Assembly (NCBI RefSeq): GCF_021800405.1
Contig: NZ_CP084550.1
Span: forward strand, 3,534,001-3,598,000
Direction of reading: 5' to 3'
Source of the DNA: Arthrobacter sp. FW306-07-I
GTDB lineage: Bacteria; Actinomycetota; Actinomycetes; Actinomycetales; Micrococcaceae
DNA length: 64,000 nucleotides
Position 1 is the first letter of the stretch. Each line of letters opens with the position of its first letter. The notes under the pieces are model-generated. The model was not told where the DNA came from, searched no databases, and worked only from the letters and a program-made list of their open reading frames with translations. Below, in pieces: positions 1-64,000 of this stretch. Made by a program: the position numbers and the translations under genes.

Positions 1-123
1 GGCAATCATGGTGACGTGGCGGCGGCCCAGGGTCTTGCTGTAGCCCTCGGCGCTGAGGGTGGGGTCGACGGCGGTGGATGGCGCCGTACTGTTCTTTAGG
101 TCTGTGGGGGTACTTTGAGGCAC
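1..123 (-). CDS. Amino-acid permease (APC superfamily), N-terminal fragment
   Basis: Only the first 41 codons lie in the window; the gene runs off the left edge. Read on the minus strand from a GTG at 123, the peptide has a polar N-terminus and then SAEGYSKTLGRRHVTMIA. In bacterial GABA/asparagine/aromatic-type amino-acid permeases this stretch immediately precedes the first membrane helix. An AAGGA ribosome-binding site lies 6 nt before the GTG (complement of about 130-134), which supports the start. Substrate cannot be told from this fragment. Family call is from recognition of the pre-TM1 motif; moderately sure. Confidence 0.7.
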   Translation of the reverse strand, partial: MPQSTPTDLKNSTAPSTAVDPTLSAEGYSKTLGRRHVTMIA

Positions 124-317
124 AACTGTTCCTTGTGGGTTGGGGGTTGGCCGCATCCGGTCTTCGTATGATCGAGCTCACATAATTCGGTCTTCAGGCC
201 GTACAGCCAGCGAATGTGAGGGCGAACCGTCGAACTGCCGAAGCTTCACGCGACCTGACCATCCTACAACCTGGTGCGCAGTGGTACGTGACGCGCACTA
301 CACGCCGGCCCCGGCGA

Positions 318-323
318 TAGGCT
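318..323 (+). promoter_or_regulatory. -10-like hexamer of a probable leaderless promoter
   Basis: TAGGCT ends exactly 6 nt before the ATG at 330. A transcript starting 6-7 nt after a -10 box would begin at the start codon. No clear -35 box and no properly spaced ribosome-binding site are visible. Confidence 0.45.
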
Positions 324-329
324 GGAAGC

Positions 330-1091
330 ATGGCAACAGCCCACCGCTTACCGCCCGCCCCGCAGCCCCAGCTGTACCGTTTCTCCCCCATGGACGTGGC
401 CACGCTGTGCCTCTACGTTGCCATCGCAGGGTTCTTCGCCGCTGCCGGCGATTTGGTGGCACCGCTGCTGCGCCAGATAGCCCCCTCCCCCGCCGCGGCC
501 TCGTACGCAGTGAACCTGCTCTTTTATGCCTCGGTAGGCATACTGGCACTCCTGGCGGCCCGCAAGGTGGTGGTCCGCGACCTCAAGGTCCTGGCAACCC
601 GGCCCTGGTTCACGCTGCTGATGGTGCCGGCGTCCGTCATCGCCATGATGATCCTCACGGCGATATTGGTGGCGGCGAACGGGCAGGTGCAAACCTCCCA
701 GAACCAGGCCGGGCTGCAGGCACTGATGCAGCAGGTCCCCGCCTGGCTCATGGTCCCGCTGCTGGTGATAGTTGGTCCGTTCGTGGAGGAATACATTTTC
801 CGGCACCTGCTGATCGGCAAGCTAAGCAGGAGGGTGAACATCTGGATCTGCTGCATCCTGTCCGTGGTGCTGTTCGCGGCCCTGCACATCGTGGGGCAGG
901 AAGCGATCACCCTCACCGCACTGCTCCCGTACCTGGCCATGGGCGCCACGCTGGTGTTCGTCTACATGTGGACCGGGAAGAACGTCATGTTCTCCTACTT
1001 CGTCCATGCCGCCAAGAACCTGCTGGCCGTGATCCTGGTCTACGCTATCCCGCCGGAACTGTTCGACCAGATGCAGAACGTCCAGGCCTAA
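330..1091 (+). CDS. CPBP family intramembrane metalloprotease
   Basis: A 253-residue multi-pass membrane protein of the CAAX-protease/bacteriocin-processing (CPBP, Abi) family. The diagnostic motifs are present: EExxxR at E153-E154-R158, a histidine in a hydrophobic helix (FAALH, H186), and a late H/N pair (HAAKN, H226 and N230). These are the proposed metal and catalytic residues of the family, so the protein is probably active as an intramembrane glutamic/metallo-type protease. There are about 6-8 hydrophobic segments. It stands alone, divergent from the permease at the left edge. The substrate is unknown; family members act in protein processing, immunity to bacteriocins or prenyl-protein processing, and context does not choose between these. 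Confidence 0.85.
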   Translation: MATAHRLPPAPQPQLYRFSPMDVATLCLYVAIAGFFAAAGDLVAPLLRQIAPSPAAASYAVNLLFYASVGILALLAARKVVVRDLKVLATRPWFTLLMVPASVIAMMILTAILVAANGQVQTSQNQAGLQALMQQVPAWLMVPLLVIVGPFVEEYIFRHLLIGKLSRRVNIWICCILSVVLFAALHIVGQEAITLTALLPYLAMGATLVFVYMWTGKNVMFSYFVHAAKNLLAVILVYAIPPELFDQMQNVQA

Positions 1092-1130
1092 GCGCCCCCA
1101 AAGGATCTTCCGCAGGGCGGCAGCCGCCTC

Positions 1131-1136
1131 TACCGT
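1131..1136 (+). promoter_or_regulatory. -10-like hexamer of a probable leaderless promoter
   Basis: TACCGT (a TAnnnT hexamer) ends 6 nt before the ATG at 1143, with no Shine-Dalgarno sequence between. Same geometry as at 318, 1594, 5053, 5096 and 23180. Confidence 0.35.
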
Positions 1137-1142
1137 GGACGC

Positions 1143-1583
1143 ATGGGACTGAATATCCAAATAGTTGTCGATTCCGCAAGGCCGCACGAGCTCGCAGACT
1201 GGTGGGCGGAAACCCTGCAGTGGGCGGTGGAGCCCCAGGACGGGGCCTTCATCCGTTCCATGATCGAGCAGGGCTATGCCAGCGAGGACCAGACCATGAC
1301 CCACCGGGGCAACATGGTGTGGAAGGACGGCGCCGCCATCCGGCCGCCGGAAGAGATCGAGTCCAAGGCCCCCGAGCGGCGCATCCTGTTCCAGACCGCA
1401 CCGGAGGGAAAGACGGTCAAGAACCGGGTGCACTGGGACGTCCGGCTGGACGGCCGGGACAAGGACGAGGTCCGGAGCGAACTCGAAGCGCGGGGTGCCA
1501 CTTTCCTCTGGTCGGCGCGGCAGGGCCCGCATTCCTGGCACACCATGGCGGACCCCGAGGGGAACGAGTTCTGCATCAGCTAA
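1143..1583 (+). CDS. VOC superfamily (glyoxalase-like) protein
   Basis: A 146-residue protein of the vicinal-oxygen-chelate fold, glyoxalase-like subgroup. It opens with the typical first beta-strand and helix (IQIVVDSARPHELADWWAETL) and repeats the pattern near the C-terminus (VHWDVRLDG, then a last part ending in DPEGNEFCIS). The DPEGNEFC ending is characteristic of small VOC proteins in actinobacteria, which are metal-binding isomerases, dioxygenases or resistance proteins. Nothing in the neighbourhood gives a substrate. It sits 51 bp after the CPBP gene and 22 bp before menB, apparently with its own start signal. Confidence 0.8.
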   Translation: MGLNIQIVVDSARPHELADWWAETLQWAVEPQDGAFIRSMIEQGYASEDQTMTHRGNMVWKDGAAIRPPEEIESKAPERRILFQTAPEGKTVKNRVHWDVRLDGRDKDEVRSELEARGATFLWSARQGPHSWHTMADPEGNEFCIS

Positions 1584-1593
1584 GCACGATTAC

Positions 1594-1599
1594 TAGACT
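1594..1599 (+). promoter_or_regulatory. -10-like hexamer of a probable leaderless menB promoter
   Basis: TAGACT ends 6 nt before the GTG start at 1606. It lies inside the 22-bp gap after the VOC gene, which would allow the men genes to start their own leaderless transcript. Confidence 0.5.
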
Positions 1600-1605
1600 T
1601 GGACG

Positions 1606-2559
1606 GTGAGCAACCAGATCCCCGCCCCGGTGTCCGATGTCTTCGATCCCACGCGCTGGCGGGTGGTCTCCGGTTTCGAGGACTTCCAGGACATGACCTA
1701 CCACCGGCAGGTGGAGCGGGATTCCGACGGCGGCTGGGTGCGTGACCTGCCCACCGTCAGGATTGCGTTCAACCGGCCCGAGGTGCGGAACGCCTTCCGG
1801 CCGGGCACCGTGGATGAGCTCTACCGGGCCATGGACCACGCGCGGATGACCCCCGACGTCGCCACCGTCCTGCTCACCGGCAACGGCCCCTCCCCCAAGG
1901 ACGGCGGCCACTCGTTCTGCTCCGGCGGGGACCAGCGGATCCGCGGCCGGGACGGCTATCGCTACGCAGATGGGGAGACGCAGGAAACCATCGACCCTGC
2001 CCGCGCTGGCCGCTTGCACATCCTGGAAGTCCAGCGGCTCATGCGCACCATGCCCAAGGTGGTCATCGCCGTCGTCAACGGCTGGGCCGCCGGTGGCGGG
2101 CACTCCCTGCACGTTGTCGCGGACCTCACCATCGCGTCGCGCCAGCACGGCAAGTTCAAGCAGACGGACGCCACCGTGGGAAGCTTCGACGCCGGCTACG
2201 GCTCCGCGTTGCTGGCCCGCCAGATCGGGCAAAAGGCAGCGCGGGAGATTTTCTTCCTGGCCCGCGAATATTCCGCTGACGACATGGTTCGCATGGGTGC
2301 GGTGAACGAGGCGGTGGACCACGAGCGGCTGGAGGAGGTGGCGCTCGAGTACGCGGCAGACATCGCCCGGCAGTCCCCGCAGGCCATCCGCATGCTGAAG
2401 TTCGCCTTCAACCTGGCGGACGACGGGCTGGCCGGCCAGCAGGTCTTCGCCGGTGAAGCCACCCGGCTGGCCTACATGACGGACGAGGCTGTGGAGGGCA
2501 AGGAAGCCTTCCTGCAAAAACGCGACCCCGACTGGTCACGCTTCCCGCACTACTTCTAA
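1606..2559 (+). CDS. menB: 1,4-dihydroxy-2-naphthoyl-CoA synthase (MenB)
   Basis: A 317-residue crotonase-fold enzyme that closes the second ring of menaquinone, converting o-succinylbenzoyl-CoA to 1,4-dihydroxy-2-naphthoyl-CoA in the cytoplasm. Visible family marks are the long N-terminal extension (FDPTRWRVVSGFEDFQDMTYHR), the FNRPEVRNAFRP strand, the oxyanion-hole loops around HSFCSGGDQR and NGWAAGGGHSLH, the MenB-specific SFDAGYGSALLARQIG, and a C-terminal KRDPDWSRFPHYF. Length is normal for actinobacterial MenB. The GTG start has no good ribosome-binding site but sits 6 nt after a -10-like hexamer. menE follows after 12 bp, so the two are cotranscribed. Identity is very secure. Confidence 0.96.
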   Translation: MSNQIPAPVSDVFDPTRWRVVSGFEDFQDMTYHRQVERDSDGGWVRDLPTVRIAFNRPEVRNAFRPGTVDELYRAMDHARMTPDVATVLLTGNGPSPKDGGHSFCSGGDQRIRGRDGYRYADGETQETIDPARAGRLHILEVQRLMRTMPKVVIAVVNGWAAGGGHSLHVVADLTIASRQHGKFKQTDATVGSFDAGYGSALLARQIGQKAAREIFFLAREYSADDMVRMGAVNEAVDHERLEEVALEYAADIARQSPQAIRMLKFAFNLADDGLAGQQVFAGEATRLAYMTDEAVEGKEAFLQKRDPDWSRFPHYF

Positions 2560-2571
2560 GGCAGGACGGCA

Positions 2572-3783
2572 ATGAACAGCGAAGCTTCCCCCACTCCGGT
2601 ATCGGCCGGTCCAGTCAACATCGAACCCGCCCTGAAGGCCCTCGCGGCCGCCCTCCATGGCGAGGGCCCCGCCGTCGAACTCTCCTTAGGCCCCGACGGC
2701 GGCCTCATCGTTGGGCACATTGAGACCCCCGGCTGCGACGACGCCGTGGCCGTGGTCCGCACCTCCGGTTCCACCGGCACGCCAAAGGCAACCCTGCTGA
2801 CCGTGGAGTCCCTGGCAGCCTCCTCGATGGCCACGGCGTTGCGGCTCAAGGGCGAGGGCCAGTGGCTGCTGGCACTGCCGGTGCAGTTTGTTGCCGGGAT
2901 CCAGGTGCTGGTCCGCTCCCTGTTTGCCGGCACCCGGCCCTGGGTCATGGACATGTCCGGCGGCTTCACCCCGGAGGCCTTCACCGCTGCGGCACTGGAA
3001 CTCACTGACAACATCCGCTTCACTTCCCTGGTTCCCACCCAGCTGCAGCGGCTCCTGGACGATCCGTCGCCAGACACGCTCGCCGTGCTCCGCCGGTTCA
3101 ACGCCATCCTGCTGGGCGGGGCCCCTGCGCCGCCGGCCCTGCTGGCGGCGGCGCGCGACGCCGGCGTCCGCGTGGTCACCACCTACGGCTCCGCGGAAAC
3201 CTCCGGCGGCTGCATCTACGACGGCTATCCCCTGGAAGGCGTCTCGGTGCGGGTGGATACGGACGGCCGGATCCTGCTGGGCGGTGACACCGTCGCCGCA
3301 GGCTACATCGAGGCACCAGACGAGGAAACCGGGACATTCTTCGAGGAGGACGGGGTGCGCTGGTACCGCACCAGCGACCTGGGCTCCATTGACGACGACG
3401 GCCGGCTCACCGTGCTGGGCCGCGCCGACGATGTGATCATCACCGGCGGCGTCAAGGTCTCCGCCGGCCACGTGCAGGAACAGCTGGAAAAGTCCGACGC
3501 CGTCGCCGCGGCTTTCGTGGCGGGCGTCCCGTCCGCCGAGTGGGGGCAGGCCGTGGCCGCCTATGTGGCGCTTGCCCCCGCAGGTACGGACGGCACGGAA
3601 GGCACCGCCGGGCAGGAAGCCGGGGATCCCGCCGTCGTACTCCAACGTCAATGGCAGCGGCAGTTGGGGCTCTTGGCGCCCAAGACCGTCCTCGCGGCGC
3701 CGGCGCTGCGGATGCTGCCCAACGGAAAACCCGACCGGCTCGCCATGACCGCCGAACTCAGCGCCCTGCACCGGGGAAAGTAG
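2572..3783 (+). CDS. menE: o-Succinylbenzoate--CoA ligase (MenE)
   Basis: A 403-residue acyl-adenylate-forming enzyme that activates o-succinylbenzoate with ATP and CoA, the step before MenB. The adenylate motifs appear in order: the P-loop RTSGSTGTPKAT (near residue 65), the TYGSAETSGGC motif, the YRTSDLG hinge region and GRADDVIITGGVKVSAG before the C-terminal lid domain. It is shorter than generic acyl-CoA synthetases, as usual for actinobacterial MenE. It begins 12 bp after menB. A run of Gly/Glu/Thr near residues 338-353 interrupts the C-terminal domain and looks like a surface insertion. Between it and menA are 76 bp with an internal GAGG ribosome-binding site. Confidence 0.95.
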   Translation: MNSEASPTPVSAGPVNIEPALKALAAALHGEGPAVELSLGPDGGLIVGHIETPGCDDAVAVVRTSGSTGTPKATLLTVESLAASSMATALRLKGEGQWLLALPVQFVAGIQVLVRSLFAGTRPWVMDMSGGFTPEAFTAAALELTDNIRFTSLVPTQLQRLLDDPSPDTLAVLRRFNAILLGGAPAPPALLAAARDAGVRVVTTYGSAETSGGCIYDGYPLEGVSVRVDTDGRILLGGDTVAAGYIEAPDEETGTFFEEDGVRWYRTSDLGSIDDDGRLTVLGRADDVIITGGVKVSAGHVQEQLEKSDAVAAAFVAGVPSAEWGQAVAAYVALAPAGTDGTEGTAGQEAGDPAVVLQRQWQRQLGLLAPKTVLAAPALRMLPNGKPDRLAMTAELSALHRGK

Positions 3784-3859
3784 AGTTGGACCTGCACCAC
3801 CGCGGCGGGTGCGCACGTTCCATTCTGCCGTCTGACCGAAACAACACGAGGTACTAACC

Positions 3860-4741
3860 GTGGCCACAGCCGCCCAATGGATCCAAGGCGCCCGACTCCG
3901 GACGCTGCCGGCAGCGATCGCGCCGGTGCTGATCGGCACTGCCGCCGCCTACGAGATGGACTCGTTCCTGCTGCCCAACGCCATCCTCGCGGCGCTGGTG
4001 GCACTCCTGCTCCAGGTGGGCGTGAACTTCGCGAACGACTACTCGGACGGCATCCGCGGTACGGACGATGACCGGGTGGGGCCGCTGCGGCTCGTGGGAT
4101 CCGGCGCTGCCAAGCCGGAGCACGTCAAATGGGCTGCGTTCGGCACGTTTGCCCTGGCCATGGTGTTCGGCCTGGTGCTGGTGTTCCTCACCCAGGCCTG
4201 GTGGCTGATCCTGGTGGGCTTGGGCTGCGTCATGGCCGCATGGGGCTACACCGGCGGCAAGAACCCCTACGGCTACATGGGCCTGGGGGACCTCTTCGTG
4301 TTCGTCTTCTTCGGCCTGGTGGCCACCCTGGGCACCACCTACACCCAGGCCGGACACATCAACCTGTCATCGGTCATCGGCGCCATCGGCACCGGCCTGA
4401 TCGCCACCGCGCTGCTCATGGCCAACAACGTCCGGGACATTCCTACCGACATGCAGGCCGGCAAGAAGACGCTGGCGGTACGGCTGGGGGACAAGCACGC
4501 GCGGGAAAGCTACGTCCTGATGCTCGCCGTCGCCATCCTGCTGGTGGTGATCCTGGCACCGGCCCGGCCATGGATCCTGATCGTGCTGCTGCTCATCCCC
4601 GCCTGCCTGATGCCGGCCTGGCTGATGATCAACGGCCGCAAGCGCAAGAGCCTGATCCCGGTATTGAAGCAGACCGGCCTGATCAATCTCGGCTACAGCG
4701 TTCTGTTCTCACTGGGACTGATCCTCAGCCACGGGTTCTAG
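3860..4741 (+). CDS. menA: 1,4-dihydroxy-2-naphthoate polyprenyltransferase (MenA)
   Basis: A 293-residue integral membrane prenyltransferase of the UbiA family that joins the polyprenyl tail to 1,4-dihydroxy-2-naphthoate, giving demethylmenaquinone. The first Asp-rich motif is NDYSDGIRGTDDD, where the Asp residues bind the Mg-diphosphate. The second is NNVRDIPTDMQAGKKTLAVRLG. About eight or nine hydrophobic helices fit the fold. The GTG start follows a GAGG site 9 nt upstream. With menB and menE it forms a partial menaquinone cluster; menC, menD, menF and menH are not in the window. Its stop codon shares a CTAG palindrome with the convergent gene downstream. Confidence 0.95.
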   Translation: MATAAQWIQGARLRTLPAAIAPVLIGTAAAYEMDSFLLPNAILAALVALLLQVGVNFANDYSDGIRGTDDDRVGPLRLVGSGAAKPEHVKWAAFGTFALAMVFGLVLVFLTQAWWLILVGLGCVMAAWGYTGGKNPYGYMGLGDLFVFVFFGLVATLGTTYTQAGHINLSSVIGAIGTGLIATALLMANNVRDIPTDMQAGKKTLAVRLGDKHARESYVLMLAVAILLVVILAPARPWILIVLLLIPACLMPAWLMINGRKRKSLIPVLKQTGLINLGYSVLFSLGLILSHGF

Positions 4742-5046
4742 CTGTTCTTGGTGCCCTTGGCGTTGTTGATGGTGATGTCCGGGTTGGCGTCCAGCAGGGC
4801 GTCCTCGGCATTGGCGTCCTGGACTTCACCGGCGGAGCGCAGCGGCTTGGCCTTCCCCGAGAAACGGTGCTGCAGGGCCGCCGCGGCAGCATCGCGCTGC
4901 TTCTGGAAAAACAGGTAGCTGATGGCAAAGGCAATGAGCGCCGCGCAGATCACGGCCATCAGCACCCCTACCTGCAGGAGCATGAACAGGACAAAAAGGG
5001 GGACAAAGATCGCCAAACGGATCAGGGAATATTTCAAAAAGGCCAC
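4738..5046 (-). CDS. DUF4229 small membrane protein
   Basis: A 102-residue protein with two hydrophobic segments near the N-terminus (roughly residues 8-28 and 30-47), then a basic/alanine-rich stretch and an acidic C-terminus. This matches the actinobacterial DUF4229 family, which is of unknown function and typically sits next to menA. It converges on menA, and the two stop codons overlap completely within CTAG (4738-4741), with no room for a terminator. The GTG start has no Shine-Dalgarno site but a TAAACT hexamer 6 nt upstream. A role connected with quinone or membrane biology is only a guess from position. Confidence 0.8.
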   Translation of the reverse strand: MAFLKYSLIRLAIFVPLFVLFMLLQVGVLMAVICAALIAFAISYLFFQKQRDAAAAALQHRFSGKAKPLRSAGEVQDANAEDALLDANPDITINNAKGTKNS

Positions 5047-5052
5047 TATTCA

Positions 5053-5058
5053 AGTTTA
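5053..5058 (-). promoter_or_regulatory. -10-like hexamer of a probable leaderless promoter
   Basis: On the minus strand TAAACT ends 6 nt before the GTG start at 5046 of the DUF4229 gene. It belongs to the set of six similarly spaced hexamers in this window. Confidence 0.4.
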
Positions 5059-5095
5059 GCCGCCTCCGCCCGGCGGCCCCTGCCCGTCCTGACGA

Positions 5096-5101
5096 TAGAC
5101 T
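5096..5101 (+). promoter_or_regulatory. -10-like hexamer of a probable leaderless promoter
   Basis: TAGACT ends 7 nt before the ATG at 5109. No Shine-Dalgarno sequence is seen. With the hexamer at 5053 it makes a compact divergent promoter pair within about 60 bp. Confidence 0.45.
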
Positions 5102-5108
5102 TGATGGC

Positions 5109-5498
5109 ATGCTGTTCCGTGTGGCTTTGGCCGTCGCAGTCCTCGTCATCTTCGTGTATGGCCTGGTGGACGTGATCCGTACTGAAGGCCGCCTTACCCG
5201 GGGCATCTCGAAACCGGCCTGGATCATCGTGCAGATCGTCCTGCCGGTGCTGGGCGCCGTCCTGTGGCTGCTGATTGGACGCCCACGGGGCACGGCGCAG
5301 CCGCGGCCCAGCTACCCCCATTCCATGGCCCCGGACGATGACCCGGACTTCCTCCGCAACCTCGAGGCCCGCCGCCGCAGCCAGGCCGAGGCCGAGCGAC
5401 TGAAGAAACTCCGGGACGAACTGGAAGCAAAGGCCAAGGAGGACGGCGGAAAAGGACAGCGGGGCACCGACGAACACGATACCGACGGACTGAAATAG
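5109..5498 (+). CDS. PLDc_N-domain small membrane protein
   Basis: A 129-residue protein with two N-terminal membrane helices (about residues 3-20 and 38-57) joined by a short loop (DVIRTEGRLTRGISKPAWI). This is the layout of the phospholipase-D N-terminal (PLDc_N) membrane domain, but no HKD phospholipase motif follows. Instead there is a basic and acidic helical tail (ARRRSQAEAERLKKLRDEL, probably a coiled coil) of about 65 residues. Such stand-alone proteins are common beside menaquinone genes in actinobacteria and have no proven function. It is followed after 4 bp by another membrane protein, probably in one transcript. Confidence 0.8.
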   Translation: MLFRVALAVAVLVIFVYGLVDVIRTEGRLTRGISKPAWIIVQIVLPVLGAVLWLLIGRPRGTAQPRPSYPHSMAPDDDPDFLRNLEARRRSQAEAERLKKLRDELEAKAKEDGGKGQRGTDEHDTDGLK

Positions 5499-5502
5499 GG
5501 CT

Positions 5503-6072
5503 ATGGCATTCCAGTCCGGCGGTGAAGAGCGGCACCCGTCCGCTCCCCCACCAAGGCCTGGCCCGTCCTACTCCACCCCGCCGCCCATTCCGGTTGTCAC
5601 CCCGCTGCCCGGGACAGTCCGCACTGCGCGCACTTTGTGGCTCTTCAGTTTCGGTGCGGGACTGGCCGTACTGCTGGGGTCCTTCGTGGCTCGTGATTCC
5701 AATCTGCAGCGGCTCCACGGCGTGGTGGCAAACATGGCGGCAGGCAGTGGCGCCGCGGCCGTAGGCAGGACGGCGGAGATCGTCTTCTGGGGAAGCATCG
5801 GCGCCCTGCTGCTGGTGACCCTGTTTGAGGCAGCAGTGCTCGCCGCCGTGCTGAACCGCCGGAACTGGGCCCGCTGGACCCTGCTCCCCCTGCTGGCCAG
5901 CCATGTCCTCATACTGCTCCTGGCGTCCGCCTTCCTGGTCCCGGCCGGTGCCGCCGGCAGCTACGTGGTGATGCTGTGGGGCGCCGGGCTGCTCCTGGCG
6001 GTAGCCGGGCTGGCGCTGCTGTTCCTGCCGTCTGCCGGGGCCTGGCTGAGGCCGGAGAGTGCCAGGGCTTGA
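5503..6072 (+). CDS. Hypothetical membrane protein, four helices
   Basis: A 189-residue protein without a recognised family. The first 45 residues are polar and proline-rich (PPPRPGPSYSTPPPIP), followed by four likely membrane helices near residues 45-63, 83-105, 120-142 and 148-170. No catalytic motif is visible. It begins 4 bp after the PLDc_N gene, so the two are probably translated together; the ATG is preceded only by a weak AGGG. It converges on the IniC-like gene that ends 24 bp further on. No function is proposed. Confidence 0.65.
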   Translation: MAFQSGGEERHPSAPPPRPGPSYSTPPPIPVVTPLPGTVRTARTLWLFSFGAGLAVLLGSFVARDSNLQRLHGVVANMAAGSGAAAVGRTAEIVFWGSIGALLLVTLFEAAVLAAVLNRRNWARWTLLPLLASHVLILLLASAFLVPAGAAGSYVVMLWGAGLLLAVAGLALLFLPSAGAWLRPESARA

Positions 6073-6095
6073 GCCGGCAATGGCCTGGGAACGCC

Positions 6096-7589
6096 CTACG
6101 CCGACTTCGGCTGCCGGTTCCTCCCGGCGCATTCTGCCAGCACTCCCTCGCAGCTGCGGATCACCACCCGGCATGCCTCACCGGCTGACCGTGCCGTCAG
6201 CGGACTCTCAGCGATTGCGCGCCAGCGTGCCAGGCAGCGGCTCGCCTCAGCGGCCAGCACTTCCGGTCCGGCATCGGGCGCCACGGCCAGCCGGCGGTAT
6301 GCGGCGGCGCCCTGGCCTCCGACCAGCCGTTCAGCTTCCGCAGCCAGCTCCGGGGCAAGCTCCACCCCCGTGGTCCGCAGGGCCGCCAGCAGCCGGAGCT
6401 CGCGGAACTCATGCGCGTTGGCCTGCAGCCGCTCCAGGGATGCCGCCAGGTTTTCCGTCCCCTGGCGTGGCCGGCTGGCCAGGAGGTTTTCCACTGCCAC
6501 CAGGGCGGTCCGGGCCTTGAGCGCTTCCGCCCTGGCCTGGAACTGCCGGTCCAGCACATCCAGCAGGGTGTCCAGACCGCTCCGCCGGGCCAGCTCGTGG
6601 GCCAGCGGCGTGGGTTCGGCAAACCCGTTGCGGATCAGGACCACGGCCAGCCGGATCCCGAAAAGCCCGTAGCGTTCCAGCAGTGACACCCGCGCCTCTT
6701 CCGTCAGACCCGCCGGCCCGGCGGACCGGCGGAACCTGTCGGCGGAGAGCAGCATCCGTTCACGCTCGGCGCGGTCCAGGGTGGCCAGCAACCGCAGGGC
6801 TTCGAAGTCCGGTTGGCGAAGGGTACGGGCGCTTTGGGCCAGGAGCCCGGCCACCGGGACCACGCCGAGGGCCAGCTTCCGCAGGGTGGGGTCGCGGCTG
6901 TACCTCTCCGCGACATTGCCGGCGGACAGAAGGGAGTCGATGCGGCCGGCTCCCACCTCGTCTGCCCGGGACAGCACCGCGATGGAGTTGACCGTGCCCG
7001 AGCGGCCTGCCCCGGTGTCGCGGAAGGACTCCAGGAACCTCAGGTCGGACGCGTGCAGGTGGCGCATCAGGTAGATGACGGCGTCAGCCTCCGACGGCGA
7101 ATCCTCCGGGGTCAGGAACGCCAGGGACCGCGCGGACACGTCCTGGGAGACCGAAGCGATGCCGGGGGTGTCGATCAGGGTCATGGCCCGCAGTGCAGGC
7201 GCCGGCCATTCGACGTCGAGCCGTTCCACTTCTTCCGCACGTACGCCGTCGAGGACGAAGACCAGGCGCCCGTCCACTCGCTTCAGCGGCAGGTCCCGGG
7301 GCTCCCCTGCCGCGGGGTGGAGGGTGATGCGGGGCGTATGGCCGTGCCGGTACCAGGTGACGATCCGGGTGCACTCGCCGGTGTCCGTGGGGGCGATTTC
7401 CTCACCGATGATGCCATTCAGGAGCGTTGACTTGCCTGCCTTCACCATGCCGGCAACGGCAATCCGCAGCGGCTCTGCCAACCGCCGCGCATAGCCGTGC
7501 AGTTCCTGGGTGGTGTGCAGGTCATCGGCATATACCTCCAGCGCTTCCCGGATCAATGCTGCCGCCCCGGCCGTGGTGGACGCCGTCAT
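6096..7589 (-). CDS. iniC: Dynamin-like GTPase, IniC-like
   Basis: A 497-residue dynamin-family GTPase. The P-loop is GMVKAGKST (G47 to S54), the switch threonine lies in PTDTGECTR, G3 is DTPGIAS, and the base-recognition loop is the variant SRAD of IniC proteins. Mycobacterial IniC is of similar length and lies in the same position, directly after IniA. Members act at the inner face of the plasma membrane with IniA, in membrane fission or repair and in tolerance of cell-wall drugs. The C-terminal half is alpha-helical and leucine/alanine-rich, without an obvious membrane paddle. Start and upstream stop overlap as ATGA, so it is translationally coupled to the IniA-like gene. The symbol is given by analogy. 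Confidence 0.85.
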   Translation of the reverse strand: MTASTTAGAAALIREALEVYADDLHTTQELHGYARRLAEPLRIAVAGMVKAGKSTLLNGIIGEEIAPTDTGECTRIVTWYRHGHTPRITLHPAAGEPRDLPLKRVDGRLVFVLDGVRAEEVERLDVEWPAPALRAMTLIDTPGIASVSQDVSARSLAFLTPEDSPSEADAVIYLMRHLHASDLRFLESFRDTGAGRSGTVNSIAVLSRADEVGAGRIDSLLSAGNVAERYSRDPTLRKLALGVVPVAGLLAQSARTLRQPDFEALRLLATLDRAERERMLLSADRFRRSAGPAGLTEEARVSLLERYGLFGIRLAVVLIRNGFAEPTPLAHELARRSGLDTLLDVLDRQFQARAEALKARTALVAVENLLASRPRQGTENLAASLERLQANAHEFRELRLLAALRTTGVELAPELAAEAERLVGGQGAAAYRRLAVAPDAGPEVLAAEASRCLARWRAIAESPLTARSAGEACRVVIRSCEGVLAECAGRNRQPKSA

Positions 7590-9508
7590 CCCACCCCCGC
7601 CGCTGTCTGGGTCCTGGCTGCAGCTGCCTCGGCGGCTACGGCTTCTGCAGCCCGATGGAGCGCATCCACCTTTTTCAGCTCCGCCCTGATGTCCCGCACG
7701 CGTCCTTCCTTCTCCTGTGCGTACGAGTTCGCAGCCTTCTGCGCCGCGGCCACCGAGTCGGACAGCGACCGGTGGTATTCATCGGCGATCTCGGTGAAAT
7801 GGTCGCGGATGGTCCGCTGGACCAGGCGCAGCCTGTCCTTCAACTGCTTACCCACCTGGAACGTCACATCGTCCAGCTGCCGCCGCACCAAGGCTTTCGC
7901 CTCGCTCTGGCGCCGCTTCAGCCGGGTCTCCTTGTCCTCCCGGTAGGCCTTGCGCCCCAGCAGCAGCCCGGCACCCACGGACAGCGGGTTGATCAGGGCC
8001 ATCCCGAAGATCCCCGTCAGGAGGCCGAACATCAGGACGCCGCCGTAGGATCCCCGCATTCCGATGAGGACTTTTTGGACCGGGTTCACCCGGCCGGGAT
8101 CCAGCTGCGGCATCTGCTCCACCGGATCCAGGGCGTCCCCGGAGTCGGAGACATGCAGGACAGGCAGTGATACCTCGTCCGCCGCGAAGTGCTCAGCCAC
8201 TTGGGCCGCCAGCCATTGGGACCGTTCGCTGGTCCAGACAAACGTGTCCGAAACCGCTGCGGCAACGCACTCTTCGAGCCACTGCGAGAATTGCGGCCAC
8301 ACGGGACCGGGATCGCCCTGGTCGATGGCGTTCTCCGCTTCCCGTTGGATCCCGCGCAGGCGGTCCCGGAGGTCGTACTCCATGTCGGCGATCAGGTCGT
8401 TGATGCCGTCGCTGAGCGTGAGCTGCCAGCGGGCGGACCGCTTTCGCAGATGGTCCGCCTCCGCCCTGGCCTGTTCCAGTTCTGCGAGCATCTGGGGCGT
8501 GCCACCAGGGTTTTCCAGGGCGTCCAGCTCGGACTGCAGGGACAGCCTCAGGTTCCCGGTGACGGACAGCAGGTCCTGGCTCACGGAGCGGCGCTGGATC
8601 CGTTCTGCCTTCCCCACCACGTCATTGCGCAGGTGGGCCACCAAGGCCGGGTAGCCGGATTCGTCGTTGAGCTCACTGTCCTGGAGCCGCGCAGCCTCCA
8701 GCCGAAGGTCTGCGGAAAGTGGCAACAGCGGAATATCCGGCGCCACCTGGTCCAGGTGCGCCCTGTCCAGTTCCGCCACCCGCCGCCAGTCCGGATACAG
8801 GTCTGTTTTGGAAAGAATGGCGGCAACGCTGGGGGTAATCCGCATGGCCTGGCGCAGGAACCGCAGTTCCGGCTCCGTGTATTCCTGCGACGCGTCCGAT
8901 ACCAGCAGCATGGCGTCCGCGGTGGGCAGGGCCGTAAGGGTGGTCAAAGTGTGCGTGGAGCCCATGCCGCCCACGCCCGGGGAGTCGATGATGCTGAGTC
9001 CGCCGGTGAGGAGCCGTCGGGGCAGGCAGACCTCCGCGGCGGCTATTTTCCTGCTGTTTCCCGGGTTCCCCTGCTCGGAAACAAAGGCCGGCAGGTCGGT
9101 AAGCGCCACCGGCCGACGCTCAATGCCGCCGCCGGCAGCATCCCCGGCGGGGTCTTCCGCCGTGAAGATGTCCGCGGCGAAATTATCCGGGGCGGGGACC
9201 AGGACCGCGGCCGACGCCGGCTCCCCGTAACGGACCACCGTGGGGACGGAAGTGGCGATGTCGTCGTCCACGGGGCATACCGGGGCGTTCACCAGGGCAT
9301 TGATGAGTTTGCTCTTTCCCTGCTTGAACTCCCCCACGACAATGACCCTGATGCTCGGGTCCCGCAGGCGGGCACTGGCCTGCTCCAGCCTCCGGCGCAG
9401 GTCTGTGCGGTCCCCGCTGCCCACCAGCTGAAGGCCCTGCTCCACGAGCTTTCCCAACTGCCCGGCAGTGACGGGCCCCGGTGGCCTTGCCGGTGCTGCT
9501 TCTGCCAC
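7586..9508 (-). CDS. iniA: Dynamin-like GTPase, IniA-like
   Basis: A 640-residue bacterial dynamin-like protein, the same length I recall for mycobacterial IniA. Motifs are the P-loop GEFKQGKS (G59-S66), G2 threonine in DDDIATSVPT, G3 DSPGVGGMGS and G4 SKTD. A long helical stalk follows, then a hydrophobic hairpin near residues 478-508 (GVLMFGLLTGIFGMALINPL, then a GAGLLLGRKAY turn), the expected membrane-inserting paddle. A second coiled-coil half completes the bundle. IniA from Mycobacterium smegmatis is known to bind and cut membranes in a GTP-dependent way, so a plasma-membrane remodelling role is likely. It lies 125 bp after the IniB-like gene, with a hairpin between, and overlaps the IniC-like gene by 4 bp. 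Confidence 0.88.
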   Translation of the reverse strand: MAEAAPARPPGPVTAGQLGKLVEQGLQLVGSGDRTDLRRRLEQASARLRDPSIRVIVVGEFKQGKSKLINALVNAPVCPVDDDIATSVPTVVRYGEPASAAVLVPAPDNFAADIFTAEDPAGDAAGGGIERRPVALTDLPAFVSEQGNPGNSRKIAAAEVCLPRRLLTGGLSIIDSPGVGGMGSTHTLTTLTALPTADAMLLVSDASQEYTEPELRFLRQAMRITPSVAAILSKTDLYPDWRRVAELDRAHLDQVAPDIPLLPLSADLRLEAARLQDSELNDESGYPALVAHLRNDVVGKAERIQRRSVSQDLLSVTGNLRLSLQSELDALENPGGTPQMLAELEQARAEADHLRKRSARWQLTLSDGINDLIADMEYDLRDRLRGIQREAENAIDQGDPGPVWPQFSQWLEECVAAAVSDTFVWTSERSQWLAAQVAEHFAADEVSLPVLHVSDSGDALDPVEQMPQLDPGRVNPVQKVLIGMRGSYGGVLMFGLLTGIFGMALINPLSVGAGLLLGRKAYREDKETRLKRRQSEAKALVRRQLDDVTFQVGKQLKDRLRLVQRTIRDHFTEIADEYHRSLSDSVAAAQKAANSYAQEKEGRVRDIRAELKKVDALHRAAEAVAAEAAAARTQTAAGVG

Positions 9509-9561
9509 AGCGTGTCCCCCTGTCGGTGCCGAAAATTCCCAATGCCGGAAATACCGGAAGA

Positions 9562-9593
9562 GCCCGGCAGGAAGTGGATGCCTCCTGCCGGGC
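9562..9593 (-). terminator. Hairpin between iniB-like and iniA-like genes
   Basis: Perfect 11-bp arms, GCCCGGCAGGA (9562-9572) and TCCTGCCGGGC (9583-9593), with a 10-nt loop, in the 125-bp gap between the two genes. There is no U-tract on the minus strand. It could be a partial terminator or a processing/stability site that makes the first gene more abundant than the GTPases. Confidence 0.55.
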
Positions 9594-9633
9594 GGTTTGC
9601 CTCCCGCGAACAGCGTGTTGTTGGAATAGCGTG

Positions 9634-10746
9634 TTACAGCGCGGTGGAGTCGTCAACCACCGCATGGTCGATGGCGGTGTGGTTTTCCAGGTCCACATCC
9701 GTGTGGCTCGGGTTGTCCTCCGTGAAATCGAGCTGGTTGTCTGCAACCACCAGGTTGTCCTGCACGGTGTTCGTGGCCGAGTTGTCCTGGAAGGAGTCGT
9801 CAACGTGGACGTCCACCGCCGTGTTGGTGGAGTTGTCCGGGTTGAAGGAATCCTCCACCTCCACCGAGTTGTGGGTGGAGTTGTCGGAGTTGTCATTGAA
9901 CGAGTCGCGGACATCCAGGGCTGTGTCCGTGCTGACGGAGTGGTCCGAGTGGTCGGAGTAGTCCGAATGGTCCGAGTTGTCGTTGAAGGAGTCGTCCACA
10001 TCCAGGCCGACGTCGGTGTTGAAGGAATCGTCGGTGTTGAAGGAACCGGAAATGGCAGTCACCTCGTTGCCGATTCCAACGTCTCCGCCCGCGTGGATGG
10101 AGCTGTCCCTGGAGTTATCGGTCGAATGGTCGGCGTTGTACGAATCCCGAATGTTATTGGAGTCCCGGACACTGGCGTCGTCACCAGCCGCCACTGCGTA
10201 ATCTCCGGAGGCCACAACGGCATCATGGTCAAACCACTGCTCCACGTCCCCATGCGCCCAGATGTTTTGGTTGACGGACTGGTCCGTGGTGGTGTCCCGG
10301 TCGTCGAGCATGGTGGTGTTGGTCGTGTAGGAAAAGTGGTTCACCACGTGGTGCAGCTGCTGGACGGCGTGGGCGTGGTCGTCCTGGTCGTAGTCGGTCC
10401 CGCCCTGCCCCGGGCTGGGCCCGCCGCCATGGATGGCCGCGGCACTCCCGGCGTGCGCCGCCGTCGTGCCCGCCTGCCCGGATCCCATGTACCCGGACCC
10501 CGTGTGCCCTGCCCAGGCACTGTTTCCGCCGGTGTGATGTACCCGGTCCAGGGATGAGGCGTTGACGGTGATGGGGGCGTAGTCGAGGACGACCGGCATG
10601 GCGGCGTCCACGTCAGCCGAGCACACGTTGCCCAGGCCGTGTTCCGCCAATGCCCTCTCGGGGTCGTCCAGGAACTCCTGGATCGCTTCCCGGTTGCCGA
10701 AGAGCTGCATCAGGAACTGAACAAGGTCGTTTGCGAGTGTTGGCAT
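9634..10746 (-). CDS. iniB: IniB N-terminal domain protein with Asp/Asn/Ser repeats
   Basis: A 370-residue protein from the ATG at 10746, which has a GAGG site 9 nt upstream; an in-frame GTG 15 bp earlier overlaps that site and was not used. Residues 1-50 form the IniB-type N-terminal helical domain (MPTLANDLVQFLMQLFGNRE, then EFLDDPERALAEHGL). About 75 residues of Gly/Ala/His-rich linker follow. The rest is low-complexity Asp, Asn, Ser, Thr and Val with recurring DDSFN, RDSFN, EDSFN and HSD units, spaced 18 residues apart in the C-terminal part. There is no signal peptide or cysteine. Mycobacterial IniB is glycine-rich instead, so only the N-terminus is shared. Its function is unknown even in mycobacteria. 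It lies just upstream of the IniA-like and IniC-like GTPases. Confidence 0.82.
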   Translation of the reverse strand: MPTLANDLVQFLMQLFGNREAIQEFLDDPERALAEHGLGNVCSADVDAAMPVVLDYAPITVNASSLDRVHHTGGNSAWAGHTGSGYMGSGQAGTTAAHAGSAAAIHGGGPSPGQGGTDYDQDDHAHAVQQLHHVVNHFSYTTNTTMLDDRDTTTDQSVNQNIWAHGDVEQWFDHDAVVASGDYAVAAGDDASVRDSNNIRDSYNADHSTDNSRDSSIHAGGDVGIGNEVTAISGSFNTDDSFNTDVGLDVDDSFNDNSDHSDYSDHSDHSVSTDTALDVRDSFNDNSDNSTHNSVEVEDSFNPDNSTNTAVDVHVDDSFQDNSATNTVQDNLVVADNQLDFTEDNPSHTDVDLENHTAIDHAVVDDSTAL

Positions 10747-10911
10747 ATGCGTGGTCCTCACATCTTCTTGAAGTTGCGGATCATCCGGCGAAACGTACCC
10801 GGTTATCTCAACCTAGGTTCGCTGCCGGGGACAGGACATCGGGCGGTTTCCCCCTAGCAGCGGCCGCCGTTCCGGGGCGCCGGGCCTGGCACGCCTAGGG
10901 GTGTTAGGGGT
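10747..10911 (-). promoter_or_regulatory. Upstream region of the iniB-like gene with TAGGGG elements
   Basis: A 165-bp gap between the LuxR gene and the IniB-like gene, both minus strand. It contains two direct TAGGGG hexamers (10896-10901 and 10905-10910), an inverted copy (CCCCTA, near 10852-10857) and a perfect 10-bp palindrome AACCTAGGTT (10810-10819). These are candidate operator elements for the adjacent LuxR-type regulator. No confident -10/-35 pair was identified, so a separate iniB promoter is inferred from the gap and repeats only. Confidence 0.4.
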
Positions 10912-12999
10912 TCATTCCTGCTGCGGATTCAGCTGCTGGGAACTTTCCACGCCAAGTGCCAGGCGCAGGCGGGCCAGCAGGTCCGACCGGTTCTCCGCGC
11001 CGAGCCGGCGCCTGATCCGGGCGATGTGGTGCTCCGCCGTCCTGGGCGAAATGTAAATGGCCTCGCCGATTTCCCGGTAGGTTTTGCCCTCAAGCACCAG
11101 CCTGGCAACTTCCTTTTCGCGCTCGCTTAGGCCGGATGCGTCCGGCTGCGCGCCTTTGCCCACGCCGTCGGCACCGCTGCCTGCCTGCGCGTCGGCGCCC
11201 CCGGATGCTCCTGTGCTTCCCTGCGGATGCAGGTCCCGCGCGCAGGAGAGCAGGCGCATCATGTCCCGCCGTTCCTCTGCGCGGGCGGCTGCGTGTCCGG
11301 CCAGCCTGGCGCCCTCCCACGGCATTCCCACAGCTCCCAGCAGCCGGGCCGCGCCCTCCACCTCGGAAGTACGGAAACGGCCGGCCAGCACCGATACCCA
11401 GGCTTTGCCCGCCGTCGCCAGGACGGCGGCCAGCTGGCTGTGGGCCGAGGCCCTTGCCAGTGCCGTGGCGTGGGGGGCAAGATCGGCGGGGCTCTCATTG
11501 AGCAGCGCAGCCTGGACGGCGGCCCAGTGAAGGGGAACGGCCCACAACGCAGGTCCGCCCAGGCGCCCCAACAGCTTCCACGCGTCGTCCAGGTACTGCG
11601 CCACGCGGCGCGTCTCCCGCAGGCGGGCAGCGGCAATCAGCAGCTCCCCCCACGGCAGGAGGTTGTAGAGGTCCACCGACGTGTGCAGCATTGCCTCCCG
11701 TGCCCGCTCCCACGCCCTGAGCAGCTCCGGTACGTCTCCGTTGCGGCGGGCAAGTCCCACCTCCAGGGCGGCGGACATGAACTCGTCGCGCGGGACCAGC
11801 GGCCAGTGGTTGGCCTTGGCTGCTTCCGCTGCGGCAAACCGTGCGTCCTCGAGTTTGTCCTGCATCATGGCTGCCCAGGCCTGGAGCAGCAAAAGCCTGG
11901 GCTGCGCGGCATTGCCACCTTGCCCGGCCACCACCGCGGCCCGGCAGACTGTTTCCGCCAGGTGCGGCTCGCCGCTGTGCAAGGCCAGGAGGGCTGCCAG
12001 GGCGGCCGGCGTTTCCGGCAGCGGCAGGGCAATGCCCGCCGAGTTCAACATGTCTGATGCGTGGATCAGGATGGAGATGCCCTGCTGCGGCTTTTCGCCC
12101 AGAGATGCGAAGACTCCCTGGCCGGTCTGCACCAGGGCAGCCGCGAGGAGGGTCGGGGACGACGCCGGAGCATCCGGCTGGAAGAAGGCTTCGGCACCTG
12201 CCCGGTCTCCCGCACCGATCATGGCGACGGCGGCAAGGGGCGCCGAGGCACCTACGCGGCCTGGCCCCAACCAGTTGTAGACGTCGGCTGCGCGTGCCAG
12301 CATTCCCCGCTGCGCCCACACAGAGGCCGCTACGTCCGCGCCGCGACGCACGTCCGGCGGGTCCGCACTGACCAGGAGCGCGTCGATGATGCGGGCGGCG
12401 GTATCCAGTTCACCGTCGCCGGCCGCGGCCTGGGCGCGCCGGGCCGCCGTTGCCAGCGTGTCGGCACCTGCAAGGAGCGCTTCCTCGTAGAGCTGGGAGG
12501 CGAGCCTGGGGTCGCTTTCCAGCGCAGCGTTGGCCGCTTGCTCAAGTTCCGCTGCAACCCTGGAATCGGCGAGTCCGCCCCTGGCGAGGTCGCGCGCCAG
12601 GTTGCCAAGCGGTTGCCCGGTGGACGCGAAAACGCTCACGAGCTCCCGCTGGAGCGCGTGCACCTTGGCGGTTGGAGTGGCGGTCAACAGGGCGTGCTGG
12701 GCAGTCCCCACCACGGTGCCATCCGGCCTCAGCAGGCCCGCGGCCTCTGCCCTGTCCACTAAGGAGTCCAGGTCCTCCACGGTCCCGCTGATGAATTTGT
12801 GCTGGAGGTCTGCCGGGAGCGGTCCGGGCAAGGCGAAGCCCACCGACAGTGCCAGCAGCAGCTCACGTACTGCCGCGTTTGCGCCCTTCAACTGCTTGGC
12901 CATCAGCTCGGCTGAATGGGGCGGCGGCGGGTGCCCCTGGTGGTCCGGAGACGTGTGCAGGGGTACGGGGCGTTCCGCCCGCTGCAGGTGCGCATCCAT
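10912..12999 (-). CDS. LuxR-family transcriptional regulator (large, LAL-like without visible Walker motif)
   Basis: A 695-residue protein ending in a typical LuxR helix-turn-helix: LSEREKEVARLVLEGKTYRE, then IGEAIYISPRTAEHHIARIRRRLG, within the last 75 residues. The preceding 600 residues are alanine- and leucine-rich helical repeats (TPR-like), as in the signal-sensing arm of MalT-type regulators. No N-terminal Walker A is visible, so the NTPase module of true LAL/MalT proteins seems absent or lost. The ATG at 12999 is 1 nt after the hsp70 stop, implying translational coupling; an in-frame ATG at 12903 is an alternative. Mycobacterial iniBAC also has a LuxR-type regulator gene next to it, so this protein probably controls the genes that follow. 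Confidence 0.8.
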   Translation of the reverse strand: MDAHLQRAERPVPLHTSPDHQGHPPPPHSAELMAKQLKGANAAVRELLLALSVGFALPGPLPADLQHKFISGTVEDLDSLVDRAEAAGLLRPDGTVVGTAQHALLTATPTAKVHALQRELVSVFASTGQPLGNLARDLARGGLADSRVAAELEQAANAALESDPRLASQLYEEALLAGADTLATAARRAQAAAGDGELDTAARIIDALLVSADPPDVRRGADVAASVWAQRGMLARAADVYNWLGPGRVGASAPLAAVAMIGAGDRAGAEAFFQPDAPASSPTLLAAALVQTGQGVFASLGEKPQQGISILIHASDMLNSAGIALPLPETPAALAALLALHSGEPHLAETVCRAAVVAGQGGNAAQPRLLLLQAWAAMMQDKLEDARFAAAEAAKANHWPLVPRDEFMSAALEVGLARRNGDVPELLRAWERAREAMLHTSVDLYNLLPWGELLIAAARLRETRRVAQYLDDAWKLLGRLGGPALWAVPLHWAAVQAALLNESPADLAPHATALARASAHSQLAAVLATAGKAWVSVLAGRFRTSEVEGAARLLGAVGMPWEGARLAGHAAARAEERRDMMRLLSCARDLHPQGSTGASGGADAQAGSGADGVGKGAQPDASGLSEREKEVARLVLEGKTYREIGEAIYISPRTAEHHIARIRRRLGAENRSDLLARLRLALGVESSQQLNPQQE

Positions 13000-13000
13000 C

Positions 13001-15193
13001 TCAGGCCGCCGGAGCTGTGGTCGTGGCCGTGGCGACGGCAGTCTCAGTGGAGGCAGTGGTGATCTCCTCGGGCGTAGGTGCAGGCGCAACGGCAGGTGTG
13101 GGAGTCAGCTCGGTGGCCGTTGGCGTGACGAGCGCATCGCCAGTGGGGCCGGCGGCTGACATTGTTGCAGGCGTCATGCTGGGAGACGCGCTCTCGCTGG
13201 TCGGCGTCGCGGTGCCTGTGTCCGTGGGAACTGGACCGGAATTGAGAGTGGGACTAAGCGTGGGACTACTTGTCACCCCTGGTGATGTGCCGGGCGAGGC
13301 CGTGCCGGACGATGACGGGGCAGGCGATGTGGGCGGGGACGTTGTGGTCCCGGCTGCAGTAGTGGCAGGGGACGCGGGGACGGAGGTTGCAGGACTGGTC
13401 GGGAGAGGCTGCGAGAGGTCGGTAGGGCTTGCGGTGACAGTGGCAATGGAATCCGGAATGATGCCGGTGCCGGCCGCACCGGAGCCGGACAGCGTAGTCA
13501 GGGGAGCTCCCGCAGCGGGTCCACCGGCCTTCGCCCCACCGGGGGCGTTCCCGTCGCCGCTGCTCGCCGGCTTTCCGGCGGGCGGTGCGTAGGCAGCGGG
13601 TCCGGGCTCCTGGCTGAGCGGCTTCGTGGCGCTGGCTTCAACGCCCGCAAGGGGATGGGGAACGGCAACCACTGCTGCTCCCCCTGGATCGGGCGCTTCA
13701 GTTGTCCCTCCCCCGGTGGATCCACCCGTGGTGCTGGCCCCTGCCTGCGGCACGAACATCGCGGTCAGGCTCCCGAAGCCATCCGGACTTTGGGCGGCAG
13801 TGGCGGTAAGGACCGTAAGGACGGCAGCGGCCGCGGCGACGGCCGTGACCCGGACCGTGGGTTTCGGGGCGTGCGCGCCCCCTTTCCCGTGCAGCGCACT
13901 GCGGGAGGGCGCGGCAATGGCTCCTCCCGCCGTCGAATATTTACGCGACCAGCTGGGCCGTCCGGGGTGGCCCGTTCCAGGTGGCGCGCCGGAAGGCACG
14001 ACGGCGGCACGCGCCTCATCAGCGTCCGCTCCGCTTGATCCCGGCCCGGCCAGTGCCGCTTCAGTTTCGACCGCCTCAGCTTCCGCCGACGCCGATGCCT
14101 TTGCGGCAGCGGTGTGTGCCAGGAGCGCCGCCACGGCGGCGCCGAGGCAGATGGAGGACTTCGGGTCGGCGTCCACCGCGATGGGCCGGCCCAGCTGCTC
14201 GGACACCAGCTGTGCCACCAAGGGGATTCGGGACGAGCCCCCGATCAGCAGCACCGTGGACAGGTCTTCCGGCTCAAGGTGCAGTTGGGCCAGGGAGTGT
14301 TCCAGTGCCGCCACCGTTTCCCGCACGGGCTCTTCGATCAGCGCTTCGAACTCGGAACGGACCAGGCGGACCTGCTGCTGGACGCCCGGCAGGAGTACCG
14401 GGATACTTGCCTCGCTGTCAGCGGACAGGGCTTCCTTGGCCTCCACGCATTCGCGCCGTAACCGCGTCAGGGCGCCAAGCACCACGGGGTCGGTGGCGTC
14501 GAGGCTGTCCAGTGCGTTCCCGCTGTGGCCTGCCACGTAGCGGAAGACCGCAGCGTCAAAGTCGGCTCCGCCCAGGTCTTCGATTCCCTCCGGGCGTCCC
14601 ACGAGTTCAAAGCGACTGCTGCCGGACTTCCGCAGGACAGCGGTATCGAAGGTGCCGCCACCGAGGTCGTAAACGGCGATGGTGCTGCCTTCCTCCACCC
14701 GCACCTGCGACGCGTAGTGCAGGGCCGCGGCCTCCGGTTCGGGGAGGAGTGTCACGTTCTCCAGGCCGTGGGAACTGAGGGCGTCCCGCACCACGGACAG
14801 GCGGTGGCTGCCCCAGGCTGCAGGGTGGGTCAGGAAGAAGGCCGACGCCGGGCCCCCTTCACGTTCGGCGGCGCGGTCTGCCACCCACCGGGCCATGGTG
14901 GCGAAGACGTCCTCAGGCTGCAGCGCCAGGCTGCCCAGGATGATGGGTACGTCGTCGCCAATCCGGCGCTTGAATTCCCGGACCACTCGCTCCGGTGTGT
15001 CCAGCCCGCGGCGTTCGGCGGCCTCGCCCACCAGGACAGTGCCTTCCTCCGGGTAGTACAGCACGGAGGGGACGGACGCTCCACGGGCGCCGAGGGGAAG
15101 GCACTCGGGCACGGGGGAAGCACCTTGGTGAAAGCGTACAACCGCGGCTGCCGTGAAACTCGTCCCGACGTCTACGGCGAGGGCGTAGCTCAT
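13001..15193 (-). CDS. Hsp70-like ATPase with membrane segment and Ser/Thr/Pro-rich tail
   Basis: A 730-residue protein. Residues 1-370 form an actin/Hsp70-type ATPase domain with phosphate-1 loop AVDVGTSFTAAAV, phosphate-2 loop AVYDLGGGTFDTAVL and adenosine motif VLLIGGSSRIPLVAQLV. No DnaK substrate-binding domain follows. There is instead an Ala/Glu-rich linker, one hydrophobic segment near residues 445-467, and about 260 residues of Ser, Thr, Pro and Ala, presumably extracytoplasmic. The ATG at 15193 has GAGG 6 nt upstream; an in-frame TTG 33 bp earlier was rejected. Single-pass Hsp70-like proteins of this design occur in actinobacteria without known function. It is the first gene of the block that includes the LuxR and Ini-like genes. 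Confidence 0.85.
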   Translation of the reverse strand: MSYALAVDVGTSFTAAAVVRFHQGASPVPECLPLGARGASVPSVLYYPEEGTVLVGEAAERRGLDTPERVVREFKRRIGDDVPIILGSLALQPEDVFATMARWVADRAAEREGGPASAFFLTHPAAWGSHRLSVVRDALSSHGLENVTLLPEPEAAALHYASQVRVEEGSTIAVYDLGGGTFDTAVLRKSGSSRFELVGRPEGIEDLGGADFDAAVFRYVAGHSGNALDSLDATDPVVLGALTRLRRECVEAKEALSADSEASIPVLLPGVQQQVRLVRSEFEALIEEPVRETVAALEHSLAQLHLEPEDLSTVLLIGGSSRIPLVAQLVSEQLGRPIAVDADPKSSICLGAAVAALLAHTAAAKASASAEAEAVETEAALAGPGSSGADADEARAAVVPSGAPPGTGHPGRPSWSRKYSTAGGAIAAPSRSALHGKGGAHAPKPTVRVTAVAAAAAVLTVLTATAAQSPDGFGSLTAMFVPQAGASTTGGSTGGGTTEAPDPGGAAVVAVPHPLAGVEASATKPLSQEPGPAAYAPPAGKPASSGDGNAPGGAKAGGPAAGAPLTTLSGSGAAGTGIIPDSIATVTASPTDLSQPLPTSPATSVPASPATTAAGTTTSPPTSPAPSSSGTASPGTSPGVTSSPTLSPTLNSGPVPTDTGTATPTSESASPSMTPATMSAAGPTGDALVTPTATELTPTPAVAPAPTPEEITTASTETAVATATTTAPAA

Positions 15194-15299
15194 GGTGACC
15201 TCGAAAGGCTGGTGGTCCACATGCAAGCTTCATCACAGTGAACAGTCACCAAATTAGCATTCCCAGGGACCGGGGAACACCCCTGTTGCTACAACGAAT

Positions 15300-15376
15300 G
15301 GTGATACGGCAGGTGGCTGCCGTATCACCGATCGATTTCGGGCCTTAAGACCCGTAAAACCAGCGGGTCTTAAGGC
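15300..15376 (-). terminator. Two tandem perfect hairpins after ccsB
   Basis: Hairpin 1 (minus-strand order) has 13-bp arms at 15364-15376 and 15342-15354 with a 9-nt loop. Hairpin 2 has 12-bp arms at 15318-15329 and 15300-15311 with a 6-nt loop. Both are perfect and lie between the ccsB stop (15382) and the hsp70 start (15193). They probably end the cytochrome c biogenesis transcript. U-tracts are poor, as is common in high-GC actinobacteria. Confidence 0.7.
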
Positions 15377-15381
15377 GCAGC

Positions 15382-16467
15382 TTAGAGGCCCGAGTAGGAG
15401 TGGAGCCCGTTGAACAACGTGTTCACGATGGTGAAGTTGAAGATCACGCAGAGGTAGCCCACGATCGACAGCCATGCGGCGCGGGTTCCGGTCCAGCCGC
15501 GGGTGGCACGGGCGTGCAGGTAGCCGGCGTAGACGACCCAAATGACGAAGGTCCACACTTCCTTGGTGTCCCAGCCCCAGAACCGGCCCCAAGCCTTCTC
15601 GGCCCAGATGGCACCGAACATCAGCGTGAAGGTCCAGCCGATGAAAGCGATGGCGTTGATGCGGTAGGACAGGTTCTCCAGGCTCAGCGCTGAGGGCACC
15701 AGGCGCATGAAACCGAGCTTGTCGGTGCCGTCCGCGGCCACGGTCTTCTGCCGGTGGGACTGCACCAGCTGCAGGGCGGACATGGCGAAAGTCAGGGTGA
15801 ACAGTGCCGAGGAAAGCACCGCGATGGAGACGTGGATGACCAGCCAGTAGCTCTGCAGGGCGGGAACCAGGTGACCCACGGGGGTCCAGAAAGCCACAGA
15901 GGCCGCCACCAGCATGATGATCACCAGGCCCACCACGAAGGTGCCCAGGAAGCGGAGGTCGCGGCGGATCAGCGAGAGAAGGAACACGGCTGCCACGAGG
16001 AATGCGCCGGTGGTGAGGAATTCGTACATGTTGCCCCACGGCACGCGGCCCGCGCCCAGTGCCCGGGTGACCACGCCGGCCCCGTGGATGACGGCGGCGA
16101 GGATGGTCAGGGCTACGGCCACCCGCGCCGGGACCCGGCGCTCCGCGGCGTACTTCATGTCGCCGTCGGCCGTTACGACACTGCCAGTTCCTGCTCCGCC
16201 GGCCTTGGCGGACGACGACGGGCGCTCGGCCCGGTCGGCAGGCCCGTCCAGGCGGGCCCCGGCAGAACCTGCACCCACTCCTGCCGCTACGGGAACCTTG
16301 GCGGCAGTGCCGGCCTGGGCGGCCTTGAGGTCCACCGCGCGCAGCGCCTTGCTGCTCTTGGCCAGGTCCCAGGCGAAGGCGATGAAGGCCACCGTGTAGG
16401 TACCCGCCGCCAGCAGCATGAAGAGTTCGCTGTACTGGCCCATGGTTTCGTTGATTCCAAATGGCAT
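15382..16467 (-). CDS. ccsB: Cytochrome c biogenesis protein CcsB (CcsA/CcmC-type haem handler)
   Basis: A 361-residue multi-pass membrane protein. The tryptophan-rich haem-binding WWD signature is visible as WGRFWGWDTKEVWT near residues 285-300, with conserved histidines in flanking helices (for example in LQSYWLVIHVSIAVLSS). With ResB it forms the system II cytochrome c synthase that carries haem across the membrane and attaches it to CxxCH motifs of apocytochromes. An Ala/Gly-rich loop of about 60 residues between the first two helices is an actinobacterial feature. Its ATG overlaps the resB stop by 1 nt (TAATG), so the two are coupled. Naming of CcsA/CcsB varies between organisms. Confidence 0.93.
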   Translation of the reverse strand: MPFGINETMGQYSELFMLLAAGTYTVAFIAFAWDLAKSSKALRAVDLKAAQAGTAAKVPVAAGVGAGSAGARLDGPADRAERPSSSAKAGGAGTGSVVTADGDMKYAAERRVPARVAVALTILAAVIHGAGVVTRALGAGRVPWGNMYEFLTTGAFLVAAVFLLSLIRRDLRFLGTFVVGLVIIMLVAASVAFWTPVGHLVPALQSYWLVIHVSIAVLSSALFTLTFAMSALQLVQSHRQKTVAADGTDKLGFMRLVPSALSLENLSYRINAIAFIGWTFTLMFGAIWAEKAWGRFWGWDTKEVWTFVIWVVYAGYLHARATRGWTGTRAAWLSIVGYLCVIFNFTIVNTLFNGLHSYSGL

Positions 16468-18266
16468 TACTGGTCCTTTTCGGGCCCGGTGGGGCCTGCT
16501 GGGGTGGTGACGGAGCCGGCGCCAGTTTCAGCGGAGCCTGCCGCGTTATCGACGGAGCCTGCGACATTATCGCCTGCCCGGCTGGGAGTTTGCTGGGACG
16601 GAGCGGCGTCTTTGGACACAGCACCTTCAGAGTCAGTGCCTTCAGGCAGCTGCCACTCTGCGGTGAACAGCTTCCGGAGTGCCGCCGCCTCGCCGGCCAG
16701 GCGGTGGTCCTCGCCGCGGGCCAGGAGCCCGTACTCCACCATGGTGCGGCCGTCAGCGGCTGTGCCCGTGCGGACCCAGACGCGGCGGCGGTTGACGTAG
16801 AGCGACAGGATCAGGCCGGCCACGGCCAGGAGGGCGAACACCAGGGCGGAGAGCTGTCCCGGGTTGTGGTGGATGTCCACGCCGATGTAGCGCTTCACGC
16901 CATCGAAGCTGATGGTGCCCTTGCCGTCCGGCAGGGTGTAGGTGGAGCCGGGGGCCAGCGTGATGCCGCCTGCCGCCAGGTTCCTGGCGTTCAGTGGCGT
17001 CAGGTTCTTGACATCCAGCTCGAAGACGTTTTGCGGCGCACCCGTGTTCAAGCCAAGGTCGCCGTAGTACGAGTTCAGGGTCAGCTGCGGGTTGAACAGC
17101 TCGGGATCGGCGCTGAACGAAATATTCTTGTCCGTGACGAACGCCGTGGGGAGGAAGAAGCCCACGAACCCGAGCTGGTCCGGCTTGGCGTCGGGGACCT
17201 TGATCACCACGGAGGAGTAGTAGTTCTCGCCCTGCAGCTTGGCCACCACCGGGCCCTGCATGGCGACGTTGCCCGCCCCGTCACGGACTGTCACCACCGG
17301 CGCATAGCCGTTGCCGGTCAGGTAGATGCTGGTGCCGCCCAGGCTCAGGGGGTCGTTGACCTTCAGGATTTCCTGCTTCGGCGGAGCCTCCGGATTCTCC
17401 TTGGTGGTGACAGTGGCGGCAAAGTCGATGGGCTGGCCGAACTTGCCCTTCGATTCGCGGTCGAAGGTGATGTTGAACTTGTCCAACTGGAGCGAGTACG
17501 GCTGCAGCTGGCTGGACTGGAAGTTGGTGCCGGGGTTGAACTGGTCGTAGCCCACCAGCGTGTTCACGAACGTGTCGCCCTCCACCAGGATCCGCTGGCC
17601 GCTGTAGCCGAAGAGGCCACCGGCGGCCACGGACACCAGCACGCCGATGAGCGAGGTGTGGAACACCAGGTTGCCCACTTCCTTCATGAAGCCGCGCTCG
17701 GCACCCAAAGACGGAAGGGCGCCGTCGGCATCCCTGACCTCCACCCGGTAGCCGCGCTTCCGCAGCAACCCAGCCGCACCGTTGATGGCGTCCGACGCCG
17801 GGATTCCGGCGCCCGAGGGAATCACCAACGTGCCGTATTCCGGCAGCCGGGACAGGCGCTGCGGGGTACGCGGCGGCTGGGAGCGCATGGCCTTGTAATG
17901 GGCGATGGCCCGCGGCACCACGCAGCCGATCAGCGAGATGAACAGCAGCAGGTAGATCGCGGAGAACCATACGGAGGAGTAGACGTCGTAGAGCTGCAGG
18001 GAGTCCAGCAGCTTGCCGTACTCCGGATGGTCCTTGATGTACTGGGTCACCGTGGCCGGGTTGGCGGGCCGCTGCGGGAACAGCGACCCGGGGACGGCGG
18101 CGACGGCGAGGAGCAGCAGGAGGAACAGTGCAGTCCGCATGCTGGTCAGCTGGGTCCAGGCCCACCGGAGCATGCCCCTGGGTCCCAGCGCCGGGAGGGC
18201 GGCCTGGGCCTTCGCCTCGGCAACAGGGGCGGATTGCTTCTTTTTTACCTTCACACGCTCGCTCAT
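16467..18266 (-). CDS. resB: Cytochrome c biogenesis protein ResB
   Basis: A 599-residue ResB/Ccs1-family protein, partner of CcsB in system II haem attachment. The start was set at the ATG at 18266 (MSERVKVKKKQ), which overlaps the ccdA stop as TGATG; a longer reading would run 300 bp into ccdA in a wrong frame. Features are an early membrane helix (LTSMRTALFLLLLLAVAAV) followed by GSLFPQRP, further helices near residues 85-105 and 180-200, a large external domain, and a last helix (LSALVFALLAVAGLILSLYV) before a cytosolic RRRVWVR segment. The C-terminal 80 residues are Ser/Ala/Gly-rich. Confidence 0.93.
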   Translation of the reverse strand: MSERVKVKKKQSAPVAEAKAQAALPALGPRGMLRWAWTQLTSMRTALFLLLLLAVAAVPGSLFPQRPANPATVTQYIKDHPEYGKLLDSLQLYDVYSSVWFSAIYLLLFISLIGCVVPRAIAHYKAMRSQPPRTPQRLSRLPEYGTLVIPSGAGIPASDAINGAAGLLRKRGYRVEVRDADGALPSLGAERGFMKEVGNLVFHTSLIGVLVSVAAGGLFGYSGQRILVEGDTFVNTLVGYDQFNPGTNFQSSQLQPYSLQLDKFNITFDRESKGKFGQPIDFAATVTTKENPEAPPKQEILKVNDPLSLGGTSIYLTGNGYAPVVTVRDGAGNVAMQGPVVAKLQGENYYSSVVIKVPDAKPDQLGFVGFFLPTAFVTDKNISFSADPELFNPQLTLNSYYGDLGLNTGAPQNVFELDVKNLTPLNARNLAAGGITLAPGSTYTLPDGKGTISFDGVKRYIGVDIHHNPGQLSALVFALLAVAGLILSLYVNRRRVWVRTGTAADGRTMVEYGLLARGEDHRLAGEAAALRKLFTAEWQLPEGTDSEGAVSKDAAPSQQTPSRAGDNVAGSVDNAAGSAETGAGSVTTPAGPTGPEKDQ

Positions 18267-19021
18267 CAGATCGGCAACTTCACGTCGGTTTGGAACCAGT
18301 ACTGCAGCCCGGTCACCCAGGCACCCCACACGCCGGTGGCCATCAGCAGCCCCAGGACCACCAGGATTCCGCCACCGGTCCGCTGGATGGCCAGGCGGTG
18401 CTTGCGGAAGAACGCCATCACGCCCATCCCCCGGCGCAGGGCCAGTGCGATTAGCAGGAACGGAATGCCCAGCCCCAGGCTGTACACGAATGCCAGGAAA
18501 GCGCCCTTGGCGGCTGAGGACCCGCCGGAGAGGCTCAGCAGCTGCACGGCCGAGTAGGTGGGGCCGATGCACGGCGCCCAGCCCAGCCCGAAGGTCAGGC
18601 CCAGCAGCGGGGCACCCCAGAGACCGGCGGGCGGCTTGGCATGGATTTTTGCGTCCCGCTGGAGCCAGCTGAAGCCGCCCATGAACACGATGCCCATAAT
18701 GATCACCAGGATGCCCAGAAGCTGGGTGATCCAGGCGTTCTGGCTGCCGGTGATGAGCGTGCCCAGCTGGCCGAACGCGCCGCCCAGCAGGACGAAGATC
18801 ACCGAGAAGCCCAGGACGAACAATCCGATGCCTGCCAGCATGCGGCCCCGCTTTTGCTTTTCCAGGTCCACGCCGCTCAGGCCGGTCACGTATCCCAGAT
18901 AACCGGGTACCAGCGGGAGGACGCAGGGCGAAAGGAAGGAGACCAGCCCGGCGAGCAGTGCCACCGGGATGGCCAGCAGGATGGAGCCGCTGAGGATGGC
19001 TTCGGCGAAGGGGCTGTTCAC
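18266..19021 (-). CDS. ccdA: Cytochrome c biogenesis protein CcdA (thiol-disulfide membrane carrier)
   Basis: A 251-residue six-helix membrane protein that passes electrons from cytoplasmic thioredoxin to outward-facing thioredoxin-like proteins, keeping apocytochrome c cysteines reduced. The two redox cysteines are visible: SFLSPCVLPLVPGYLGYV near residue 32 and GWAPCIGPTYSAV near residue 138. The length fits the short CcdA type. The GTG start lies 15 bp after the TlpA-like gene and has only a weak GGGA site. The gene belongs to the five-gene operon running from 20331 down to 15382. Confidence 0.94.
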   Translation of the reverse strand: MNSPFAEAILSGSILLAIPVALLAGLVSFLSPCVLPLVPGYLGYVTGLSGVDLEKQKRGRMLAGIGLFVLGFSVIFVLLGGAFGQLGTLITGSQNAWITQLLGILVIIMGIVFMGGFSWLQRDAKIHAKPPAGLWGAPLLGLTFGLGWAPCIGPTYSAVQLLSLSGGSSAAKGAFLAFVYSLGLGIPFLLIALALRRGMGVMAFFRKHRLAIQRTGGGILVVLGLLMATGVWGAWVTGLQYWFQTDVKLPI

Positions 19022-19036
19022 GGTCCCGGCCTGTTC

Positions 19037-19648
19037 CTATTCCGCCACTGCGGCGGTGATGAGGGCCTTTAGGGTGCCCTTCTCGATTTCGCCGAGGACG
19101 CGGGAGGCCACCCGCCCCTGCTTGTCCAGGACCAGGGTGGTGGGCACGGCGCCGGGCGGCACCAGGCCGGAGACGGACAGCAGGACGGCGCCGTCCTTGT
19201 CGTCAAAGCTGGGGTAGGTCAGGTTGAAGGTCTTTTCGAACGCCTCCGCCGTTGGCTTCTCATCCCGGAGGTTGACGCCGAAGAACTGGACACCCTGGTC
19301 CTTGAACTCCTGGTGCAGGGCTTCAAGGAGCGGCGCTTCCACGCGGCAGGGGGCGCACGCTGCGAACCAGAAGTTCAGGACGCTCACCTTGCCCTGGAAG
19401 TCGGCCGGTGTGACGGCGGTGCCGTTGAAGAGGGCACCCTGGATCTGCACGGCTTCCTTGCGGTCCGCGGCGGCGAACTCGGTCACGGAGCCGTCACCGG
19501 CAACGTAGTTCTTGTTGTCCCCCGCCTTGGCCTGCTTGGCCAGGGCATCCTCCTGGGCACAGCCGGACAGGCCAAGGGTCAGCGCGGTCAGCGCCATGCC
19601 GCCGGCAGCGAGCAGGCTGCGGCGCGAGGGAAGGTTGCTGTTGCTCAC
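19037..19648 (-). CDS. TlpA/ResA-like thiol-disulfide oxidoreductase lipoprotein
   Basis: A 203-residue exported thioredoxin-fold protein. The N-terminus combines a twin-arginine-like PSRRSLLAAGG with a lipobox ending in LSGC (Cys 30), so it is probably a membrane-anchored lipoprotein. The active site is CAPC in LNFWFAACAPCRVEAPLLEAL, and the cis-Pro region is near VPPGAVPTTLVLD. It likely receives electrons from CcdA and reduces apocytochrome c before haem attachment. The GTG start has a GGAG site 8 nt upstream; the preceding phosphatase gene ends 3 bp before it. Confidence 0.92.
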   Translation of the reverse strand: MSNSNLPSRRSLLAAGGMALTALTLGLSGCAQEDALAKQAKAGDNKNYVAGDGSVTEFAAADRKEAVQIQGALFNGTAVTPADFQGKVSVLNFWFAACAPCRVEAPLLEALHQEFKDQGVQFFGVNLRDEKPTAEAFEKTFNLTYPSFDDKDGAVLLSVSGLVPPGAVPTTLVLDKQGRVASRVLGEIEKGTLKALITAAVAE

Positions 19649-19650
19649 TA

Positions 19651-20331
19651 CTAGGCTCCAGGGGTGCTGGCGGCACCGGGAAGAAGGGATGCTGCGGGTT
19701 CGCTGTACTCAACCCGCAACAGCGAGCCGGCGTCGTCGAAGACCAGGGACGTAACGGAGGTCAGGGTGCACTCGCGCTTGCGGGGATCGTGCCACAAAGG
19801 CCGCCCTTCCGCGCTCAGCCGGGTGGCCCAGATGGGCAGCTGGTGGCTGACCAGGATGGCCTCAGGGCCTTCTGCGCCAAAATCGCCGGCCGCAAGTTCA
19901 ATCGCCTTCCGGCGCGCGTCCTGCGCAGCCGCTGCCACCCGGGCCGCCTGCTGCTTGTACGGCTCACCCCAGGACGGGCGCAGCGGGTTGACCAGGTGCG
20001 GCCAGTGCCGTGGCCGGCGCAGTTCACCCTTGGTGACCTTCATGCCCTCGAAGTAGTTCTCCGCTTCGATGATCCGCTCGTCTGTGTGGATCTGCAGCTG
20101 CAGGGCTTCCGACGTCGGCCGTGCAGTTTCCTGCGCACGCTCGAGCGGAGAGGCGGCGAGGTAGGTGATGCGGGCCCCGTGCTCGGCGCGCTGCCGGAAG
20201 TGCTCCGCAAGCATCCGGGCCATCTCCTGCCCCAACTCGGAAAGGTGGAAATCCGGGAGCCGCCCATAGAGAACGCCGTCGGGATTATGGACCTCGCCGT
20301 GGCGGAGCAGATGGACAGTGGCTTGGGGCAT
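19651..20331 (-). CDS. Histidine phosphatase family protein
   Basis: A 226-residue protein of the phosphoglycerate-mutase-like histidine phosphatase superfamily. The catalytic RHG motif is in TVHLLRHGEVHNPDG at the N-terminus. Other active-site parts are the second Arg in LAASPLERAQETA and the late histidine in ILVSHQLPIWATRL. The ATG at 20331 was chosen because the family begins right there; a frame extending to 20430 would add an unrelated 33-residue N-terminus. In actinobacteria, including mycobacteria, such a gene commonly precedes the TlpA-CcdA-ResB-Ccs operon, as here. The substrate is unknown. Confidence 0.88.
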   Translation of the reverse strand: MPQATVHLLRHGEVHNPDGVLYGRLPDFHLSELGQEMARMLAEHFRQRAEHGARITYLAASPLERAQETARPTSEALQLQIHTDERIIEAENYFEGMKVTKGELRRPRHWPHLVNPLRPSWGEPYKQQAARVAAAAQDARRKAIELAAGDFGAEGPEAILVSHQLPIWATRLSAEGRPLWHDPRKRECTLTSVTSLVFDDAGSLLRVEYSEPAASLLPGAASTPGA

Positions 20332-20377
20332 GTTTACCAGTTTCTCAAAGATGGCGCGCGATCCGAAATCTTCTACG

Positions 20378-20491
20378 TTCAGTAGAACTGAAGTTTTTGA
20401 AGAAATGTTCCGAAGCCGGGAACAAAACATGCAAATGCATGTTTATACTGGATGCAGCAAGTTAGTTGAGACTTCAACTTATGAAGCTTCA
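20378..20491. promoter_or_regulatory. Divergent promoter region with four inverted repeats
   Basis: Between the phosphatase gene (minus) and yceI (plus) lie four perfect inverted repeats. They are TTCAGT/ACTGAA with a 3-nt spacer (20378-20392), AAACATGCA/TGCATGTTT with a 2-nt spacer (20425-20444), AGTTGA/TCAACT with a 4-nt spacer (20464-20479), and the palindrome TGAAGCTTCA (20482-20491). A -10-like TATACT for yceI sits at 20444-20449, abutting the second repeat. Local base composition is clearly AT-richer than the genes. These are candidate operators; a MarR-type repressor often governs actinobacterial yceI, but none is encoded nearby. Confidence 0.55.
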
Positions 20492-20534
20492 ACAGCAGGA
20501 TCACCACAGACACAGCTATACAAGGAGCAACATC

Positions 20535-21083
20535 ATGGCACTTCCCGCAGACGTCACCACCGGCACCTGGACCCTGGACAACTCCCACAGCGAGATTGGC
20601 TTCACCGTCCGCCACGCCGGCATCAGCAAGGTCCGCGGCCAGTTCACCGAAGCCGCCGCCACCCTGGACCTGGCCGAGGACGTGGTCGATTCCAAGATCA
20701 ACGCCACCATCAAGACCGCCAGCTTTGACTCCGGCGACGCCAACCGCGACGGCCACGTCAAGGGCGGGGATTTCTTCGACGTGGAGAAGTTCCCCGAGAT
20801 CTCCTTCGTCTCCAACGGCCTCGTGGCCAAGGGCAACAGCTACGAACTCACCGGCGACCTGACCATCAAGGGTGTTACCCGTCCCGTCACCTTGGAAACC
20901 GAGTTCAACGGCGTGGCCGTGGACCCGTTCGGCAACACCCGCGCCGGCGTCTCCGCCGAGACCACCATCAGCCGCAAGGACTTCGGCCTGACCTGGAACG
21001 CCGTCCTGGAAACCGGCGGCGTGCTGGTCAGCGACAAGGTTGCCATCAACCTGGAACTCGCCTTCATCGCTCCCGCAGCCTAA
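20535..21083 (+). CDS. YceI family protein (lipid/isoprenoid-binding)
   Basis: A 182-residue YceI-domain beta-barrel protein. Family marks are GTWTLDNSHSEIGFTVRHAG at the N-terminus, the GDFFDVEKFPEISFVS core, the DLTIKGVTRPVTLETEFNG strand pair and the DFGLTWNAVLETGG end. YceI barrels bind long-chain isoprenoids or amphiphiles, and actinobacterial members often lack a signal peptide, as here. The ATG at 20535 follows an AAGGAG site 8 nt upstream; an earlier in-frame ATG at 20466 overlaps operator-like repeats and was rejected. A 15-bp terminator hairpin follows the stop. The true ligand is unknown; menaquinone precursors are conceivable but unproven. Confidence 0.93.
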   Translation: MALPADVTTGTWTLDNSHSEIGFTVRHAGISKVRGQFTEAAATLDLAEDVVDSKINATIKTASFDSGDANRDGHVKGGDFFDVEKFPEISFVSNGLVAKGNSYELTGDLTIKGVTRPVTLETEFNGVAVDPFGNTRAGVSAETTISRKDFGLTWNAVLETGGVLVSDKVAINLELAFIAPAA

Positions 21084-21091
21084 TTCCCCTT

Positions 21092-21135
21092 CACGGCACC
21101 CCGGCCCGCCTGCACGGCATGGCCGGGGTGCCGTG
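21092..21135 (+). terminator. Terminator after yceI
   Basis: Perfect 15-bp arms, CACGGCACCCCGGCC (21092-21106) and GGCCGGGGTGCCGTG (21121-21135), with a 14-nt loop, followed by TTT. It lies 8 bp after the yceI stop. Confidence 0.8.
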
Positions 21136-21286
21136 TTTAACCTGCAAACGCGGTGCATCAACACCTCCCGAATGATCCACAACGCCGCCCGCCGGGGGTA
21201 CGGTGGACTTAAGCCATGCTGGGGGGAAGGCTGAGGACCGATTCCCGGCAGCCTAACTGGATCCCGACCCTGCAGAAGGAACGCCC

Positions 21287-22069
21287 ATGAGTACTCCTCC
21301 CGTCCCGCCTCCCGGGTCCGAAGACCCGCGAACCAGCCCCGGACAATCCGGCAACGACCAGTCCGGAGCCCAGCCGCGCTACGGCCAGAACGCTCCGCAG
21401 TACGGCCAAAACGCTCCGCAGTACGGCTCGCAGCCGCCGGCAGCACCGCAGTACGGCCAAAATGCACCCCAGTACGGCCAGAATGCACCGCAGTATGGGT
21501 CGCAGGCTCCCGGCTACGGCCAGTCCCAGTTCGGCCAGTCGCCGTATGGACAGTCCCCTTACGGCCAGTACCCCTCGGAGCAGCCGCAGCCCGCCGGAAG
21601 CAACGGCATCCCCCAGCTGGTGAACATCTCCTTCTGGCTGCTGATTGCGTCGGCCGCCATTTTCGTCATCGGCATGCTCCTGGGCCTCACCCAGCTGGAC
21701 GACCCCCAGTTCCGGCAGCTCTTTGAACAGCAGATGCAGTCGAGCGGAACAGACATCAGCTACGACAGCATCAAGAGCGTCATCGCCGGCACGCTGGTGG
21801 TCTTTGCCATCATCGGCGCCGCGCTCTACCTGCTGGTGGCCTTCTTCATCCGCAAAGGCAAGAACTGGGCCCGCATCCTGGGAACAGTCTTTGCAGCGCT
21901 GTCCATTTTCGGCCTGTTCGGGGTCCCCTCCCTCGGAACGCTTGGAACCGTCCTGGGCATCGTAGCCATCGTGCTGCTTTACCTGCCTGCAGCTGCCCCG
22001 TACTTCCGGAAGCAGCAGCCCTTCGCCAACCCATACTCGGGTGGGTTCGGCAACCCTTACGGGCGGTAA
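21287..22069 (+). CDS. Membrane protein with YGQNAPQ repeats
   Basis: A 260-residue protein. After 31 polar residues it carries four exact YGQNAPQ heptads (21380-21421 and 21452-21493) separated and followed by YGSQ-type spacers, then FGQS and YGQS units up to about residue 100. At the DNA level these are 21-bp repeats with a few synonymous changes. The C-terminal half has four membrane helices (near residues 110-128, 165-187, 195-213 and 218-235). This is the common actinobacterial design of a disordered Gly/Gln/Tyr/Pro-rich cytosolic arm on a small four-helix membrane domain of unknown function. It begins about 200 bp after yceI and ends at a strong bidirectional terminator. Confidence 0.75.
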   Translation: MSTPPVPPPGSEDPRTSPGQSGNDQSGAQPRYGQNAPQYGQNAPQYGSQPPAAPQYGQNAPQYGQNAPQYGSQAPGYGQSQFGQSPYGQSPYGQYPSEQPQPAGSNGIPQLVNISFWLLIASAAIFVIGMLLGLTQLDDPQFRQLFEQQMQSSGTDISYDSIKSVIAGTLVVFAIIGAALYLLVAFFIRKGKNWARILGTVFAALSIFGLFGVPSLGTLGTVLGIVAIVLLYLPAAAPYFRKQQPFANPYSGGFGNPYGR

Positions 22070-22090
22070 CCCAGCACGTCTGCTGGCAAA

Positions 22091-22130
22091 CAGGCGGCCC
22101 GGGACGCAGCAATGCGTCCCGGGCCGCCTG
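22091..22130. terminator. Bidirectional terminator, 18-bp stem with GCAA tetraloop
   Basis: Perfect 18-bp arms (22091-22108 and 22113-22130) around a GCAA loop (22109-22112), placed between the convergent membrane-protein gene and rex. GCAA is a GNRA loop, which is exceptionally stable. Confidence 0.9.
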
Positions 22131-22143
22131 CGTTAAGCCAGCG

Positions 22144-22848
22144 CTAGGCTGTCTGTCCGGGTGTCTGGGCCCGCTGCGCGTGGTAGGCCAGGATCTGGAG
22201 TTCGGTGGCCATGTCCACCTTGCGGAGGTTGACGCCGTCGGGAACCTGCAGCATCACCGGGGCGAAGCTCAGGACGCTGTGGACGCCCGCCGCCACCACC
22301 CGGTCGCAGACGTCCTGGGCCACGGCGGCCGGCAGCGCCAGCACCACCATGTTGGCCCCGGTGCGGTGCAGGACTGTTTCGAGGTCCGCGACGTCGCTGA
22401 CCCGCAGCCATCCCACCTCGCTGCCCACCACCATCTGGTCGGCGTCGAAAATGGCCACGACGTCGAACCCGCGGGACTCGAAGCCGCCGTACCGCGCCAG
22501 CGCCTTGCCGAGGTTGCCGGCACCGACGATAGCCACTTTCCAGTCGTGCGTCAGTCCAAGCGCTGCCGCGATATGACGGCTGAGGTACTGCACCTCGTAG
22601 CCAACACCCCTGGTTCCGTACGATCCCACATAGGACAGGTCCTTGCGCAGGGTTGAGGAACTGACCCCTGAGGCTTCAGCCAGCGATTCGGAGGAGACGC
22701 GCTCCACGCCCTCAGCCAGCAGGGTGTTCAGGGCGCGGAGGTAGAGGGTCAGCCGGGCTACGGCTGCGGGCGGTATCTGCTTGGGCGGCGTGCCCGTCGC
22801 AGCTGGAAGGTCGGGAAGCGGCTGCGGCGTGGAATCCAGGGAGGTCAC
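22144..22848 (-). CDS. rex: Redox-sensing transcriptional repressor Rex
   Basis: A 234-residue NADH/NAD+-sensing repressor. After about 25 disordered residues comes the winged-helix DNA-binding domain with the Rex recognition segment (SSSTLRKDLSYVGSYGTRGVGYEV). The Rossmann NAD(H) domain with VAIVGAGNLGKALARYGGF follows. Rex represses respiratory and fermentation genes when NADH is low and lets go when NADH rises. The GTG at 22848 follows a GGGGGAG site; a GTG 6 bp earlier is in frame but would overlap that site. It starts 11 bp after the glutaredoxin gene and is presumably cotranscribed. I did not find a clear Rex operator in the window. Confidence 0.93.
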   Translation of the reverse strand: MTSLDSTPQPLPDLPAATGTPPKQIPPAAVARLTLYLRALNTLLAEGVERVSSESLAEASGVSSSTLRKDLSYVGSYGTRGVGYEVQYLSRHIAAALGLTHDWKVAIVGAGNLGKALARYGGFESRGFDVVAIFDADQMVVGSEVGWLRVSDVADLETVLHRTGANMVVLALPAAVAQDVCDRVVAAGVHSVLSFAPVMLQVPDGVNLRKVDMATELQILAYHAQRAQTPGQTA

Positions 22849-22859
22849 CGGCACTCCCC

Positions 22860-23114
22860 CTACTGGGCCATGGCGCGCTGCAGCACGCGTTCCAGCCGGG
22901 TTTCGTCGATTTTCCAGAAGTCGCGCTGTACGCCGTCCACCAGCACCACCGGGATTTCCTCGGCGTAGCGCTCCCGCAGCTCGGGCTGGTTGTCCACCAA
23001 CTCTTCGCTCCAGGTAAGGCCCAATGAGGCAGTGACCCGGCTGACGGCGTCGCGCGCGTCTTCGCAAAGGTGGCAGTCAGCTTTGGTGACCAGGACGACG
23101 CGGGGTGTAGCCAT
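22860..23114 (-). CDS. Glutaredoxin family protein
   Basis: An 84-residue thioredoxin-fold protein of the glutaredoxin-like (DUF836) family, with CHLC as its redox motif in VVLVTKADCHLCEDARDAV, the EIPVVLVDG cis-Pro strand and a final helix. It is probably a cytosolic thiol-redox protein. It directly precedes rex (11 bp) and is divergent from the HAD gene. In mycobacteria a similar small glutaredoxin lies close to the HAD phosphatase and bS22-like genes, so the neighbourhood is conserved. Confidence 0.88.
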   Translation of the reverse strand: MATPRVVLVTKADCHLCEDARDAVSRVTASLGLTWSEELVDNQPELRERYAEEIPVVLVDGVQRDFWKIDETRLERVLQRAMAQ

Positions 23115-23179
23115 GGCTTAACGGTATCGCCGTTCGCGTGCTGCCGGTGACGCCGACGGCGGCAGGCCAGCGGATTGAC

Positions 23180-23185
23180 TAGACT
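23180..23185 (+). promoter_or_regulatory. -10-like hexamer of a probable leaderless promoter
   Basis: TAGACT ends 7 nt before the ATG at 23193; no Shine-Dalgarno sequence precedes the ATG. It is identical to the hexamers at 1594 and 5096. Confidence 0.45.
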
Positions 23186-23192
23186 CAACACC

Positions 23193-24011
23193 ATGCCCGA
23201 GGAGAAATACGTCGCCGTAGTCACGCGCCCGGTTGCCGAGCCGCAGCCGGGCGAAGCGGCGTTTTTCGACGTGGACAACACCTTGATGCGCGGAGCCAGC
23301 CTCTTCCATGTGGCACGCAAGATGCACCAGCGCGGAGCCTTTACCCTGGCCCAGGCCGCCGGCTTCGCATGGAAGCAGTTCAAGTTCGTGGCCCGCGGGG
23401 AGAACATCGATGACGTCCATGCCGTGCGGGATTCGGCCCTGACGCTGGCCGCCGGGATCACCGTTGACGACATCAAGGCCCTGGGTGAAGAAGTCTACGA
23501 CGAGATGATCGCCTCGCGGATCTGGCCGGGCGCCAAGGCACTGGCGGAGCAGCACCTCAGGGTGGGCCGCCGCGTCTGGCTGGTAACGGCCACGCCCATT
23601 GAGGTGGCCACCGTGATCTCCACCCGCCTGGGACTGACCGGAGCCCTGGGGACGGTGGGCGAAGTGTCGGACGGCATGTACACCGGCCGCCTGGTGGGAG
23701 ACATCCTGCACGGCTCGGCGAAGGCCGTAGCCGTCCAGGCCATCGCCGACGAGGAGGGCCTGGAGCTCAAGCGCTGCTGGGCCTACAGCGACTCCTACAA
23801 CGACGTCCCGCTGCTGTCGCTGGTGGGGCACCCCGTGGCCATCAACCCGGACGCCAAGCTGCGCCGCCACGCGCGGGACCGGAACTGGCCGGTCTACGAC
23901 TTCCGCGCCGGCCGCCGCGCTGCCACGTTCGGCCTCAAGGCAGCCACTTTTGGCGGTGCGATTTACGGCCTTTGGAAGGGCTTCGCCCGGATGCGCGGCC
24001 CGCGGGCGTAG
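23193..24011 (+). CDS. HAD-IB family phosphatase (SerB-like)
   Basis: A 272-residue HAD-superfamily hydrolase of subfamily IB. The nucleophile motif is FFDVDNTLM (DxDxT) near residue 30, motif II is LVTATPIEVA, and motif III/IV is CWAYSDSYNDVPLLSLVG. The C-terminal 40 residues are basic and hydrophobic (TFGLKAATFGGAIYGLWKG), perhaps membrane-associated. Mycobacterial SerB1-type proteins have the same plan and location; they may act on phosphoserine or on lipid-linked phosphates, and the substrate is not certain. The ATG at 23193 was chosen over an in-frame TTG at 23175, which would place the -10-like hexamer inside the gene. Confidence 0.88.
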   Translation: MPEEKYVAVVTRPVAEPQPGEAAFFDVDNTLMRGASLFHVARKMHQRGAFTLAQAAGFAWKQFKFVARGENIDDVHAVRDSALTLAAGITVDDIKALGEEVYDEMIASRIWPGAKALAEQHLRVGRRVWLVTATPIEVATVISTRLGLTGALGTVGEVSDGMYTGRLVGDILHGSAKAVAVQAIADEEGLELKRCWAYSDSYNDVPLLSLVGHPVAINPDAKLRRHARDRNWPVYDFRAGRRAATFGLKAATFGGAIYGLWKGFARMRGPRA

Positions 24012-24025
24012 CCCGGTAACAAACA

Positions 24026-24059
24026 AAATGCCCGCCGCCTCGGAAGGCGACGGGCATTT
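24026..24059. terminator. Bidirectional terminator between the HAD gene and bS22
   Basis: 15-nt arms (24026-24040 and 24045-24059) with one mismatch and a CGGA loop, bounded by AAA and TTT so that it can work in both directions. It separates two convergent genes. Confidence 0.85.
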
Positions 24060-24079
24060 GCACGCTGTTGGAAGTATTT

Positions 24080-24178
24080 CTACTTCTTGTTGCGGCGCTG
24101 GTGACGGGTCTTGCGAAGCAACTTGCGGTGCTTCTTCTTGGCCATACGCTTGCGACGCTTCTTAATAACTGAACCCAC
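24080..24178 (-). CDS. bS22-type mini ribosomal protein (AURKAIP1/COX24 domain)
   Basis: A 32-residue, extremely basic peptide read from a GTG at 24178: it begins GSVIKKRRKRMAKKKHRK after the initiator and ends HQRRNKK. This matches the actinobacterial mini-protein known from mycobacterial ribosome structures as bS22, which sits in the small subunit near the decoding region, and the COX24/AURKAIP1 domain. An AAGGA site lies 8 nt upstream. The gene is too short for routine ORF finding. Mycobacteria have it in the same order with a small HTH protein and a HAD phosphatase. Confidence 0.92.
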   Translation of the reverse strand: MGSVIKKRRKRMAKKKHRKLLRKTRHQRRNKK

Positions 24179-24329
24179 GAAAGTTCCTTACAAACTAGAT
24201 GCAGTACCTGTCTGATGGAGAAGGTCCGCGGACATAGCTACGAACTGAACAACTGACAGATTCTTACAATGACGTAAAACGTTCCTTAACAGGGTACCGC
24301 CTATTGGGAGCGGCTCAGGACAGGCTGCC

Positions 24330-24542
24330 TCAGGCCGTCTCGGTGTGACCGTCCACGACAGCACCCTTAAGGTACTGTTCAACGGCGTTTTCGGGGACCC
24401 GGTAGGAGCGGCCGAAGCGCACTGCCGGCATTTCGCCCGAGTGCACCAGCCGGTAGACAGTCATTTTGGAGACGCGCATGACCTCGGCCACTTCAGCCAC
24501 GGTCAGGAACTTCGCGTTGGAGAAGTTCTGTTCTGCCGACAT
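24330..24542 (-). CDS. Small excisionase/BldC-like HTH DNA-binding protein
   Basis: A 70-residue protein with a single MerR/excisionase-type winged helix-turn-helix: LTVAEVAEVMRVSKMTVYR, then LVHSGEMPAVRFGRSYRVPE. It is almost all DNA-binding domain, so it probably binds as an oligomer, like BldC. The ATG at 24542 has AAAGGA 9 nt upstream; a longer frame to 24632 adds an unlikely N-terminus. It is conserved next to the bS22 gene in actinobacteria. Targets are unknown. There is no phage integrase nearby, so it is a chromosomal regulator rather than an excisionase. Confidence 0.85.
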   Translation of the reverse strand: MSAEQNFSNAKFLTVAEVAEVMRVSKMTVYRLVHSGEMPAVRFGRSYRVPENAVEQYLKGAVVDGHTETA

Positions 24543-24696
24543 TTCCCTATTTTCCTTTGCTGACGGATGGACAACAGTGACCCCAGGTACGTGCCAATGC
24601 GGTGTTCCGATGCTGAGCCATCCACCAACCACCTAAGTAGATACTCTAGATGTTCCTGTGGCAGATGTGAAAGTGGCGGGCCCCCTATTTCATCCC

Positions 24697-25818
24697 CTAA
24701 TTCGACCCCCGGCGCTTCCGTGCCGATGCCGCCAGCTGCTCCAGGACAGACGCGGAGACATCCCAGTCCATACAGGCATCCGTGACGCTTTGGCCGTAGA
24801 CCAGTTCAGCGCGCCCTGCTGCATGGTCCGCGACGTCCAGGTTCTGCGCCCCGCCCACCAGGAAGCTTTCCAGCATGACGCCGGCCACCGCGCGCGCTGC
24901 GGTCCCGCCGTCTTCCAACTGGGCGCCGATCTCCAATGCCACCTCGGCCTGCCGGTGGTGGCTCTTGCCGCTGTTGGCGTGGCTGGCGTCGACGATAAGG
25001 CGGGGATTCAGTCCCTTGCCCCCCAGTTCGTTGGAGGCGCGTTCGACGTCGGCCGCTGAGTAGTTGGGCCCCTTGCGGCCGCCGCGGAGGATGACGTGGG
25101 TGTCGGGGTTTCCGGCCGTTGCCACCAGCGCGGCCCGGCCCTCGCCGTCGATCCCCAGGAACGCCTGGGCCGCCGCCGCTGCCCCGCAGGCGTCGATGGC
25201 CACCTGCAGGCCGCCGTCGGTCCCGTTCTTGAAGCCGATGGGCATGGACAATCCGGAGGCAAGCTGCCGGTGGATCTGGCTTTCGGTGGTGCGGGCACCG
25301 ATGGCACCCCACGAGATGAGGTCGGCCATGTACTGCGGGCTGATCGGTTCCAGGAATTCGGTGGCGGTGGGAAGGCCCAGCGCAGTGACCTGCTGCAGGA
25401 ACTGCCGGGCCGTGCGGAGGCCGGTAACCATGTCGTGGCTGCCATCCAGCCGTGGATCGTTAATCAGGCCCTTCCATCCCACGGTGGTGCGCGGCTTTTC
25501 GAAGTAGGTCCGCATGACGATCAGCAGGTCTTCCTTGTGCTTTTCGGCCTGGCTGACCAGCCGGCGGGCGTACTCCAGCCCCGCCTTGGGGTCATGGATG
25601 GAACAGGGGCCAACAATGACCAGCAGGCGGTCGTCCACGCCGTCCATGATGGCGCGCACCTCGTCCCGTCCGCGTTCGACGACGGCAGCGGCGCGGGCGT
25701 CCAGCGGCAGTTCGGCGAGGAGTTCGGAGGGGGTGGGCAGCGGGGTGAATTCGCTGACGCGCAGGTTCGAGGTGGACTTGGTCTCGGTGGCGGGGGCTGC
25801 TGCTGTTGCGGTGCTCAT
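24697..25818 (-). CDS. 3-Deoxy-7-phosphoheptulonate synthase, class I (DAHP synthase)
   Basis: A 373-residue class I (AroFGH-type) DAHP synthase, which joins phosphoenolpyruvate and erythrose-4-phosphate in the first shikimate step. Signatures are LLVIVGPCSIHDPKAGLEYA near residue 67, KPRTTVGWKGLINDP, GARTTESQIHRQLASGLSMP and the metal-binding IVDASHANSGK. Length is close to 350-390, normal for the feedback-regulated class. The ATG has AGGA 9 nt upstream. The 5' region encodes a leader peptide with clustered aromatic codons and two alternative hairpins, so expression is probably controlled by attenuation in response to charged aromatic tRNAs. It stands alone. Confidence 0.95.
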   Translation of the reverse strand: MSTATAAAPATETKSTSNLRVSEFTPLPTPSELLAELPLDARAAAVVERGRDEVRAIMDGVDDRLLVIVGPCSIHDPKAGLEYARRLVSQAEKHKEDLLIVMRTYFEKPRTTVGWKGLINDPRLDGSHDMVTGLRTARQFLQQVTALGLPTATEFLEPISPQYMADLISWGAIGARTTESQIHRQLASGLSMPIGFKNGTDGGLQVAIDACGAAAAAQAFLGIDGEGRAALVATAGNPDTHVILRGGRKGPNYSAADVERASNELGGKGLNPRLIVDASHANSGKSHHRQAEVALEIGAQLEDGGTAARAVAGVMLESFLVGGAQNLDVADHAAGRAELVYGQSVTDACMDWDVSASVLEQLAASARKRRGSN

Positions 25819-25883
25819 GTTCGGGGTCCTGTTCCAGATGGGAAGCGGGCCCGGATTTCAGAACCCGCCGGAGAAACGGCGAA

Positions 25884-25965
25884 GGGCAGAGAATGATCTC
25901 TGCCCTGTTGGCTCTGAAGGAATGCTGGATGCGTGTCAGTTAGACGCGGGCCCCTCCAGAGCCAA
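25884..25965 (-). promoter_or_regulatory. Attenuator hairpins upstream of DAHP synthase
   Basis: On the minus strand a 13-bp stem (one G-U pair) can form between 25953-25965 and 25908-25920. Directly after it is a perfect 9-bp stem (25897-25905 with 25884-25892, 4-nt loop ATGA on the plus strand). The first arm begins inside the leader-peptide reading frame, just after its aromatic codons. A ribosome stalled there would block the first stem. The second hairpin is the candidate terminator, although it lacks a good U-tract. Confidence 0.65.
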
Positions 25966-25995
25966 CGAAAAATACGCATACCAACGGTTAGTCAT
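25936..25995 (-). CDS. Aromatic leader peptide of the DAHP synthase gene
   Basis: A 19-codon frame from the ATG at 25995 encodes a peptide with R-W-Y-A-Y-F at residues 4-9: one Trp, two Tyr and one Phe codon in six. This is the hallmark of ribosome-mediated attenuation of aromatic biosynthesis. An in-frame ATG at 26007 would add four residues (MVSS). No strong Shine-Dalgarno site precedes either ATG, so a leaderless or weakly initiated peptide is possible. It ends 117 bp before the DAHP synthase ATG. Confidence 0.75.
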   Translation of the reverse strand: MTNRWYAYFSLALEGPASN

Positions 25996-26052
25996 GGAAG
26001 AGACCATAAACCCGGGTGCACGCAGCCGCAAAATCAGTGCGTCACATTCCCT

Positions 26053-27378
26053 TCATCGCGATTCCTGAAGGCCCGCCACCAGTTCGGCGTGCTTTTGGTC
26101 AGTGAGGCGGTACCAGGACATGATGACGACGGCGGCCAGCACCAGGGCGGCGGGCAACAGTCCGGCAGCGGCGCGGATGGCGGTAAGGGTCGGGGCCGCC
26201 TGCTCCTGGACTGATGAGGAGTAGCCGCCCCACGCGAGCGCGAAGGCCACCAATCCTCCGCCGAAACCCATGCCCAGCTTCCGGGTGGCAGCCAGGAGGG
26301 CGTAGTTGATGCCCTGGACCCTGACGCCGGTCTTCCATTCGCCGTATTCCACGGTGTCCGCGATTAGTGCCCAGGTGAGGATGCTGATCGTTGCGGCTGA
26401 AAGCTGGGCCAGGACCATCCCGGCCACCGCCGGCCAGGGTGCTTCCGCCGGCACCAGGAAAACCACCAGTCCGCCTGCGGCGCCGAGCAGGCAGCCGACG
26501 GTGAACACTGCCTTCTTGCCCCATTTGGCCACTGGGCGGGGCATCAGCACGGCGAGTGCCAGGGTGATGACCACCTGTGTTGCGGCCATCAGGGGAAAGA
26601 GGTCCAGGCGGGACAGGACATCGCGCAGGTAGTAGAACTGGGCGGCCACGGTGGCGGAGTTGCCCGTCACCAGCAGCACGGAGGCAAGGCACAGGACCAC
26701 CAGCGGCGAATTGACCCTGAGTGCTTCGATGGTCTGGCGCCAGGTGATTTTGGGGACGCTGCCGGCCACTCGTTCCCGGCAGGCGATCCCGGTGAACACA
26801 TAGAGCCCGGAACCCAGAACCGCGAAGACCAGGGTCATCACGGTGAAGATCTGCTGGACGTCCCCTCCCCCGCCCAGGAGCGGTGCCACGAAGAACCCCA
26901 GCGTCGCCCCCACGGAGAGCCCGCCGATGGTCCGCGCTCCGGCAAGCCTGGCCCGATCGCGGGGGTCCTGGGTCATGGCCCCCACCAGGCAGCCGTACGG
27001 GACGTTAACCAGGCTGTAGGCAAGGCAGACCAGGAAATAGGTGCAGTAGGCGTAGAGGAGTTTCAGTGATGGCTCGACGTCGGGCACGTGGAACACGGCT
27101 ACGCCCAGCACCAGTGGTATGAACCCGAAGATCAGGAAGGGGCGGAACTTTCCCCACCGGGGGCTGTGGAAGCGGTCAACGATCCTGCCCGCGGCGATGT
27201 CCGTGAAGGCATTGAACACCCGCGCGACTACCAGCAGGGTGCCGGCAGCGGCCGCGCCGATCCCGGCCACATCCGTGTAGTAGACCAGCAGGAACATGTT
27301 GGCGGTGCTGATGATCATGCTGTTGGCTGCATCGCCGGCGCCATAGCCTACGATTGCGGCCCTGTTCAAAGGCTTCAT
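26053..27378 (-). CDS. GPH-family sugar symporter (MFS)
   Basis: A 441-residue 12-helix transporter of the glycoside-pentoside-hexuronide:cation symporter family (MelB/XylP type). Recognisable segments are the N-terminus MKPLNRAAIVGYGAGDAAN, the DRFHSPRWGKFRPFLIFG loop and NVPYGCLVGAMTQDPRDRARL. It probably imports a sugar or glycoside with H+ or Na+. It is the last gene of the rhamnose operon strand, 49 bp after the esterase gene, but has its own LacI-type palindrome just upstream (27394-27417). The sugar is likely rhamnose or an acetylated/xylo-type oligosaccharide; the sequence does not decide. Confidence 0.88.
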   Translation of the reverse strand: MKPLNRAAIVGYGAGDAANSMIISTANMFLLVYYTDVAGIGAAAAGTLLVVARVFNAFTDIAAGRIVDRFHSPRWGKFRPFLIFGFIPLVLGVAVFHVPDVEPSLKLLYAYCTYFLVCLAYSLVNVPYGCLVGAMTQDPRDRARLAGARTIGGLSVGATLGFFVAPLLGGGGDVQQIFTVMTLVFAVLGSGLYVFTGIACRERVAGSVPKITWRQTIEALRVNSPLVVLCLASVLLVTGNSATVAAQFYYLRDVLSRLDLFPLMAATQVVITLALAVLMPRPVAKWGKKAVFTVGCLLGAAGGLVVFLVPAEAPWPAVAGMVLAQLSAATISILTWALIADTVEYGEWKTGVRVQGINYALLAATRKLGMGFGGGLVAFALAWGGYSSSVQEQAAPTLTAIRAAAGLLPAALVLAAVVIMSWYRLTDQKHAELVAGLQESR

Positions 27379-27393
27379 TGCTCCCTGTCCCCC

Positions 27394-27417
27394 GGATGAG
27401 AAAACGCTTTCTCATCC
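27394..27417 (-). promoter_or_regulatory. LacI-type operator upstream of the symporter gene
   Basis: Perfect 10-bp arms GGATGAGAAA and TTTCTCATCC around ACGC. The core GAAAACGCTTTC matches the type-B operators at 41957, 51869, 55577, 57794 and 57839. It lies 16 bp before the symporter start, where a bound repressor would block transcription. Confidence 0.75.
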
Positions 27418-27427
27418 GAACAGGAAT

Positions 27428-28447
27428 CTACCCCAGAATCTTGCGCAGAAACACCAGCTGCCGGATCCAGTGATGTTCCTGGCCGCCTTCGTGGTTGTTG
27501 AACCGGTACACCTCGATGTCCTTTACAGCTCCGGTGGCGGATGCGCCGGATGTTCCGGAGCCGTAGGCATTGAAGCTGGCGAAGACGGTGGACGGTGGGC
27601 AGATATCGTCCATCTGGGCAGCCGAGTACAGCGCCGGCGCCGTGGCGTACCGGGCCAGGTTGACGCCGTCGAAGTAGTTGAGGACGGCGAGGATGTCGTC
27701 GTAGCGCTCCCGGTGCCGGGCCAGGAACTGGGCGATCTCCGGGTACGGTCCCCGTGGGGTGATGTCGATGGCGCGGGGGAAGTCCTGCAGGAACGGAACG
27801 TCGGGCAGCGCGGCGATGACGCCGTCGAGCCTTCCGGCGGTGAGCCCCGCCGTGGCCACCACCAGCCCGCCACCCTGGCTGACTCCGGCCAGCACTACTT
27901 TTGTGGCGTCGACGGCGGGGTGGGCCTGGGCCGCTTCCACCGCGCGGAAGGCGTCAACGTAGACGCGGCGGTAGTAGTAGTCCTCGCGGCTGGCGATGCC
28001 CCTGGTCATCAGGCCCGCGTGTGCCACGTCCCCGGCTGACGGATGGGGGTCCGCGGTGTGCCCCAGAGTGCCGCCGTACCCCTGGCCCCGGGTGTCCATA
28101 ATGAAATGCGCGTATCCGGCCTGTGCCCAGCGCGTGTCCTGGTTGACCAGGCCACGGCCGCCGGAATAACCGATGTAGTTCACCACCACCGGAAGCCGGG
28201 CACCTGCCTCCCTGATGGCAGGCAGGTGCAGCCAGCCTTTGACCGGCGCGCCGCCAAAGCCGGAGAAGGTGACGTCGAAAGTGTCGATCACCGTGAGGTA
28301 GTTCTCGACCGGCTCGAAGGTGGCGTTGAGCGGAAAGGCCCGGGCTTCGTCGAGAGTGGCATCCCAGAACGCGCCCAGGTCTTCCGGCGGCGTGACATCG
28401 GAGGTGTAGCTGCGCAGCTGTGCCAGGGGAAGGTCGAAGAGGGGCAT
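27428..28447 (-). CDS. Acetylxylan esterase / cephalosporin-C deacetylase family (AXE1)
   Basis: A 339-residue alpha/beta hydrolase of carbohydrate esterase family 7 type. The start MPLFDLPLAQLRSYTSDVTPPEDL is typical. The nucleophile elbow is GVSQGG, the RGQG motif is in MDTRGQGYGGTLG, and the catalytic His region is NNHEGGQEHHWI at the C-terminus. No signal peptide is present, so it removes acetyl groups from imported oligosaccharides inside the cell. It follows rhaB by 73 bp and is probably part of the rhamnose operon, fitting growth on acetylated pectin side chains or xylan fragments. Confidence 0.9.
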   Translation of the reverse strand: MPLFDLPLAQLRSYTSDVTPPEDLGAFWDATLDEARAFPLNATFEPVENYLTVIDTFDVTFSGFGGAPVKGWLHLPAIREAGARLPVVVNYIGYSGGRGLVNQDTRWAQAGYAHFIMDTRGQGYGGTLGHTADPHPSAGDVAHAGLMTRGIASREDYYYRRVYVDAFRAVEAAQAHPAVDATKVVLAGVSQGGGLVVATAGLTAGRLDGVIAALPDVPFLQDFPRAIDITPRGPYPEIAQFLARHRERYDDILAVLNYFDGVNLARYATAPALYSAAQMDDICPPSTVFASFNAYGSGTSGASATGAVKDIEVYRFNNHEGGQEHHWIRQLVFLRKILG

Positions 28448-28499
28448 CGTTGTCCAGTTCTGTTTCTGTTGTTCGGCGGCTCGCGGTGGGTTCTTCTAT

Positions 28500-28537
28500 T
28501 TCTACTGCACGGATCCCCTTCTACTGCAGAGATCCCT
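28500..28537. repeat. Short tandem duplication at the end of rhaB
   Basis: TTCTACTGCA occurs at 28500-28509 and 28519-28528, each followed by a GATCCC-containing stretch, giving a 19-bp imperfect tandem repeat that covers the last codons of rhaB and the sequence just after. It looks like a recent small duplication. No function is implied. Confidence 0.5.
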
Positions 28538-30014
28538 GGCTCACGCTGACGAGTGGCTCGTAGCGGTGCAGGCTGGTTCCGGCGGCAACAATTCCACGCA
28601 GGAGGGGCAGCCCTCCCGTGGCTGCCCCGGCAGCGCGTGCCTGGACGAGTACGTTGCCAAGGGCGGTGGCTTCGACGGGTCCCGCGATGACCGGTCGGCG
28701 GGCTGCGTTGGCGGTGAGTTGGCAGAGCAAGGCGTTCTGGGAACCACCACCAACGATGTGCACCACGTCCACCTGCCGGTCGGCCAGGCGCTCCGCCGCC
28801 GTGATGGTCCTGGCATAGCCTGCCGCGAGGCTGTCCATGATGCAGCGCGTGATGGCCGCGGGATCGTTCGCCAGGTCCGCACCGGTCCGCCGCACCGCGG
28901 CCCGGATGCGATCGGGCATGTTGTCCGGGGCGATGAAGTCCGGGTCGTCGGCGTTGATCTGCGGCCCGCCGGCGGGAAGTGCCGCGGCGGCAGCCAGCAG
29001 GGCGGCAAGGTCCGGCTGGAACCCTTCCCCGGCCCACGTGCGCTGGCATTCGCTCAGCAGCCACAGCCCGCCCACGTTGCGCAGGTAGCGGACGGTGCCG
29101 TCCACACCGCGTTCGTTGGTGAAGTTGGCTTCCCGGCTGGCCTCCGTGAGGACCGGATGCTTCAGTTCCAGGCCCACCAGGGACCAGGTGCCGGAAGAGA
29201 TGTAAGCGAAGCCGTCCCTGCTGTTGTCCGCTGTCGCGGGGACTGCAACGACGGCGGACGCAGTGTCATGGGAGCCCACCGCCACCACTGTGGTTTCCAC
29301 CGGAAGGCCCACGGCCGCGGCGATGTCCGGCTTGAGGTTCCCGAACGCCTCGCCCGGCTGGATCAGCGGCGGGAACAGGTCCTTCGGCAGGCCCAGTTGG
29401 GTGAAGAACTCGGTGGCCCACTCCCCCGCCACGGCGTCGAACAGCCCAGTGGTGGAGGCGTTGGTGGCCTCCGTCCGGCGCACGCCGGTGAGCAGGAACG
29501 CGATCAGGTCCGGGATGAGCAGGGCCTGCAGCCCGGCCAGGTTCCGTTCGCTGGCCAGCTGGTAAATGGTGTTGAACTGCAGGAACTGCAGCCCCGTGGT
29601 CTGGTACAGGCGCGCCGGGTCCAGGGTGGCGTGGAGAGTCTGGACGGCAGCACGGCTGCGGTCGTCCCGGTAGCTGTACGGCTGTGCCACCAGCTTCCCG
29701 GCCGCATCCACCAGGCCGTAGTCCACGGCCCAGGTGTCGATGCCGATGCTCGCGATCGTTTTACCCTGCACTGCCGCCACCGTGGCGGCAGCCCGCAGGC
29801 CCTCAAGCACCTCGGCGAAGAGGCCGTCGAAGTCCCAGCGGAGGCCGCCGTCGCGCTCCACCACTCCGTTCGGGAAGCGGTGGACGGTCTCCAGCGCCAC
29901 ACGTTCGGGGGAAACCCGTCCCAGCATCACGCGCCCGGAGGAGGCGCCGATGTCGACGGCGGCAAACACGCTGGAGGCAAAATGCGCGTCGACACCGTTC
30001 GGAACCGTGCTCAT
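28521..30014 (-). CDS. rhaB: Rhamnulokinase (RhaB)
   Basis: A 497-residue FGGY-family kinase that phosphorylates L-rhamnulose to L-rhamnulose 1-phosphate. The ATPase phosphate loop is FAAVDIGASSGRVMLG near the N-terminus. The sugar-binding part includes GIDTWAVDYGLVD, and the second half has VGSHDTASAVVAVP and VHIVGGGSQNALLCQLTANA. The DIGASSGR variant of the phosphate loop is specific for rhamnulokinases. Its start overlaps the end of the aldolase/dehydrogenase gene as ATGA, so the two are coupled. It is step two of the rhamnose operon. Confidence 0.95.
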   Translation of the reverse strand: MSTVPNGVDAHFASSVFAAVDIGASSGRVMLGRVSPERVALETVHRFPNGVVERDGGLRWDFDGLFAEVLEGLRAAATVAAVQGKTIASIGIDTWAVDYGLVDAAGKLVAQPYSYRDDRSRAAVQTLHATLDPARLYQTTGLQFLQFNTIYQLASERNLAGLQALLIPDLIAFLLTGVRRTEATNASTTGLFDAVAGEWATEFFTQLGLPKDLFPPLIQPGEAFGNLKPDIAAAVGLPVETTVVAVGSHDTASAVVAVPATADNSRDGFAYISSGTWSLVGLELKHPVLTEASREANFTNERGVDGTVRYLRNVGGLWLLSECQRTWAGEGFQPDLAALLAAAAALPAGGPQINADDPDFIAPDNMPDRIRAAVRRTGADLANDPAAITRCIMDSLAAGYARTITAAERLADRQVDVVHIVGGGSQNALLCQLTANAARRPVIAGPVEATALGNVLVQARAAGAATGGLPLLRGIVAAGTSLHRYEPLVSVSQGSLQ

Positions 30015-32047
30015 CGGAGGAAGGCTGCGGCCACTCCGGCGTCCACGGGAATGTGCAGGCCGGTGGTGTGGGACAGTTCGTTGCTGGTCAGGACGGCGGC
30101 GGCGTTGGCCACGTGCTCCGGCAGGACTTCGCGCTTGAGCAGGGTGCGCTGGGCGTAGTACTCACCCAGTTTCTCCTCGTCGACGCCGTAGACCGCGGCG
30201 CGCTTGGCGCCCCAGCCGCCGGCGAAGATCCCGGAGCCGCGGACCACGCCGTCGGGGTTGATGCCGTTGACGCGGATGCCGTGTTCGCCCAGTTCGGCCG
30301 CGAGCAGCCTGACCTGGTGGGCCTGGTCTGCCTTGGTGGCGGAGTAGGCGATGTTGTTGGGGCCGGCGAATACGGAGTTCTTGGAGGAGATGTAGATGAT
30401 GTCCCCGCCCATGCCCTGGGCAATCATGACCTTCGCGGCGGCCTTGGCCACCAGGAACGAACCCTTGGCCATGACGTTGTGCTGCAGGTCCCAGTCCTTT
30501 TCGGTGGTTTCCAGCAGCGGCTTGGAGATGGACAGGCCGGCGTTGTTGACCACCAGGTCCACCCCGCCGAATGCCAGCACGGCGGCGTCGATCGCCGCCG
30601 CGACCTGGGCTTCGTCCGTCACGTCAGCCTGGACGCCAATGGCAACATCGGAGCCGCCGAGTTCCTCGGCGACCTTCTGCGCGTTCTCCAGGTTCAGGTC
30701 CGCGATGACCACGCAGGCGCCTTCGGCGGCGAGGCGGGTGGCGATGGCCTTGCCAATGCCGGACGCGGCACCGGTCACCAGCGCGATGCGGGTGGCGTGC
30801 GACTTGGGCTTGGGCATCCGCGCCAGCTTGGCTTCCTCCAGCGCCCAGTACTCGATGCGGAACTTCTCGGATTCCTCGATCGGGGCGTAGGTGGAGATCG
30901 CCTCGGCACCGCGCATCACGTTGATCGCGTTGATGTAGAACTCGCCGGCAACCCGGGCGGTCTGCTTGTTCGCGCCGAAGGAGAACAGGCCCACGCCCGG
31001 GACCAGCACGATGGCCGGGTCCGCTCCGCGCAGGGCAGGGCTGTTTCCGTCCGCATGGCGGTCGTAGTAGGCCTGGTAGTCCTCGCGGTAGTCCGCGTGC
31101 AGTTCGTGCAGCCGGGCGATCGACTCCTCAAGGGAGGCGTCCGCCGGCAGGTCCAGGATGAGCGGCTTGACCTTGGTGCGCAGGAAGTGGTCCGGGCAGG
31201 AGGTGCCCAGCGCTCCGAGCCGTGGGTGCTCCGCGGCTTCCAGGAAGTCAAGGACGACGGCGTCATCGCTGAAGTGCCCCAGCTGCGGTTTGTCGGTGGA
31301 GGCCAGGCCGCGGATCACCGGTGCCAGGGCTGCCGCCTTGGCTCGGCGCTCGGCCTCCGGCAGTGCACCGTACCCGGGCAGCTTGGGCCCGAAGGGTTCG
31401 GCCTTGCCGTTGTCCCTGATGTACTTTTCGGCCTGCTCGATGATCCACAGCGAGTTCTGCTCCGCTTCCTCGCTGGTGGCACCCCAGGCGGTGATGCCAT
31501 GGCCGCCCAGGATGGTGCCGATGGCCTGCGGGTTGGCGTCCTTGATCGCGGCGATGTCCAGGCCCAGCTGGAAGCCGGGGCGGCGCCAGGGCACCCACAC
31601 CACCTTGTTGCCGAAGATCTTGGTGGTCAGGGCCTCGCCGTCCGCCGCCGTCGCAATGGCGATGCCCGAGTCCGGGTGCAGGTGGTCCACATGTGCGGCA
31701 TCAACCAGGCCGTGCATGGCGGTATCGATCGAGGGGGCGGCGCCACCCTTGCCGTGCAGGCAGTAATCGAACGCTGCCACCATCTCATCCTCGCGCTCCA
31801 CGCCCGGGTAAACGCCCTTCAAAGCGTTCAACCGGTCAAGGCGCAGCACCGCCAGGTTCTGCTCCTTCAGGGTGCCCAGGTCTCCGCCCGAGCCCTTGAC
31901 CCACAGCAGCTGGACATCCTCGCCCGTCACCGGGTCCTTTTCGGTGCCCTTGGCCGAGGTGTTACCGCCGGCGAAGTTGGTGTTCCGCTTGTCCGCGCCC
32001 AGGCGGTTGGAACGGGAAATCAGGTCTTCAACAGTCTTGTTCGTCAT
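30011..32047 (-). CDS. rhaE: Bifunctional rhamnulose-1-phosphate aldolase / lactaldehyde dehydrogenase
   Basis: A 678-residue fusion. Residues 1-400 form a class II aldolase (RhaD-like, zinc) domain beginning VEDLISRSNRLGADKR and NFAGGNTSAKG, with GHGITAWG and the DAAHVDHLHPDSG histidine cluster. Residues 425-678 are a short-chain dehydrogenase with ALVTGAASGIGKAIATRLA (NAD binding) and a YSATKAD active site. Together they split L-rhamnulose 1-phosphate to dihydroxyacetone phosphate and lactaldehyde, then oxidise lactaldehyde. The ATG at 32047 follows GAGGAAG; a longer upstream frame was rejected. It starts 7 bp after rhaI. Such fusions are common in actinobacteria; the symbol follows that usage. 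Confidence 0.93.
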   Translation of the reverse strand: MTNKTVEDLISRSNRLGADKRNTNFAGGNTSAKGTEKDPVTGEDVQLLWVKGSGGDLGTLKEQNLAVLRLDRLNALKGVYPGVEREDEMVAAFDYCLHGKGGAAPSIDTAMHGLVDAAHVDHLHPDSGIAIATAADGEALTTKIFGNKVVWVPWRRPGFQLGLDIAAIKDANPQAIGTILGGHGITAWGATSEEAEQNSLWIIEQAEKYIRDNGKAEPFGPKLPGYGALPEAERRAKAAALAPVIRGLASTDKPQLGHFSDDAVVLDFLEAAEHPRLGALGTSCPDHFLRTKVKPLILDLPADASLEESIARLHELHADYREDYQAYYDRHADGNSPALRGADPAIVLVPGVGLFSFGANKQTARVAGEFYINAINVMRGAEAISTYAPIEESEKFRIEYWALEEAKLARMPKPKSHATRIALVTGAASGIGKAIATRLAAEGACVVIADLNLENAQKVAEELGGSDVAIGVQADVTDEAQVAAAIDAAVLAFGGVDLVVNNAGLSISKPLLETTEKDWDLQHNVMAKGSFLVAKAAAKVMIAQGMGGDIIYISSKNSVFAGPNNIAYSATKADQAHQVRLLAAELGEHGIRVNGINPDGVVRGSGIFAGGWGAKRAAVYGVDEEKLGEYYAQRTLLKREVLPEHVANAAAVLTSNELSHTTGLHIPVDAGVAAAFLR

Positions 32048-32054
32048 AACTTCC

Positions 32055-33221
32055 TCAGGCGCCCCATCCGGCTTGCTGGCCGCCCACGCGGTCCTCGTTG
32101 ATCTGTTTCTGGTAGCCGCTGGCCTTGAACGCGGCCATCGGGTCCGCGGGCAGCCCGCGGGATTCACGCCACTCGGCCAGGATGGGCCGGACGTCGGTGT
32201 AGAAGGCGTCATTGAAGATGCCGTTGGCGGCCAGGACATCACCGGCGCGCTGGGCTTCGTTCAGGGCTGCGGTGTCCACCAGCAGGGCGCGCAGCGTCAT
32301 TTCCTGGACGTTGAGCACCGAGCGGATCTGGCCCGGGATCTTCTCTTCAAGGTTGTGGCACTGGTCAAGCATCAGGGCCACGCCGGAGTCCTTGCCGTAC
32401 CCGCCGCCGCGGATTACCTCATGCATGATCCGGAACAGCTGGAACGGATCCGCTGCACCCACAATGAGGTCGTCGTCGGCGTAGAAGCGGGAGTTGAAGT
32501 CGAAGGAGCCCAGCTTGCCCAGGCGCAGCAGCTGCATCACGATGAACTCGATGTTCGTGCCCGGGGCATGGTGGCCGGTGTCCAGGCAGACGAACGCCTT
32601 CTCGCCCAGCGCCAGGGTCTGGGCATAGGAGCTGCCCCAGTCCGGAACATCGGTGTGGTAGAACGCCGGTTCGAAGAACTTGTACTCCAGCACCAGGCGC
32701 TGCTCATCGCCCAGGGCGGCGTAAATCTCCTGCAGGGATTCGGCGAGCCGGTCCTGCCGGCCGCGCATGTCGTCCTGGCCCGGGTAGTTGGTGCCGTCCG
32801 CCAGCCAGATCTTCAGGTCCTTCGAGCCCGTGGCATGCATGATGTCGATGCAATCCAGGTGATGGTCGATCGCGCGGCGGCGGACGGACTCGTTGGAGGA
32901 TGTCAGCGAGCCGAACTTGTACTCGTCGTCCTGGAAGGTGTTGGAGTTGATGGTGCCAAGGCCCACGCCCAGGCCGGCGGCGTATTCCTTCAGGGCCGCA
33001 TAATCATCCACCTTGTCCCACGGGATGTGCAGGGCCACGGTGGGCGCCAGTCCGGTCAGCTCGTGGACCTTGGCGGCGTCCGCCAGCTTCTCCTGGACGG
33101 TCCGGGGGGTGCCGCGCGTGCCGAACACCCTGAACCGCGTTCCCGAATTTCCATAGGCCCACGAAGGGACCTCGATTGCAAGCTCCTCGAGCCTGCCCAG
33201 CGCCGTTGCTACGTCGTTCAT
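32055..33221 (-). CDS. rhaI: L-rhamnose isomerase
   Basis: A 388-residue TIM-barrel isomerase of the RhaI type, which differs in sequence from E. coli RhaA and converts L-rhamnose to L-rhamnulose. Conserved parts are EVPSWAYGNSGTRF near the N-terminus, the metal-binding EYKFFEPAFYHTDVPDWG, DTGHHAPGTNIEFIV and SFDFNSRFYADDDLIVG. The ATG at 33221 was chosen because family similarity begins there; the frame extends 144 bp further upstream without conserved sequence. It lies 88 bp downstream of rhaM and 7 bp before the aldolase gene. Mn or Zn dependence is expected from the family. Confidence 0.94.
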   Translation of the reverse strand: MNDVATALGRLEELAIEVPSWAYGNSGTRFRVFGTRGTPRTVQEKLADAAKVHELTGLAPTVALHIPWDKVDDYAALKEYAAGLGVGLGTINSNTFQDDEYKFGSLTSSNESVRRRAIDHHLDCIDIMHATGSKDLKIWLADGTNYPGQDDMRGRQDRLAESLQEIYAALGDEQRLVLEYKFFEPAFYHTDVPDWGSSYAQTLALGEKAFVCLDTGHHAPGTNIEFIVMQLLRLGKLGSFDFNSRFYADDDLIVGAADPFQLFRIMHEVIRGGGYGKDSGVALMLDQCHNLEEKIPGQIRSVLNVQEMTLRALLVDTAALNEAQRAGDVLAANGIFNDAFYTDVRPILAEWRESRGLPADPMAAFKASGYQKQINEDRVGGQQAGWGA

Positions 33222-33309
33222 GATGGTTCTTTCCGGTGTTTGAGCGTCATTCTGATGCGTTGTGGTTGATGCCCCGCTGCTGGAGCCCTGCTGGTTTTTT
33301 GTGCCCCGG

Positions 33310-33654
33310 TCAGCCCGCGGAGGGTTGGGACGCCAACTGGCTGTCAAGGTTGAAGACTTCCTCAAGGACCTGGAACCCTTCGTCGGGCGCCTGGCCGGAA
33401 TCTTCGAAAAGCGTTGCCATTTCCGCCTGCCAGCGGGCGTTCACCTCCGTCAGGGCCATGCGGGCACGGACGGCGTCAAAGTCGTCGCACTCCACGTACC
33501 CCACCAGGAGGCCGTCTTCTCCGAGGAAGAGGGAATAGTTATGCCAGCCTGCCTCCTTGAGGGCGTGCAGCATCTCGGGCCAAACCGCTGCGTGCCGCCG
33601 GCGGTACTCATCCATCAACGCCGGTTGCACCGAGGAACGGAAGCACACCCTCAC
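33310..33654 (-). CDS. rhaM: L-rhamnose mutarotase
   Basis: A 114-residue protein of the RhaM/YiiL dimeric alpha-beta barrel family that interconverts the anomers of L-rhamnose. Visible signatures are VQPALMDEYRRRHAAVWPEML (with the catalytic His), HNYSLFLGEDGLLVGYVECDD and WQAEMATLFED. The length is typical (about 104-114). The GTG start has GAGGAG 5 nt upstream. It is the first gene of the rhamnose operon, directly downstream of the operator region that it shares with the divergent LacI gene. Confidence 0.93.
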   Translation of the reverse strand: MRVCFRSSVQPALMDEYRRRHAAVWPEMLHALKEAGWHNYSLFLGEDGLLVGYVECDDFDAVRARMALTEVNARWQAEMATLFEDSGQAPDEGFQVLEEVFNLDSQLASQPSAG

Positions 33655-33682
33655 TGGAACTCCTCTACAAACTTTTGGATTC

Positions 33683-33711
33683 TTTGAATCGTTTCATTGT
33701 TACGATTCAAA
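33683..33711. promoter_or_regulatory. LacI-type operator pair in the rhaM-lacI intergenic region
   Basis: Perfect 10-bp arms TTTGAATCGT (33683-33692) and ACGATTCAAA (33702-33711) with a 9-nt spacer. The sequence also reads as two adjacent LacI-family sites, TGAATCGTTTCA (33685-33696) and TGTTACGATTCA (33698-33709). It lies 29 bp before rhaM and 96 bp before the repressor gene, suited to control both directions. Confidence 0.8.
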
Positions 33712-33806
33712 GTACTCTTGGATTTAAGCAGGTGTCAAGCAATGGCAAGAACTTTTGATTTCCCGCGCGGAACCAGCTGCCGCGGGCATATCAGCACGGA
33801 GAATCG

Positions 33807-34844
33807 ATGAACCGCACAGCCAGCATCAAGGACGTCGCCACCCACGCGGGCGTGGCCGTAGGCACGGTCTCCAACGTCCTGAACTATCCGGACCGGGTGT
33901 CGGATCGGACCAAGGAGCGGGTGCTGCGCGCCATCGACGACCTCGGCTTTGTCCGCAACGATGCCGCCCGGCAGCTCCGCGTGGGGCACAGCCGCACCAT
34001 CGGACTCATTGTCCTGGACGTGGGCAACCCCTTCTTCACCTCCGTGGTCCGTGCGGCGGAGGACGCCGCCGCGCTGCAGGGAAGTGCAGTCCTGCTCGGC
34101 GACAGCGGCCACAATGCAGGGCGTGAGGCGAACTACATCGACCTCTTCCAGGAGCAGCGCGTGCAGGGCCTGCTGATCTCACCCGTTGGCGATGTCACGG
34201 ACAGGCTGGACCTCCTCCGCGAACGCGGAGTGCCCACGGTGCTGGTGGACCGGCTGGCTGACGAATCCAAGTTCAGTTCGGTTGCCGTGGACGACGACGC
34301 CGGCGGATACCTTGCCGCCCGGCACCTGCTGGACACCGGCCGCCGTCGACTCGCCTTTGTTGGCGGTCCCACTTCCATACGGCAGGTGGCAGACCGCCTC
34401 CAGGGGGCCCAGCGGGCCGTAAAGGAGGAGCCGGACGCAATGCTGGAGGTTTTGGAAGCCGAGGGACAGACCGTCCTGGCCGGACGCAGCGTGGGCGACA
34501 CGTTGGTGGAGCGGGGCAGGGCCGAGTTGCCGGAGGGCATTTTCTGCGCCAACGACCTCCTGGCCCTGGGCGTCATGCAGTCACTCACCATGACCCACAC
34601 GTTCCGCATCCCCGAAGACGTGGCCCTGATCGGTTATGACGACATCGATTTTTCAGTCTCGGCCGTGGTTCCGCTTTCCTCCATCCGCCAGCCGACGGAA
34701 CTACTGGGCCGGACGGCCATCGAGTTGCTGTCCGAGGAAGTGGAGTCGCAGAATCCCGTCCACCGGTCCGTGGTGTTCACCCCAGAACTGGTGGTCCGGC
34801 AGAGCACTGCCGCACGCGGCACAAGCGGGCCCAGCGCCGGCTGA
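33807..34844 (+). CDS. LacI-family transcriptional regulator, probable rhamnose repressor
   Basis: A 345-residue LacI/GalR repressor. The N-terminal helix-turn-helix is ASIKDVATHAGVAVGTVSNV, followed by the hinge helix NDAARQLRVG and a periplasmic-binding-protein-like sugar domain (IGLIVLDVGNPFFTSVVRAA, then ALIGYDDIDFSVSAVVPLSS). The ATG has GGAG 5 nt upstream. It is divergent from rhaM across 152 bp that hold a clear palindrome, so it most likely represses the rhamnose operon and itself, and is released by rhamnose or a derivative. Similar TGAAnCGnTTCA sites at 41044, 41903 and 51835 may extend its regulon. Confidence 0.9.
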   Translation: MNRTASIKDVATHAGVAVGTVSNVLNYPDRVSDRTKERVLRAIDDLGFVRNDAARQLRVGHSRTIGLIVLDVGNPFFTSVVRAAEDAAALQGSAVLLGDSGHNAGREANYIDLFQEQRVQGLLISPVGDVTDRLDLLRERGVPTVLVDRLADESKFSSVAVDDDAGGYLAARHLLDTGRRRLAFVGGPTSIRQVADRLQGAQRAVKEEPDAMLEVLEAEGQTVLAGRSVGDTLVERGRAELPEGIFCANDLLALGVMQSLTMTHTFRIPEDVALIGYDDIDFSVSAVVPLSSIRQPTELLGRTAIELLSEEVESQNPVHRSVVFTPELVVRQSTAARGTSGPSAG

Positions 34845-34886
34845 CACAGAACTCGCCGGCCCAGCGGCGACGGACACCGGGAAAGG

Positions 34887-35264
34887 CTACTTGCCGGACT
34901 GCTGCAGCCACTTCATCGAGTCGCTCCGGGAAGTGAAGAAGCGCGTGGGGCACGGCGGGACGTGGACGCCCAAGAAGAAATTCGCGATGATCCGGTCCAC
35001 AGGGCTTGCCCCCAGCAGGGCGATGCGGTTGGCCGCGCAGGGGATGGAGAAGACGGAGCGTGCCTGGATGCTGACATTCTCGGTGGTGGCCATGTCCACC
35101 AGCATGGGATAGGTTCCTTCGCCGGCTATGCGGTTCACCGCGGCCATGGCCGCGGTCGCATCCTCAACTTCTATCCGGACGCTGGGCTCCCAGATGAGGT
35201 GGATGATGCCGTCGGCGCGCAACTCCACAGTGCCCTTGCCGCCGTCGACCATTACGGGTTCCAT
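34887..35264 (-). CDS. STAS/SpoIIAA-like small protein of unknown function
   Basis: A 125-residue protein without membrane segments or signal. It starts with a beta-rich half (GTVELRADGIIHLIWEPSVR) and continues AAVNRIAGEGTYPMLVDMAT and IALLGASPVDRIIANFFLGV, a strand-helix pattern resembling the STAS/SpoIIAA-like proteins common in Arthrobacter. There is no obvious phosphorylatable serine in the usual position, and no anti-sigma factor lies nearby. A GGCGGGAT site precedes the ATG. It converges with the lacI gene (43 bp between stops). Function unknown; the fold assignment is tentative. Confidence 0.6.
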   Translation of the reverse strand: MEPVMVDGGKGTVELRADGIIHLIWEPSVRIEVEDATAAMAAVNRIAGEGTYPMLVDMATTENVSIQARSVFSIPCAANRIALLGASPVDRIIANFFLGVHVPPCPTRFFTSRSDSMKWLQQSGK

Positions 35265-35566
35265 ATCCCGCCTTCCTCCAGTGGGCAGTTACTGACTCCC
35301 CTATCTTGCCTTAGTGCAGGGAACCCGGAACACGGCGCCCATGCCCAACAGCCTGCAAGCGGCTTGACTAATCAGCATACTTACTAATAGGTTGGTCGAC
35401 GTGCCGTGGCCCGGATCACCATCCGGCAGCTGCGAGTCGCGGCCCGCGGGGGCTGCATCCGAAACAACTGCATTTGAAATAACCAGTTCCGCCGGGGTTC
35501 TCCATGGGGGCGGAGCCTCGGGGGGTTCATTGCGCCGCAACCCGGCGCTGAAAGGATCTACCGAAA
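35265..35566 (+). other. Intergenic region with candidate promoter and long 5' UTR
   Basis: This 302-bp gene-free stretch separates the STAS-like gene (minus) from the secreted-protein gene (plus). A -35-like TTGACT is at 35364-35369, followed within 15-17 nt by AT-rich TAATAG/ATAGGT; an ACTAAT repeat surrounds it. If used, it would give a 5' UTR of about 175 nt before the ATG at 35567. The AAAGGA ribosome-binding site lies 10-11 nt before that ATG. No small gene or RNA family is recognised. Confidence 0.35.
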
Positions 35567-36133
35567 ATGCGAACAAAGGTCTCAGCTTCAGTCACCGCCA
35601 TTGCCCTCTCCGGCGCCATGCTCTTTGGCATGGCAGGCCCGGCGACGGCAGCGGCTCCAGCGGCTCCTTCTGCCGCTTCCCAGTCATCACAGGTTGCCAA
35701 CGTAACGGGAACCATCAACCAGACCATTGACGGCGTTGGCACCTTCGTCGGCTCGTTCACGCCGTCCGGCTTCAACGCCCAGAACGGCCAGCTGACCGTC
35801 ACCGGCCTGGTGCAGGGTACCTTCACGGACCTTAACGGCGTGGCCACCCCTGTCACCCAGACGGTAACCACCACCGCTGCAGCCGCACCCTCCACCGCTG
35901 CTGCCCTCGCCAGCGGCGGCAGCTGCGACATCCTGAACCTGGTCCTCGGGCCGCTGCACCTGGATCTCCTGGGACTCAACGTGGACCTGAACCAGGTGGT
36001 CCTCGACATCACCTCCCAGACCGGAGCCGGCAACCTGGTGGGCAACCTCCTCTGCGCCGTCACCGGGCTCCTGGACGGCGGGACGGGCCTGAGCGGCCTG
36101 GCCAACCTGCTCAACCGCATCCTGGGCCTCTAG
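35567..36133 (+). CDS. Secreted protein of unknown function
   Basis: A 188-residue protein with a Sec signal peptide (MRTKVSASVTAIALSGAMLF, cleavage likely after GPATAAA near residue 30). The mature part starts Ala/Pro/Ser-rich, then has a beta-rich segment (NVTGTINQTIDGVGTFVGSF), an Ala/Thr linker, and a conserved-looking hydrophobic C-terminus: SCDILNLVLGPLHLDLLGLN, then NQVVLDITSQTGAGN and LVGNLLCAVTGLLDGG. The two cysteines in that block could form a disulfide. I recall similar C-terminal blocks in other actinobacterial secreted proteins, with no known function. A perfect terminator stem follows. Confidence 0.7.
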   Translation: MRTKVSASVTAIALSGAMLFGMAGPATAAAPAAPSAASQSSQVANVTGTINQTIDGVGTFVGSFTPSGFNAQNGQLTVTGLVQGTFTDLNGVATPVTQTVTTTAAAAPSTAAALASGGSCDILNLVLGPLHLDLLGLNVDLNQVVLDITSQTGAGNLVGNLLCAVTGLLDGGTGLSGLANLLNRILGL

Positions 36134-36160
36134 TTCCGGCAGGTCAAGAACCTGGAACGC

Positions 36161-36201
36161 CAGTAAAGCGGGCGGCCCCGAAAGGGCCGCCCGCTTTACT
36201 G
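36161..36201. terminator. Bidirectional terminator, 18-bp stem
   Basis: Perfect arms at 36161-36178 and 36184-36201 with a CGAAA loop. It serves the secreted-protein gene and overlaps the stop codon of the convergent DUF1961 gene (36196-36198), so that gene's last codons lie within the hairpin. Confidence 0.85.
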
Positions 36202-36894
36202 TCCCGTGCAGGTGCGTGCCGCCTGGAGCTTCTCCACCACCAGGTTTCGGTAGGCAGCCCGGAGCGGTGCCATCTGCCGGAAGCCGATCCGGCCCCCGCC
36301 AAGTACCTTGTCCGACGAATCACGCCATTCGAAGAGCGGCAGCGCGTTGATGGAAAACGCCACCAGCGGGCCGTCCTTGAGCACTTCCAGCCGATAGAAG
36401 TCCGTGGCGTCTTCCGCGGGAGGCAACGGGTCCGCACCTTGGGCCACCAGTTCGAACCCCGCGCTCTTGCGCAGGTTGCAGGTCCGGAACGCCCGCTCGG
36501 ACTGGTACTTGTGCCGGAAATAGGAGACGTGCAGGGCATCAATGTCGCCCGAATGGTACTGCGGGTAGTAGCCCGTCCTGGGTGCCAGGGACGGGCTGAA
36601 GAGGTCCAGCCCGCCGTGGCCCGCAGCGGCAAAGAACAGCATGGCAAGGCCTGGCTCATTAAGGGGCAAAAATTCCCAGCTGATGCGGATGCCGTCCGGA
36701 AATTCCTCCGGGCACCAGAACGTCCAGTGCGCATGGTCGTCGAAGTCCTGGTCATCCAGGCTGCCTGACAGCTCCAGCGCGCCCTCAAGGCTGCCTAAGC
36801 GTAGCGGCCCCTCCGCCACCCACCCGGCGACATCGTCCGGCCCGGCCAGCGGGTTGCGGTAAAGGATGCCTGTCTCCAGGCCCGCGCTGCCCAC
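36196..36894 (-). CDS. DUF1961 family protein
   Basis: A 232-residue protein of the DUF1961 family, seen beside carbohydrate-degradation genes. It looks like a concanavalin-type beta-sandwich: GSLDDQDFDDHAHWTFWCPE, then DGIRISWEFLPLNEPGLAML, GRIGFRQMAPLRAAYRNLVV. The HxYxSGD-like segment (YYPQYHSGDIDALHVSYF) is typical. No signal peptide is present, so it acts inside the cell on an imported oligosaccharide, perhaps as a lyase or hydrolase; the activity is not established. It abuts the acetylesterase gene (TAG directly followed by GTG), so both are translated from one transcript. Confidence 0.82.
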   Translation of the reverse strand: MGSAGLETGILYRNPLAGPDDVAGWVAEGPLRLGSLEGALELSGSLDDQDFDDHAHWTFWCPEEFPDGIRISWEFLPLNEPGLAMLFFAAAGHGGLDLFSPSLAPRTGYYPQYHSGDIDALHVSYFRHKYQSERAFRTCNLRKSAGFELVAQGADPLPPAEDATDFYRLEVLKDGPLVAFSINALPLFEWRDSSDKVLGGGRIGFRQMAPLRAAYRNLVVEKLQAARTCTGQ

Positions 36895-37587
36895 CTAGCC
36901 GCGTCCCGCCGTCGTACCTGCCAGCCGTTGCTTCGCGCCGTAGCCCAGGCCGCCAAGCTGCCGGGCCACCTCCCCCGCCACCAGCACGGCCCCGTGCTGG
37001 GAGAAATGCGTATTGTCGGCCAAGCCGTCCGGCCAGTGTGCGTGCCCACCCGGTGCGAAGTGGCAAAAGAGCTCCCGGGAGCCGTCCGGCCCCAGCCCAA
37101 GGTAAAGGCACCGCGTCCAGGCGTTCAGGTCCAGAACTGCGACGCCCAGCTCCAGGGCAAGCTCGCGGACCACCTCCGGATAGTCCTCCAGGCTTTCCTC
37201 CAGGACAGCGTCCGACGACGGCACGTCAAGGAAGTGCCGTCGCTCCACCGACGTGCAAAGCGCCGTAGCGGCGCCCACGGCATGCACCTCGGCCACCATG
37301 GTGCGCAGGTTGGCCGCATACCCGGTGCGGGCCGCGAGATGCTGCTTCTTCTGGTCGTTGTGGCCGAACTGGATGAGGACCAGGTCGCCCGGTCCTGCCG
37401 CGGCGAGCAGGTCCGCCCAGAGCCCCTCACTGCGGAAGGATTCGGTGCTGGCCCCGCCCTTGGCGAAGTTATGCACTGCTGCCCACGTGTAGGTGAGCGG
37501 GGCCAGGTGCGCGCCCCAGCCACTCATGGGGAACTCTTGCGTGGGACAGTTGGCGACGGTGGAGTCGCCGGCCAGCAGTATCTTCAT
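36895..37587 (-). CDS. Rhamnogalacturonan acetylesterase (SGNH/GDSL hydrolase)
   Basis: A 230-residue SGNH hydrolase resembling Bacillus RhgT/YesT-type rhamnogalacturonan acetylesterases (carbohydrate esterase 12). The nucleophile Ser9 is in ILLAGDSTVANCP, the oxyanion Asn in LIQFGHNDQKK, and the Asp/His pair in LADNTHFSQHGA near the C-terminus. It lacks a signal peptide, so it deacetylates imported pectin fragments. It lies 24 bp after the ABC permease gene and directly before DUF1961, which places it in the first importer operon. Substrate is inferred from family and neighbours. Confidence 0.88.
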   Translation of the reverse strand: MKILLAGDSTVANCPTQEFPMSGWGAHLAPLTYTWAAVHNFAKGGASTESFRSEGLWADLLAAAGPGDLVLIQFGHNDQKKQHLAARTGYAANLRTMVAEVHAVGAATALCTSVERRHFLDVPSSDAVLEESLEDYPEVVRELALELGVAVLDLNAWTRCLYLGLGPDGSRELFCHFAPGGHAHWPDGLADNTHFSQHGAVLVAGEVARQLGGLGYGAKQRLAGTTAGRG

Positions 37588-37611
37588 GGTGTCCTTTCCT
37601 CCAGGCGGGAG

Positions 37612-38484
37612 TCAGCCCTTGACGGAGCCGATCAACATGCCCTTGGCGAAGTGCTTCTGCAGGAACGGATAGAAAATGAGGATGGGCAGGGTGGCCACCA
37701 CGATCACGGCGAACTTGATGCCCTGTTCAGGCGGGATGTAGTTGGGGTCCACGTTGCCGGTGCCCAGCAGGTCGGAAGCGGCAGTGACCTGGCGCAGGTA
37801 CATCTGCAGGGTCCACTTGGAGTTGTCGCTCAGGTACAGCAGGGGCGACATGAAGTCGTTCCAGATGCCCACGGCATAGAACAGCGCAAACGTAGCCAGG
37901 ACCGGTTTGGACAGCGGCAGCAGGATCCGCCAGAGGATCCCGATTTCGGTAGCGCCGTCCATCTTGGCCGACTCCTCCAGTTCGGCGGGTAGTTCCTGGA
38001 AGAAGTTCTTGATGATGATCAGGCTGAACGGGTTGATGGCCGCCGGCAGGATCAGGGCCCAGTAGGAGTTGAGCAGGCCCAGGTCCTTGACCAGCAGGAA
38101 CGTGGGGATCATGCCGCCGGAGAACACCATGGCGAAAACCACCAGGGAAAGGATCACGTTCCTGCCCCGCAGGGTCTTCTTGGCCAGCGGGTAGGCCATG
38201 GTCACGGTGAAGGCCAGCTGGACCAGGGTGCCCACCGCCGTGACCAGGATGGTGGTCACCAGGGCGCGGACGAACGCCGGCGTGGCGAAGATGTACTCGT
38301 AGGAGCCCAAGGTGAACTGCTCAGGCCAGACGAAGAATGCCCGGCGGGTAATCTCGGCCTCAGTGGCGAATGACCCGGCGAAGACGTAAACGAACGGCAG
38401 CAGCGTGATGATGCCGACCAGGGACAGGAAAACGTAGTTGGCGGCGTCAAAGATCCGGCCGCCGCGGGTGTTGTGGATCTTCAT
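37612..38484 (-). CDS. Carbohydrate ABC transporter permease (YtcP/LplC-like)
   Basis: A 290-residue CUT1-family permease with six membrane helices. The binding-protein-dependent signature EAA loop is ELEESAKMDGATEIGILWRILLP near residue 195, the contact with the ATPase. The length and the ending HFAKGMLIGSVKG match the LplC/YtcP group that handles complex polysaccharide fragments. It overlaps the other permease gene by 1 nt. Together with the two genes upstream it makes an importer, probably for rhamnogalacturonan oligosaccharides given the esterase and DUF1961 genes downstream. Confidence 0.92.
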   Translation of the reverse strand: MKIHNTRGGRIFDAANYVFLSLVGIITLLPFVYVFAGSFATEAEITRRAFFVWPEQFTLGSYEYIFATPAFVRALVTTILVTAVGTLVQLAFTVTMAYPLAKKTLRGRNVILSLVVFAMVFSGGMIPTFLLVKDLGLLNSYWALILPAAINPFSLIIIKNFFQELPAELEESAKMDGATEIGILWRILLPLSKPVLATFALFYAVGIWNDFMSPLLYLSDNSKWTLQMYLRQVTAASDLLGTGNVDPNYIPPEQGIKFAVIVVATLPILIFYPFLQKHFAKGMLIGSVKG

Positions 38485-39458
38485 TAGAACAGTCCGCTCT
38501 GGTTGAATCGCTTGGCCAGCCAGTTGGTGCCGAAGATCAGCACGATGCCCACCAGTGATTTGAACAGGCCCACCGCCGTGGAGTAGCTGTAGGCACCCTG
38601 GGTGATGCCCACGAAATAGACATAGGTGTCAAAGACGTCGGCCACTTCCCTGTTGAGGGCGTTGGTCATCAGGTAGATCTGCTCGAAGCCGGTGTTGAGC
38701 ATCTGACCGATGGCCAGGATCAGCATCACGATGATTGTGGAGCGGATCGCGGGCAGGGTGATGTGCCAGACCCGGCGGAAGCGGCCGGCGCCGTCGATGA
38801 TCGCTGCCTCGTACTGGTCCTGGTCCACGGTGGCCAGCGCTGCGAGGAAGATGATGGTGCCCCAGCCGGTGTTCTTCCAGATTTCCTGGAGCACGATCAG
38901 GGGCCGGAACCAGGCGGGGTCGCTCAGGAAATCGATATTGGTGCCCATGACGTTGTTCAGGAACTGGAACAACGGTCCAATGTCCAGGGCGAACAGCAGG
39001 AAGCTCAGCGACGCAACAATGGTCCACGACAGGAAGTGCGGGATGTACACCAGGGTCTGGACGGTGCGTTTGAGGACGGACAGCCGGACCTCATTCAGCA
39101 GCAGGGCCAGGATGATGGTCAGCGGGAAGGCCACGCCCAGGTTCAGGAACGCCAGGATGAGGGTGTTGCCCAGGAGCCGGGGAAAGTCGGGGTTGGCGAA
39201 GAAGTCCTCGAAGTTCCGGAAACCCACCCAGGGGCTGCCGTTCACGCCGAGGAACGGGACGTAGTCCTTGAAGGCGATGGACACCCCGTACATGGGTGCG
39301 TAGCGGAACACTGCGAAGTACACCACGCCGGGCAGCAGCAACAGGTACAGCCACTTGTAGTGCGCGAAATGGACGGAGAACCTGCCCCCCTTCCGGGGAG
39401 CGGGAGTGGTCTTGCCCGCCCGCTCCCCGGCGAGGGTGTCGATGACAGGGGCTGCCAT
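38484..39458 (-). CDS. Sugar ABC transporter permease (YteP/LplB-like)
   Basis: A 324-residue CUT1 permease. After a 35-residue cytosolic start (with APRKGGRFSVHFAHYKWLY) there are six helices. The EAA loop is QYEAAIIDGAGRFRRVWHITLP near residue 222, and the protein ends LAKRFNQSGLF, typical of LplB/YteP proteins. It directly follows the binding-protein gene (TAA then ATG without gap) and overlaps the second permease gene by 1 nt. No ATPase gene is present in the window, so it probably uses a shared MsiK-type ATPase encoded elsewhere. Confidence 0.92.
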   Translation of the reverse strand: MAAPVIDTLAGERAGKTTPAPRKGGRFSVHFAHYKWLYLLLLPGVVYFAVFRYAPMYGVSIAFKDYVPFLGVNGSPWVGFRNFEDFFANPDFPRLLGNTLILAFLNLGVAFPLTIILALLLNEVRLSVLKRTVQTLVYIPHFLSWTIVASLSFLLFALDIGPLFQFLNNVMGTNIDFLSDPAWFRPLIVLQEIWKNTGWGTIIFLAALATVDQDQYEAAIIDGAGRFRRVWHITLPAIRSTIIVMLILAIGQMLNTGFEQIYLMTNALNREVADVFDTYVYFVGITQGAYSYSTAVGLFKSLVGIVLIFGTNWLAKRFNQSGLF

Positions 39459-40991
39459 TTACTTGTTGTCCTGCCAGAGCTTGTTGATCTCTTCCTTGAC
39501 CTTGTTACCGCCGCTGGTGTCCCACAGCTTGATGGCGTCCTTGAGGCCCTGCTCATCGATCTGGCCGGCCAGGTACTTGATCCGGGCATCGGCGACGATG
39601 TTGTCCAGTTGGGCGCCCTTGGCAACGTACGTGGCTGAAACATAGGGTGCTGCCGGGTTGTAGACCGCGCTCTTGAGATCCTCCGCCATGACGTCCGTGC
39701 GCTTGTCGAAGACCTGCTGCTCGTAGTCGGAGGGCTGCTTCACGGGGTAGAACCCGTTGCCGGCAACGTTCATGCCCAGCTGTGCGTAGCTCTTGATGTC
39801 GGTGGTGACGGCCTTGCCTTCCGGGGTTTCCGGCTTGATGGTGGCCGCCTTGCCGTCCTCCACCTTGAAGTTCACACCCTCGATGCCGTTGTTCAGCAGG
39901 ATCTGGACGTCCTTGCCGTTCATGGTGTTCAGGAACTGCAGGACCTTGTCCAGGTCAGCCTCGGTCTTGACGCTGGCCTTGGGCACGGCCAGGAACCCCG
40001 AGTACCCGTCGGTGGGGTGGGCGTGCAGTTTGCCGTCGGGCCCTTCGAGATTGCCCACGAAGCCCACCTTGTTCTGGAAGTTGTTGGGATCCGCCTGCTT
40101 AAAGAGGTTGATCAGCACGCTCACGCGCGAATCGACGTCGACAATGATGCCGCCCTTGCCGTTGAAGAACGGCTCGTTCCATTTGGTGCTGTCAAAGGTG
40201 GCGAAATCCGGGTTGATGAGCTTTTCGTCCACCATCTTCTTGATGAACCTGTCCGCCTCGAGGAATTCGTCCGTCTCGAAGCTGGGCACGAGTTTCCCGT
40301 CCCGCTCCGTCCAGCGGTTCCCGGCACCGTACCATTCCTCGATCAGGTCGTAGGGGCTGTTGGTTCCCAGCGCACCCCACTTGGGGATGGTGATGCCGTA
40401 GGTGTCATTCTGGCCGTTGCCGTCCGGATCCTGCTCCGTGAAGGCCTTGGCCACCTTGTACAGGTCCTCGACGGTCTTGGGCGGCTGCAGGCCCAGCTTG
40501 TCCAGCCAGTCCTGCCGGAACATCACCGCTGCGCGCATGGGGGCACGGCCACGGAACACGCCGTAGACCTTGCCGTTGACGCTGGCGTTCTTCTGGATGT
40601 CCGGGAAGGTGGTTTTGAGGTTCGGGTACTTGTCCAACTTGTCCGTCAGGTCCCAAAAAGCCCCTGCCTGGGCGTTCTTGACGAAGCCCGGAGTTTTACC
40701 CTGGATCACCATGACCTGCGGGATGTCCGACCCCGCCAGCGTGATGTTGGTCTTGTCCTCGTAGGATGCGTTGGGCGCCCAGTTGATCTTGACCTGCTTG
40801 CCTGTGAGTTCCTCGAGCTTCTTCTGGACGGCACCGTCCGCTGCAGGCGGCTGCGCCTCAAGGAACGGGGCCATGATGGACACCGAGGTGAGGTCCGCGG
40901 CCGGTGTGTCACCCCCGCCGCTGCACGCCGTGAGGCTCAGGGCCGTCGCAGTGACGACGGCGGCGGCAAGGGTAAGTTTCCTACGGATCAT
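39459..40991 (-). CDS. Extracellular sugar-binding lipoprotein (YtcQ/LplA-like)
   Basis: A 510-residue solute-binding protein. The signal peptide MIRRKLTLAAAVVTATALSL ends in the lipobox LTAC (Cys 23). The mature part is long for the family, as in LplA/YtcQ proteins that bind large oligosaccharides (usually 490-560 residues), and has VKINWAPNASYEDKTNITLA and FRGRAPMRAAVMFRQDWLDK. It captures sugars outside the membrane for the two following permeases. Upstream, TGATACGTTTCA at 41044-41055 resembles the rhamnose-repressor sites. Confidence 0.92.
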   Translation of the reverse strand: MIRRKLTLAAAVVTATALSLTACSGGGDTPAADLTSVSIMAPFLEAQPPAADGAVQKKLEELTGKQVKINWAPNASYEDKTNITLAGSDIPQVMVIQGKTPGFVKNAQAGAFWDLTDKLDKYPNLKTTFPDIQKNASVNGKVYGVFRGRAPMRAAVMFRQDWLDKLGLQPPKTVEDLYKVAKAFTEQDPDGNGQNDTYGITIPKWGALGTNSPYDLIEEWYGAGNRWTERDGKLVPSFETDEFLEADRFIKKMVDEKLINPDFATFDSTKWNEPFFNGKGGIIVDVDSRVSVLINLFKQADPNNFQNKVGFVGNLEGPDGKLHAHPTDGYSGFLAVPKASVKTEADLDKVLQFLNTMNGKDVQILLNNGIEGVNFKVEDGKAATIKPETPEGKAVTTDIKSYAQLGMNVAGNGFYPVKQPSDYEQQVFDKRTDVMAEDLKSAVYNPAAPYVSATYVAKGAQLDNIVADARIKYLAGQIDEQGLKDAIKLWDTSGGNKVKEEINKLWQDNK

Positions 40992-41043
40992 TTATTTTCC
41001 TTTTCCACTTCGTTGGGGTTCTTCGGGCGTTGGCGCCCCGGGT

Positions 41044-41055
41044 TGATACGTTTCA
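41044..41055. promoter_or_regulatory. LacI-type site upstream of the first importer operon
   Basis: TGATACGTTTCA differs from the ideal TGAAACGTTTCA palindrome in the left half only. It lies 53 bp before the start of the YtcQ-like gene, in a 127-bp gap. Likely the same class as the rhaM-lacI operator. Confidence 0.5.
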
Positions 41056-41118
41056 TTTGAACGACACAGGCATGCGCCTGCCACCATCAGGGGTAGCCCG
41101 GCTGCCGGGGAATTGCTT

Positions 41119-41781
41119 TTAGGTGGAGGCGCCCTGCGGGACGACCTGCCCCACAGGTTCGACCTGCTCTACGGCCTGGTCATTGGCGGTGAAGAAGCGG
41201 TCGCACAGCCAGCCGGTCAGGTAGAGCCAGGCACCCATACTGAATAACGGGATCAGCCCCGGAAGGCAGCTGCTGCCGTACAGCACGGCCGCGGACACGA
41301 ACAGCAGGATGACTGTCCCCGCAAGGTGCCGCACCGCGAACCGGGACGACATCAGCAGATACTGCGGGAGCGGCAGTTCGTACCTGGCGTACATCGGGAA
41401 CACGTAGCAGAAGGCACCGGCGACGAAGGCTCCCGCAACAAGCAGGACCACGGCCATGAGCTGCGGGAAGATCCCGTGGCCGCCTGAGAAGTAGTTCCAG
41501 TTCAGGACAAGCGCAGCCACCACGGCCATGACCGGAAGCGAGAGGGCATTGGCCCTGCCAAAGTTCCGGAAGTATTCGGCAGCGAAGCCCCGCAGCAGCG
41601 GAGCAGCATCGCCGGCCGCCCTTTTTCGCACCAGGATCTGCGCGGCCGCCGTTGCGGGGCCGGCACCAAGGACACCGAGGCCCAACACGGTGAACGCGAT
41701 CCAGAGCAGGTTCAGGCAGGCAATCCATACAAGCGTGTCAAAAAACGAGTAGGCACGCGCACTGAAGGTCCCGGACAGCAT
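41119..41781 (-). CDS. DUF624 (YesL-like) membrane protein
   Basis: A 220-residue protein with five or six membrane helices, starting SARAYSFFDTLVWIACLNLL, the first-helix pattern of the DUF624/YesL family. In Bacillus, yesL opens the rhamnogalacturonan operon, and DUF624 genes sit beside CUT1 importers throughout Firmicutes and Actinobacteria; the function is unknown, perhaps assisting permease assembly or sensing. It lies 127 bp upstream of the binding-protein gene on the same strand and may be the first gene of that operon. The C-terminus is Gln/Val/Glu-rich (AVEQVEPVGQVV). Confidence 0.85.
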   Translation of the reverse strand: MLSGTFSARAYSFFDTLVWIACLNLLWIAFTVLGLGVLGAGPATAAAQILVRKRAAGDAAPLLRGFAAEYFRNFGRANALSLPVMAVVAALVLNWNYFSGGHGIFPQLMAVVLLVAGAFVAGAFCYVFPMYARYELPLPQYLLMSSRFAVRHLAGTVILLFVSAAVLYGSSCLPGLIPLFSMGAWLYLTGWLCDRFFTANDQAVEQVEPVGQVVPQGAST

Positions 41782-41902
41782 GGCACGGCTCCCTTCTGTT
41801 TCTCGATCGTTGCAGGGGCGAAGCGGAACGTGTCCCGCATCACGCTGGTAATCGGTTTCTCGAAATCTAGACCTCCCGTCACACCACGGTCAAGTGGTTT
41901 TT

Positions 41903-41968
41903 TGAATCGTTACATAACTAGACTCGAAGTACGCGAATGCCGCACACTGAGTGATGGAAAGCGCTTGC
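41903..41968. promoter_or_regulatory. Two LacI-type sites upstream of the oxidoreductase-rhamnosidase operon
   Basis: TGAATCGTTACA (41903-41914, rhamnose-repressor-like type A) and GAAAGCGCTTGC (41957-41968, type B) lie between the divergent DUF624 gene and the oxidoreductase gene. Having one of each type suggests double control of this promoter. Confidence 0.6.
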
Positions 41969-42035
41969 TGGAAATATGCCAGCGCCTGGGACACTGGTGC
42001 CCGCGACGTGGTGCCGCCGGTCAGAACGGAGAACG

Positions 42036-43241
42036 ATGGGAACGGCAACGGAAACCGCCGGCAGCGGCGCCGGCACGGCCACCACACCGGCGGCAAGGGT
42101 TGCGCTGGTGGGTGTACACGGCTTTGGCACCCACCACCTCCGGAACCTCGAACGGCTCCAGGCCGCCGGCAGCGTTGAACTGGTTGCCGTGGCGGACCCG
42201 CAGCCTCCGGCGCCGGGTGCCGTGCCGCCGTCGGCCGCTGTTTACCCGGGGCTTGACGACCTCCTGAAGGCGACCCGGGACCTGGACCTGGTTATCGTTG
42301 CCACCCCCATCCAGACCCATGCCCCGCTGGCCCTGGCCGCCCTGGCCACGGATGCGGAACTCTACTTGGAGAAACCGCCGGTCGCCTCCCTTGCAGACTT
42401 CAACCGGCTGTGCGAAGCCGCCGCAGCATCGGGCCGTGGAGTCCAGATCGGCTTCCAAAGCCTCGGCTCGCACGCCCTGAAGGCCGTCGAGGACCTGCTG
42501 GCCGCGGGAACCATCGGAACCCTGCAGGGCATTTCCGCCACCGGCCGCTGGGTCCGGGACCGGGCCTACTACAAGCGCTCCCGATGGGCCGGGAAACGGA
42601 GCATCAACGGTGTGGACGTGGTGGACGGCGTGGCCACCAATCCGCTGGCGCACGCCGTGGCAACGGCACTCCATATTGCCGGGGCGCGCACCACCACCGA
42701 TGTGGCGTCCGTGGAAACCGAGTTGTACCGGGCCAATGACATCGAATCGGACGATACCTCCGTGATCCGGATCCGCACCGCCGCCGGACTGCCCATTACC
42801 TGTGCCCTGACCATTTGCGCCTCGGAGTCCGTTGAGCCTTACGTGACCCTCCAAGGCTCTAACGGGACGGCAGTGTTCCACTACACCGAGGACCGGCTCA
42901 CGGTTGAAACAGCGGCGGGACGCACTGAGGAAACGTATGGCCGGGACGACCTCACGGAGAACCTCCTGGCCCACCGGTCCCGCGGGGTCCCGCTCATCAG
43001 CAGCCTGGAGGACAGTGGCGCCTTCATGCTCGTGCTGGAGGCCGTGCGCACAGCACCACTTCCCACTCCCATCGATCCCGCCTACGTGCGCTGGGAGGGC
43101 GAGGGGGACGCCGCGCACGCGGTGGTAGCCGGCATCGAGGAGGCCCTGGATCAGGCAGGCCGGCAACATGCCACCTTCAGTGAGCTGGGCCTGCCCTGGG
43201 CTGCAGCCGCCCCCGCGGTTTTTGACCTCCCGGCCTTCTGA
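42036..43241 (+). CDS. Gfo/Idh/MocA family oxidoreductase
   Basis: A 401-residue NAD(P)-dependent oxidoreductase. The Rossmann fold begins ARVALVGVHGFGTHHLRNL, and the catalytic EKP motif is LEKPPVASLADF. The second domain has RWAGKRSINGVDVVDGVATN and SVETELYRANDIESDDTSV. The protein is closely related to the N-terminal part of the oxidoreductase at 60403. The ATG at 42036 has GGAG 6 nt upstream; a longer frame from 41976 was rejected. It is coupled to the GH78 rhamnosidase (overlapping TGATG). The sugar substrate is unknown; oxidation of a released sugar or glycoside is likely. Confidence 0.88.
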   Translation: MGTATETAGSGAGTATTPAARVALVGVHGFGTHHLRNLERLQAAGSVELVAVADPQPPAPGAVPPSAAVYPGLDDLLKATRDLDLVIVATPIQTHAPLALAALATDAELYLEKPPVASLADFNRLCEAAAASGRGVQIGFQSLGSHALKAVEDLLAAGTIGTLQGISATGRWVRDRAYYKRSRWAGKRSINGVDVVDGVATNPLAHAVATALHIAGARTTTDVASVETELYRANDIESDDTSVIRIRTAAGLPITCALTICASESVEPYVTLQGSNGTAVFHYTEDRLTVETAAGRTEETYGRDDLTENLLAHRSRGVPLISSLEDSGAFMLVLEAVRTAPLPTPIDPAYVRWEGEGDAAHAVVAGIEEALDQAGRQHATFSELGLPWAAAAPAVFDLPAF

Positions 43242-46200
43242 TGATGGACCGGGCGGGACTGCAGGAGGCGGCAGCCGAGGGTGCAACCCGGCCCGGGAGC
43301 CAGGGTCGGCTGTACGCCGTCAACCTCCTCACGGACGGTCTTTCCCCCTGCCTGACGGCGGCCCCGTCCCCTGCGTTCGGCTGGCAGCTCGGGCAGGATG
43401 ACGACGCCGACCCCGCCCTTGCACGGCAGGTGGGCTTTGAGCTTGAGATCCGGGACGCCCGGGGCGGGGTGCTGTGGAGCTCCGGACAGATGGCCGGCGC
43501 TACACAGCGGGGTGTTCCCTACGGCGGCCCCCGGCTCGCGGACGACACGGACTACGCGTGGCGCGTGCGCATTCTGGACGCAGCCGGCAGTCCTGGCTCT
43601 TGGTCCGCCCTGCAACCCTTCAGCACCGGCCTCGGTGACGGCTCCTGGCAGGCCGGCTGGATGGGCCGTGCCCCGGGTGGACGCGCCCCGCTGGAAATCC
43701 TCAATCATTCACTCCGCGTGGCCGGTTCCCCTTTCCTGCCCCTCCCCTCCCCTGCGCTCCGGAGCTTCCGGCTTGAAGCGCGGCTGCGGCCCGTGATGGG
43801 CTTCGCCGGGCTCCTGCTCCGCAGCAGCGGCGCCGGAACCGGATTGCTGCTCGAACTGGACCCGGACGGCAGCGCTGTACTGCGTCCCGCCCCGGAATGG
43901 GAGATCCCCTCCCCCGTGCCCGACACTCCGGTACTGGCCAGCGCCCGGGCCAAGGATCCGGCGCCGGGCAGCTGGCGGGACCTGGTTGTCACCGATGACG
44001 GCAGGACCATTCGCGTCACACTGGACGGGACGGAGCTGCTGGCCGTTGACCAGCCCGCCGCTGCGGATGATTCCGCCCTGCTGGCGTTGCATCAGGGCCC
44101 GCGGAGCCAGGCCGAGTACGCCGCGCTGCGGCTCACCGACACCACTGCCGGCAGGCCGGAAGCCCTCATTTTTGACCACCGCTTCGACGTGGACGATAAC
44201 CAGGGCCTTGCCTGCCTGGCCCAGTGGCCCCGGACCACCACCCACCGCCAGCCCGACGAGTGGACCCTGTTCCGCACGGCCCTCCAGCTGTCCGGGACGG
44301 TGCGGCGGGCGCGGCTCTATGTTGCCGCACACCACCACGCCCAGCTCTCCGTGGCCGGAACGCCCTGCCTGAACACCACATCGTTCGGCTACCCCGGCGA
44401 GGGCTATTACGACGCCGCCGACGTCACGGAGATCCTGGCCGGGCAGCCCGCCGGTTCGGCGGCCCCGGTGACGGCCCTGCTCCACTGGTACGGCCCGGGC
44501 CAGGGCCGGGCAGCGGGGGTCCCTGGCCTGCTGGTCCGGCTCACCGTGGACTACGACGACGGCCGCCGGGACGTTCTCGCCTCCGGCCCCGGCTGGTCCG
44601 CCGCCGAGGCGCCGTACCGCCAGTCCGGCTACCGGAACGATGAGGGCGATCCGGTCGAGCACCTGGACGGGTTGGCCGCTGCGGCACTCGACCCGGCCGA
44701 TGACCTGCCTGCCGCTGTGGTTACGGGCCGCCACCCGTCGTCGGACTTTCCCCGCCTGCACCCCCGCCGGACGCTCCTTGCCGGGGAGTTCGTGGCACCG
44801 CGGCAGTTTTTGACCGCCGACGACGGCACGATGGTGGCGGACTTCGGCCAGGTCCTTCCCGCCCGCCCGGAGGTGGATTTCCTTGACGGAGTCCCCGGCC
44901 GCACCGTGATGCTCCGGGCCGGTTACGCCCTCCGCCCCGACGGCAGGGTTGACGCCGGGAAGACCGCCAGCCAGAACACGGACATGTCCTTCCCCTACAC
45001 CCAGGCGGCCGGGCCACAGCAGTTCCGCGCCTCGGTGCACCTGGGTTTCCGCTACCTTGAACTGCCCGGGATCGACGCCGCAGAGGTGTCCCGCGTGGGT
45101 GCCACTACCGTCCACGCCAGCCATCCCGGCGAAGGCAGCTTCAGCAGCTCGGACCCGGTCCTGGACGCCGTGTTCGGGCTGCTGCGCGACTCCGCGCTTT
45201 ACGGGGTGCAGGAGCAGTTCGTGGACACCCCAACCCGGGAGAAGGGCCAGTTCCTGGCGGACGCCGCCAACATTTCGTATGCCACCATGGCGCTCTTCGG
45301 CGAGCACACCTGCACGGTGCAGGCCCTGCGGGAGTTCGCATGGTCCGCCCGCCGCTACTGGAGCGCCGCAGGGGAAAAGGGCCGCTACAACGCCGTCTAC
45401 CCCAACGGCGACGGCAAGCGGGACATCCCCGACTTCTCCCTGATGCTGCCGGAATGGGCCGAGGAGTACCACCTGCGAACCGGGGACTTGGCCCTGGTCC
45501 GGGAGTTGCTCCCCCACCTGTGCGACACGGCTGATTATGCGCTGCGGTACGTTCCGGCGGAGGGCCCGACGGCGGGACTGGTCACCAGGCTGGGCGGCGG
45601 CTCCGGACCTTACCTGCACGGCATCGTGGACTGGCCCGCGCCCGGGCGGTTCGGCTACGACATGGAATGCGCGGCCAAGACCACCGTGAACGCGCAGGCC
45701 TACTGCGCGCTGGTCTCGACAGCCCGGCTTTGTAGCGCGGCAGGCGACGAGTCCGCCGCGGTCCGTTATTCCGCCGCAGCCCGCGGCCTTGCCGACGCCA
45801 TCCGGACCCGGCTCCGGGTGGACGGCGTCATGGTTGACGGACTCCACGGCGATGGCACACCCAGCTCCCACGCCTCCCAGCACGCAACATCCTTTCCGCT
45901 GTCCCTGGGCATCACCGATCCTGGATATGCTGCCACAGATGCCGACCGGATCGCCGGGATGGGCATGCGGCAGGGGCCCATGACTGTGCACCGGCTGGTC
46001 CGGGCCCTGCTGGGCCAAGGCAAACCGGACGCTGTGCTGGACCTCCTCACCAACACGGACCAGCCCGGCTGGGCCCGGCTCCTTGACCGCGGGGCCACCT
46101 TCACTTGGGAGGCCTGGGACCTGGAAGACGGCACGGACTACAGCCAGTCGCATGCCTGGTCCGCGTCGGTCGTCAAGGAGATCCTGGAGTACCTGCTGGG

Positions 46201-46543
46201 CATCCGCTACCCCGTTCCTGGCGGCAACGACGTGCTGATCGAACCGCCCGCGTGCCGGCTGAAGCATGCCCGCGGCAGCGTTCCGGCGGGCAACGGATAC
46301 GTGCATGCGAACTGGCGGCGCCGCGGCGGCTTATTGGAGCTGGAGTGCACGGTGCCGCCCGGAACCGCAGCCACGGTCCGCCTGCCCGCCGGCAGCTACG
46401 GGGTGCAGGGACCTGGGATCCTGCAGGACCAGCGTGCGGATGCCGCCGTCGTGGATTCCGCTGCAGAAGCCGACGAGCAAACCCCCGGCGCCGCCCGCGA
46501 ATTCCGCGTCCACACCGGAACCTGGACGTTCACTCCCGTTTGA
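43241..46543 (+). CDS. Alpha-L-rhamnosidase (glycoside hydrolase 78)
   Basis: A 1100-residue GH78 enzyme without signal peptide, so it cleaves L-rhamnose from imported oligosaccharides in the cytoplasm. The order is an N-terminal fibronectin-like domain (NLLTDGLSPCLTAAPSPAFG), one or two beta-sandwich domains including a laminin-G-like insert (about 140-305), the rhamnosidase N-domain (residues 340-480), and the (alpha/alpha)6 barrel from about 630. The acidic motif is VDTPTREKGQFLADAAN (D662-K668), a variant of the usual DCPQRDERxGW segment; E667 is the likely acid. A C-terminal beta-sandwich closes the protein. It is coupled to the oxidoreductase gene. The 165-residue insert makes it longer than the usual 900. 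Confidence 0.93.
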   Translation: MMDRAGLQEAAAEGATRPGSQGRLYAVNLLTDGLSPCLTAAPSPAFGWQLGQDDDADPALARQVGFELEIRDARGGVLWSSGQMAGATQRGVPYGGPRLADDTDYAWRVRILDAAGSPGSWSALQPFSTGLGDGSWQAGWMGRAPGGRAPLEILNHSLRVAGSPFLPLPSPALRSFRLEARLRPVMGFAGLLLRSSGAGTGLLLELDPDGSAVLRPAPEWEIPSPVPDTPVLASARAKDPAPGSWRDLVVTDDGRTIRVTLDGTELLAVDQPAAADDSALLALHQGPRSQAEYAALRLTDTTAGRPEALIFDHRFDVDDNQGLACLAQWPRTTTHRQPDEWTLFRTALQLSGTVRRARLYVAAHHHAQLSVAGTPCLNTTSFGYPGEGYYDAADVTEILAGQPAGSAAPVTALLHWYGPGQGRAAGVPGLLVRLTVDYDDGRRDVLASGPGWSAAEAPYRQSGYRNDEGDPVEHLDGLAAAALDPADDLPAAVVTGRHPSSDFPRLHPRRTLLAGEFVAPRQFLTADDGTMVADFGQVLPARPEVDFLDGVPGRTVMLRAGYALRPDGRVDAGKTASQNTDMSFPYTQAAGPQQFRASVHLGFRYLELPGIDAAEVSRVGATTVHASHPGEGSFSSSDPVLDAVFGLLRDSALYGVQEQFVDTPTREKGQFLADAANISYATMALFGEHTCTVQALREFAWSARRYWSAAGEKGRYNAVYPNGDGKRDIPDFSLMLPEWAEEYHLRTGDLALVRELLPHLCDTADYALRYVPAEGPTAGLVTRLGGGSGPYLHGIVDWPAPGRFGYDMECAAKTTVNAQAYCALVSTARLCSAAGDESAAVRYSAAARGLADAIRTRLRVDGVMVDGLHGDGTPSSHASQHATSFPLSLGITDPGYAATDADRIAGMGMRQGPMTVHRLVRALLGQGKPDAVLDLLTNTDQPGWARLLDRGATFTWEAWDLEDGTDYSQSHAWSASVVKEILEYLLGIRYPVPGGNDVLIEPPACRLKHARGSVPAGNGYVHANWRRRGGLLELECTVPPGTAATVRLPAGSYGVQGPGILQDQRADAAVVDSAAEADEQTPGAAREFRVHTGTWTFTPV

Positions 46544-46548
46544 ACCCT

Positions 46549-46607
46549 GCGAGTTGGCACTTCGCGGCAATCCCGTCGCAAGCCACTACCGCGAAGTGCC
46601 ATCTCGC
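46549..46607. repeat. REP-like intergenic palindrome
   Basis: 19-nt arms at 46549-46567 and 46589-46607, complementary except for one position, around a 21-nt centre. It fills the 78-bp gap between the convergent GH78 and MFS genes and contains GGCACTTCGCGG and its complement. It can act as a terminator, but its length and form, and the analogous palindrome at 54007, suggest a repeated extragenic element. Confidence 0.6.
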
Positions 46608-46621
46608 GCAGGGGTGCAGCG

Positions 46622-47884
46622 TCAAACCGGGGCCTGGCGCCGCCCGTGCCACCACAGCAGCAGTCCCACCACGGCCGCGGAGAGCATTCCCAAAGCACCG
46701 GTGGCCACCAGGCCGGCCCGGACGCCGAACTGTTCGGTCAGCCAGCCGGCCAGCAGGCCGCCGCACGCGTGCCCGCCCAACAGGAGCGGCAGGTACAGCG
46801 CCATCACCCGGCCTCGGATGGCGGGCCCGGCTTCGAGCTGGACGGCGGTGGCGGCGCTGGTCAGGAACAGCAGCGTCATCATGCCCACCACCGCCAGCAT
46901 GGCGATGAACAGCACCAGGTTGGGCATCAGTGCGGCCACCAGCTGCGACAGTCCGAAGAGACCCGCCGCGGCCACGATGCCCTTGCGGCCCATGTTGCCG
47001 AGCCGGGCGGCCAGGAGCGCACCGGCCAGGGCCCCAACGGCGCTGACGGTGTTGAACAGGCCGAAGCCCTCCACGCCGTTGTGCCACACCTGCTGGGCGA
47101 ACGCGGCAAGGACAACGGGTCCGTTCATGCCAAACGCGCCCAGGAGCCCCGCCAGCAGGATGAGGAGCAGCAGGCGCGGCCGCTCCCTGACGTAACGGAA
47201 CCCGGCGAGCACCTGTCCGCGCCCCCGCGCGGCCGGCGCGCTGGGGTGCAGTTCGTGGAGCCGGACGGCGGCAATAAGGCCCAGTACCACCAGGCCAATC
47301 AGCGCGTTGGCGGCGAAGGCCGCTGCAGGCCCTGCCTGCGCAATCAGCACGCCACCCAGCGCCGGCCCGGCCATCGCCCCCAGCTGTGACAGCGCGTTGT
47401 TGAGTCCGATGGCGGGCCGCAGCGCGGCGTCGCCCACCACCTCGTTGACGAAGACCTGGCGGGTGGGCTGGTCCACCGCGGCGGTGATGCCCAGGGCAAC
47501 GCAGCTGGCGTAGACCACCCACACGGTGATGGTGCCGCCGGCAGCCCAGGCCGCGAGCCCCAGGCCCAGCAGGACGATGATGGACTGGCACACCATCATG
47601 ATCCGGCGCTTCGGAAAGATGTCCACCACCAGTCCGGCGAGTGGACCCACCACGAGCATGGGCAGGAATTGGAGGGCGACGGCGGCCCCCACCGCAGCGG
47701 GGCTTCCGGTCAGCTGCAGCACCAGCCAGTCCTGGGCCAGGCGCTGCATCCACACGCCGAGGCTGCCGGCCAGCTGCATGGCCAGGAAGAGCCGGTAGTT
47801 GTGCTGTTTTAGGGGGTGGTACCAGCGGGGCTGGCTGCTGACGGCTTGTTCTGACTGCAGGGAGCGCGTACGGCGGGCAGGCAC
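46622..47884 (-). CDS. MFS exporter (EntS-like, MFS_3 type)
   Basis: A 420-residue, 12-helix major-facilitator protein. The N-terminal part HPLKQHNYRLFLAMQLAGSL and VDIFPKRRIMMVCQSIIVLL fits the EntS/multidrug MFS_3 group, which mostly export drugs, siderophores or sugars. The GTG at 47884, 2 nt after the DUF624 stop, was taken as start although no Shine-Dalgarno site is visible; coupling to the upstream gene would explain this. A longer frame starting at 47998 runs into the DUF624 gene. Its presence at the end of a sugar-importer operon suggests export of an intermediate or unwanted sugar, but this is a guess. Confidence 0.8.
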   Translation of the reverse strand: MPARRTRSLQSEQAVSSQPRWYHPLKQHNYRLFLAMQLAGSLGVWMQRLAQDWLVLQLTGSPAAVGAAVALQFLPMLVVGPLAGLVVDIFPKRRIMMVCQSIIVLLGLGLAAWAAGGTITVWVVYASCVALGITAAVDQPTRQVFVNEVVGDAALRPAIGLNNALSQLGAMAGPALGGVLIAQAGPAAAFAANALIGLVVLGLIAAVRLHELHPSAPAARGRGQVLAGFRYVRERPRLLLLILLAGLLGAFGMNGPVVLAAFAQQVWHNGVEGFGLFNTVSAVGALAGALLAARLGNMGRKGIVAAAGLFGLSQLVAALMPNLVLFIAMLAVVGMMTLLFLTSAATAVQLEAGPAIRGRVMALYLPLLLGGHACGGLLAGWLTEQFGVRAGLVATGALGMLSAAVVGLLLWWHGRRQAPV

Positions 47885-47886
47885 AG

Positions 47887-48534
47887 TCAGCGTTTGGTGC
47901 GGCCGGAGCGCAGCTTCACTGCGGCGGCGGCCAGGATGAGGGTTCCGGGGACGACGACGAAAAGCGCGGCGAGCATCCAGACGAAGACCACGGCACAAAA
48001 CAGGGCGGCGGCCAGCAGCAGCGACCCGGTCCAGTCACGGAGGGAGAGTGCCTGGCCGGTTTCGAGGGCCCGGCGCCAAGTGTCCTTGCCGGTGGTTCCG
48101 GCGGCTGCAAAGTCGGACCCTGCGTAGTCGGACCAGGCGGATGCGGTGCGCAGCAGCACGATGGCGGCGCCGGCGGCAAGGATGAGCGTGGCGGGAAGGA
48201 CCAGGCCGCGGCCGGGGAGCTGCCCAACCCAGGCGAGCAAAAGGTTGAGGACAATCACGACGGCGGCTGCCGCCGTCGTGATGCCAAGTTTCCAGCTGCC
48301 CGGCAGGGCATCCTTGAACAGGCCCCACAGGCCGCGGACGGAATCGTCGCGGCCGTTCAGGTGCCGTTCGAGGTGGGCGGTCCCGGCGGCGTAGGCGGCC
48401 GGGATGGTGACGAGCGGGAGGGACAGCACCAGCACCAGCACCCCTGCCAGGAGGGTTTCGGAGAACAGGGCGAACCGGTTCACCGGGATGGGTTCGTGCC
48501 TGGATGCGGGTGTGGTGCTGTCCATGACCTTCAT
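47887..48534 (-). CDS. DUF624 (YesL-like) membrane protein
   Basis: A 215-residue membrane protein with about five helices, starting with RFALFSETLLAGVLVLVLSL, and containing a GTAHLERHLNGRDDSVRGL loop that is typical of DUF624 proteins. It is the second DUF624 gene in the window and only distantly like that at 41119. It follows the permease gene by 18 bp with an AAGGA site. The order binding protein, permease, permease, DUF624 repeats the usual association with CUT1 importers. Confidence 0.82.
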   Translation of the reverse strand: MKVMDSTTPASRHEPIPVNRFALFSETLLAGVLVLVLSLPLVTIPAAYAAGTAHLERHLNGRDDSVRGLWGLFKDALPGSWKLGITTAAAAVVIVLNLLLAWVGQLPGRGLVLPATLILAAGAAIVLLRTASAWSDYAGSDFAAAGTTGKDTWRRALETGQALSLRDWTGSLLLAAALFCAVVFVWMLAALFVVVPGTLILAAAAVKLRSGRTKR

Positions 48535-48552
48535 TTTCTTCCTTTGTTGCCT

Positions 48553-49467
48553 TTAGCCTTTGAGGCCCTGGGTGGAGACGCCTTCGACGATGTACCGCTG
48601 GAAGATCAGGAAGAAGATCAGCACGGGGAGCAGGGCCAGGACGGACATGGCGATCATCGCGCCGTAGTCCGAGGACTGGGTCTGGTCCACGAAGAGCCGC
48701 AGGGCCAGCGGCAGCGGGTACTTGTCCGGGGTGTTCAGGTACAGCAGCGGGCCCAGGAAGTCGTTCCAGCTCCAAATGAAGGAGAAGATGGAGGTGGAGA
48801 TCAGGGCCGGCTTCATCAGCGGCAGCATGATGGAGAAGAAGATCCGGGCGTGCCCGGCGCCGTCGATCCGGGCCGCTTCGTCCAGCTCCGTGGGCAGGCC
48901 GCGCATGAACTGGACCATGAGGAAGACGAAGAACGCGTCCGCAGCCAGGAACTTGCCGATCAGCAGCGGCACGTACGTGTCCACCAGGCCCAGCTGCTGG
49001 AACACGATGTACTGCGGGATGATCACCACATGGAAGGGCAGCAGCAGGGTGGCGATCATCATGCCGAAGAAGATGCTGCGGCCGGGGAAGTTGATCCGGG
49101 CGAACGCGTAGGCCGAAACGGACGCGGACAGGATGGTCCCCACCACGGCACCGAGGGCCAGGATCAGCGAGTTGGTGAAGAACTGCAGGGTGGACACCCC
49201 GCCGATCCCGTCCATGGCGGTGACGAAGTTGTCGAAGCTGAAATTGTTGGACCACAGCGACGTGTTCTGGCCGCCGATTTCGGAGTTCGGCTTGAAGGAC
49301 GACGCGATCATCCAAAGGCCCGGGTACAGCACGATGGCCGTGAGGATGAGGGCCGCGGCGTGGAAGACCACGCTCTTGGCCCGTTTGGCCCCGGTGGACT
49401 CTGACTTCGGGTTGTAGGCCGGGGCGGTGTCCTGAGTGGACTGGGTGGGAGTTGCCATGGTTGTCAT
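48553..49467 (-). CDS. Carbohydrate ABC transporter permease
   Basis: A 304-residue CUT1 permease with six helices and a 25-residue cytosolic N-terminus. The EAA loop is ELDEAARIDGAGHARIFFSIMLP near residue 208; the protein ends FQRYIVEGVSTQGLKG, usual for MalG-like CUT1 permeases. It overlaps its partner permease gene by 4 nt (ATGA). It resembles the permease at 55728 closely, so the second and third importers are paralogues. Confidence 0.93.
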   Translation of the reverse strand: MTTMATPTQSTQDTAPAYNPKSESTGAKRAKSVVFHAAALILTAIVLYPGLWMIASSFKPNSEIGGQNTSLWSNNFSFDNFVTAMDGIGGVSTLQFFTNSLILALGAVVGTILSASVSAYAFARINFPGRSIFFGMMIATLLLPFHVVIIPQYIVFQQLGLVDTYVPLLIGKFLAADAFFVFLMVQFMRGLPTELDEAARIDGAGHARIFFSIMLPLMKPALISTSIFSFIWSWNDFLGPLLYLNTPDKYPLPLALRLFVDQTQSSDYGAMIAMSVLALLPVLIFFLIFQRYIVEGVSTQGLKG

Positions 49468-50417
49468 CGTGAATCACCGCTGTAGTGGACCCAGGACTTG
49501 GACGTGCGGAAGAAGATCAGCGTGATGATGCCGACCACGACCACCAGCAGCCAGGCCATGGCCGAGGCGTAGCCCATCCGGAAGTCGCTGAAGCCGCGCA
49601 GGTACAGGTAGAGGGTGTAGAAGAGGGTGGATCCGGCGGGGCCGCCGTCGCCGTTGGAGATGATGTAGGCCGACGCGAAAACCTGGAAGGCGTGGATGGT
49701 TTCCATCAGCAGGTTGAAGAAGATCACCGGGGAGAGCATGGGCCAGGTGATGTTGAAGAACTTCCGCACCGGGCCGGCGCCGTCCATGGACGCTGCTTCG
49801 TAGAGCTCGCCGGGGATCTGCTTGAGCCCGGCCAGGAAGATCACCATCGGGGCGCCGAACTGCCACACCGTCAGCAGGATGAACATCGGCATGGTCATGG
49901 CGGGGTTGCCCACCCAGCCGCCCAGGTTGATTCCGAAGAAGGACAACCCCTGGTCCACGGGCCCGGAGTCCCCGAACATCGCCTTCCAGACGATGGCGAT
50001 GGACACGGACGCGCCGATCAGCGACGGCGCGTAGAACGCCGAGCGGTAGAAGCCCTGGCCGCGGCGCTTGCTGTTCAGCAGCATGGCCACCGCCAGCGCG
50101 GCCGCGAGCTTCAGCGGGGTGCCGAAGACCACGTAGGACAAGGTCACGCCCACGGACTGCAGGAACCGTTCGTCCTGGAACAGGGTGGTGTAGTTGTCCA
50201 GGCCGATCCACTTGGGCGCCTCAAACAGGTTGTAGTTGGTGAAGGACAGGTACAGCGAGGAGATCATCGGCCCTACCGTCAGGGCGATGAATCCCAGCAG
50301 CCAGGGCAGCAGGAACGTGTAGCCGGCACGGGCGTCCACCCCGTTGCGCTTCGACTTGCGAAGCTGCACGGGAGCGGACGACGCCGAACGCCTGCTCAGG
50401 GTTGGGCTTGAAGTCAC
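49464..50417 (-). CDS. Sugar ABC transporter permease
   Basis: A 317-residue CUT1 permease, MalF-like without the large periplasmic insert. Helix 1 is in YTFLLPWLLGFIALTVGPMI, the EAA loop is ELYEAASMDGAGPVRKFFNITWP near residue 213. The GTG start follows a weak GGAA site and lies 51 bp after the binding-protein gene. It pairs with the permease downstream. Near-identical phrases (LSFTNYNL, PEWTGL-like segments) recur in the permease at 56662. Confidence 0.93.
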   Translation of the reverse strand: MTSSPTLSRRSASSAPVQLRKSKRNGVDARAGYTFLLPWLLGFIALTVGPMISSLYLSFTNYNLFEAPKWIGLDNYTTLFQDERFLQSVGVTLSYVVFGTPLKLAAALAVAMLLNSKRRGQGFYRSAFYAPSLIGASVSIAIVWKAMFGDSGPVDQGLSFFGINLGGWVGNPAMTMPMFILLTVWQFGAPMVIFLAGLKQIPGELYEAASMDGAGPVRKFFNITWPMLSPVIFFNLLMETIHAFQVFASAYIISNGDGGPAGSTLFYTLYLYLRGFSDFRMGYASAMAWLLVVVVGIITLIFFRTSKSWVHYSGDSR

Positions 50418-50468
50418 GAGATCATTCCGTCAGTCGTGGAACCAGGGCGGGAGGGCATGGCAGCCGGA

Positions 50469-51758
50469 TCAGGCGTTCTGCTTGATGACGTCTTCGGCTT
50501 CCTTGAACCACGCGTCGACGGCACCGTCAACGGTGACCTTGCCGTAGTTAAGGTCGGAGGCGATCCGGCCGAACGAAGCTTCCAGCGTTCCGAAGCCGAC
50601 GATGGGCGGCTCCGGGGCGTCCTTGAGGTACTGCTCGATGGACTTCTCATAATCCACCACGAGTTTGTCGGCGCCGTCGAAGGTGGTACCGTCGCGCTGG
50701 GTCTTGGATGCGGGGACGCCGCGGGAGGTCTTGAAGATCTGGCCCACCTCGGGGTCGTTGACCATGAAATCGATGAAGCGCGCGGCAGCATCCTTGAACT
50801 TGGTCTTGGCGCTTGCCACCATCAGCATGGAAGGCTTGAGGAACAGGCCCAGGTTGTTGGGGTCATCCGACGGCACGGGCACCAGCTTGAGTTCCTTTGC
50901 GCCGCTGTCCCCGAGGTAGCCGGCCATGAAGTTGTCCCAGGTAACCTCGGCAGCACTGACGTTCGAACCGAACGGCGACTTGGGCTTGAGCTGGGTCACC
51001 CTCTCTTCCGGAACGATGGCCTGGGTCCCGCGAAGCTTCGAGTTGAGGTTCCACCAGGTCTTCAGGTCGTCCTTGCTGAAACCCAGCTTCCCGTCGCTGT
51101 TGAAGGCCTGTATGTTCTTCTGCCGGAGCCAGATGTTGAACTGCCACCACACGCCGGTGAAGTCCGTGGACCCATAGAGGGTGCCGTTGCCCTTGTCGCC
51201 AACTTCCTTCAGGAATGCCTGGAATTCGGACCAGGTCCACTTGCCGGTGGGCTCGGCAATGCCCAGGGAGGCAAGCTTGGCGGGGTCGTAGTAGACGGCG
51301 AAGGCGTTGGTGCTGGTGGGGATGCCGTAGGTCTTGCCCTTGATCTGGCCGGAGGGCAGGAGCGACTTCTCAAAACCGGAGGTATCGATCTTGACGGTGC
51401 TGAGGTCCAGGAGCTGGTTGCGCTGGCCGTAGTCGCGCAGGTAGGACAGGTCCCACTGCATGACGTCGGGCAGCCCGCCGCCGGCGGCCTCGGTGGCCCG
51501 CTTCTGCCAGTAGCCGGCGAAGTCGGTGAAGTTTCCGTTGACCTTGATGTCCGGGTTCTTCGACTCGAACAGGGCGATGGCCTTGCGGGTACGCTCGGCG
51601 CGGTCGTCGTTGCCCCACCAGGTGTAGTTGATGGTGACGGGCTTGTCTGCGGAACCGGTTTGGCCGGACGAGCCGGATCCGTTCCCACAGGCCGACAGTG
51701 CTGCTGCGGATGCGGTACCAATGGCGACGGTTGTGAGGAAATGCCTTCTGTTGATCAC
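50469..51758 (-). CDS. Extracellular sugar-binding lipoprotein, Tat-type
   Basis: A 429-residue solute-binding protein read from the GTG at 51758, which has GGAGG 5 nt upstream. The N-terminus INRRHFLTTVAIGTASAAAL combines a twin-arginine with a lipobox LSAC (Cys 25), so Tat export followed by lipid anchoring is likely. The mature start has the WWGNDDRAERTRKAIALFES phrase shared with the binding proteins at 54110 and 57899. It feeds the two permeases that follow. The LacI-like sites at 51835-51880 lie just upstream, in the gap to the divergent beta-galactosidase. Confidence 0.92.
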   Translation of the reverse strand: MINRRHFLTTVAIGTASAAALSACGNGSGSSGQTGSADKPVTINYTWWGNDDRAERTRKAIALFESKNPDIKVNGNFTDFAGYWQKRATEAAGGGLPDVMQWDLSYLRDYGQRNQLLDLSTVKIDTSGFEKSLLPSGQIKGKTYGIPTSTNAFAVYYDPAKLASLGIAEPTGKWTWSEFQAFLKEVGDKGNGTLYGSTDFTGVWWQFNIWLRQKNIQAFNSDGKLGFSKDDLKTWWNLNSKLRGTQAIVPEERVTQLKPKSPFGSNVSAAEVTWDNFMAGYLGDSGAKELKLVPVPSDDPNNLGLFLKPSMLMVASAKTKFKDAAARFIDFMVNDPEVGQIFKTSRGVPASKTQRDGTTFDGADKLVVDYEKSIEQYLKDAPEPPIVGFGTLEASFGRIASDLNYGKVTVDGAVDAWFKEAEDVIKQNA

Positions 51759-51834
51759 GGGAGCCTCCTTGCTCAATGGGTGTTTGCCTTTTCTCGGTCT
51801 ACAACGGCGGTAGTGAGCTGGCTTACACGGCTTC

Positions 51835-51880
51835 TGAAACGATACAATAGCGACATTCCCGGGATTGGGCAAGCGTTTTC
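51835..51880. promoter_or_regulatory. Two LacI-type operators between binding-protein and beta-galactosidase genes
   Basis: TGAAACGATACA (51835-51846, type A) and GCAAGCGTTTTC (51869-51880, type B, reading GAAAACGCTTGC on the minus strand) occupy the 174-bp divergent gap. A repressor here could control both the importer and the GH42 gene. Confidence 0.65.
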
Positions 51881-51932
51881 CAAAGGTCTGACCATTAGTT
51901 CGTTCCATCTACCCAGCTGACAAAGGAGTCCC

Positions 51933-53948
51933 ATGACAGAACAGGCAACGCACGGACCGTCGAGCGTTTGGAGCAAAGTCGAAGGCATCGCTTTCGGCGG
52001 TGATTACAACCCGGAGCAGTGGCCCGTCAGCGTCCGGCTGGAGGACCTGGAACTCATGCAGGAGGCCGGTGTGAACTTCCTCAGCGTGGGAATCTTCTCC
52101 TGGGCACTGCTCGAACCGGCAGAGGGCAAGTATGACTTCGGGTGGCTGGACGACGTCATGGACAACCTCGCAGGAATCGGCGTGAAGGTGGCGCTGGCCA
52201 CCGCCACCGCTGCGCCCCCCGCCTGGCTGGTCCGAAAGCATCCGGAGATCCTGCCGGTCACCGCTGACGGGACCGTGCTGGGACCGGGCTCCCGGCGGCA
52301 CTACACGCCGTCGTCGGGCGTTTACCGCCGCTATGCCACAGGCATCACCCGAGTCCTGGCCGAACGGTACAAGGACCACCCGGCCCTGGCGCTGTGGCAT
52401 GTGGACAACGAGTTGGGCTGCCACGTCTCGGAGTTCTACGGCGAGGAGGACGCGGCAGCCTTCCGCGCCTGGCTGGAACGCCGGTACGGAAGCATTGAAG
52501 CCCTCAATGCTTCCTGGGGCACGGCATTCTGGTCCCAGAACTATGGCTCCTTCGAAGAAATCCTGCCGCCCGCCATCGCCCCAACCACGCTGAACCCGGG
52601 CCAGCAGCTGGACTTCCAGCGCTTCAACTCCTGGGCACTGATGGACTACTACCGGAAGCTGGTGGCAGTCCTGCGCGAGGTCACGCCGGACATCCCGTGC
52701 ACCACCAACCTGATGGCCTCCAGCGCCACCAAGTCCATGGACTACTTCGACTGGGCCAAGGACCTGGACGTCATCGCCAACGACCACTACCTTGTCGCTG
52801 CGGACCCGGAACGGCACGTCGAATTGGCCTTCAGCGCGGACCTCACCCGGGGAATCGCGGGCGGTGACCCATGGATCCTGATGGAACATTCGACGTCGGC
52901 TGTGAACTGGCAGCCGCGCAACCAGCCCAAGATGCCCGGCGAGATGCTGCGCAATTCCCTGGCCCACGTGGCCCGCGGGGCCGACGCCGTCATGTTCTTC
53001 CAGTGGCGGCAGAGCTTTGCGGGCTCGGAGAAGTTCCACTCGGCGATGGTGCCACACGGCGGACGGGACACCCGCGTGTGGCGGGAAGTGGTGGAACTCG
53101 GCGCCGCACTGAAACGGCTGGAGCCAGTGCGGGGTTCGCGGGTCCAGTCGCGTGCGGCCATTGTCTTTGACTACGAGGCGTGGTGGGCCTGCGAAATCGA
53201 TTCGAAGCCCAGCGTGGACGTCAAGTACCTGGACCTGCTGCGGGCCTTCCACCGCGCCCTGTTCCTGCGCGGCATTTCGGTCGACATGGTGCACCCCTCC
53301 GATGCCCTTGAGGGGTACGACCTGGTGCTGGTGTGCACCCTGTATGCCGTGTCCGACGACCACGCTGCCAACATCGCCGCTGCCGCGGACGCCGGCGCCA
53401 CGGTCCTGGTCAGCTACTTCAGCGGAATTGTGGACATGGAGGACCACATCCGTTTGGGCGGCTACCCGGGGGCGTTCCGGGAACTCCTGGGGGTTCGGGT
53501 GGAGGAGTTCCACCCCCTGCTGGCCGGATCGCAGCTGAAGTTGAGCGACGGCACTGTTTCGTCCATCTGGAGCGAAGATGTCCACCTGGCCGGCGCCGAG
53601 GCCCTGCAGACCTTTACCGAGTACCCGCTGGAGGGTGTGCCCGCCCTGACCCGTCGGAGCGTGGGGTCCGGTGCCGCCTGGTACCTTGCCACCTTCCCGG
53701 ACCGCCACGGGATCGACGCCCTCCTGGACAAACTGCTGGCGGAGTCCCTGGTCTCCCCCGCGGCCGTGGCCGATCCCGGCGTGGAGCTGGTGCGGAGGCG
53801 TTCGGCCGACGGGCAGAGTTTCCTGTTCGCCATCAACCACACCCGGGGGGAAGCGTCGGTTCGGGCGTCCGGCACGGAACTGCTGACGGGCGACGAATTT
53901 TCCGGCACAGTTCCAGCAGGTGGTGTTGCGGTCATCGCGGAGGCATAG
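51933..53948 (+). CDS. Beta-galactosidase (glycoside hydrolase 42)
   Basis: A 671-residue GH42 enzyme. The TIM barrel starts AFGGDYNPEQWPVSVRLEDL; the acid/base Glu160 is in WHVDNELGCH, and the nucleophile Glu318 is in WILMEHSTSAVNWQ. The middle trimerisation domain (RAAIVFDYEAWWACEIDS) and a C-terminal beta-sandwich ending SGTVPAGGVAVIAEA follow. There is no signal peptide; it cleaves galactosides, such as pectic galactan or arabinogalactan fragments, in the cytoplasm. It is divergent from the second importer, which probably supplies the substrate. A 9-bp hairpin terminator lies 22 bp after the stop. Confidence 0.96.
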   Translation: MTEQATHGPSSVWSKVEGIAFGGDYNPEQWPVSVRLEDLELMQEAGVNFLSVGIFSWALLEPAEGKYDFGWLDDVMDNLAGIGVKVALATATAAPPAWLVRKHPEILPVTADGTVLGPGSRRHYTPSSGVYRRYATGITRVLAERYKDHPALALWHVDNELGCHVSEFYGEEDAAAFRAWLERRYGSIEALNASWGTAFWSQNYGSFEEILPPAIAPTTLNPGQQLDFQRFNSWALMDYYRKLVAVLREVTPDIPCTTNLMASSATKSMDYFDWAKDLDVIANDHYLVAADPERHVELAFSADLTRGIAGGDPWILMEHSTSAVNWQPRNQPKMPGEMLRNSLAHVARGADAVMFFQWRQSFAGSEKFHSAMVPHGGRDTRVWREVVELGAALKRLEPVRGSRVQSRAAIVFDYEAWWACEIDSKPSVDVKYLDLLRAFHRALFLRGISVDMVHPSDALEGYDLVLVCTLYAVSDDHAANIAAAADAGATVLVSYFSGIVDMEDHIRLGGYPGAFRELLGVRVEEFHPLLAGSQLKLSDGTVSSIWSEDVHLAGAEALQTFTEYPLEGVPALTRRSVGSGAAWYLATFPDRHGIDALLDKLLAESLVSPAAVADPGVELVRRRSADGQSFLFAINHTRGEASVRASGTELLTGDEFSGTVPAGGVAVIAEA

Positions 53949-53969
53949 GCGCGCGGACAGAAGTCCGTG

Positions 53970-53993
53970 GGCGGCACCTCCCCCGGTGCCGCC
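53970..53993 (+). terminator. Terminator after the beta-galactosidase gene
   Basis: Perfect 9-bp arms GGCGGCACC (53970-53978) and GGTGCCGCC (53985-53993) with a 6-nt C-rich loop. No U-tract follows. Confidence 0.65.
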
Positions 53994-54006
53994 TCCCCAC
54001 CGTCGA

Positions 54007-54074
54007 GGGGCACTTTGGGCACTATTTTCGTGCAAACCACGACGACGGCCGGCGAGTCCGTGTCAAAGTGCCCC
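54007..54074. repeat. REP-like intergenic palindrome
   Basis: 11-bp perfect arms GGGGCACTTTG (54007-54017) and CAAAGTGCCCC (54064-54074) enclose 46 bp. It lies in the 161-bp gap between the convergent beta-galactosidase and binding-protein genes. The arms share the GGCACTT core with the palindrome at 46549. Confidence 0.5.
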
Positions 54075-54109
54075 GTTTTGGAGGACTCACCTCAAAACAG
54101 CCCTGCCGA

Positions 54110-55483
54110 CTAGCTGCTGATAGCTGATTTCATTTCATCCGTTGCCTTCTTGCCGGCGTCCTCCGGGGACAGCCGCTCGAAGAGGACTTCCGATGTGTAC
54201 CGCTTGATGATTTCCTGGATGGCGCCGGCGCCCTTCGGCGGCGGCGCCGGGGCCTCCCCGAGCTCATCTTTGATTTGATCGATGAACTTGACCACCTTGA
54301 CGTCGGCAGGGGTGAGCTTGGACTGGATGGCTGCCCGGACATCCGAGTTCGGGTAGACGCCGCGGTCCGCCAGGAGTGCTTCACCGGCCTTGACGTTGTT
54401 GGTCAGGAAGTTGATGAACTTTGCTGTTTCCTGGGGGTGCTTGGTCCGGGAGGAAGCAGACCAGAACTGCGACGCCTTGTACCAGAGCTCGGCGTCGGCG
54501 GCGGACCCCGTCTTGGTGGGGAAGCGCAGGATCTTCAGGTCTCCGCCGCTGGCCTTTTCCAAGGCAGGGGCCTGGTTGGACCACCAGAAGGCCATGCCGT
54601 TCCTGCCGGTCGCCAGCCCGCTCTGGTCAAGCGGAGCGGCCTCGGCCTCCACCACCTCGGAGGCTGAAGGCACGGCCTTCTCCTGGCTGAGCTTCTTCAG
54701 GAAGGCCCACCATTCGGCGATGTCCCCGGGCTCGAAGCCCAGCTTGCCGTCCGACGTGTACAGGGACTTGCCGTTCTGCCGGAGCCACACGCCAAGGGAG
54801 GCCTCGTCGGTTCCATAGGCGGCCGCACCGTAGGTTCCCTTGGGGGACTTGGCGGTGATGTCGGCGGCGATCTTGCCGAAGTCCTCCCAAGTCCACTTCG
54901 TGTCGTCCGGAAGCGGGACGCCGGCAGCCTGGAAGACGGCCGGGTTGGCCAGGATGGTGGCGGCGTTGATGCCGGCGGCAATGCCCGTCAGGCCCTTCTC
55001 GCCCTTGCCGGCGTTGAGTGCAGCCTCGTCAAGTTTGGAAGTGTCGATCTCGTACTTGGAAAGGTCCAGGAGTGCCCCGCGGCTGGAATATTCGGTGATG
55101 TACTTTTCGTCCATCTGGATGATATCCGGAGCATCGTTGGCCGCCACCTGGGTGGCCAGCTTGTCCCAGTATCCGCTCCAGTCGCCGAACTCCGGCTTGA
55201 TCTTGATCTTGGGGTTCTCTGCTTCGAACTGCTTGATGGCTTCCTGGGTGAGCTGGGCGCGCTTGTCGCCGCCCCACCAGGAGAAGCGGAGCTCGACAGT
55301 ACCGTCCGCGTTCTGGGGGGCTGCTCCCCCGCCGCAGGCACTGAGGGCCATAACGGCGGCAACTGCAGCCGCAACGGCGCCGGCTTTACGGGTTCGGCCT
55401 TGGCGGCCGTGGCGCAGTGCGCCTGAAGTGGGTGCCCCTGCCCGCTGCTTTGCAGCAGCTGCAGGACGGGGAAAAAGCGGCAC
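54110..55483 (-). CDS. Extracellular sugar-binding lipoprotein
   Basis: A 457-residue solute-binding protein from the GTG at 55483 (GGAG 6 nt upstream). An unusually long basic N-terminus of about 32 residues precedes the hydrophobic signal core (AGAVAAAVAAVMALSAC), with the lipobox Cys near residue 50. The mature part shares FSWWGGDKRAQLTQEAIKQF with the other two small binding proteins. It lies downstream of the permease pair at 55728-57606 on the same strand, separated by a hairpin, and has a perfect LacI-type operator 94 bp before its start. It is thus a second binding protein for the third importer or a stand-alone one. Confidence 0.9.
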   Translation of the reverse strand: MPLFPRPAAAAKQRAGAPTSGALRHGRQGRTRKAGAVAAAVAAVMALSACGGGAAPQNADGTVELRFSWWGGDKRAQLTQEAIKQFEAENPKIKIKPEFGDWSGYWDKLATQVAANDAPDIIQMDEKYITEYSSRGALLDLSKYEIDTSKLDEAALNAGKGEKGLTGIAAGINAATILANPAVFQAAGVPLPDDTKWTWEDFGKIAADITAKSPKGTYGAAAYGTDEASLGVWLRQNGKSLYTSDGKLGFEPGDIAEWWAFLKKLSQEKAVPSASEVVEAEAAPLDQSGLATGRNGMAFWWSNQAPALEKASGGDLKILRFPTKTGSAADAELWYKASQFWSASSRTKHPQETAKFINFLTNNVKAGEALLADRGVYPNSDVRAAIQSKLTPADVKVVKFIDQIKDELGEAPAPPPKGAGAIQEIIKRYTSEVLFERLSPEDAGKKATDEMKSAISS

Positions 55484-55576
55484 TGTGTACTCCGATCTTC
55501 TTTGATCCAGGTGCGGGTGGTGTTCCAAGTGGGGACTCGGTTCCGGCCCAGCGATAGGGCCGAGCGGATGCGTTAT

Positions 55577-55588
55577 GAAAGCGCTTTC
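55577..55588. promoter_or_regulatory. Perfect LacI-type palindrome
   Basis: GAAAGCGCTTTC is a perfect 12-bp palindrome of the CcpA/LacI-family consensus type. It sits in the 244-bp gap upstream of the binding-protein gene that starts at 55483, implying a separate promoter for that gene. Confidence 0.75.
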
Positions 55589-55672
55589 TAGAACTAATGC
55601 TACAAGTCCGCAACTTGTAATACAAGAAGCCTGAGTCGTGATCTTGAAAGATTTCGAACGGCGTGGACGGAC

Positions 55673-55701
55673 GAACGGCCCGCCGCAAGGACGGGCCGTT
55701 C
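55673..55701 (-). terminator. Terminator hairpin after the permease pair
   Basis: Perfect 10-bp arms at 55673-55682 and 55692-55701 with a 9-nt loop, 27 bp after the permease stop on the minus strand. It would separate the permease transcript from the binding-protein gene at 54110. Confidence 0.6.
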
Positions 55702-55727
55702 AGGGATATGGAAGTTGGAGGGCTGGG

Positions 55728-56672
55728 TTACTTGATGCCGGTGGTGGCGATGCCCTTGATCAGGAACCGCTGGCCAAAGAGGAACACCAGGAAGACCGGC
55801 AGCAGGGAGACGATGGACATGGCGAACAGGGATCCCCAGCTTGTGGCCGACTGCGAATCAACGAAGGCCCGCAGCGCCACCGGGACGGTGAACATATCGG
55901 GGTCCGTGAGGTAGATCAGGGCCCCGAAGAAGTCGTTCCAGGTCCAGATGAAGGTGAAGATGGTGGTGGTGGCCAGTGCCGGCACCATGAGCGGCAGGAT
56001 GACCCGCAGGAAGATGCGGGGATGGCCGGCGCCGTCGATGCGTGCTGCTTCATCGAGTTCGCGGGGGATGCCGCGGATGAACTGCACCATCAGGAAGACG
56101 AAGAACGCGTCCGTCGCCAGCAGCTTCGGCACCAGCAGCGGCCAGAACGTGTTCACCCAGCCGATCTGCGAAAACAGGATGTACTGCGGAACGATCACCA
56201 CGTGGAACGGCAGCATGATGGTCAGCAGCATGATGCCGAAAAACAGCCGCTTGCCCGTGAACTGGAGCCGGGCGAAGGCGTAGGCGGCCATGGAGCACGA
56301 CACCAGGTTTCCCAGGATCGAGCCGATCACCACAATGGCCGAGTTCAGCATGTAGTGGCCGAACGGGTGCGTCAGGGCCGACCACCCCGAGGTGTAGTTG
56401 CTCATTTCCAGGCTGTTCAGCCACAGGCCGGGCTCGCGGAAGATCATCTCATTGGGGCGGAGCGAGGACACCACCATCCACAGGAGCGGGTAGATCATCA
56501 GGGCGCCGGCAAGGATGAGGATGCCGTGCTTCATCAGCGATTTGCCTCGCTGCGCGCGGCTGAAGGCCAGTGTTCCCCGGGACTCACGGACCCTGGGCTT
56601 GCGGTTGTTGGGCTTGCCGGCGCCGGCGGACTTCCTCTCCGGGGTGGGCAGCGTCTCAAGCTTAGTCGTCAT
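55728..56672 (-). CDS. Carbohydrate ABC transporter permease
   Basis: A 314-residue CUT1 permease with a basic N-terminal 35 residues and six helices. The EAA loop is ELDEAARIDGAGHPRIFLRVILP, almost the same as in the permease at 48553. It ends FGQRFLIKGIATTGIK. The ATG at 56672 overlaps the end of the partner permease gene by 11 nt; the longer frame to 56852 is not credible. A hairpin terminator follows the stop. It pairs with the permease gene at 56662. Confidence 0.93.
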   Translation of the reverse strand: MTTKLETLPTPERKSAGAGKPNNRKPRVRESRGTLAFSRAQRGKSLMKHGILILAGALMIYPLLWMVVSSLRPNEMIFREPGLWLNSLEMSNYTSGWSALTHPFGHYMLNSAIVVIGSILGNLVSCSMAAYAFARLQFTGKRLFFGIMLLTIMLPFHVVIVPQYILFSQIGWVNTFWPLLVPKLLATDAFFVFLMVQFIRGIPRELDEAARIDGAGHPRIFLRVILPLMVPALATTTIFTFIWTWNDFFGALIYLTDPDMFTVPVALRAFVDSQSATSWGSLFAMSIVSLLPVFLVFLFGQRFLIKGIATTGIK

Positions 56673-57606
56673 AGAAAACCCAATACTTAGAAGCGATGAA
56701 GTTGATGGCGGTGAAGACACCGATGATGAGCAGCAGTACCCATGCCATGGCCGACGCGTAGCCCATGTCGAACTGGCCGAAGCCCTTTTGGTAGAGGTAC
56801 AGCGTGAAGAACATGGTGGAGTCGGATGGGCCGCCGTTGCCGCCCGAGACAATGAACGCCTGGGTGAACGACTGGAATGAACCGATGATCTGCAGCACCA
56901 GGTTGAAGAAGATGATCGGACTCAGCATCGGCAGGGTGATCCGCCAGAACTGCTGCAGCGTGGTGGCGCCGTCAACCTTGGCGGCCTCGTAGTACATGTT
57001 GGGGATCTGCCGCAGGCCCGCCAGGAAGATGATCATGGGGGCGCCGAAGGTCCAGACGTGCAGCAGGATGATCGATCCCAGCGCCGTGCTGGGATCCGAG
57101 ATCCAGCCCGGACCCTGGATGCCGAACATGGCCAGGACCTGGTTGACCAGGCCGGTGGTGCCGAAGATCTGCTTCCACAGGATGGCAACGGCCACGGAGC
57201 CGCCCAGGAGCGACGGCAAGTAGAACACCGAGCGGTAGAACGGAAGGCCGCGAAGCCCCTTGTCCAGGACGAGGGCGATCAACAGCGCCACAGCCAGCTG
57301 CAGCGGAACGCCCACGAAGACATAGGTAAACGTCACGCGCAGTGAATTGTGGAGCCGGGCGTCGCTGAGCATTCGGGTGAAGTTGTGCAGCCCCGTCCAT
57401 TCCGGCGGCTGGAGCAGGTTGTAGTCCGTAAAGGACAGGTACAGGGACATCAGCATGGGGCCGATGGTGATGGCCACCAGGCCCACCAGCCACGGCAGCA
57501 GGAAGATGTAGGCGGCCTTGTTGTCCCGCCGGTTGGCCTTCTTTTCAGCAGCGGTGGCTTTGCCCTTCCGCCGGGTGATGGAGCTGAGTTCGCTGATGGC
57601 GCTCAC
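56662..57606 (-). CDS. Sugar ABC transporter permease
   Basis: A 314-residue CUT1 permease from the GTG at 57606 (GGAG 8 nt upstream). It starts with a basic region (ITRRKGKATAAEKKANRRDN) and has six helices, beginning AAYIFLLPWLVGLVAITIGPM. The EAA loop is MYYEAAKVDGATTLQQFWRITLP. It is paralogous to the permease at 49464. The gene is divergent from the binding-protein operon starting at 57899; the 292-bp gap contains two LacI-type operators, so both halves of this importer are probably controlled together. Confidence 0.93.
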   Translation of the reverse strand: MSAISELSSITRRKGKATAAEKKANRRDNKAAYIFLLPWLVGLVAITIGPMLMSLYLSFTDYNLLQPPEWTGLHNFTRMLSDARLHNSLRVTFTYVFVGVPLQLAVALLIALVLDKGLRGLPFYRSVFYLPSLLGGSVAVAILWKQIFGTTGLVNQVLAMFGIQGPGWISDPSTALGSIILLHVWTFGAPMIIFLAGLRQIPNMYYEAAKVDGATTLQQFWRITLPMLSPIIFFNLVLQIIGSFQSFTQAFIVSGGNGGPSDSTMFFTLYLYQKGFGQFDMGYASAMAWVLLLIIGVFTAINFIASKYWVFYDD

Positions 57607-57793
57607 GGAAGCTGCTCCGTCCTGGGGATGTGTTTTGCGGCCATGTGGTCTCCTTTGGTCATCGTGGCCTCCACGTTGTTTCATCGCAGGGCGATGGGGT
57701 ATCCGGCACCCAGGCCCGGCCCGGCTCCTGCCCGTGAGAGCTGAAGCGGTTCCGGCGCCGCGGGGGCCGTATGAATTGCGGCTCCGTACCAAA

Positions 57794-57850
57794 GTAAACG
57801 CTTTCTTGACTCCTGTATAGCCCTTTGTTAGTTTTTGAGAAAACGCTTTC
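57794..57850. promoter_or_regulatory. Pair of LacI-type operators in the divergent region
   Basis: GTAAACGCTTTC (57794-57805) and GAAAACGCTTTC (57839-57850) have centres 45 bp apart, about four helical turns. This spacing favours two repressor dimers on one face or a small loop. They lie between the permease pair and the binding-protein/esterase/oxidoreductase operon. Confidence 0.75.
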
Positions 57851-57898
57851 TGTTACCGCCGTCACTCGAGCACAATCAACCCGCCAAGGGGCACAACA

Positions 57899-59194
57899 AT
57901 GAAGTTTGGTCTCAAGAAATCCGTCCTGGGCATCACCGGCGCCTTCGCCGCGGCCGCGCTGGCCCTCACCGGCTGCGGCAGCAGTCCGCAGGCAGGAAAA
58001 GTGGGGACGGCAGAAGATCCCGTCACCATCCGGTTCGCCTGGTGGGGCAACGATTCCAGGGCCAAAACCACCATGGAAGTGATCAAGGCGTTCGAGGCCG
58101 CGAACCCCACCATCAAGGTCCAGGGCGAGAACACCGAATTCAGCTCCTACTGGGACAAGATGGCCACCCAGATTGCGGGCGGAACCATGCCGGACGTCAT
58201 TGCCATGAGCGGCGCCTATCCCAGCGAGTACGCCAGCCGCGGAGTCCTGCTGGACCTGGACAAGGTCAAGGACCAGATCGATACGTCCAAGTTCGCGGAA
58301 GGCACCGTGGACCTGGGCAAGATCGACGGCAAGCAGTACACCATCACCGCGGGCGTCAACTCGATGTCCATGGTCCTCGACCCCAAGGTCTTCGAGGCCG
58401 CCGGTGTCGCCATGCCGGATGACGAGACCTGGACCTGGGACGACTACGCCAGGGTCGCTGCCGAAATCACGCAAAAGTCGCCGGCCGGAACGTTCGGCAC
58501 CACGCCCATGGCCAACGATTCCTTCCTGGCCGTCTGGGCCCGCCAAAACGGGGAAGCCCTCTACACCGACGACGGAAAGAAGATGGGCATCAGCGAGGAC
58601 ACCCTGACCCGCTGGTTCGAGCTCAACAAGAAGCTGACGGAGACCGGCGGCGCCCCGTCTGCCTCGCAGACCGTGGAGGACGGTTCCGCGCAGCCCGAAA
58701 TGACCCTGATGGGGCAAGGCAAACAAGGGATGAAGATTTCCTGGAGCAACCAGATGACCTCCTACTCCGGCTCGCCGCTGGTCATGGTGAAGCTCCCGGG
58801 CGAAAGCAAGGCACCCGGCGCGTGGCTGCGCTCCTCCATGGAATACGCCATCTCGTCCAAGTCGCCACAGTCCAAGGAAGCTGCCCTCTTCATTAACTAC
58901 CTGGTCAACAACATGGACGCAGCGTCCAAGATCAAGAGTGACCGGGGAATGCCCGCCAACACTGAACTCAAGGCCGGCATCACTCCTATGCTGAAGGAAA
59001 CCCAGCAGAAGGAGGCCGCGTACCTGGACCGCATTGCCGCCATGAAGATCGAAGCTCCGAAGCCGTTCCCGGCAGGATCATCGGCAACCATGGAGGTTTT
59101 GAACCGTTACAACACGGATGTACTCTTCGGAAAGATCTCCCCGCGCGATGCTGCCAAGGGCATGATCTCCGAGGTCAACCAGAACCTCGCCTGA
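57899..59194 (+). CDS. Extracellular sugar-binding lipoprotein
   Basis: A 431-residue solute-binding protein. The signal MKFGLKKSVLGITGAFAAAA ends with lipobox LTGC (Cys 26). The mature part shows FAWWGNDSRAKTTMEVIKAF and SYWDKMATQIAGGTMPDVIA, family 1 sugar-binding features shared with the proteins at 50469 and 54110. An AAGGGG site precedes the ATG. It opens a four-gene operon (binding protein, alpha/beta hydrolase, oxidoreductase-PmoA, M24-like) and probably serves the divergent permeases at 55728-57606. Confidence 0.93.
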   Translation: MKFGLKKSVLGITGAFAAAALALTGCGSSPQAGKVGTAEDPVTIRFAWWGNDSRAKTTMEVIKAFEAANPTIKVQGENTEFSSYWDKMATQIAGGTMPDVIAMSGAYPSEYASRGVLLDLDKVKDQIDTSKFAEGTVDLGKIDGKQYTITAGVNSMSMVLDPKVFEAAGVAMPDDETWTWDDYARVAAEITQKSPAGTFGTTPMANDSFLAVWARQNGEALYTDDGKKMGISEDTLTRWFELNKKLTETGGAPSASQTVEDGSAQPEMTLMGQGKQGMKISWSNQMTSYSGSPLVMVKLPGESKAPGAWLRSSMEYAISSKSPQSKEAALFINYLVNNMDAASKIKSDRGMPANTELKAGITPMLKETQQKEAAYLDRIAAMKIEAPKPFPAGSSATMEVLNRYNTDVLFGKISPRDAAKGMISEVNQNLA

Positions 59195-59251
59195 CCCCAG
59201 CAAGCAAACCCGCCCAGCACCGGGAACCACCGCAGTAAGGAGGCCAGCCAC

Positions 59252-60373
59252 GTGACCCCAACAGCACGGCCCAGCGCCATTGCCGGCTATGAGGACTGGC
59301 CCGACTACGTCCGGGAGCATCCGCTCCACGCAGCCTCCAGCGCCGCGGCGCAGGAGCTGGCGGACGCGCTGGGCGTCCCGGAGCGCGGTGCACTTCCTGA
59401 GGTAACGGTGCACTGGGAGGAAACATACGACGGCGCCACCACCTCCCAGCTCAGCTGGCAGTTGGGCTTCGGTCCACGGACTACGGGCTGGCTGGTGAAG
59501 CCGGCCGGGAGTCTTGGTCCGCTGCCGGGCGTCGTGGCACTGCACTGCCACGGCGGGAACAAGTTCGGCGGGGCCGACCGGCTGGTGGAACTCCCGGACA
59601 ACCACCCGTCGGCTGCCGCTGCCCGCGCAGGACACTATGACGGCCGCGCCCTGGCCACCGCCATCGCCCGCCGGGGATTTGCCGTCCTGGCCCACGACAC
59701 ATTCGCGTGGGGCAGCCGCAGGTTCAACCTCGAAACTCCCCCATGGCGGACGGCCTCCGCAACAGCGGCGAGGCGGGCGCAGTGGCGGGAGGACGGCGTA
59801 GTGCCTTCCGAGGCGGAGGAATACAACGCCGCTGCCGGCTTTCATGAAGACACCGTTGCCAAGGCAGCCGGCCTGCTGGGCACCAGCCTGGCCGGCATGG
59901 TGGCGCATGACGACCTTGCCGCCCTGGACATCCTGGCAGAACTTCCGGACGTCGACCAGGACAGGCTGGGCTGCATCGGCTTCTCGGGCGGCGGCGGCCG
60001 CTCCCTTGCCCTCGCCGCCCTCAGCCCGCGCGTCCGGGCCGCTGTGGTCACCTGCATGATGACCACCTTCGAGTCGCTCTTCCCCGCCTACCTGGACGCG
60101 CACTCCTGGCTGCTGCAGACTCCCGGCCTGTGGAAACTGGGCGACTGGCCGGAGCTCACCTGCCGGGCGGAAACAGCACGCTTCCTGGTGCAGTACGCCC
60201 TGGCGGATGAGCTGTTCCCGGAGGACGGGATGCGCCAGGCGGACCAACTGCTGCAATCCCTGCACCCCGGCACGGACGCCTACACCGGCAGCTTCTGGCC
60301 GGGCGGGCACGTGTTCACGGCGGGCATGCAGGACGAGGCCCTCGATTTCCTGGCCGGGACACTGACCTCTTGA
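59252..60373 (+). CDS. Alpha/beta hydrolase, dienelactone-hydrolase/acetylesterase-like
   Basis: A 373-residue alpha/beta hydrolase without signal peptide. The nucleophile elbow is GFSGGGGRS (Ser245), the likely catalytic His353 is in FWPGGHVFTAG near the C-terminus, and a VALHCHGGNKFGG oxyanion loop lies in the first third. The plan resembles large carbohydrate-associated esterases. The GTG start has AAGGAGG 7 nt upstream, the strongest site in this operon. It ends just before the oxidoreductase gene. A role in removing acetyl or other ester groups from the imported sugar is inferred from context. Confidence 0.82.
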   Translation: MTPTARPSAIAGYEDWPDYVREHPLHAASSAAAQELADALGVPERGALPEVTVHWEETYDGATTSQLSWQLGFGPRTTGWLVKPAGSLGPLPGVVALHCHGGNKFGGADRLVELPDNHPSAAAARAGHYDGRALATAIARRGFAVLAHDTFAWGSRRFNLETPPWRTASATAARRAQWREDGVVPSEAEEYNAAAGFHEDTVAKAAGLLGTSLAGMVAHDDLAALDILAELPDVDQDRLGCIGFSGGGGRSLALAALSPRVRAAVVTCMMTTFESLFPAYLDAHSWLLQTPGLWKLGDWPELTCRAETARFLVQYALADELFPEDGMRQADQLLQSLHPGTDAYTGSFWPGGHVFTAGMQDEALDFLAGTLTS

Positions 60374-60402
60374 CCCCCTTTCCGACAGCACCGAGGACCC
60401 AC

Positions 60403-62442
60403 GTGACCACACAGCACCCAGCGGAATCCGCCCAGCAACAGCCCACCTCCACCGCCATCCCCCGGGTTGCGCTGGTGGGCGTGCACGGCTTCGGCGAGCG
60501 CCACCTCGCCAACCTGGCCCGGCTCGAGGCGGCCGGCGCCCTGCAACTGGTGGCAGTGGCCGATCCCCTTCCGCCGCAGGCCGGCACCCTGGCCGATACG
60601 GTTGCCGTCTTCCCCGATCTGGACTCGCTGCTGGCCGCACAGCCGGGTGCCGACGTCGTCATTCTTGCCACCCCCATCCAAACCCACGCGCCGCTGGCCC
60701 TCGCCGCGCTGTCCGCCGGGATGGACGTCTATGTGGAAAAGCCACCGGTGGCCTCCCTGGCGCAGTACGATCAGGTCCTTGCCGCCGCACAGGAGAAGGG
60801 ACGCCTGGTCCAAGTGGGCTTCCAAAGCCTGGGATCCCACGCCCTGCCCGCCATCCGTGACAAAGTTGCTGCCGGGGAGATCGGCACCGTCCTGGGCATC
60901 AGCGCCACAGGCCAGTGGCTGCGGACCAAGGCCTACTTCAAGCGCTCACGCTGGGCAGGGAAGCGCAGCCTGGACGGCACCGACGTGGTGGATGGCGTGG
61001 CCACGAATGCGCTGGCCCACGCCGTTGCCACGGGTCTGTCCCTGGCCGGCGCCCACACGCTCTCCGACGTCGCCTCCGTGGAAACCGACCTCTACCGGGC
61101 CAACCAGACCGAGAGCGACGACACCTCGGTGCTCCGGATCCGCACCGCCGGCGGGAACACCCTGCTGTGCGCCCTCACATTGTGCGCCCCCGAGCAGCTC
61201 GATCCCACCGTCACTGTGCATGGAACCCTGGGCGACATCACCCTCTACTACACGCGGGATGAGGTGGTGATCAGCAGCGCCGACGGCGAGCGCCATGAAA
61301 CGTACGGCCGCACCGACCTGCTGGAGAACCTGCTGGACGCCCGCGCCACCGGGACGCCCCTGCTGTGCGCCCTGCAGGACACCGGCGCCTTCACCGCAGT
61401 GCTGGAAGCCATCCGCACCTCCCCCGCGCCGGCTCCGATTGATACTGCATCCATCTCCTGGGAGGGCGACGGCGACGACGCCCACCCCGTGATCCAGGGC
61501 ATCAGCGACCTGATCGGGCGCGCCATCAAGTCACAGGCAACGTTCGCCGACCTTGGCGTCCCGTGGGCCCGGGCCCTCCCGCCGGTCCGGGCGCTGGCCT
61601 TGGATGGCCGGCCGGTGGCGGACTACCAGGACGGCAGCCACATCCGCGCCGTATCCTCCCCGCGCCCCTACCTGCACCCTGTCCGGACCCTCGGCGGCAC
61701 GGTGGTTACGGACCACATGCCGCTGGACCACGTGTGGCATCTGGGTGTTGGGGTGGCACTGCAGGACGTGGACGGCGTCAATTTCTGGGGCGGACGCACC
61801 TATACGCGGGAGGCCGGGCAGTACATCTGGCGCCCGGACCACGGCAGCATCACGGCCACCGCTTCACAGCAGACCGACGACGGCGGCGGGCAAAAGGGCA
61901 GGCTCCAGGAGACCCTGGAGTGGAACGGCCCCGACGGCTCCCCCGTCCTGGTGGAGGAACGCACCTGGGCGTGGTCCGCCGTCGCGCCTTCCATCTGGCG
62001 GTTGTCGGTGGACTTTGCCCTGTCCCCCGCGGGGGACAAGCCCGTCAGCCTGGGCAGCCCGGGCTCCAACGGCCGCTTCGAGGGCGGCTATGGCGGCTTC
62101 TTCTGGCGCCTGCCGGCGTGCGGGGAAGCGGCGGTGTGGACGCAGGCCGGCAGCGGCGAGTCAAAGACCCACGGCAGCGTCACGCGCTGGCTCGCTTGGT
62201 CCGGAAGGTTCGACGGCGGGCCGGCCACCTTGGTGTTCGTCGCCCCGGAAGGCTGCACGGACCCGTGGTTTGTCCGTGTGGAGGGCTACCCCGGCGTGGG
62301 ACAGTCGCTCGCCTGGGACAGTCCCGTCTTGGCCCGGCCGGGAAACCCGGTACGGCGGCACATCACCGTTTTCGTGGCCGACGGAATCCTGGCCACCGCC
62401 GACGTAGAAGCGCTTATTAACCAACAGGGGGACCCGTCATGA
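60403..62442 (+). CDS. Gfo/Idh/MocA oxidoreductase fused to a PmoA-like domain
   Basis: A 679-residue fusion. Residues 1-395 form an NAD(P)-dependent sugar oxidoreductase (PRVALVGVHGFGERHLANL; EKPPVASLAQYDQV; RWAGKRSLDGTDVVDGVATN) very similar to the protein at 42036. Residues about 405-679 match the PmoA/DUF6807 domain (RPYLHPVRTLGGTVVTDHMP, DHVWHLGVGVALQDVDGVNF), a beta-sandwich often found alone next to such oxidoreductases. The GTG at 60403 with GAGGA upstream was preferred to a TTG at 60370. It overlaps the M24-like gene by 4 nt. The fusion implies that both domains act on the same substrate; the substrate is unknown. Confidence 0.88.
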   Translation: MTTQHPAESAQQQPTSTAIPRVALVGVHGFGERHLANLARLEAAGALQLVAVADPLPPQAGTLADTVAVFPDLDSLLAAQPGADVVILATPIQTHAPLALAALSAGMDVYVEKPPVASLAQYDQVLAAAQEKGRLVQVGFQSLGSHALPAIRDKVAAGEIGTVLGISATGQWLRTKAYFKRSRWAGKRSLDGTDVVDGVATNALAHAVATGLSLAGAHTLSDVASVETDLYRANQTESDDTSVLRIRTAGGNTLLCALTLCAPEQLDPTVTVHGTLGDITLYYTRDEVVISSADGERHETYGRTDLLENLLDARATGTPLLCALQDTGAFTAVLEAIRTSPAPAPIDTASISWEGDGDDAHPVIQGISDLIGRAIKSQATFADLGVPWARALPPVRALALDGRPVADYQDGSHIRAVSSPRPYLHPVRTLGGTVVTDHMPLDHVWHLGVGVALQDVDGVNFWGGRTYTREAGQYIWRPDHGSITATASQQTDDGGGQKGRLQETLEWNGPDGSPVLVEERTWAWSAVAPSIWRLSVDFALSPAGDKPVSLGSPGSNGRFEGGYGGFFWRLPACGEAAVWTQAGSGESKTHGSVTRWLAWSGRFDGGPATLVFVAPEGCTDPWFVRVEGYPGVGQSLAWDSPVLARPGNPVRRHITVFVADGILATADVEALINQQGDPS

Positions 62443-63554
62443 CGCAAACAACAACCACAGCCGCTCCCCCGAAGGAGGCACGGCGGCCGCCGGGCTCAAG
62501 GACGGACCGCACCATCAAGCGCCGCTGCGTCCTGGACATCCTGGACGCTGCCGGGCGGGACTCCCTGCTCCTGACCTCCAACACTGCCCTGACGTGGTAC
62601 TTGGACGGCAGCCGCGTGCACATCAGCTTGGCCGGCGACCCCATCGCAGCCCTCCTGGTGGACCGCGACGGCGACCACCTGGTGACCTTCAACAATGAGG
62701 CCGGGCGGATCGAGGCCGAAGAGCTTCCAGCCCAAGTCAACCTGCACACCGTGCCCTGGTACGGCAACCTGCACCAGGCCGCCGCCGCCGTCGGAAGCAG
62801 TTCCCGGCCGCCGCTCGCGGAAGCGGACGTCACAGCGCAACTGCGCGCCGCCCGCCAGCAGCTCCTCCCGGCCGAGAGCGCGCGGTACTCCCAGCTCAGC
62901 GCCGAGCTGGCTGCCATGATGACGGACGTTCTTTCCGCAGCGCGCCCGGAGACCACCGAGTTCGAACTCGTCTCGGCGCTGGCCGCCCGCGTGGTGGCGG
63001 CCGGCGCGGAGCCGCTGGTACTCCTGTGCAACGGCAGCTCCCGCAGCGATTTCCGGCACCCTTTGGCCACCCACGCCCCGCTGGGCCGTCGTGCCATGGC
63101 CGTGGTGTGCGCCCGCCGGGACGGCCTGGTGGCCAACATCACCCGCTGGGTCAGGTTCGACGCCGGCACCCCGAAAGAGCGCGACGCCGAGGCCCGTATC
63201 GCGGCCGTGGAAGCGGACATCTTCGATGCCACGGTTCCCGGGGCGCGCCTGGACAGGATCTTTGCCGAAATCCAGGCAGCGTACGCCCGGCACGGCTTCG
63301 GGACGGACCAGTGGGAGCAGCATCACCAGGGCGGACCGGCCGGATACGCGGGGCGTGACCCCAGAGTGACGTCTGCGGTGACCGACACTGTGGTGCTGGA
63401 CCAGGCCTTCACCTGGAACCCGTCAGGCCCCGGCGTCAAGATCGAAGACACCATCCAGCTGACGGAGTCCGGCCTCCGCGTCCTGACGGTGGACCCGCGC
63501 TGGCCCATAAGCACCGTCAACGGGCTGGAGCGGCCGGTGACGCTGCAGCTGTAG
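62439..63554 (+). CDS. M24-fold peptidase-like protein, metal ligands partly lost
   Basis: A 371-residue creatinase/prolidase-like protein with an N-terminal domain (to about 150) and a C-terminal pita-bread domain. Of the five M24 metal ligands, the Asp of the usual SDITRT motif is Asn (VANITRW), the first Glu of the IEPG motif is replaced (WNPSGPGV), and only the last (VKIEDTIQLTESG) and a His in EQHHQGGPAGY remain clear. It is therefore probably metal-independent like creatinase, or not a peptidase at all. It is the last gene of the operon, coupled to the oxidoreductase-PmoA gene by ATGA. A strong terminator follows. Confidence 0.82.
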   Translation: MTQTTTTAAPPKEARRPPGSRTDRTIKRRCVLDILDAAGRDSLLLTSNTALTWYLDGSRVHISLAGDPIAALLVDRDGDHLVTFNNEAGRIEAEELPAQVNLHTVPWYGNLHQAAAAVGSSSRPPLAEADVTAQLRAARQQLLPAESARYSQLSAELAAMMTDVLSAARPETTEFELVSALAARVVAAGAEPLVLLCNGSSRSDFRHPLATHAPLGRRAMAVVCARRDGLVANITRWVRFDAGTPKERDAEARIAAVEADIFDATVPGARLDRIFAEIQAAYARHGFGTDQWEQHHQGGPAGYAGRDPRVTSAVTDTVVLDQAFTWNPSGPGVKIEDTIQLTESGLRVLTVDPRWPISTVNGLERPVTLQL

Positions 63555-63577
63555 TAAACGAGTTTCCCGGGCAGCAA

Positions 63578-63609
63578 AAAACCCCGGAGCCCAAAGGCTC
63601 CGGGGTTTT
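63578..63609. terminator. Bidirectional terminator
   Basis: Perfect 14-bp arms (63578-63591 and 63596-63609) around CAAA, with A-run and T-run on either side (AAAACCCC / GGGGTTTT). It lies between the M24-like gene and the convergent aldehyde dehydrogenase gene. Confidence 0.93.
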
Positions 63610-63618
63610 CTTTGTGAG

Positions 63619-64000
63619 CTACGGAAGCTGCAGTTCCCCGTCCACCCGGCGCGGGATGCGCAGCGGGTTGTCCTCGCGCAGTGCCGGGTGCAGCACGCTT
63701 TCCGGGGCGTCCTGGTAGGCCACGGGGCGCTGGAACCTGCGGACCGCCGTCGCACCCACCGAGGTGAACAGCGACGTGGTGGCGGGGTAGGGGCCGCCGT
63801 GCTGCTGGGCCCAGTTCACGGCCACGCCCGTGGGCCAGCCTTCGAACAGGACGCGTCCGGCCAGCCCGGAGAGCTGCTCCACCAGGGCCTCGATATCCTC
63901 ACCCTGCTCGCTGTGGAGCGTTGCCGTGAGGCTTCCCGGGACCTTGGCCAGGACGGCAGCCAGCTCCTCCCGGTCCTTGTACTCGATGAGGATGGTGGTG
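63619..64000 (-). CDS. NADP-dependent aldehyde dehydrogenase (ketoglutarate-semialdehyde type), C-terminal part
   Basis: The last 126 residues of a gene that continues beyond the right edge; the N-terminus and active-site Cys are not in the window. The tail VLFEGWPTGVAVNWAQQHGG, PYPATTSLFTSVGATAVRRF and QRPVAYQDAPE is characteristic of 2,5-dioxopentanoate (alpha-ketoglutaric semialdehyde) dehydrogenases. These finish the non-phosphorylating degradation of pentoses and uronic acids to 2-oxoglutarate, which fits a plant cell-wall sugar locus. The stop is TAG at 63619-63621. Confidence 0.88.
   Translation of the reverse strand, partial: TTILIEYKDREELAAVLAKVPGSLTATLHSEQGEDIEALVEQLSGLAGRVLFEGWPTGVAVNWAQQHGGPYPATTSLFTSVGATAVRRFQRPVAYQDAPESVLHPALREDNPLRIPRRVDGELQLP

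Follow-up and report, generated by a model that had tools for sequence, protein, structure and literature searches.

A candidate envelope-stress module of Arthrobacter couples a membrane-anchored Hsp70-type ATPase to an IniR homologue without a P-loop domain

Results

The window analyzed here is a 64,000-nt stretch of Arthrobacter sp. FW306-07-I (NZ_CP084550.1, positions 3,534,001–3,598,000), and coordinates are given within it. An ORF check of the window places five consecutive genes on the minus strand, as originally predicted: an Hsp70-type gene (13001..15193, 730 aa), a gene for a LuxR/GerE regulator (10912..12999, 695 aa), an IniB-like gene (9634..10761), and the genes for an IniA-like (7586..9508, 640 aa) and an IniC-like (6096..7589, 497 aa) dynamin GTPase. 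The last of these is conserved next to the IniA gene, which it overlaps by 4 nt. The regulator gene does begin 1 nt after the Hsp70 gene, the junction reading TGA-G-ATG, and iniR starts with ATG or GTG 1–3 nt past the Hsp70 stop codon in all same-genus junctions listed. The two genes share a reading frame in many loci, yet frames 0, 1, and 2 all occur, and conserved read-through or frame fusion is rejected because the frame relation varies between loci.

In terms of effector genes, the order in the window is that of an iniBAC operon, with the IniB N-terminal domain followed by the two dynamins. The IniB-like protein combines this domain (NF038175, E = 8e-18, above its cut-off) with an acidic tail rich in D, N, S, T, and H (pI 4.1), and its start is probably five codons later than called, at 10746, because the ATG there follows GAGG and agrees with the start in relatives. 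Both dynamin-like proteins match Dynamin_N (E = 4.4e-18 and 8.9e-13), and the IniA-like protein matches the Mycobacterium smegmatis IniA structure (PDB 6j72; PMC6715688) over residues 18–614 with E = 1.1e-144. The five-gene block stands as claimed; a sixth gene and a promoter-like element within the block had been overlooked. The sixth gene (5503..6072, plus strand) encodes a 189-aa membrane protein and is convergent with iniC. Its homologues are convergent and directly downstream of iniC in 69 of 69 cases in the fetched regions, and none of the three empty sites observed contains it. By this distribution, it belongs to the module as a sixth member.

The Hsp70-type protein matches PF00012 in a profile search (E = 2.8e-44), its best stretch covering only profile positions 107–373 of 599. 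The nucleotide-binding domain occupies about residues 1–370 and is followed by a linker, one membrane segment predicted from hydropathy at about residues 447–467, and a tail of 260 residues that is rich in Ser, Thr, Pro, Ala, and Gly. Hydropathy and charge predict that the nucleotide-binding domain lies inside the cell and the tail outside. Like the DnaK/Hsp70 chaperones, the protein has a nucleotide-binding domain with the catalytic residues D, T, K, E, D, and T intact, as aligned with the genome's own DnaK, from which it is distinct (118 versus 793 bits) and which is located elsewhere. Unlike DnaK, it has the predicted membrane segment and outer tail, and no substrate-binding domain is found: the PF00012 best stretch stops at profile position 373 of 599, and the PDB matches end at residue 355–367 among the 60 of 115 matches listed. 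The protein may be the sensing part of the system, with its Ser/Thr/Pro tail reading the wall side, as originally proposed. Upstream of the gene lies a AGGGGTGTTCCCC dyad (15272..15284, minus strand). Some of the 17 loci listed carry it and others, such as Paenarthrobacter, have a degraded version; it might conceivably be an autoregulatory site of the Hsp70 gene.

The regulator is confirmed as a GerE protein, with the helix-turn-helix (HTH) at residues 623–674 (E = 1.6e-12), and its closer identity had gone unnoticed. It matches the IniR model NF038181 with E = 6.7e-116 over model positions 218–824 of 827, a region that comprises the MalT-like part and the C-terminal LuxR HTH, and its gene is linked to iniBAC. 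The score of 388.6 bits is below the curated cut-off of 750 bits, a value exceeded in 18 of the 394 class genomes. The P-loop NTPase typical of STAND/MalT-type LuxR regulators was not found in the window protein, the model match beginning at position 218; the corresponding P-loop ATPase domain of M. marinum IniR spans residues 24–247 according to Boot et al. 2017 (PMC5760070). The distance from the Hsp70 stop codon to the IniR core is 80 nt in the window versus 436–667 nt in the P-loop loci of the class sample that have Hsp70 upstream. By its sequence, the regulator is thus an IniR homologue without the N-terminal P-loop ATPase domain. The original assignment of the LuxR protein as the control part is well supported, since its mycobacterial homologue IniR is the direct, experimentally shown activator of iniBAC.

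The 150-nt gap between iniR and iniB contains a conserved element, TAGGGGG-N6-CCCGATG (10837..10856, minus strand), recognized from alignment and genus conservation. A looser form is present in 47 of 54 genus loci, and relatives carry a near-palindromic GCATCGGGG..CCCCGATGC version. Two CCCCTA repeats lie upstream of it (10896..10910, minus strand), and the density of CCCCTA/TAGGGG after iniR is 2.41 per 150 nt across the 54 genus loci versus 0.033 per 150 nt across the whole window. The element is likely the IniR operator, and the two repeats are possible further half-sites. Assignment by pattern alone was rejected, as the pattern gives 6 matches in the genome versus 10 for the reversed control; because the pattern by itself is not specific, the operator claim is based on positional conservation. 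A −10-like hexamer, TAGGTT (10810..10815, minus strand), reads TACGTT in relatives, with the T, A, T, and T columns invariant in the alignment, and it may be the −10 of an iniB promoter. A sigma-70 consensus scan returned nothing at the gap, and the promoter is therefore proposed from conservation only. Because this conserved promoter-like element precedes iniB, the block likely forms two transcription units, and a single operon of five genes is not favored.

The predicted linkage of the Hsp70 and LuxR genes with iniBAC holds across related genomes. Hsp70, IniR, and IniA occur together in the same 33 of 61 same-genus genomes, and the other 28 carry none of the three. In a class-wide sample of 38 genomes with IniR, Hsp70 is directly upstream of IniR in 28. 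In 8 it occupies another place in the region, frequently next to the dynamins, and in 2 it was not found in the IniR region. It is very unlikely that these genes merely travel as an island, with Hsp70 an unrelated ATPase that has no direct role in iniBAC control. The presence of the block in just over half of the genus genomes is what a mobile or repeatedly lost set would give, and so is the direct junction of the two flanks, with no block between them, in 3 of 10 block-free genomes tested. Against such ordinary clustering, however, the same neighbors recur in several families, the ccsB/menA flanks being absent beyond the genus, the spacing between Hsp70 and iniR is tight, and the Hsp70-type protein is not the genome's DnaK.

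The P-loop state of IniR changes at four places on a tree that covers 62 of 110 loci, and at least three of these changes are forced by well-supported branches; the tree thus indicates about four losses of the P-loop, and at least three. Wherever visible, Hsp70 is kept beside IniR after the loss. Four of the 67 loci scored as P-loop-less have a partial or split IniR (L151, L158, L186, and L192) and were left out of the tree and the count, whereas the frameshifted assemblies L117 and L135 were retained in the count. In the resulting 63 loci, Hsp70 is upstream in 61, and the other 2 end at a contig edge. Among the Micrococcaceae, 68 of 71 rows retain the Hsp70 catalytic residues. The 71 comprise 70 census rows plus L159, added back; the census had left out L159 (degenerate) and L137 (another family).

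Mycobacteria-like genomes show the reverse state, a P-loop IniR with a degenerate Hsp70, as does a second locus of one Arthrobacter-group genome. In the catalytic-residue table, which covers 43 of the places and has 51 rows with the reference DnaK, all mycobacteria-like rows are degenerate, with substitutions that include D to S, K to V, E to D, and T to G. The Arthrobacter-group genome, G032, holds both forms, a P-loop-less IniR with an intact Hsp70 at L133 and a P-loop IniR with a degenerate Hsp70 at L159. A strict reciprocal rule, in which one ATPase is always intact, is ruled out by L182, L184, and L185, which have neither a P-loop nor an intact Hsp70, and an active ATPase is therefore not strictly required. 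These three loci and the mycobacteria-like rows are consistent with the notion that both nucleotide folds are binding modules, that ATPase decay is neutral, and that Hsp70 tethers IniR to the membrane as a pseudo-ATPase scaffold. We consider this improbable, as the retention of the catalytic residues across Micrococcaceae suggests purifying selection on activity there.

The dynamins could instead be the true partner of Hsp70, because Hsp70 accompanies dynamin pairs at L195, L198, L221, and L227, where no IniR was detected. Hsp70 would then act on the effector side, scaffolding or recycling IniA/IniC at the membrane, with the coupling to iniR serving only co-expression. A second Hsp70 directly after iniC in mycobacteria-like genomes (L165–L168 and L176) and an Hsp70 beside the dynamins and apart from IniR in L172, L175, L179–L181, L186, L192, and L193 also point this way, as do partial distance correlations of 0.48 for Hsp70–IniC versus 0.14 for Hsp70–IniR over 93 loci and of 0.61 versus 0.47 over 65 Micrococcaceae loci. 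In the 47 genus loci, however, the correlation with IniR (0.41) is not below that with IniC (0.36), the ranges overlapping. Distance correlation shows no preference for IniR over IniC as the direct partner; Hsp70 correlates with both. An effector-side role leaves the repeated loss of the IniR ATPase unexplained and is at odds with the direct upstream coupling to iniR in most class genomes, and we regard it as rather unlikely.

One protein, P0242 (1495 aa), joins Hsp70 and a P-loop IniR. It was rejected as natural-fusion proof of contact and not counted, because it is a single sequence from one contig, its junction has the Arg/Pro-rich composition that a frameshift in the tail would produce, and its single membrane segment would place IniR outside the cell. 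Among the 120 of 166 matches listed, no other protein combined the two domains.

Discussion

The mycobacterial IniR/IniBAC system is already known. According to Boot et al. 2017 (PMC5760070), IniR (Rv0339c/MMAR_0612) binds in front of iniBAC and induces it, responds to trehalose and cell-wall drugs, and in M. smegmatis has a dnaK-like gene beside it. This single mention qualifies the original statement that an organization with Hsp70 first is undescribed. As in mycobacteria, an IniR-type regulator, IniB, IniA, and IniC lie side by side in the window; unlike there, the window IniR has no ATPase domain and its gene is on the same strand as iniB and ahead of it, and the neighboring Hsp70 retains the catalytic residues that are degenerate in the mycobacteria-like rows tested. 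What is new is the constancy of the Hsp70–IniR partnership and the repeated loss of the IniR ATPase.

We propose, at roughly even confidence, a six-gene envelope-stress module in which Hsp70 acts through IniR. Its regulatory part would consist of the membrane-anchored Hsp70-type ATPase, co-translated with the IniR-type activator, and its effector part of IniB, the two dynamins, and the small membrane protein. Because the P-loop ATPase of IniR itself is gone in this lineage, the regulatory side is left with Hsp70 as its sole ATPase. IniR would be held by Hsp70 on the inner side of the membrane, and a putative signal, passed through the outer tail and the membrane segment, would influence the nucleotide state of Hsp70 such that IniR is released or activated. 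Control would run from Hsp70 to IniR, which would then bind the CCCCTA/TAGGGGG-CCGATG element and switch on iniBAC, and the IniBAC dynamins would remodel the membrane. Arthrobacter-type envelopes are without mycolic acids, and the stress may therefore differ from that of the M. smegmatis IniA system.

MalT, a large ATP-dependent LuxR regulator that is held by a membrane-bound transporter ATPase, provides a working analogy. IniR is compared with MalT in PMC5760070, and in the window IniR a MalT-like region is likewise followed by a C-terminal LuxR HTH; unlike MalT, it has no P-loop, and the partner ATPase would be of the actin fold and not an ABC protein. It is possible, although we hold this only tentatively, that the nucleotide switch of IniR, a one-component stress regulator, has moved to a separate, membrane-spanning, chaperone-derived ATPase, with Hsp70 a transmembrane receptor whose ATPase cycle would stand in for the lost STAND NTPase.

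The membrane-anchored Hsp70 with its outer tail, whose catalytic core is intact or degenerate depending on the lineage, is a concrete candidate sensor, and soil bacteria that combine a P-loop-less IniR with an intact Hsp70 would offer a clean model in which to test Hsp70 in this role.

A variant of the IniR–iniBAC system

The five consecutive minus-strand genes of the original prediction were recovered at the same positions (6096–15193), and profile searches assign them to Hsp70 (13001–15193), LuxR/GerE (10912–12999), an IniB N-terminal domain protein (9634–10761), and two dynamins, one IniA-like (7586–9508) and one IniC-like (6096–7589). The solved structure of M. smegmatis IniA is matched nearly full length by the window IniA, and the block is a variant of the IniR–iniBAC system. 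Its closest named relatives place the genome in the Arthrobacter/Pseudarthrobacter group. A gene for a 189-residue membrane protein (5503–6072) belongs to the module as a conserved sixth gene, its homologues being convergent with and directly downstream of iniC in all 69 of the searched loci in which one was found; a homologue went undetected in ten genus loci, three of them ending early, and the protein matches no Pfam or NCBIfam model at its cut-off. Among 10 of the 28 block-free genus genomes, three have the flanking genes joined, without block or 189-residue gene, and seven show neither block nor expected flank within 1.5 kb of ccsB.

A regulator lacking the IniR ATPase domain

In M. marinum, IniR comprises an ATPase domain (residues 24–247), a MalT-like domain, and a LuxR-type HTH (PMC5760070). 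The NCBIfam IniR model matches the 695-residue window protein with an E-value of 6.7e-116 over model positions 218–824 of 827 only, and the score, 388.6 bits, is below the cut-off of 750. A search for the P-loop of the ATPase domain found none in the window IniR or in the same-genus loci fetched. The distance from the Hsp70 stop codon to the conserved IniR core is 80 nt in the window versus 436–667 nt in those class-sample loci where Hsp70 lies upstream of an IniR with a P-loop, so the window regulator is an IniR from which the ATPase domain has been physically lost. No earlier description of a truncated IniR with a linked membrane Hsp70 was found in the open-licence literature searched.

Scoring designated 67 of 110 IniR loci as P-loop-less, from which four with partial or split IniR (L151, L158, L186, and L192) were removed. 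Hsp70 is upstream in 61 of the remaining 63, and the other two (L113 and L122) run off the contig. On a tree of the IniR core with 62 rows, P-loop state requires four changes, at least three of them forced by well-supported branches, which we read as losses because the P-loop is widely spread. Besides the Arthrobacter group, some members of a second Micrococcaceae genus lack the P-loop, as do two genomes in family f11 and one in f34.

The Hsp70 protein

The window Hsp70 is distinct from the DnaK of the genome, which is encoded elsewhere (118 versus 793 bits). Its family match is confined to the nucleotide-binding domain (best stretch, profile positions 107–373 of 599), and the best 60 of 115 PDB matches end at residues 355–367. 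In an alignment with the genome's DnaK, all six catalytic residues (D, T, K, E, D, and T) are intact in the window. Of 71 Micrococcaceae rows, 68 likewise keep all six; L135, which is a frameshifted assembly, L150, and L159 do not. Near residue 447 the window protein has a hydrophobic segment, with basic residues just before it and a 260-residue tail after it; the tail is 47% Ser/Thr/Pro and contains zero Arg. From hydropathy, the ATPase is predicted to be cytoplasmic and the tail to lie outside; a simple membrane-segment scan of relatives flagged weaker segments in some and none in a few.

The state of this ATPase tends to be the reverse of that of IniR. In a 51-row table, in which some loci count twice and many entries are closely related, a P-loop accompanies a degenerate Hsp70 in 23 rows and an intact one in 12, the latter pairing also being common, and IniR without a P-loop accompanies an intact Hsp70 in 10 rows and a degenerate one in three; the last three rows, without IniR, are two loci and the reference DnaK. 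All Hsp70 rows tested from genus g49, which we take to be Mycobacterium on the grounds that its 18 matching genomes surpass the IniR cut-off, are catalytically degenerate, while the P-loop is retained in IniR. One Arthrobacter-group genome, G032, carries two whole sets: a P-loop-less IniR with an intact Hsp70 (L133), and a complete module with a P-loop IniR and a degenerate Hsp70 (L159, G032:C1:143000–162900). The reciprocal pattern is a tendency, not a rule, since L182, L184, and L185 have neither a P-loop nor an intact Hsp70.

Linkage across genomes

The linkage of Hsp70 and LuxR genes with iniBAC homologues, on which the original prediction was made to depend, is conserved. Hsp70, IniR (counted as full-length above 700 bits, because the HTH alone matches in every genome), and IniA occur together in the same 33 of 61 same-genus genomes, which are related and hence not independent, and all three are absent from the other 28. 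IniR is present in 38 of 394 class genomes and IniA in 47, including all 38. In 28 of the 38, Hsp70 is the gene directly upstream of IniR, and in eight it lies elsewhere in the fetched region; it was not found in the fetched regions of two (L174 and L178), and in the L178 genome it adjoins IniA on another contig (L204). In the fetched loci Hsp70 usually lies ahead of iniR on its strand, and some mycobacteria-like genomes have an additional Hsp70 after iniR (L160, L162, and L164). A second Hsp70 also occurs right after iniC, on its strand, in mycobacteria-like L165–L168 and L176; the four tested (L165, L166, L168, and L176) are all catalytically degenerate.

The strongest rival to a role with IniR is that Hsp70 serves the dynamins. 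Nine class genomes have IniA without IniR; Hsp70 lies in the fetched region of two (L195 and L198), and three more (G354, G377, and G440) have an Hsp70 on the IniA contig, about 11–14 kb away. As Hsp70 is found near IniA or dynamins without IniR, it may be linked to the dynamins as widely as to IniR. More distant clusters of Hsp70 with a dynamin pair, with no IniR detected, occur in other actinobacterial families (L221 and L227). In five loci of family f25 (L196, L199, and L201–L203), a divergent short LuxR-HTH gene adjoins IniA/IniC in place of IniR.

Control region and proposed mechanism

Alignment of the window with 16 genus loci reveals CCCCTA repeats, TAGGGGG-N6-CCCGATG, and a TAGGTT/TACGTT hexamer in the 150-nt iniR–iniB gap. 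The density of CCCCTA/TAGGGG is 2.41 per 150 nt immediately after iniR (54 genus loci) versus 0.033 per 150 nt across the entire window, and a looser form of TAGGGGG-N6-CCCGATG is present in 47 of the 54. In three relatives with P-loop IniR (L137, L191, and L194), the element is perfectly or nearly palindromic, GCATCGGGG..CCCCGATGC; most mycobacteria-like loci examined showed no such element on the iniB side, and genome-wide the pattern is not specific by itself (6 hits versus 10 for the reversed control). We infer that the gap holds a putative operator for IniR as well as a separate promoter for iniBAC, and therefore that there are two transcription units. A dyad upstream of the Hsp70 gene, AGGGGTGTTCCCC, hints at autoregulation. 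Between ccsB and the Hsp70 gene, a perfect 13-bp hairpin (15300–15329) probably marks where the upstream unit for cytochrome c biogenesis ends.

One mention of the Hsp70–iniR pairing, for M. smegmatis (PMC5760070), was found in the open-licence literature searched on iniBAC, IniR, the IniA dynamin, and Arthrobacter. The same source reports that M. tuberculosis IniR binds directly before iniBAC and that its expression is enough for induction, and by homology we assign an activator role to the window IniR. The coupling of the two genes, the predicted topology, and the loss of IniR's own ATPase together suggest that the membrane Hsp70 would tether or switch this activator.
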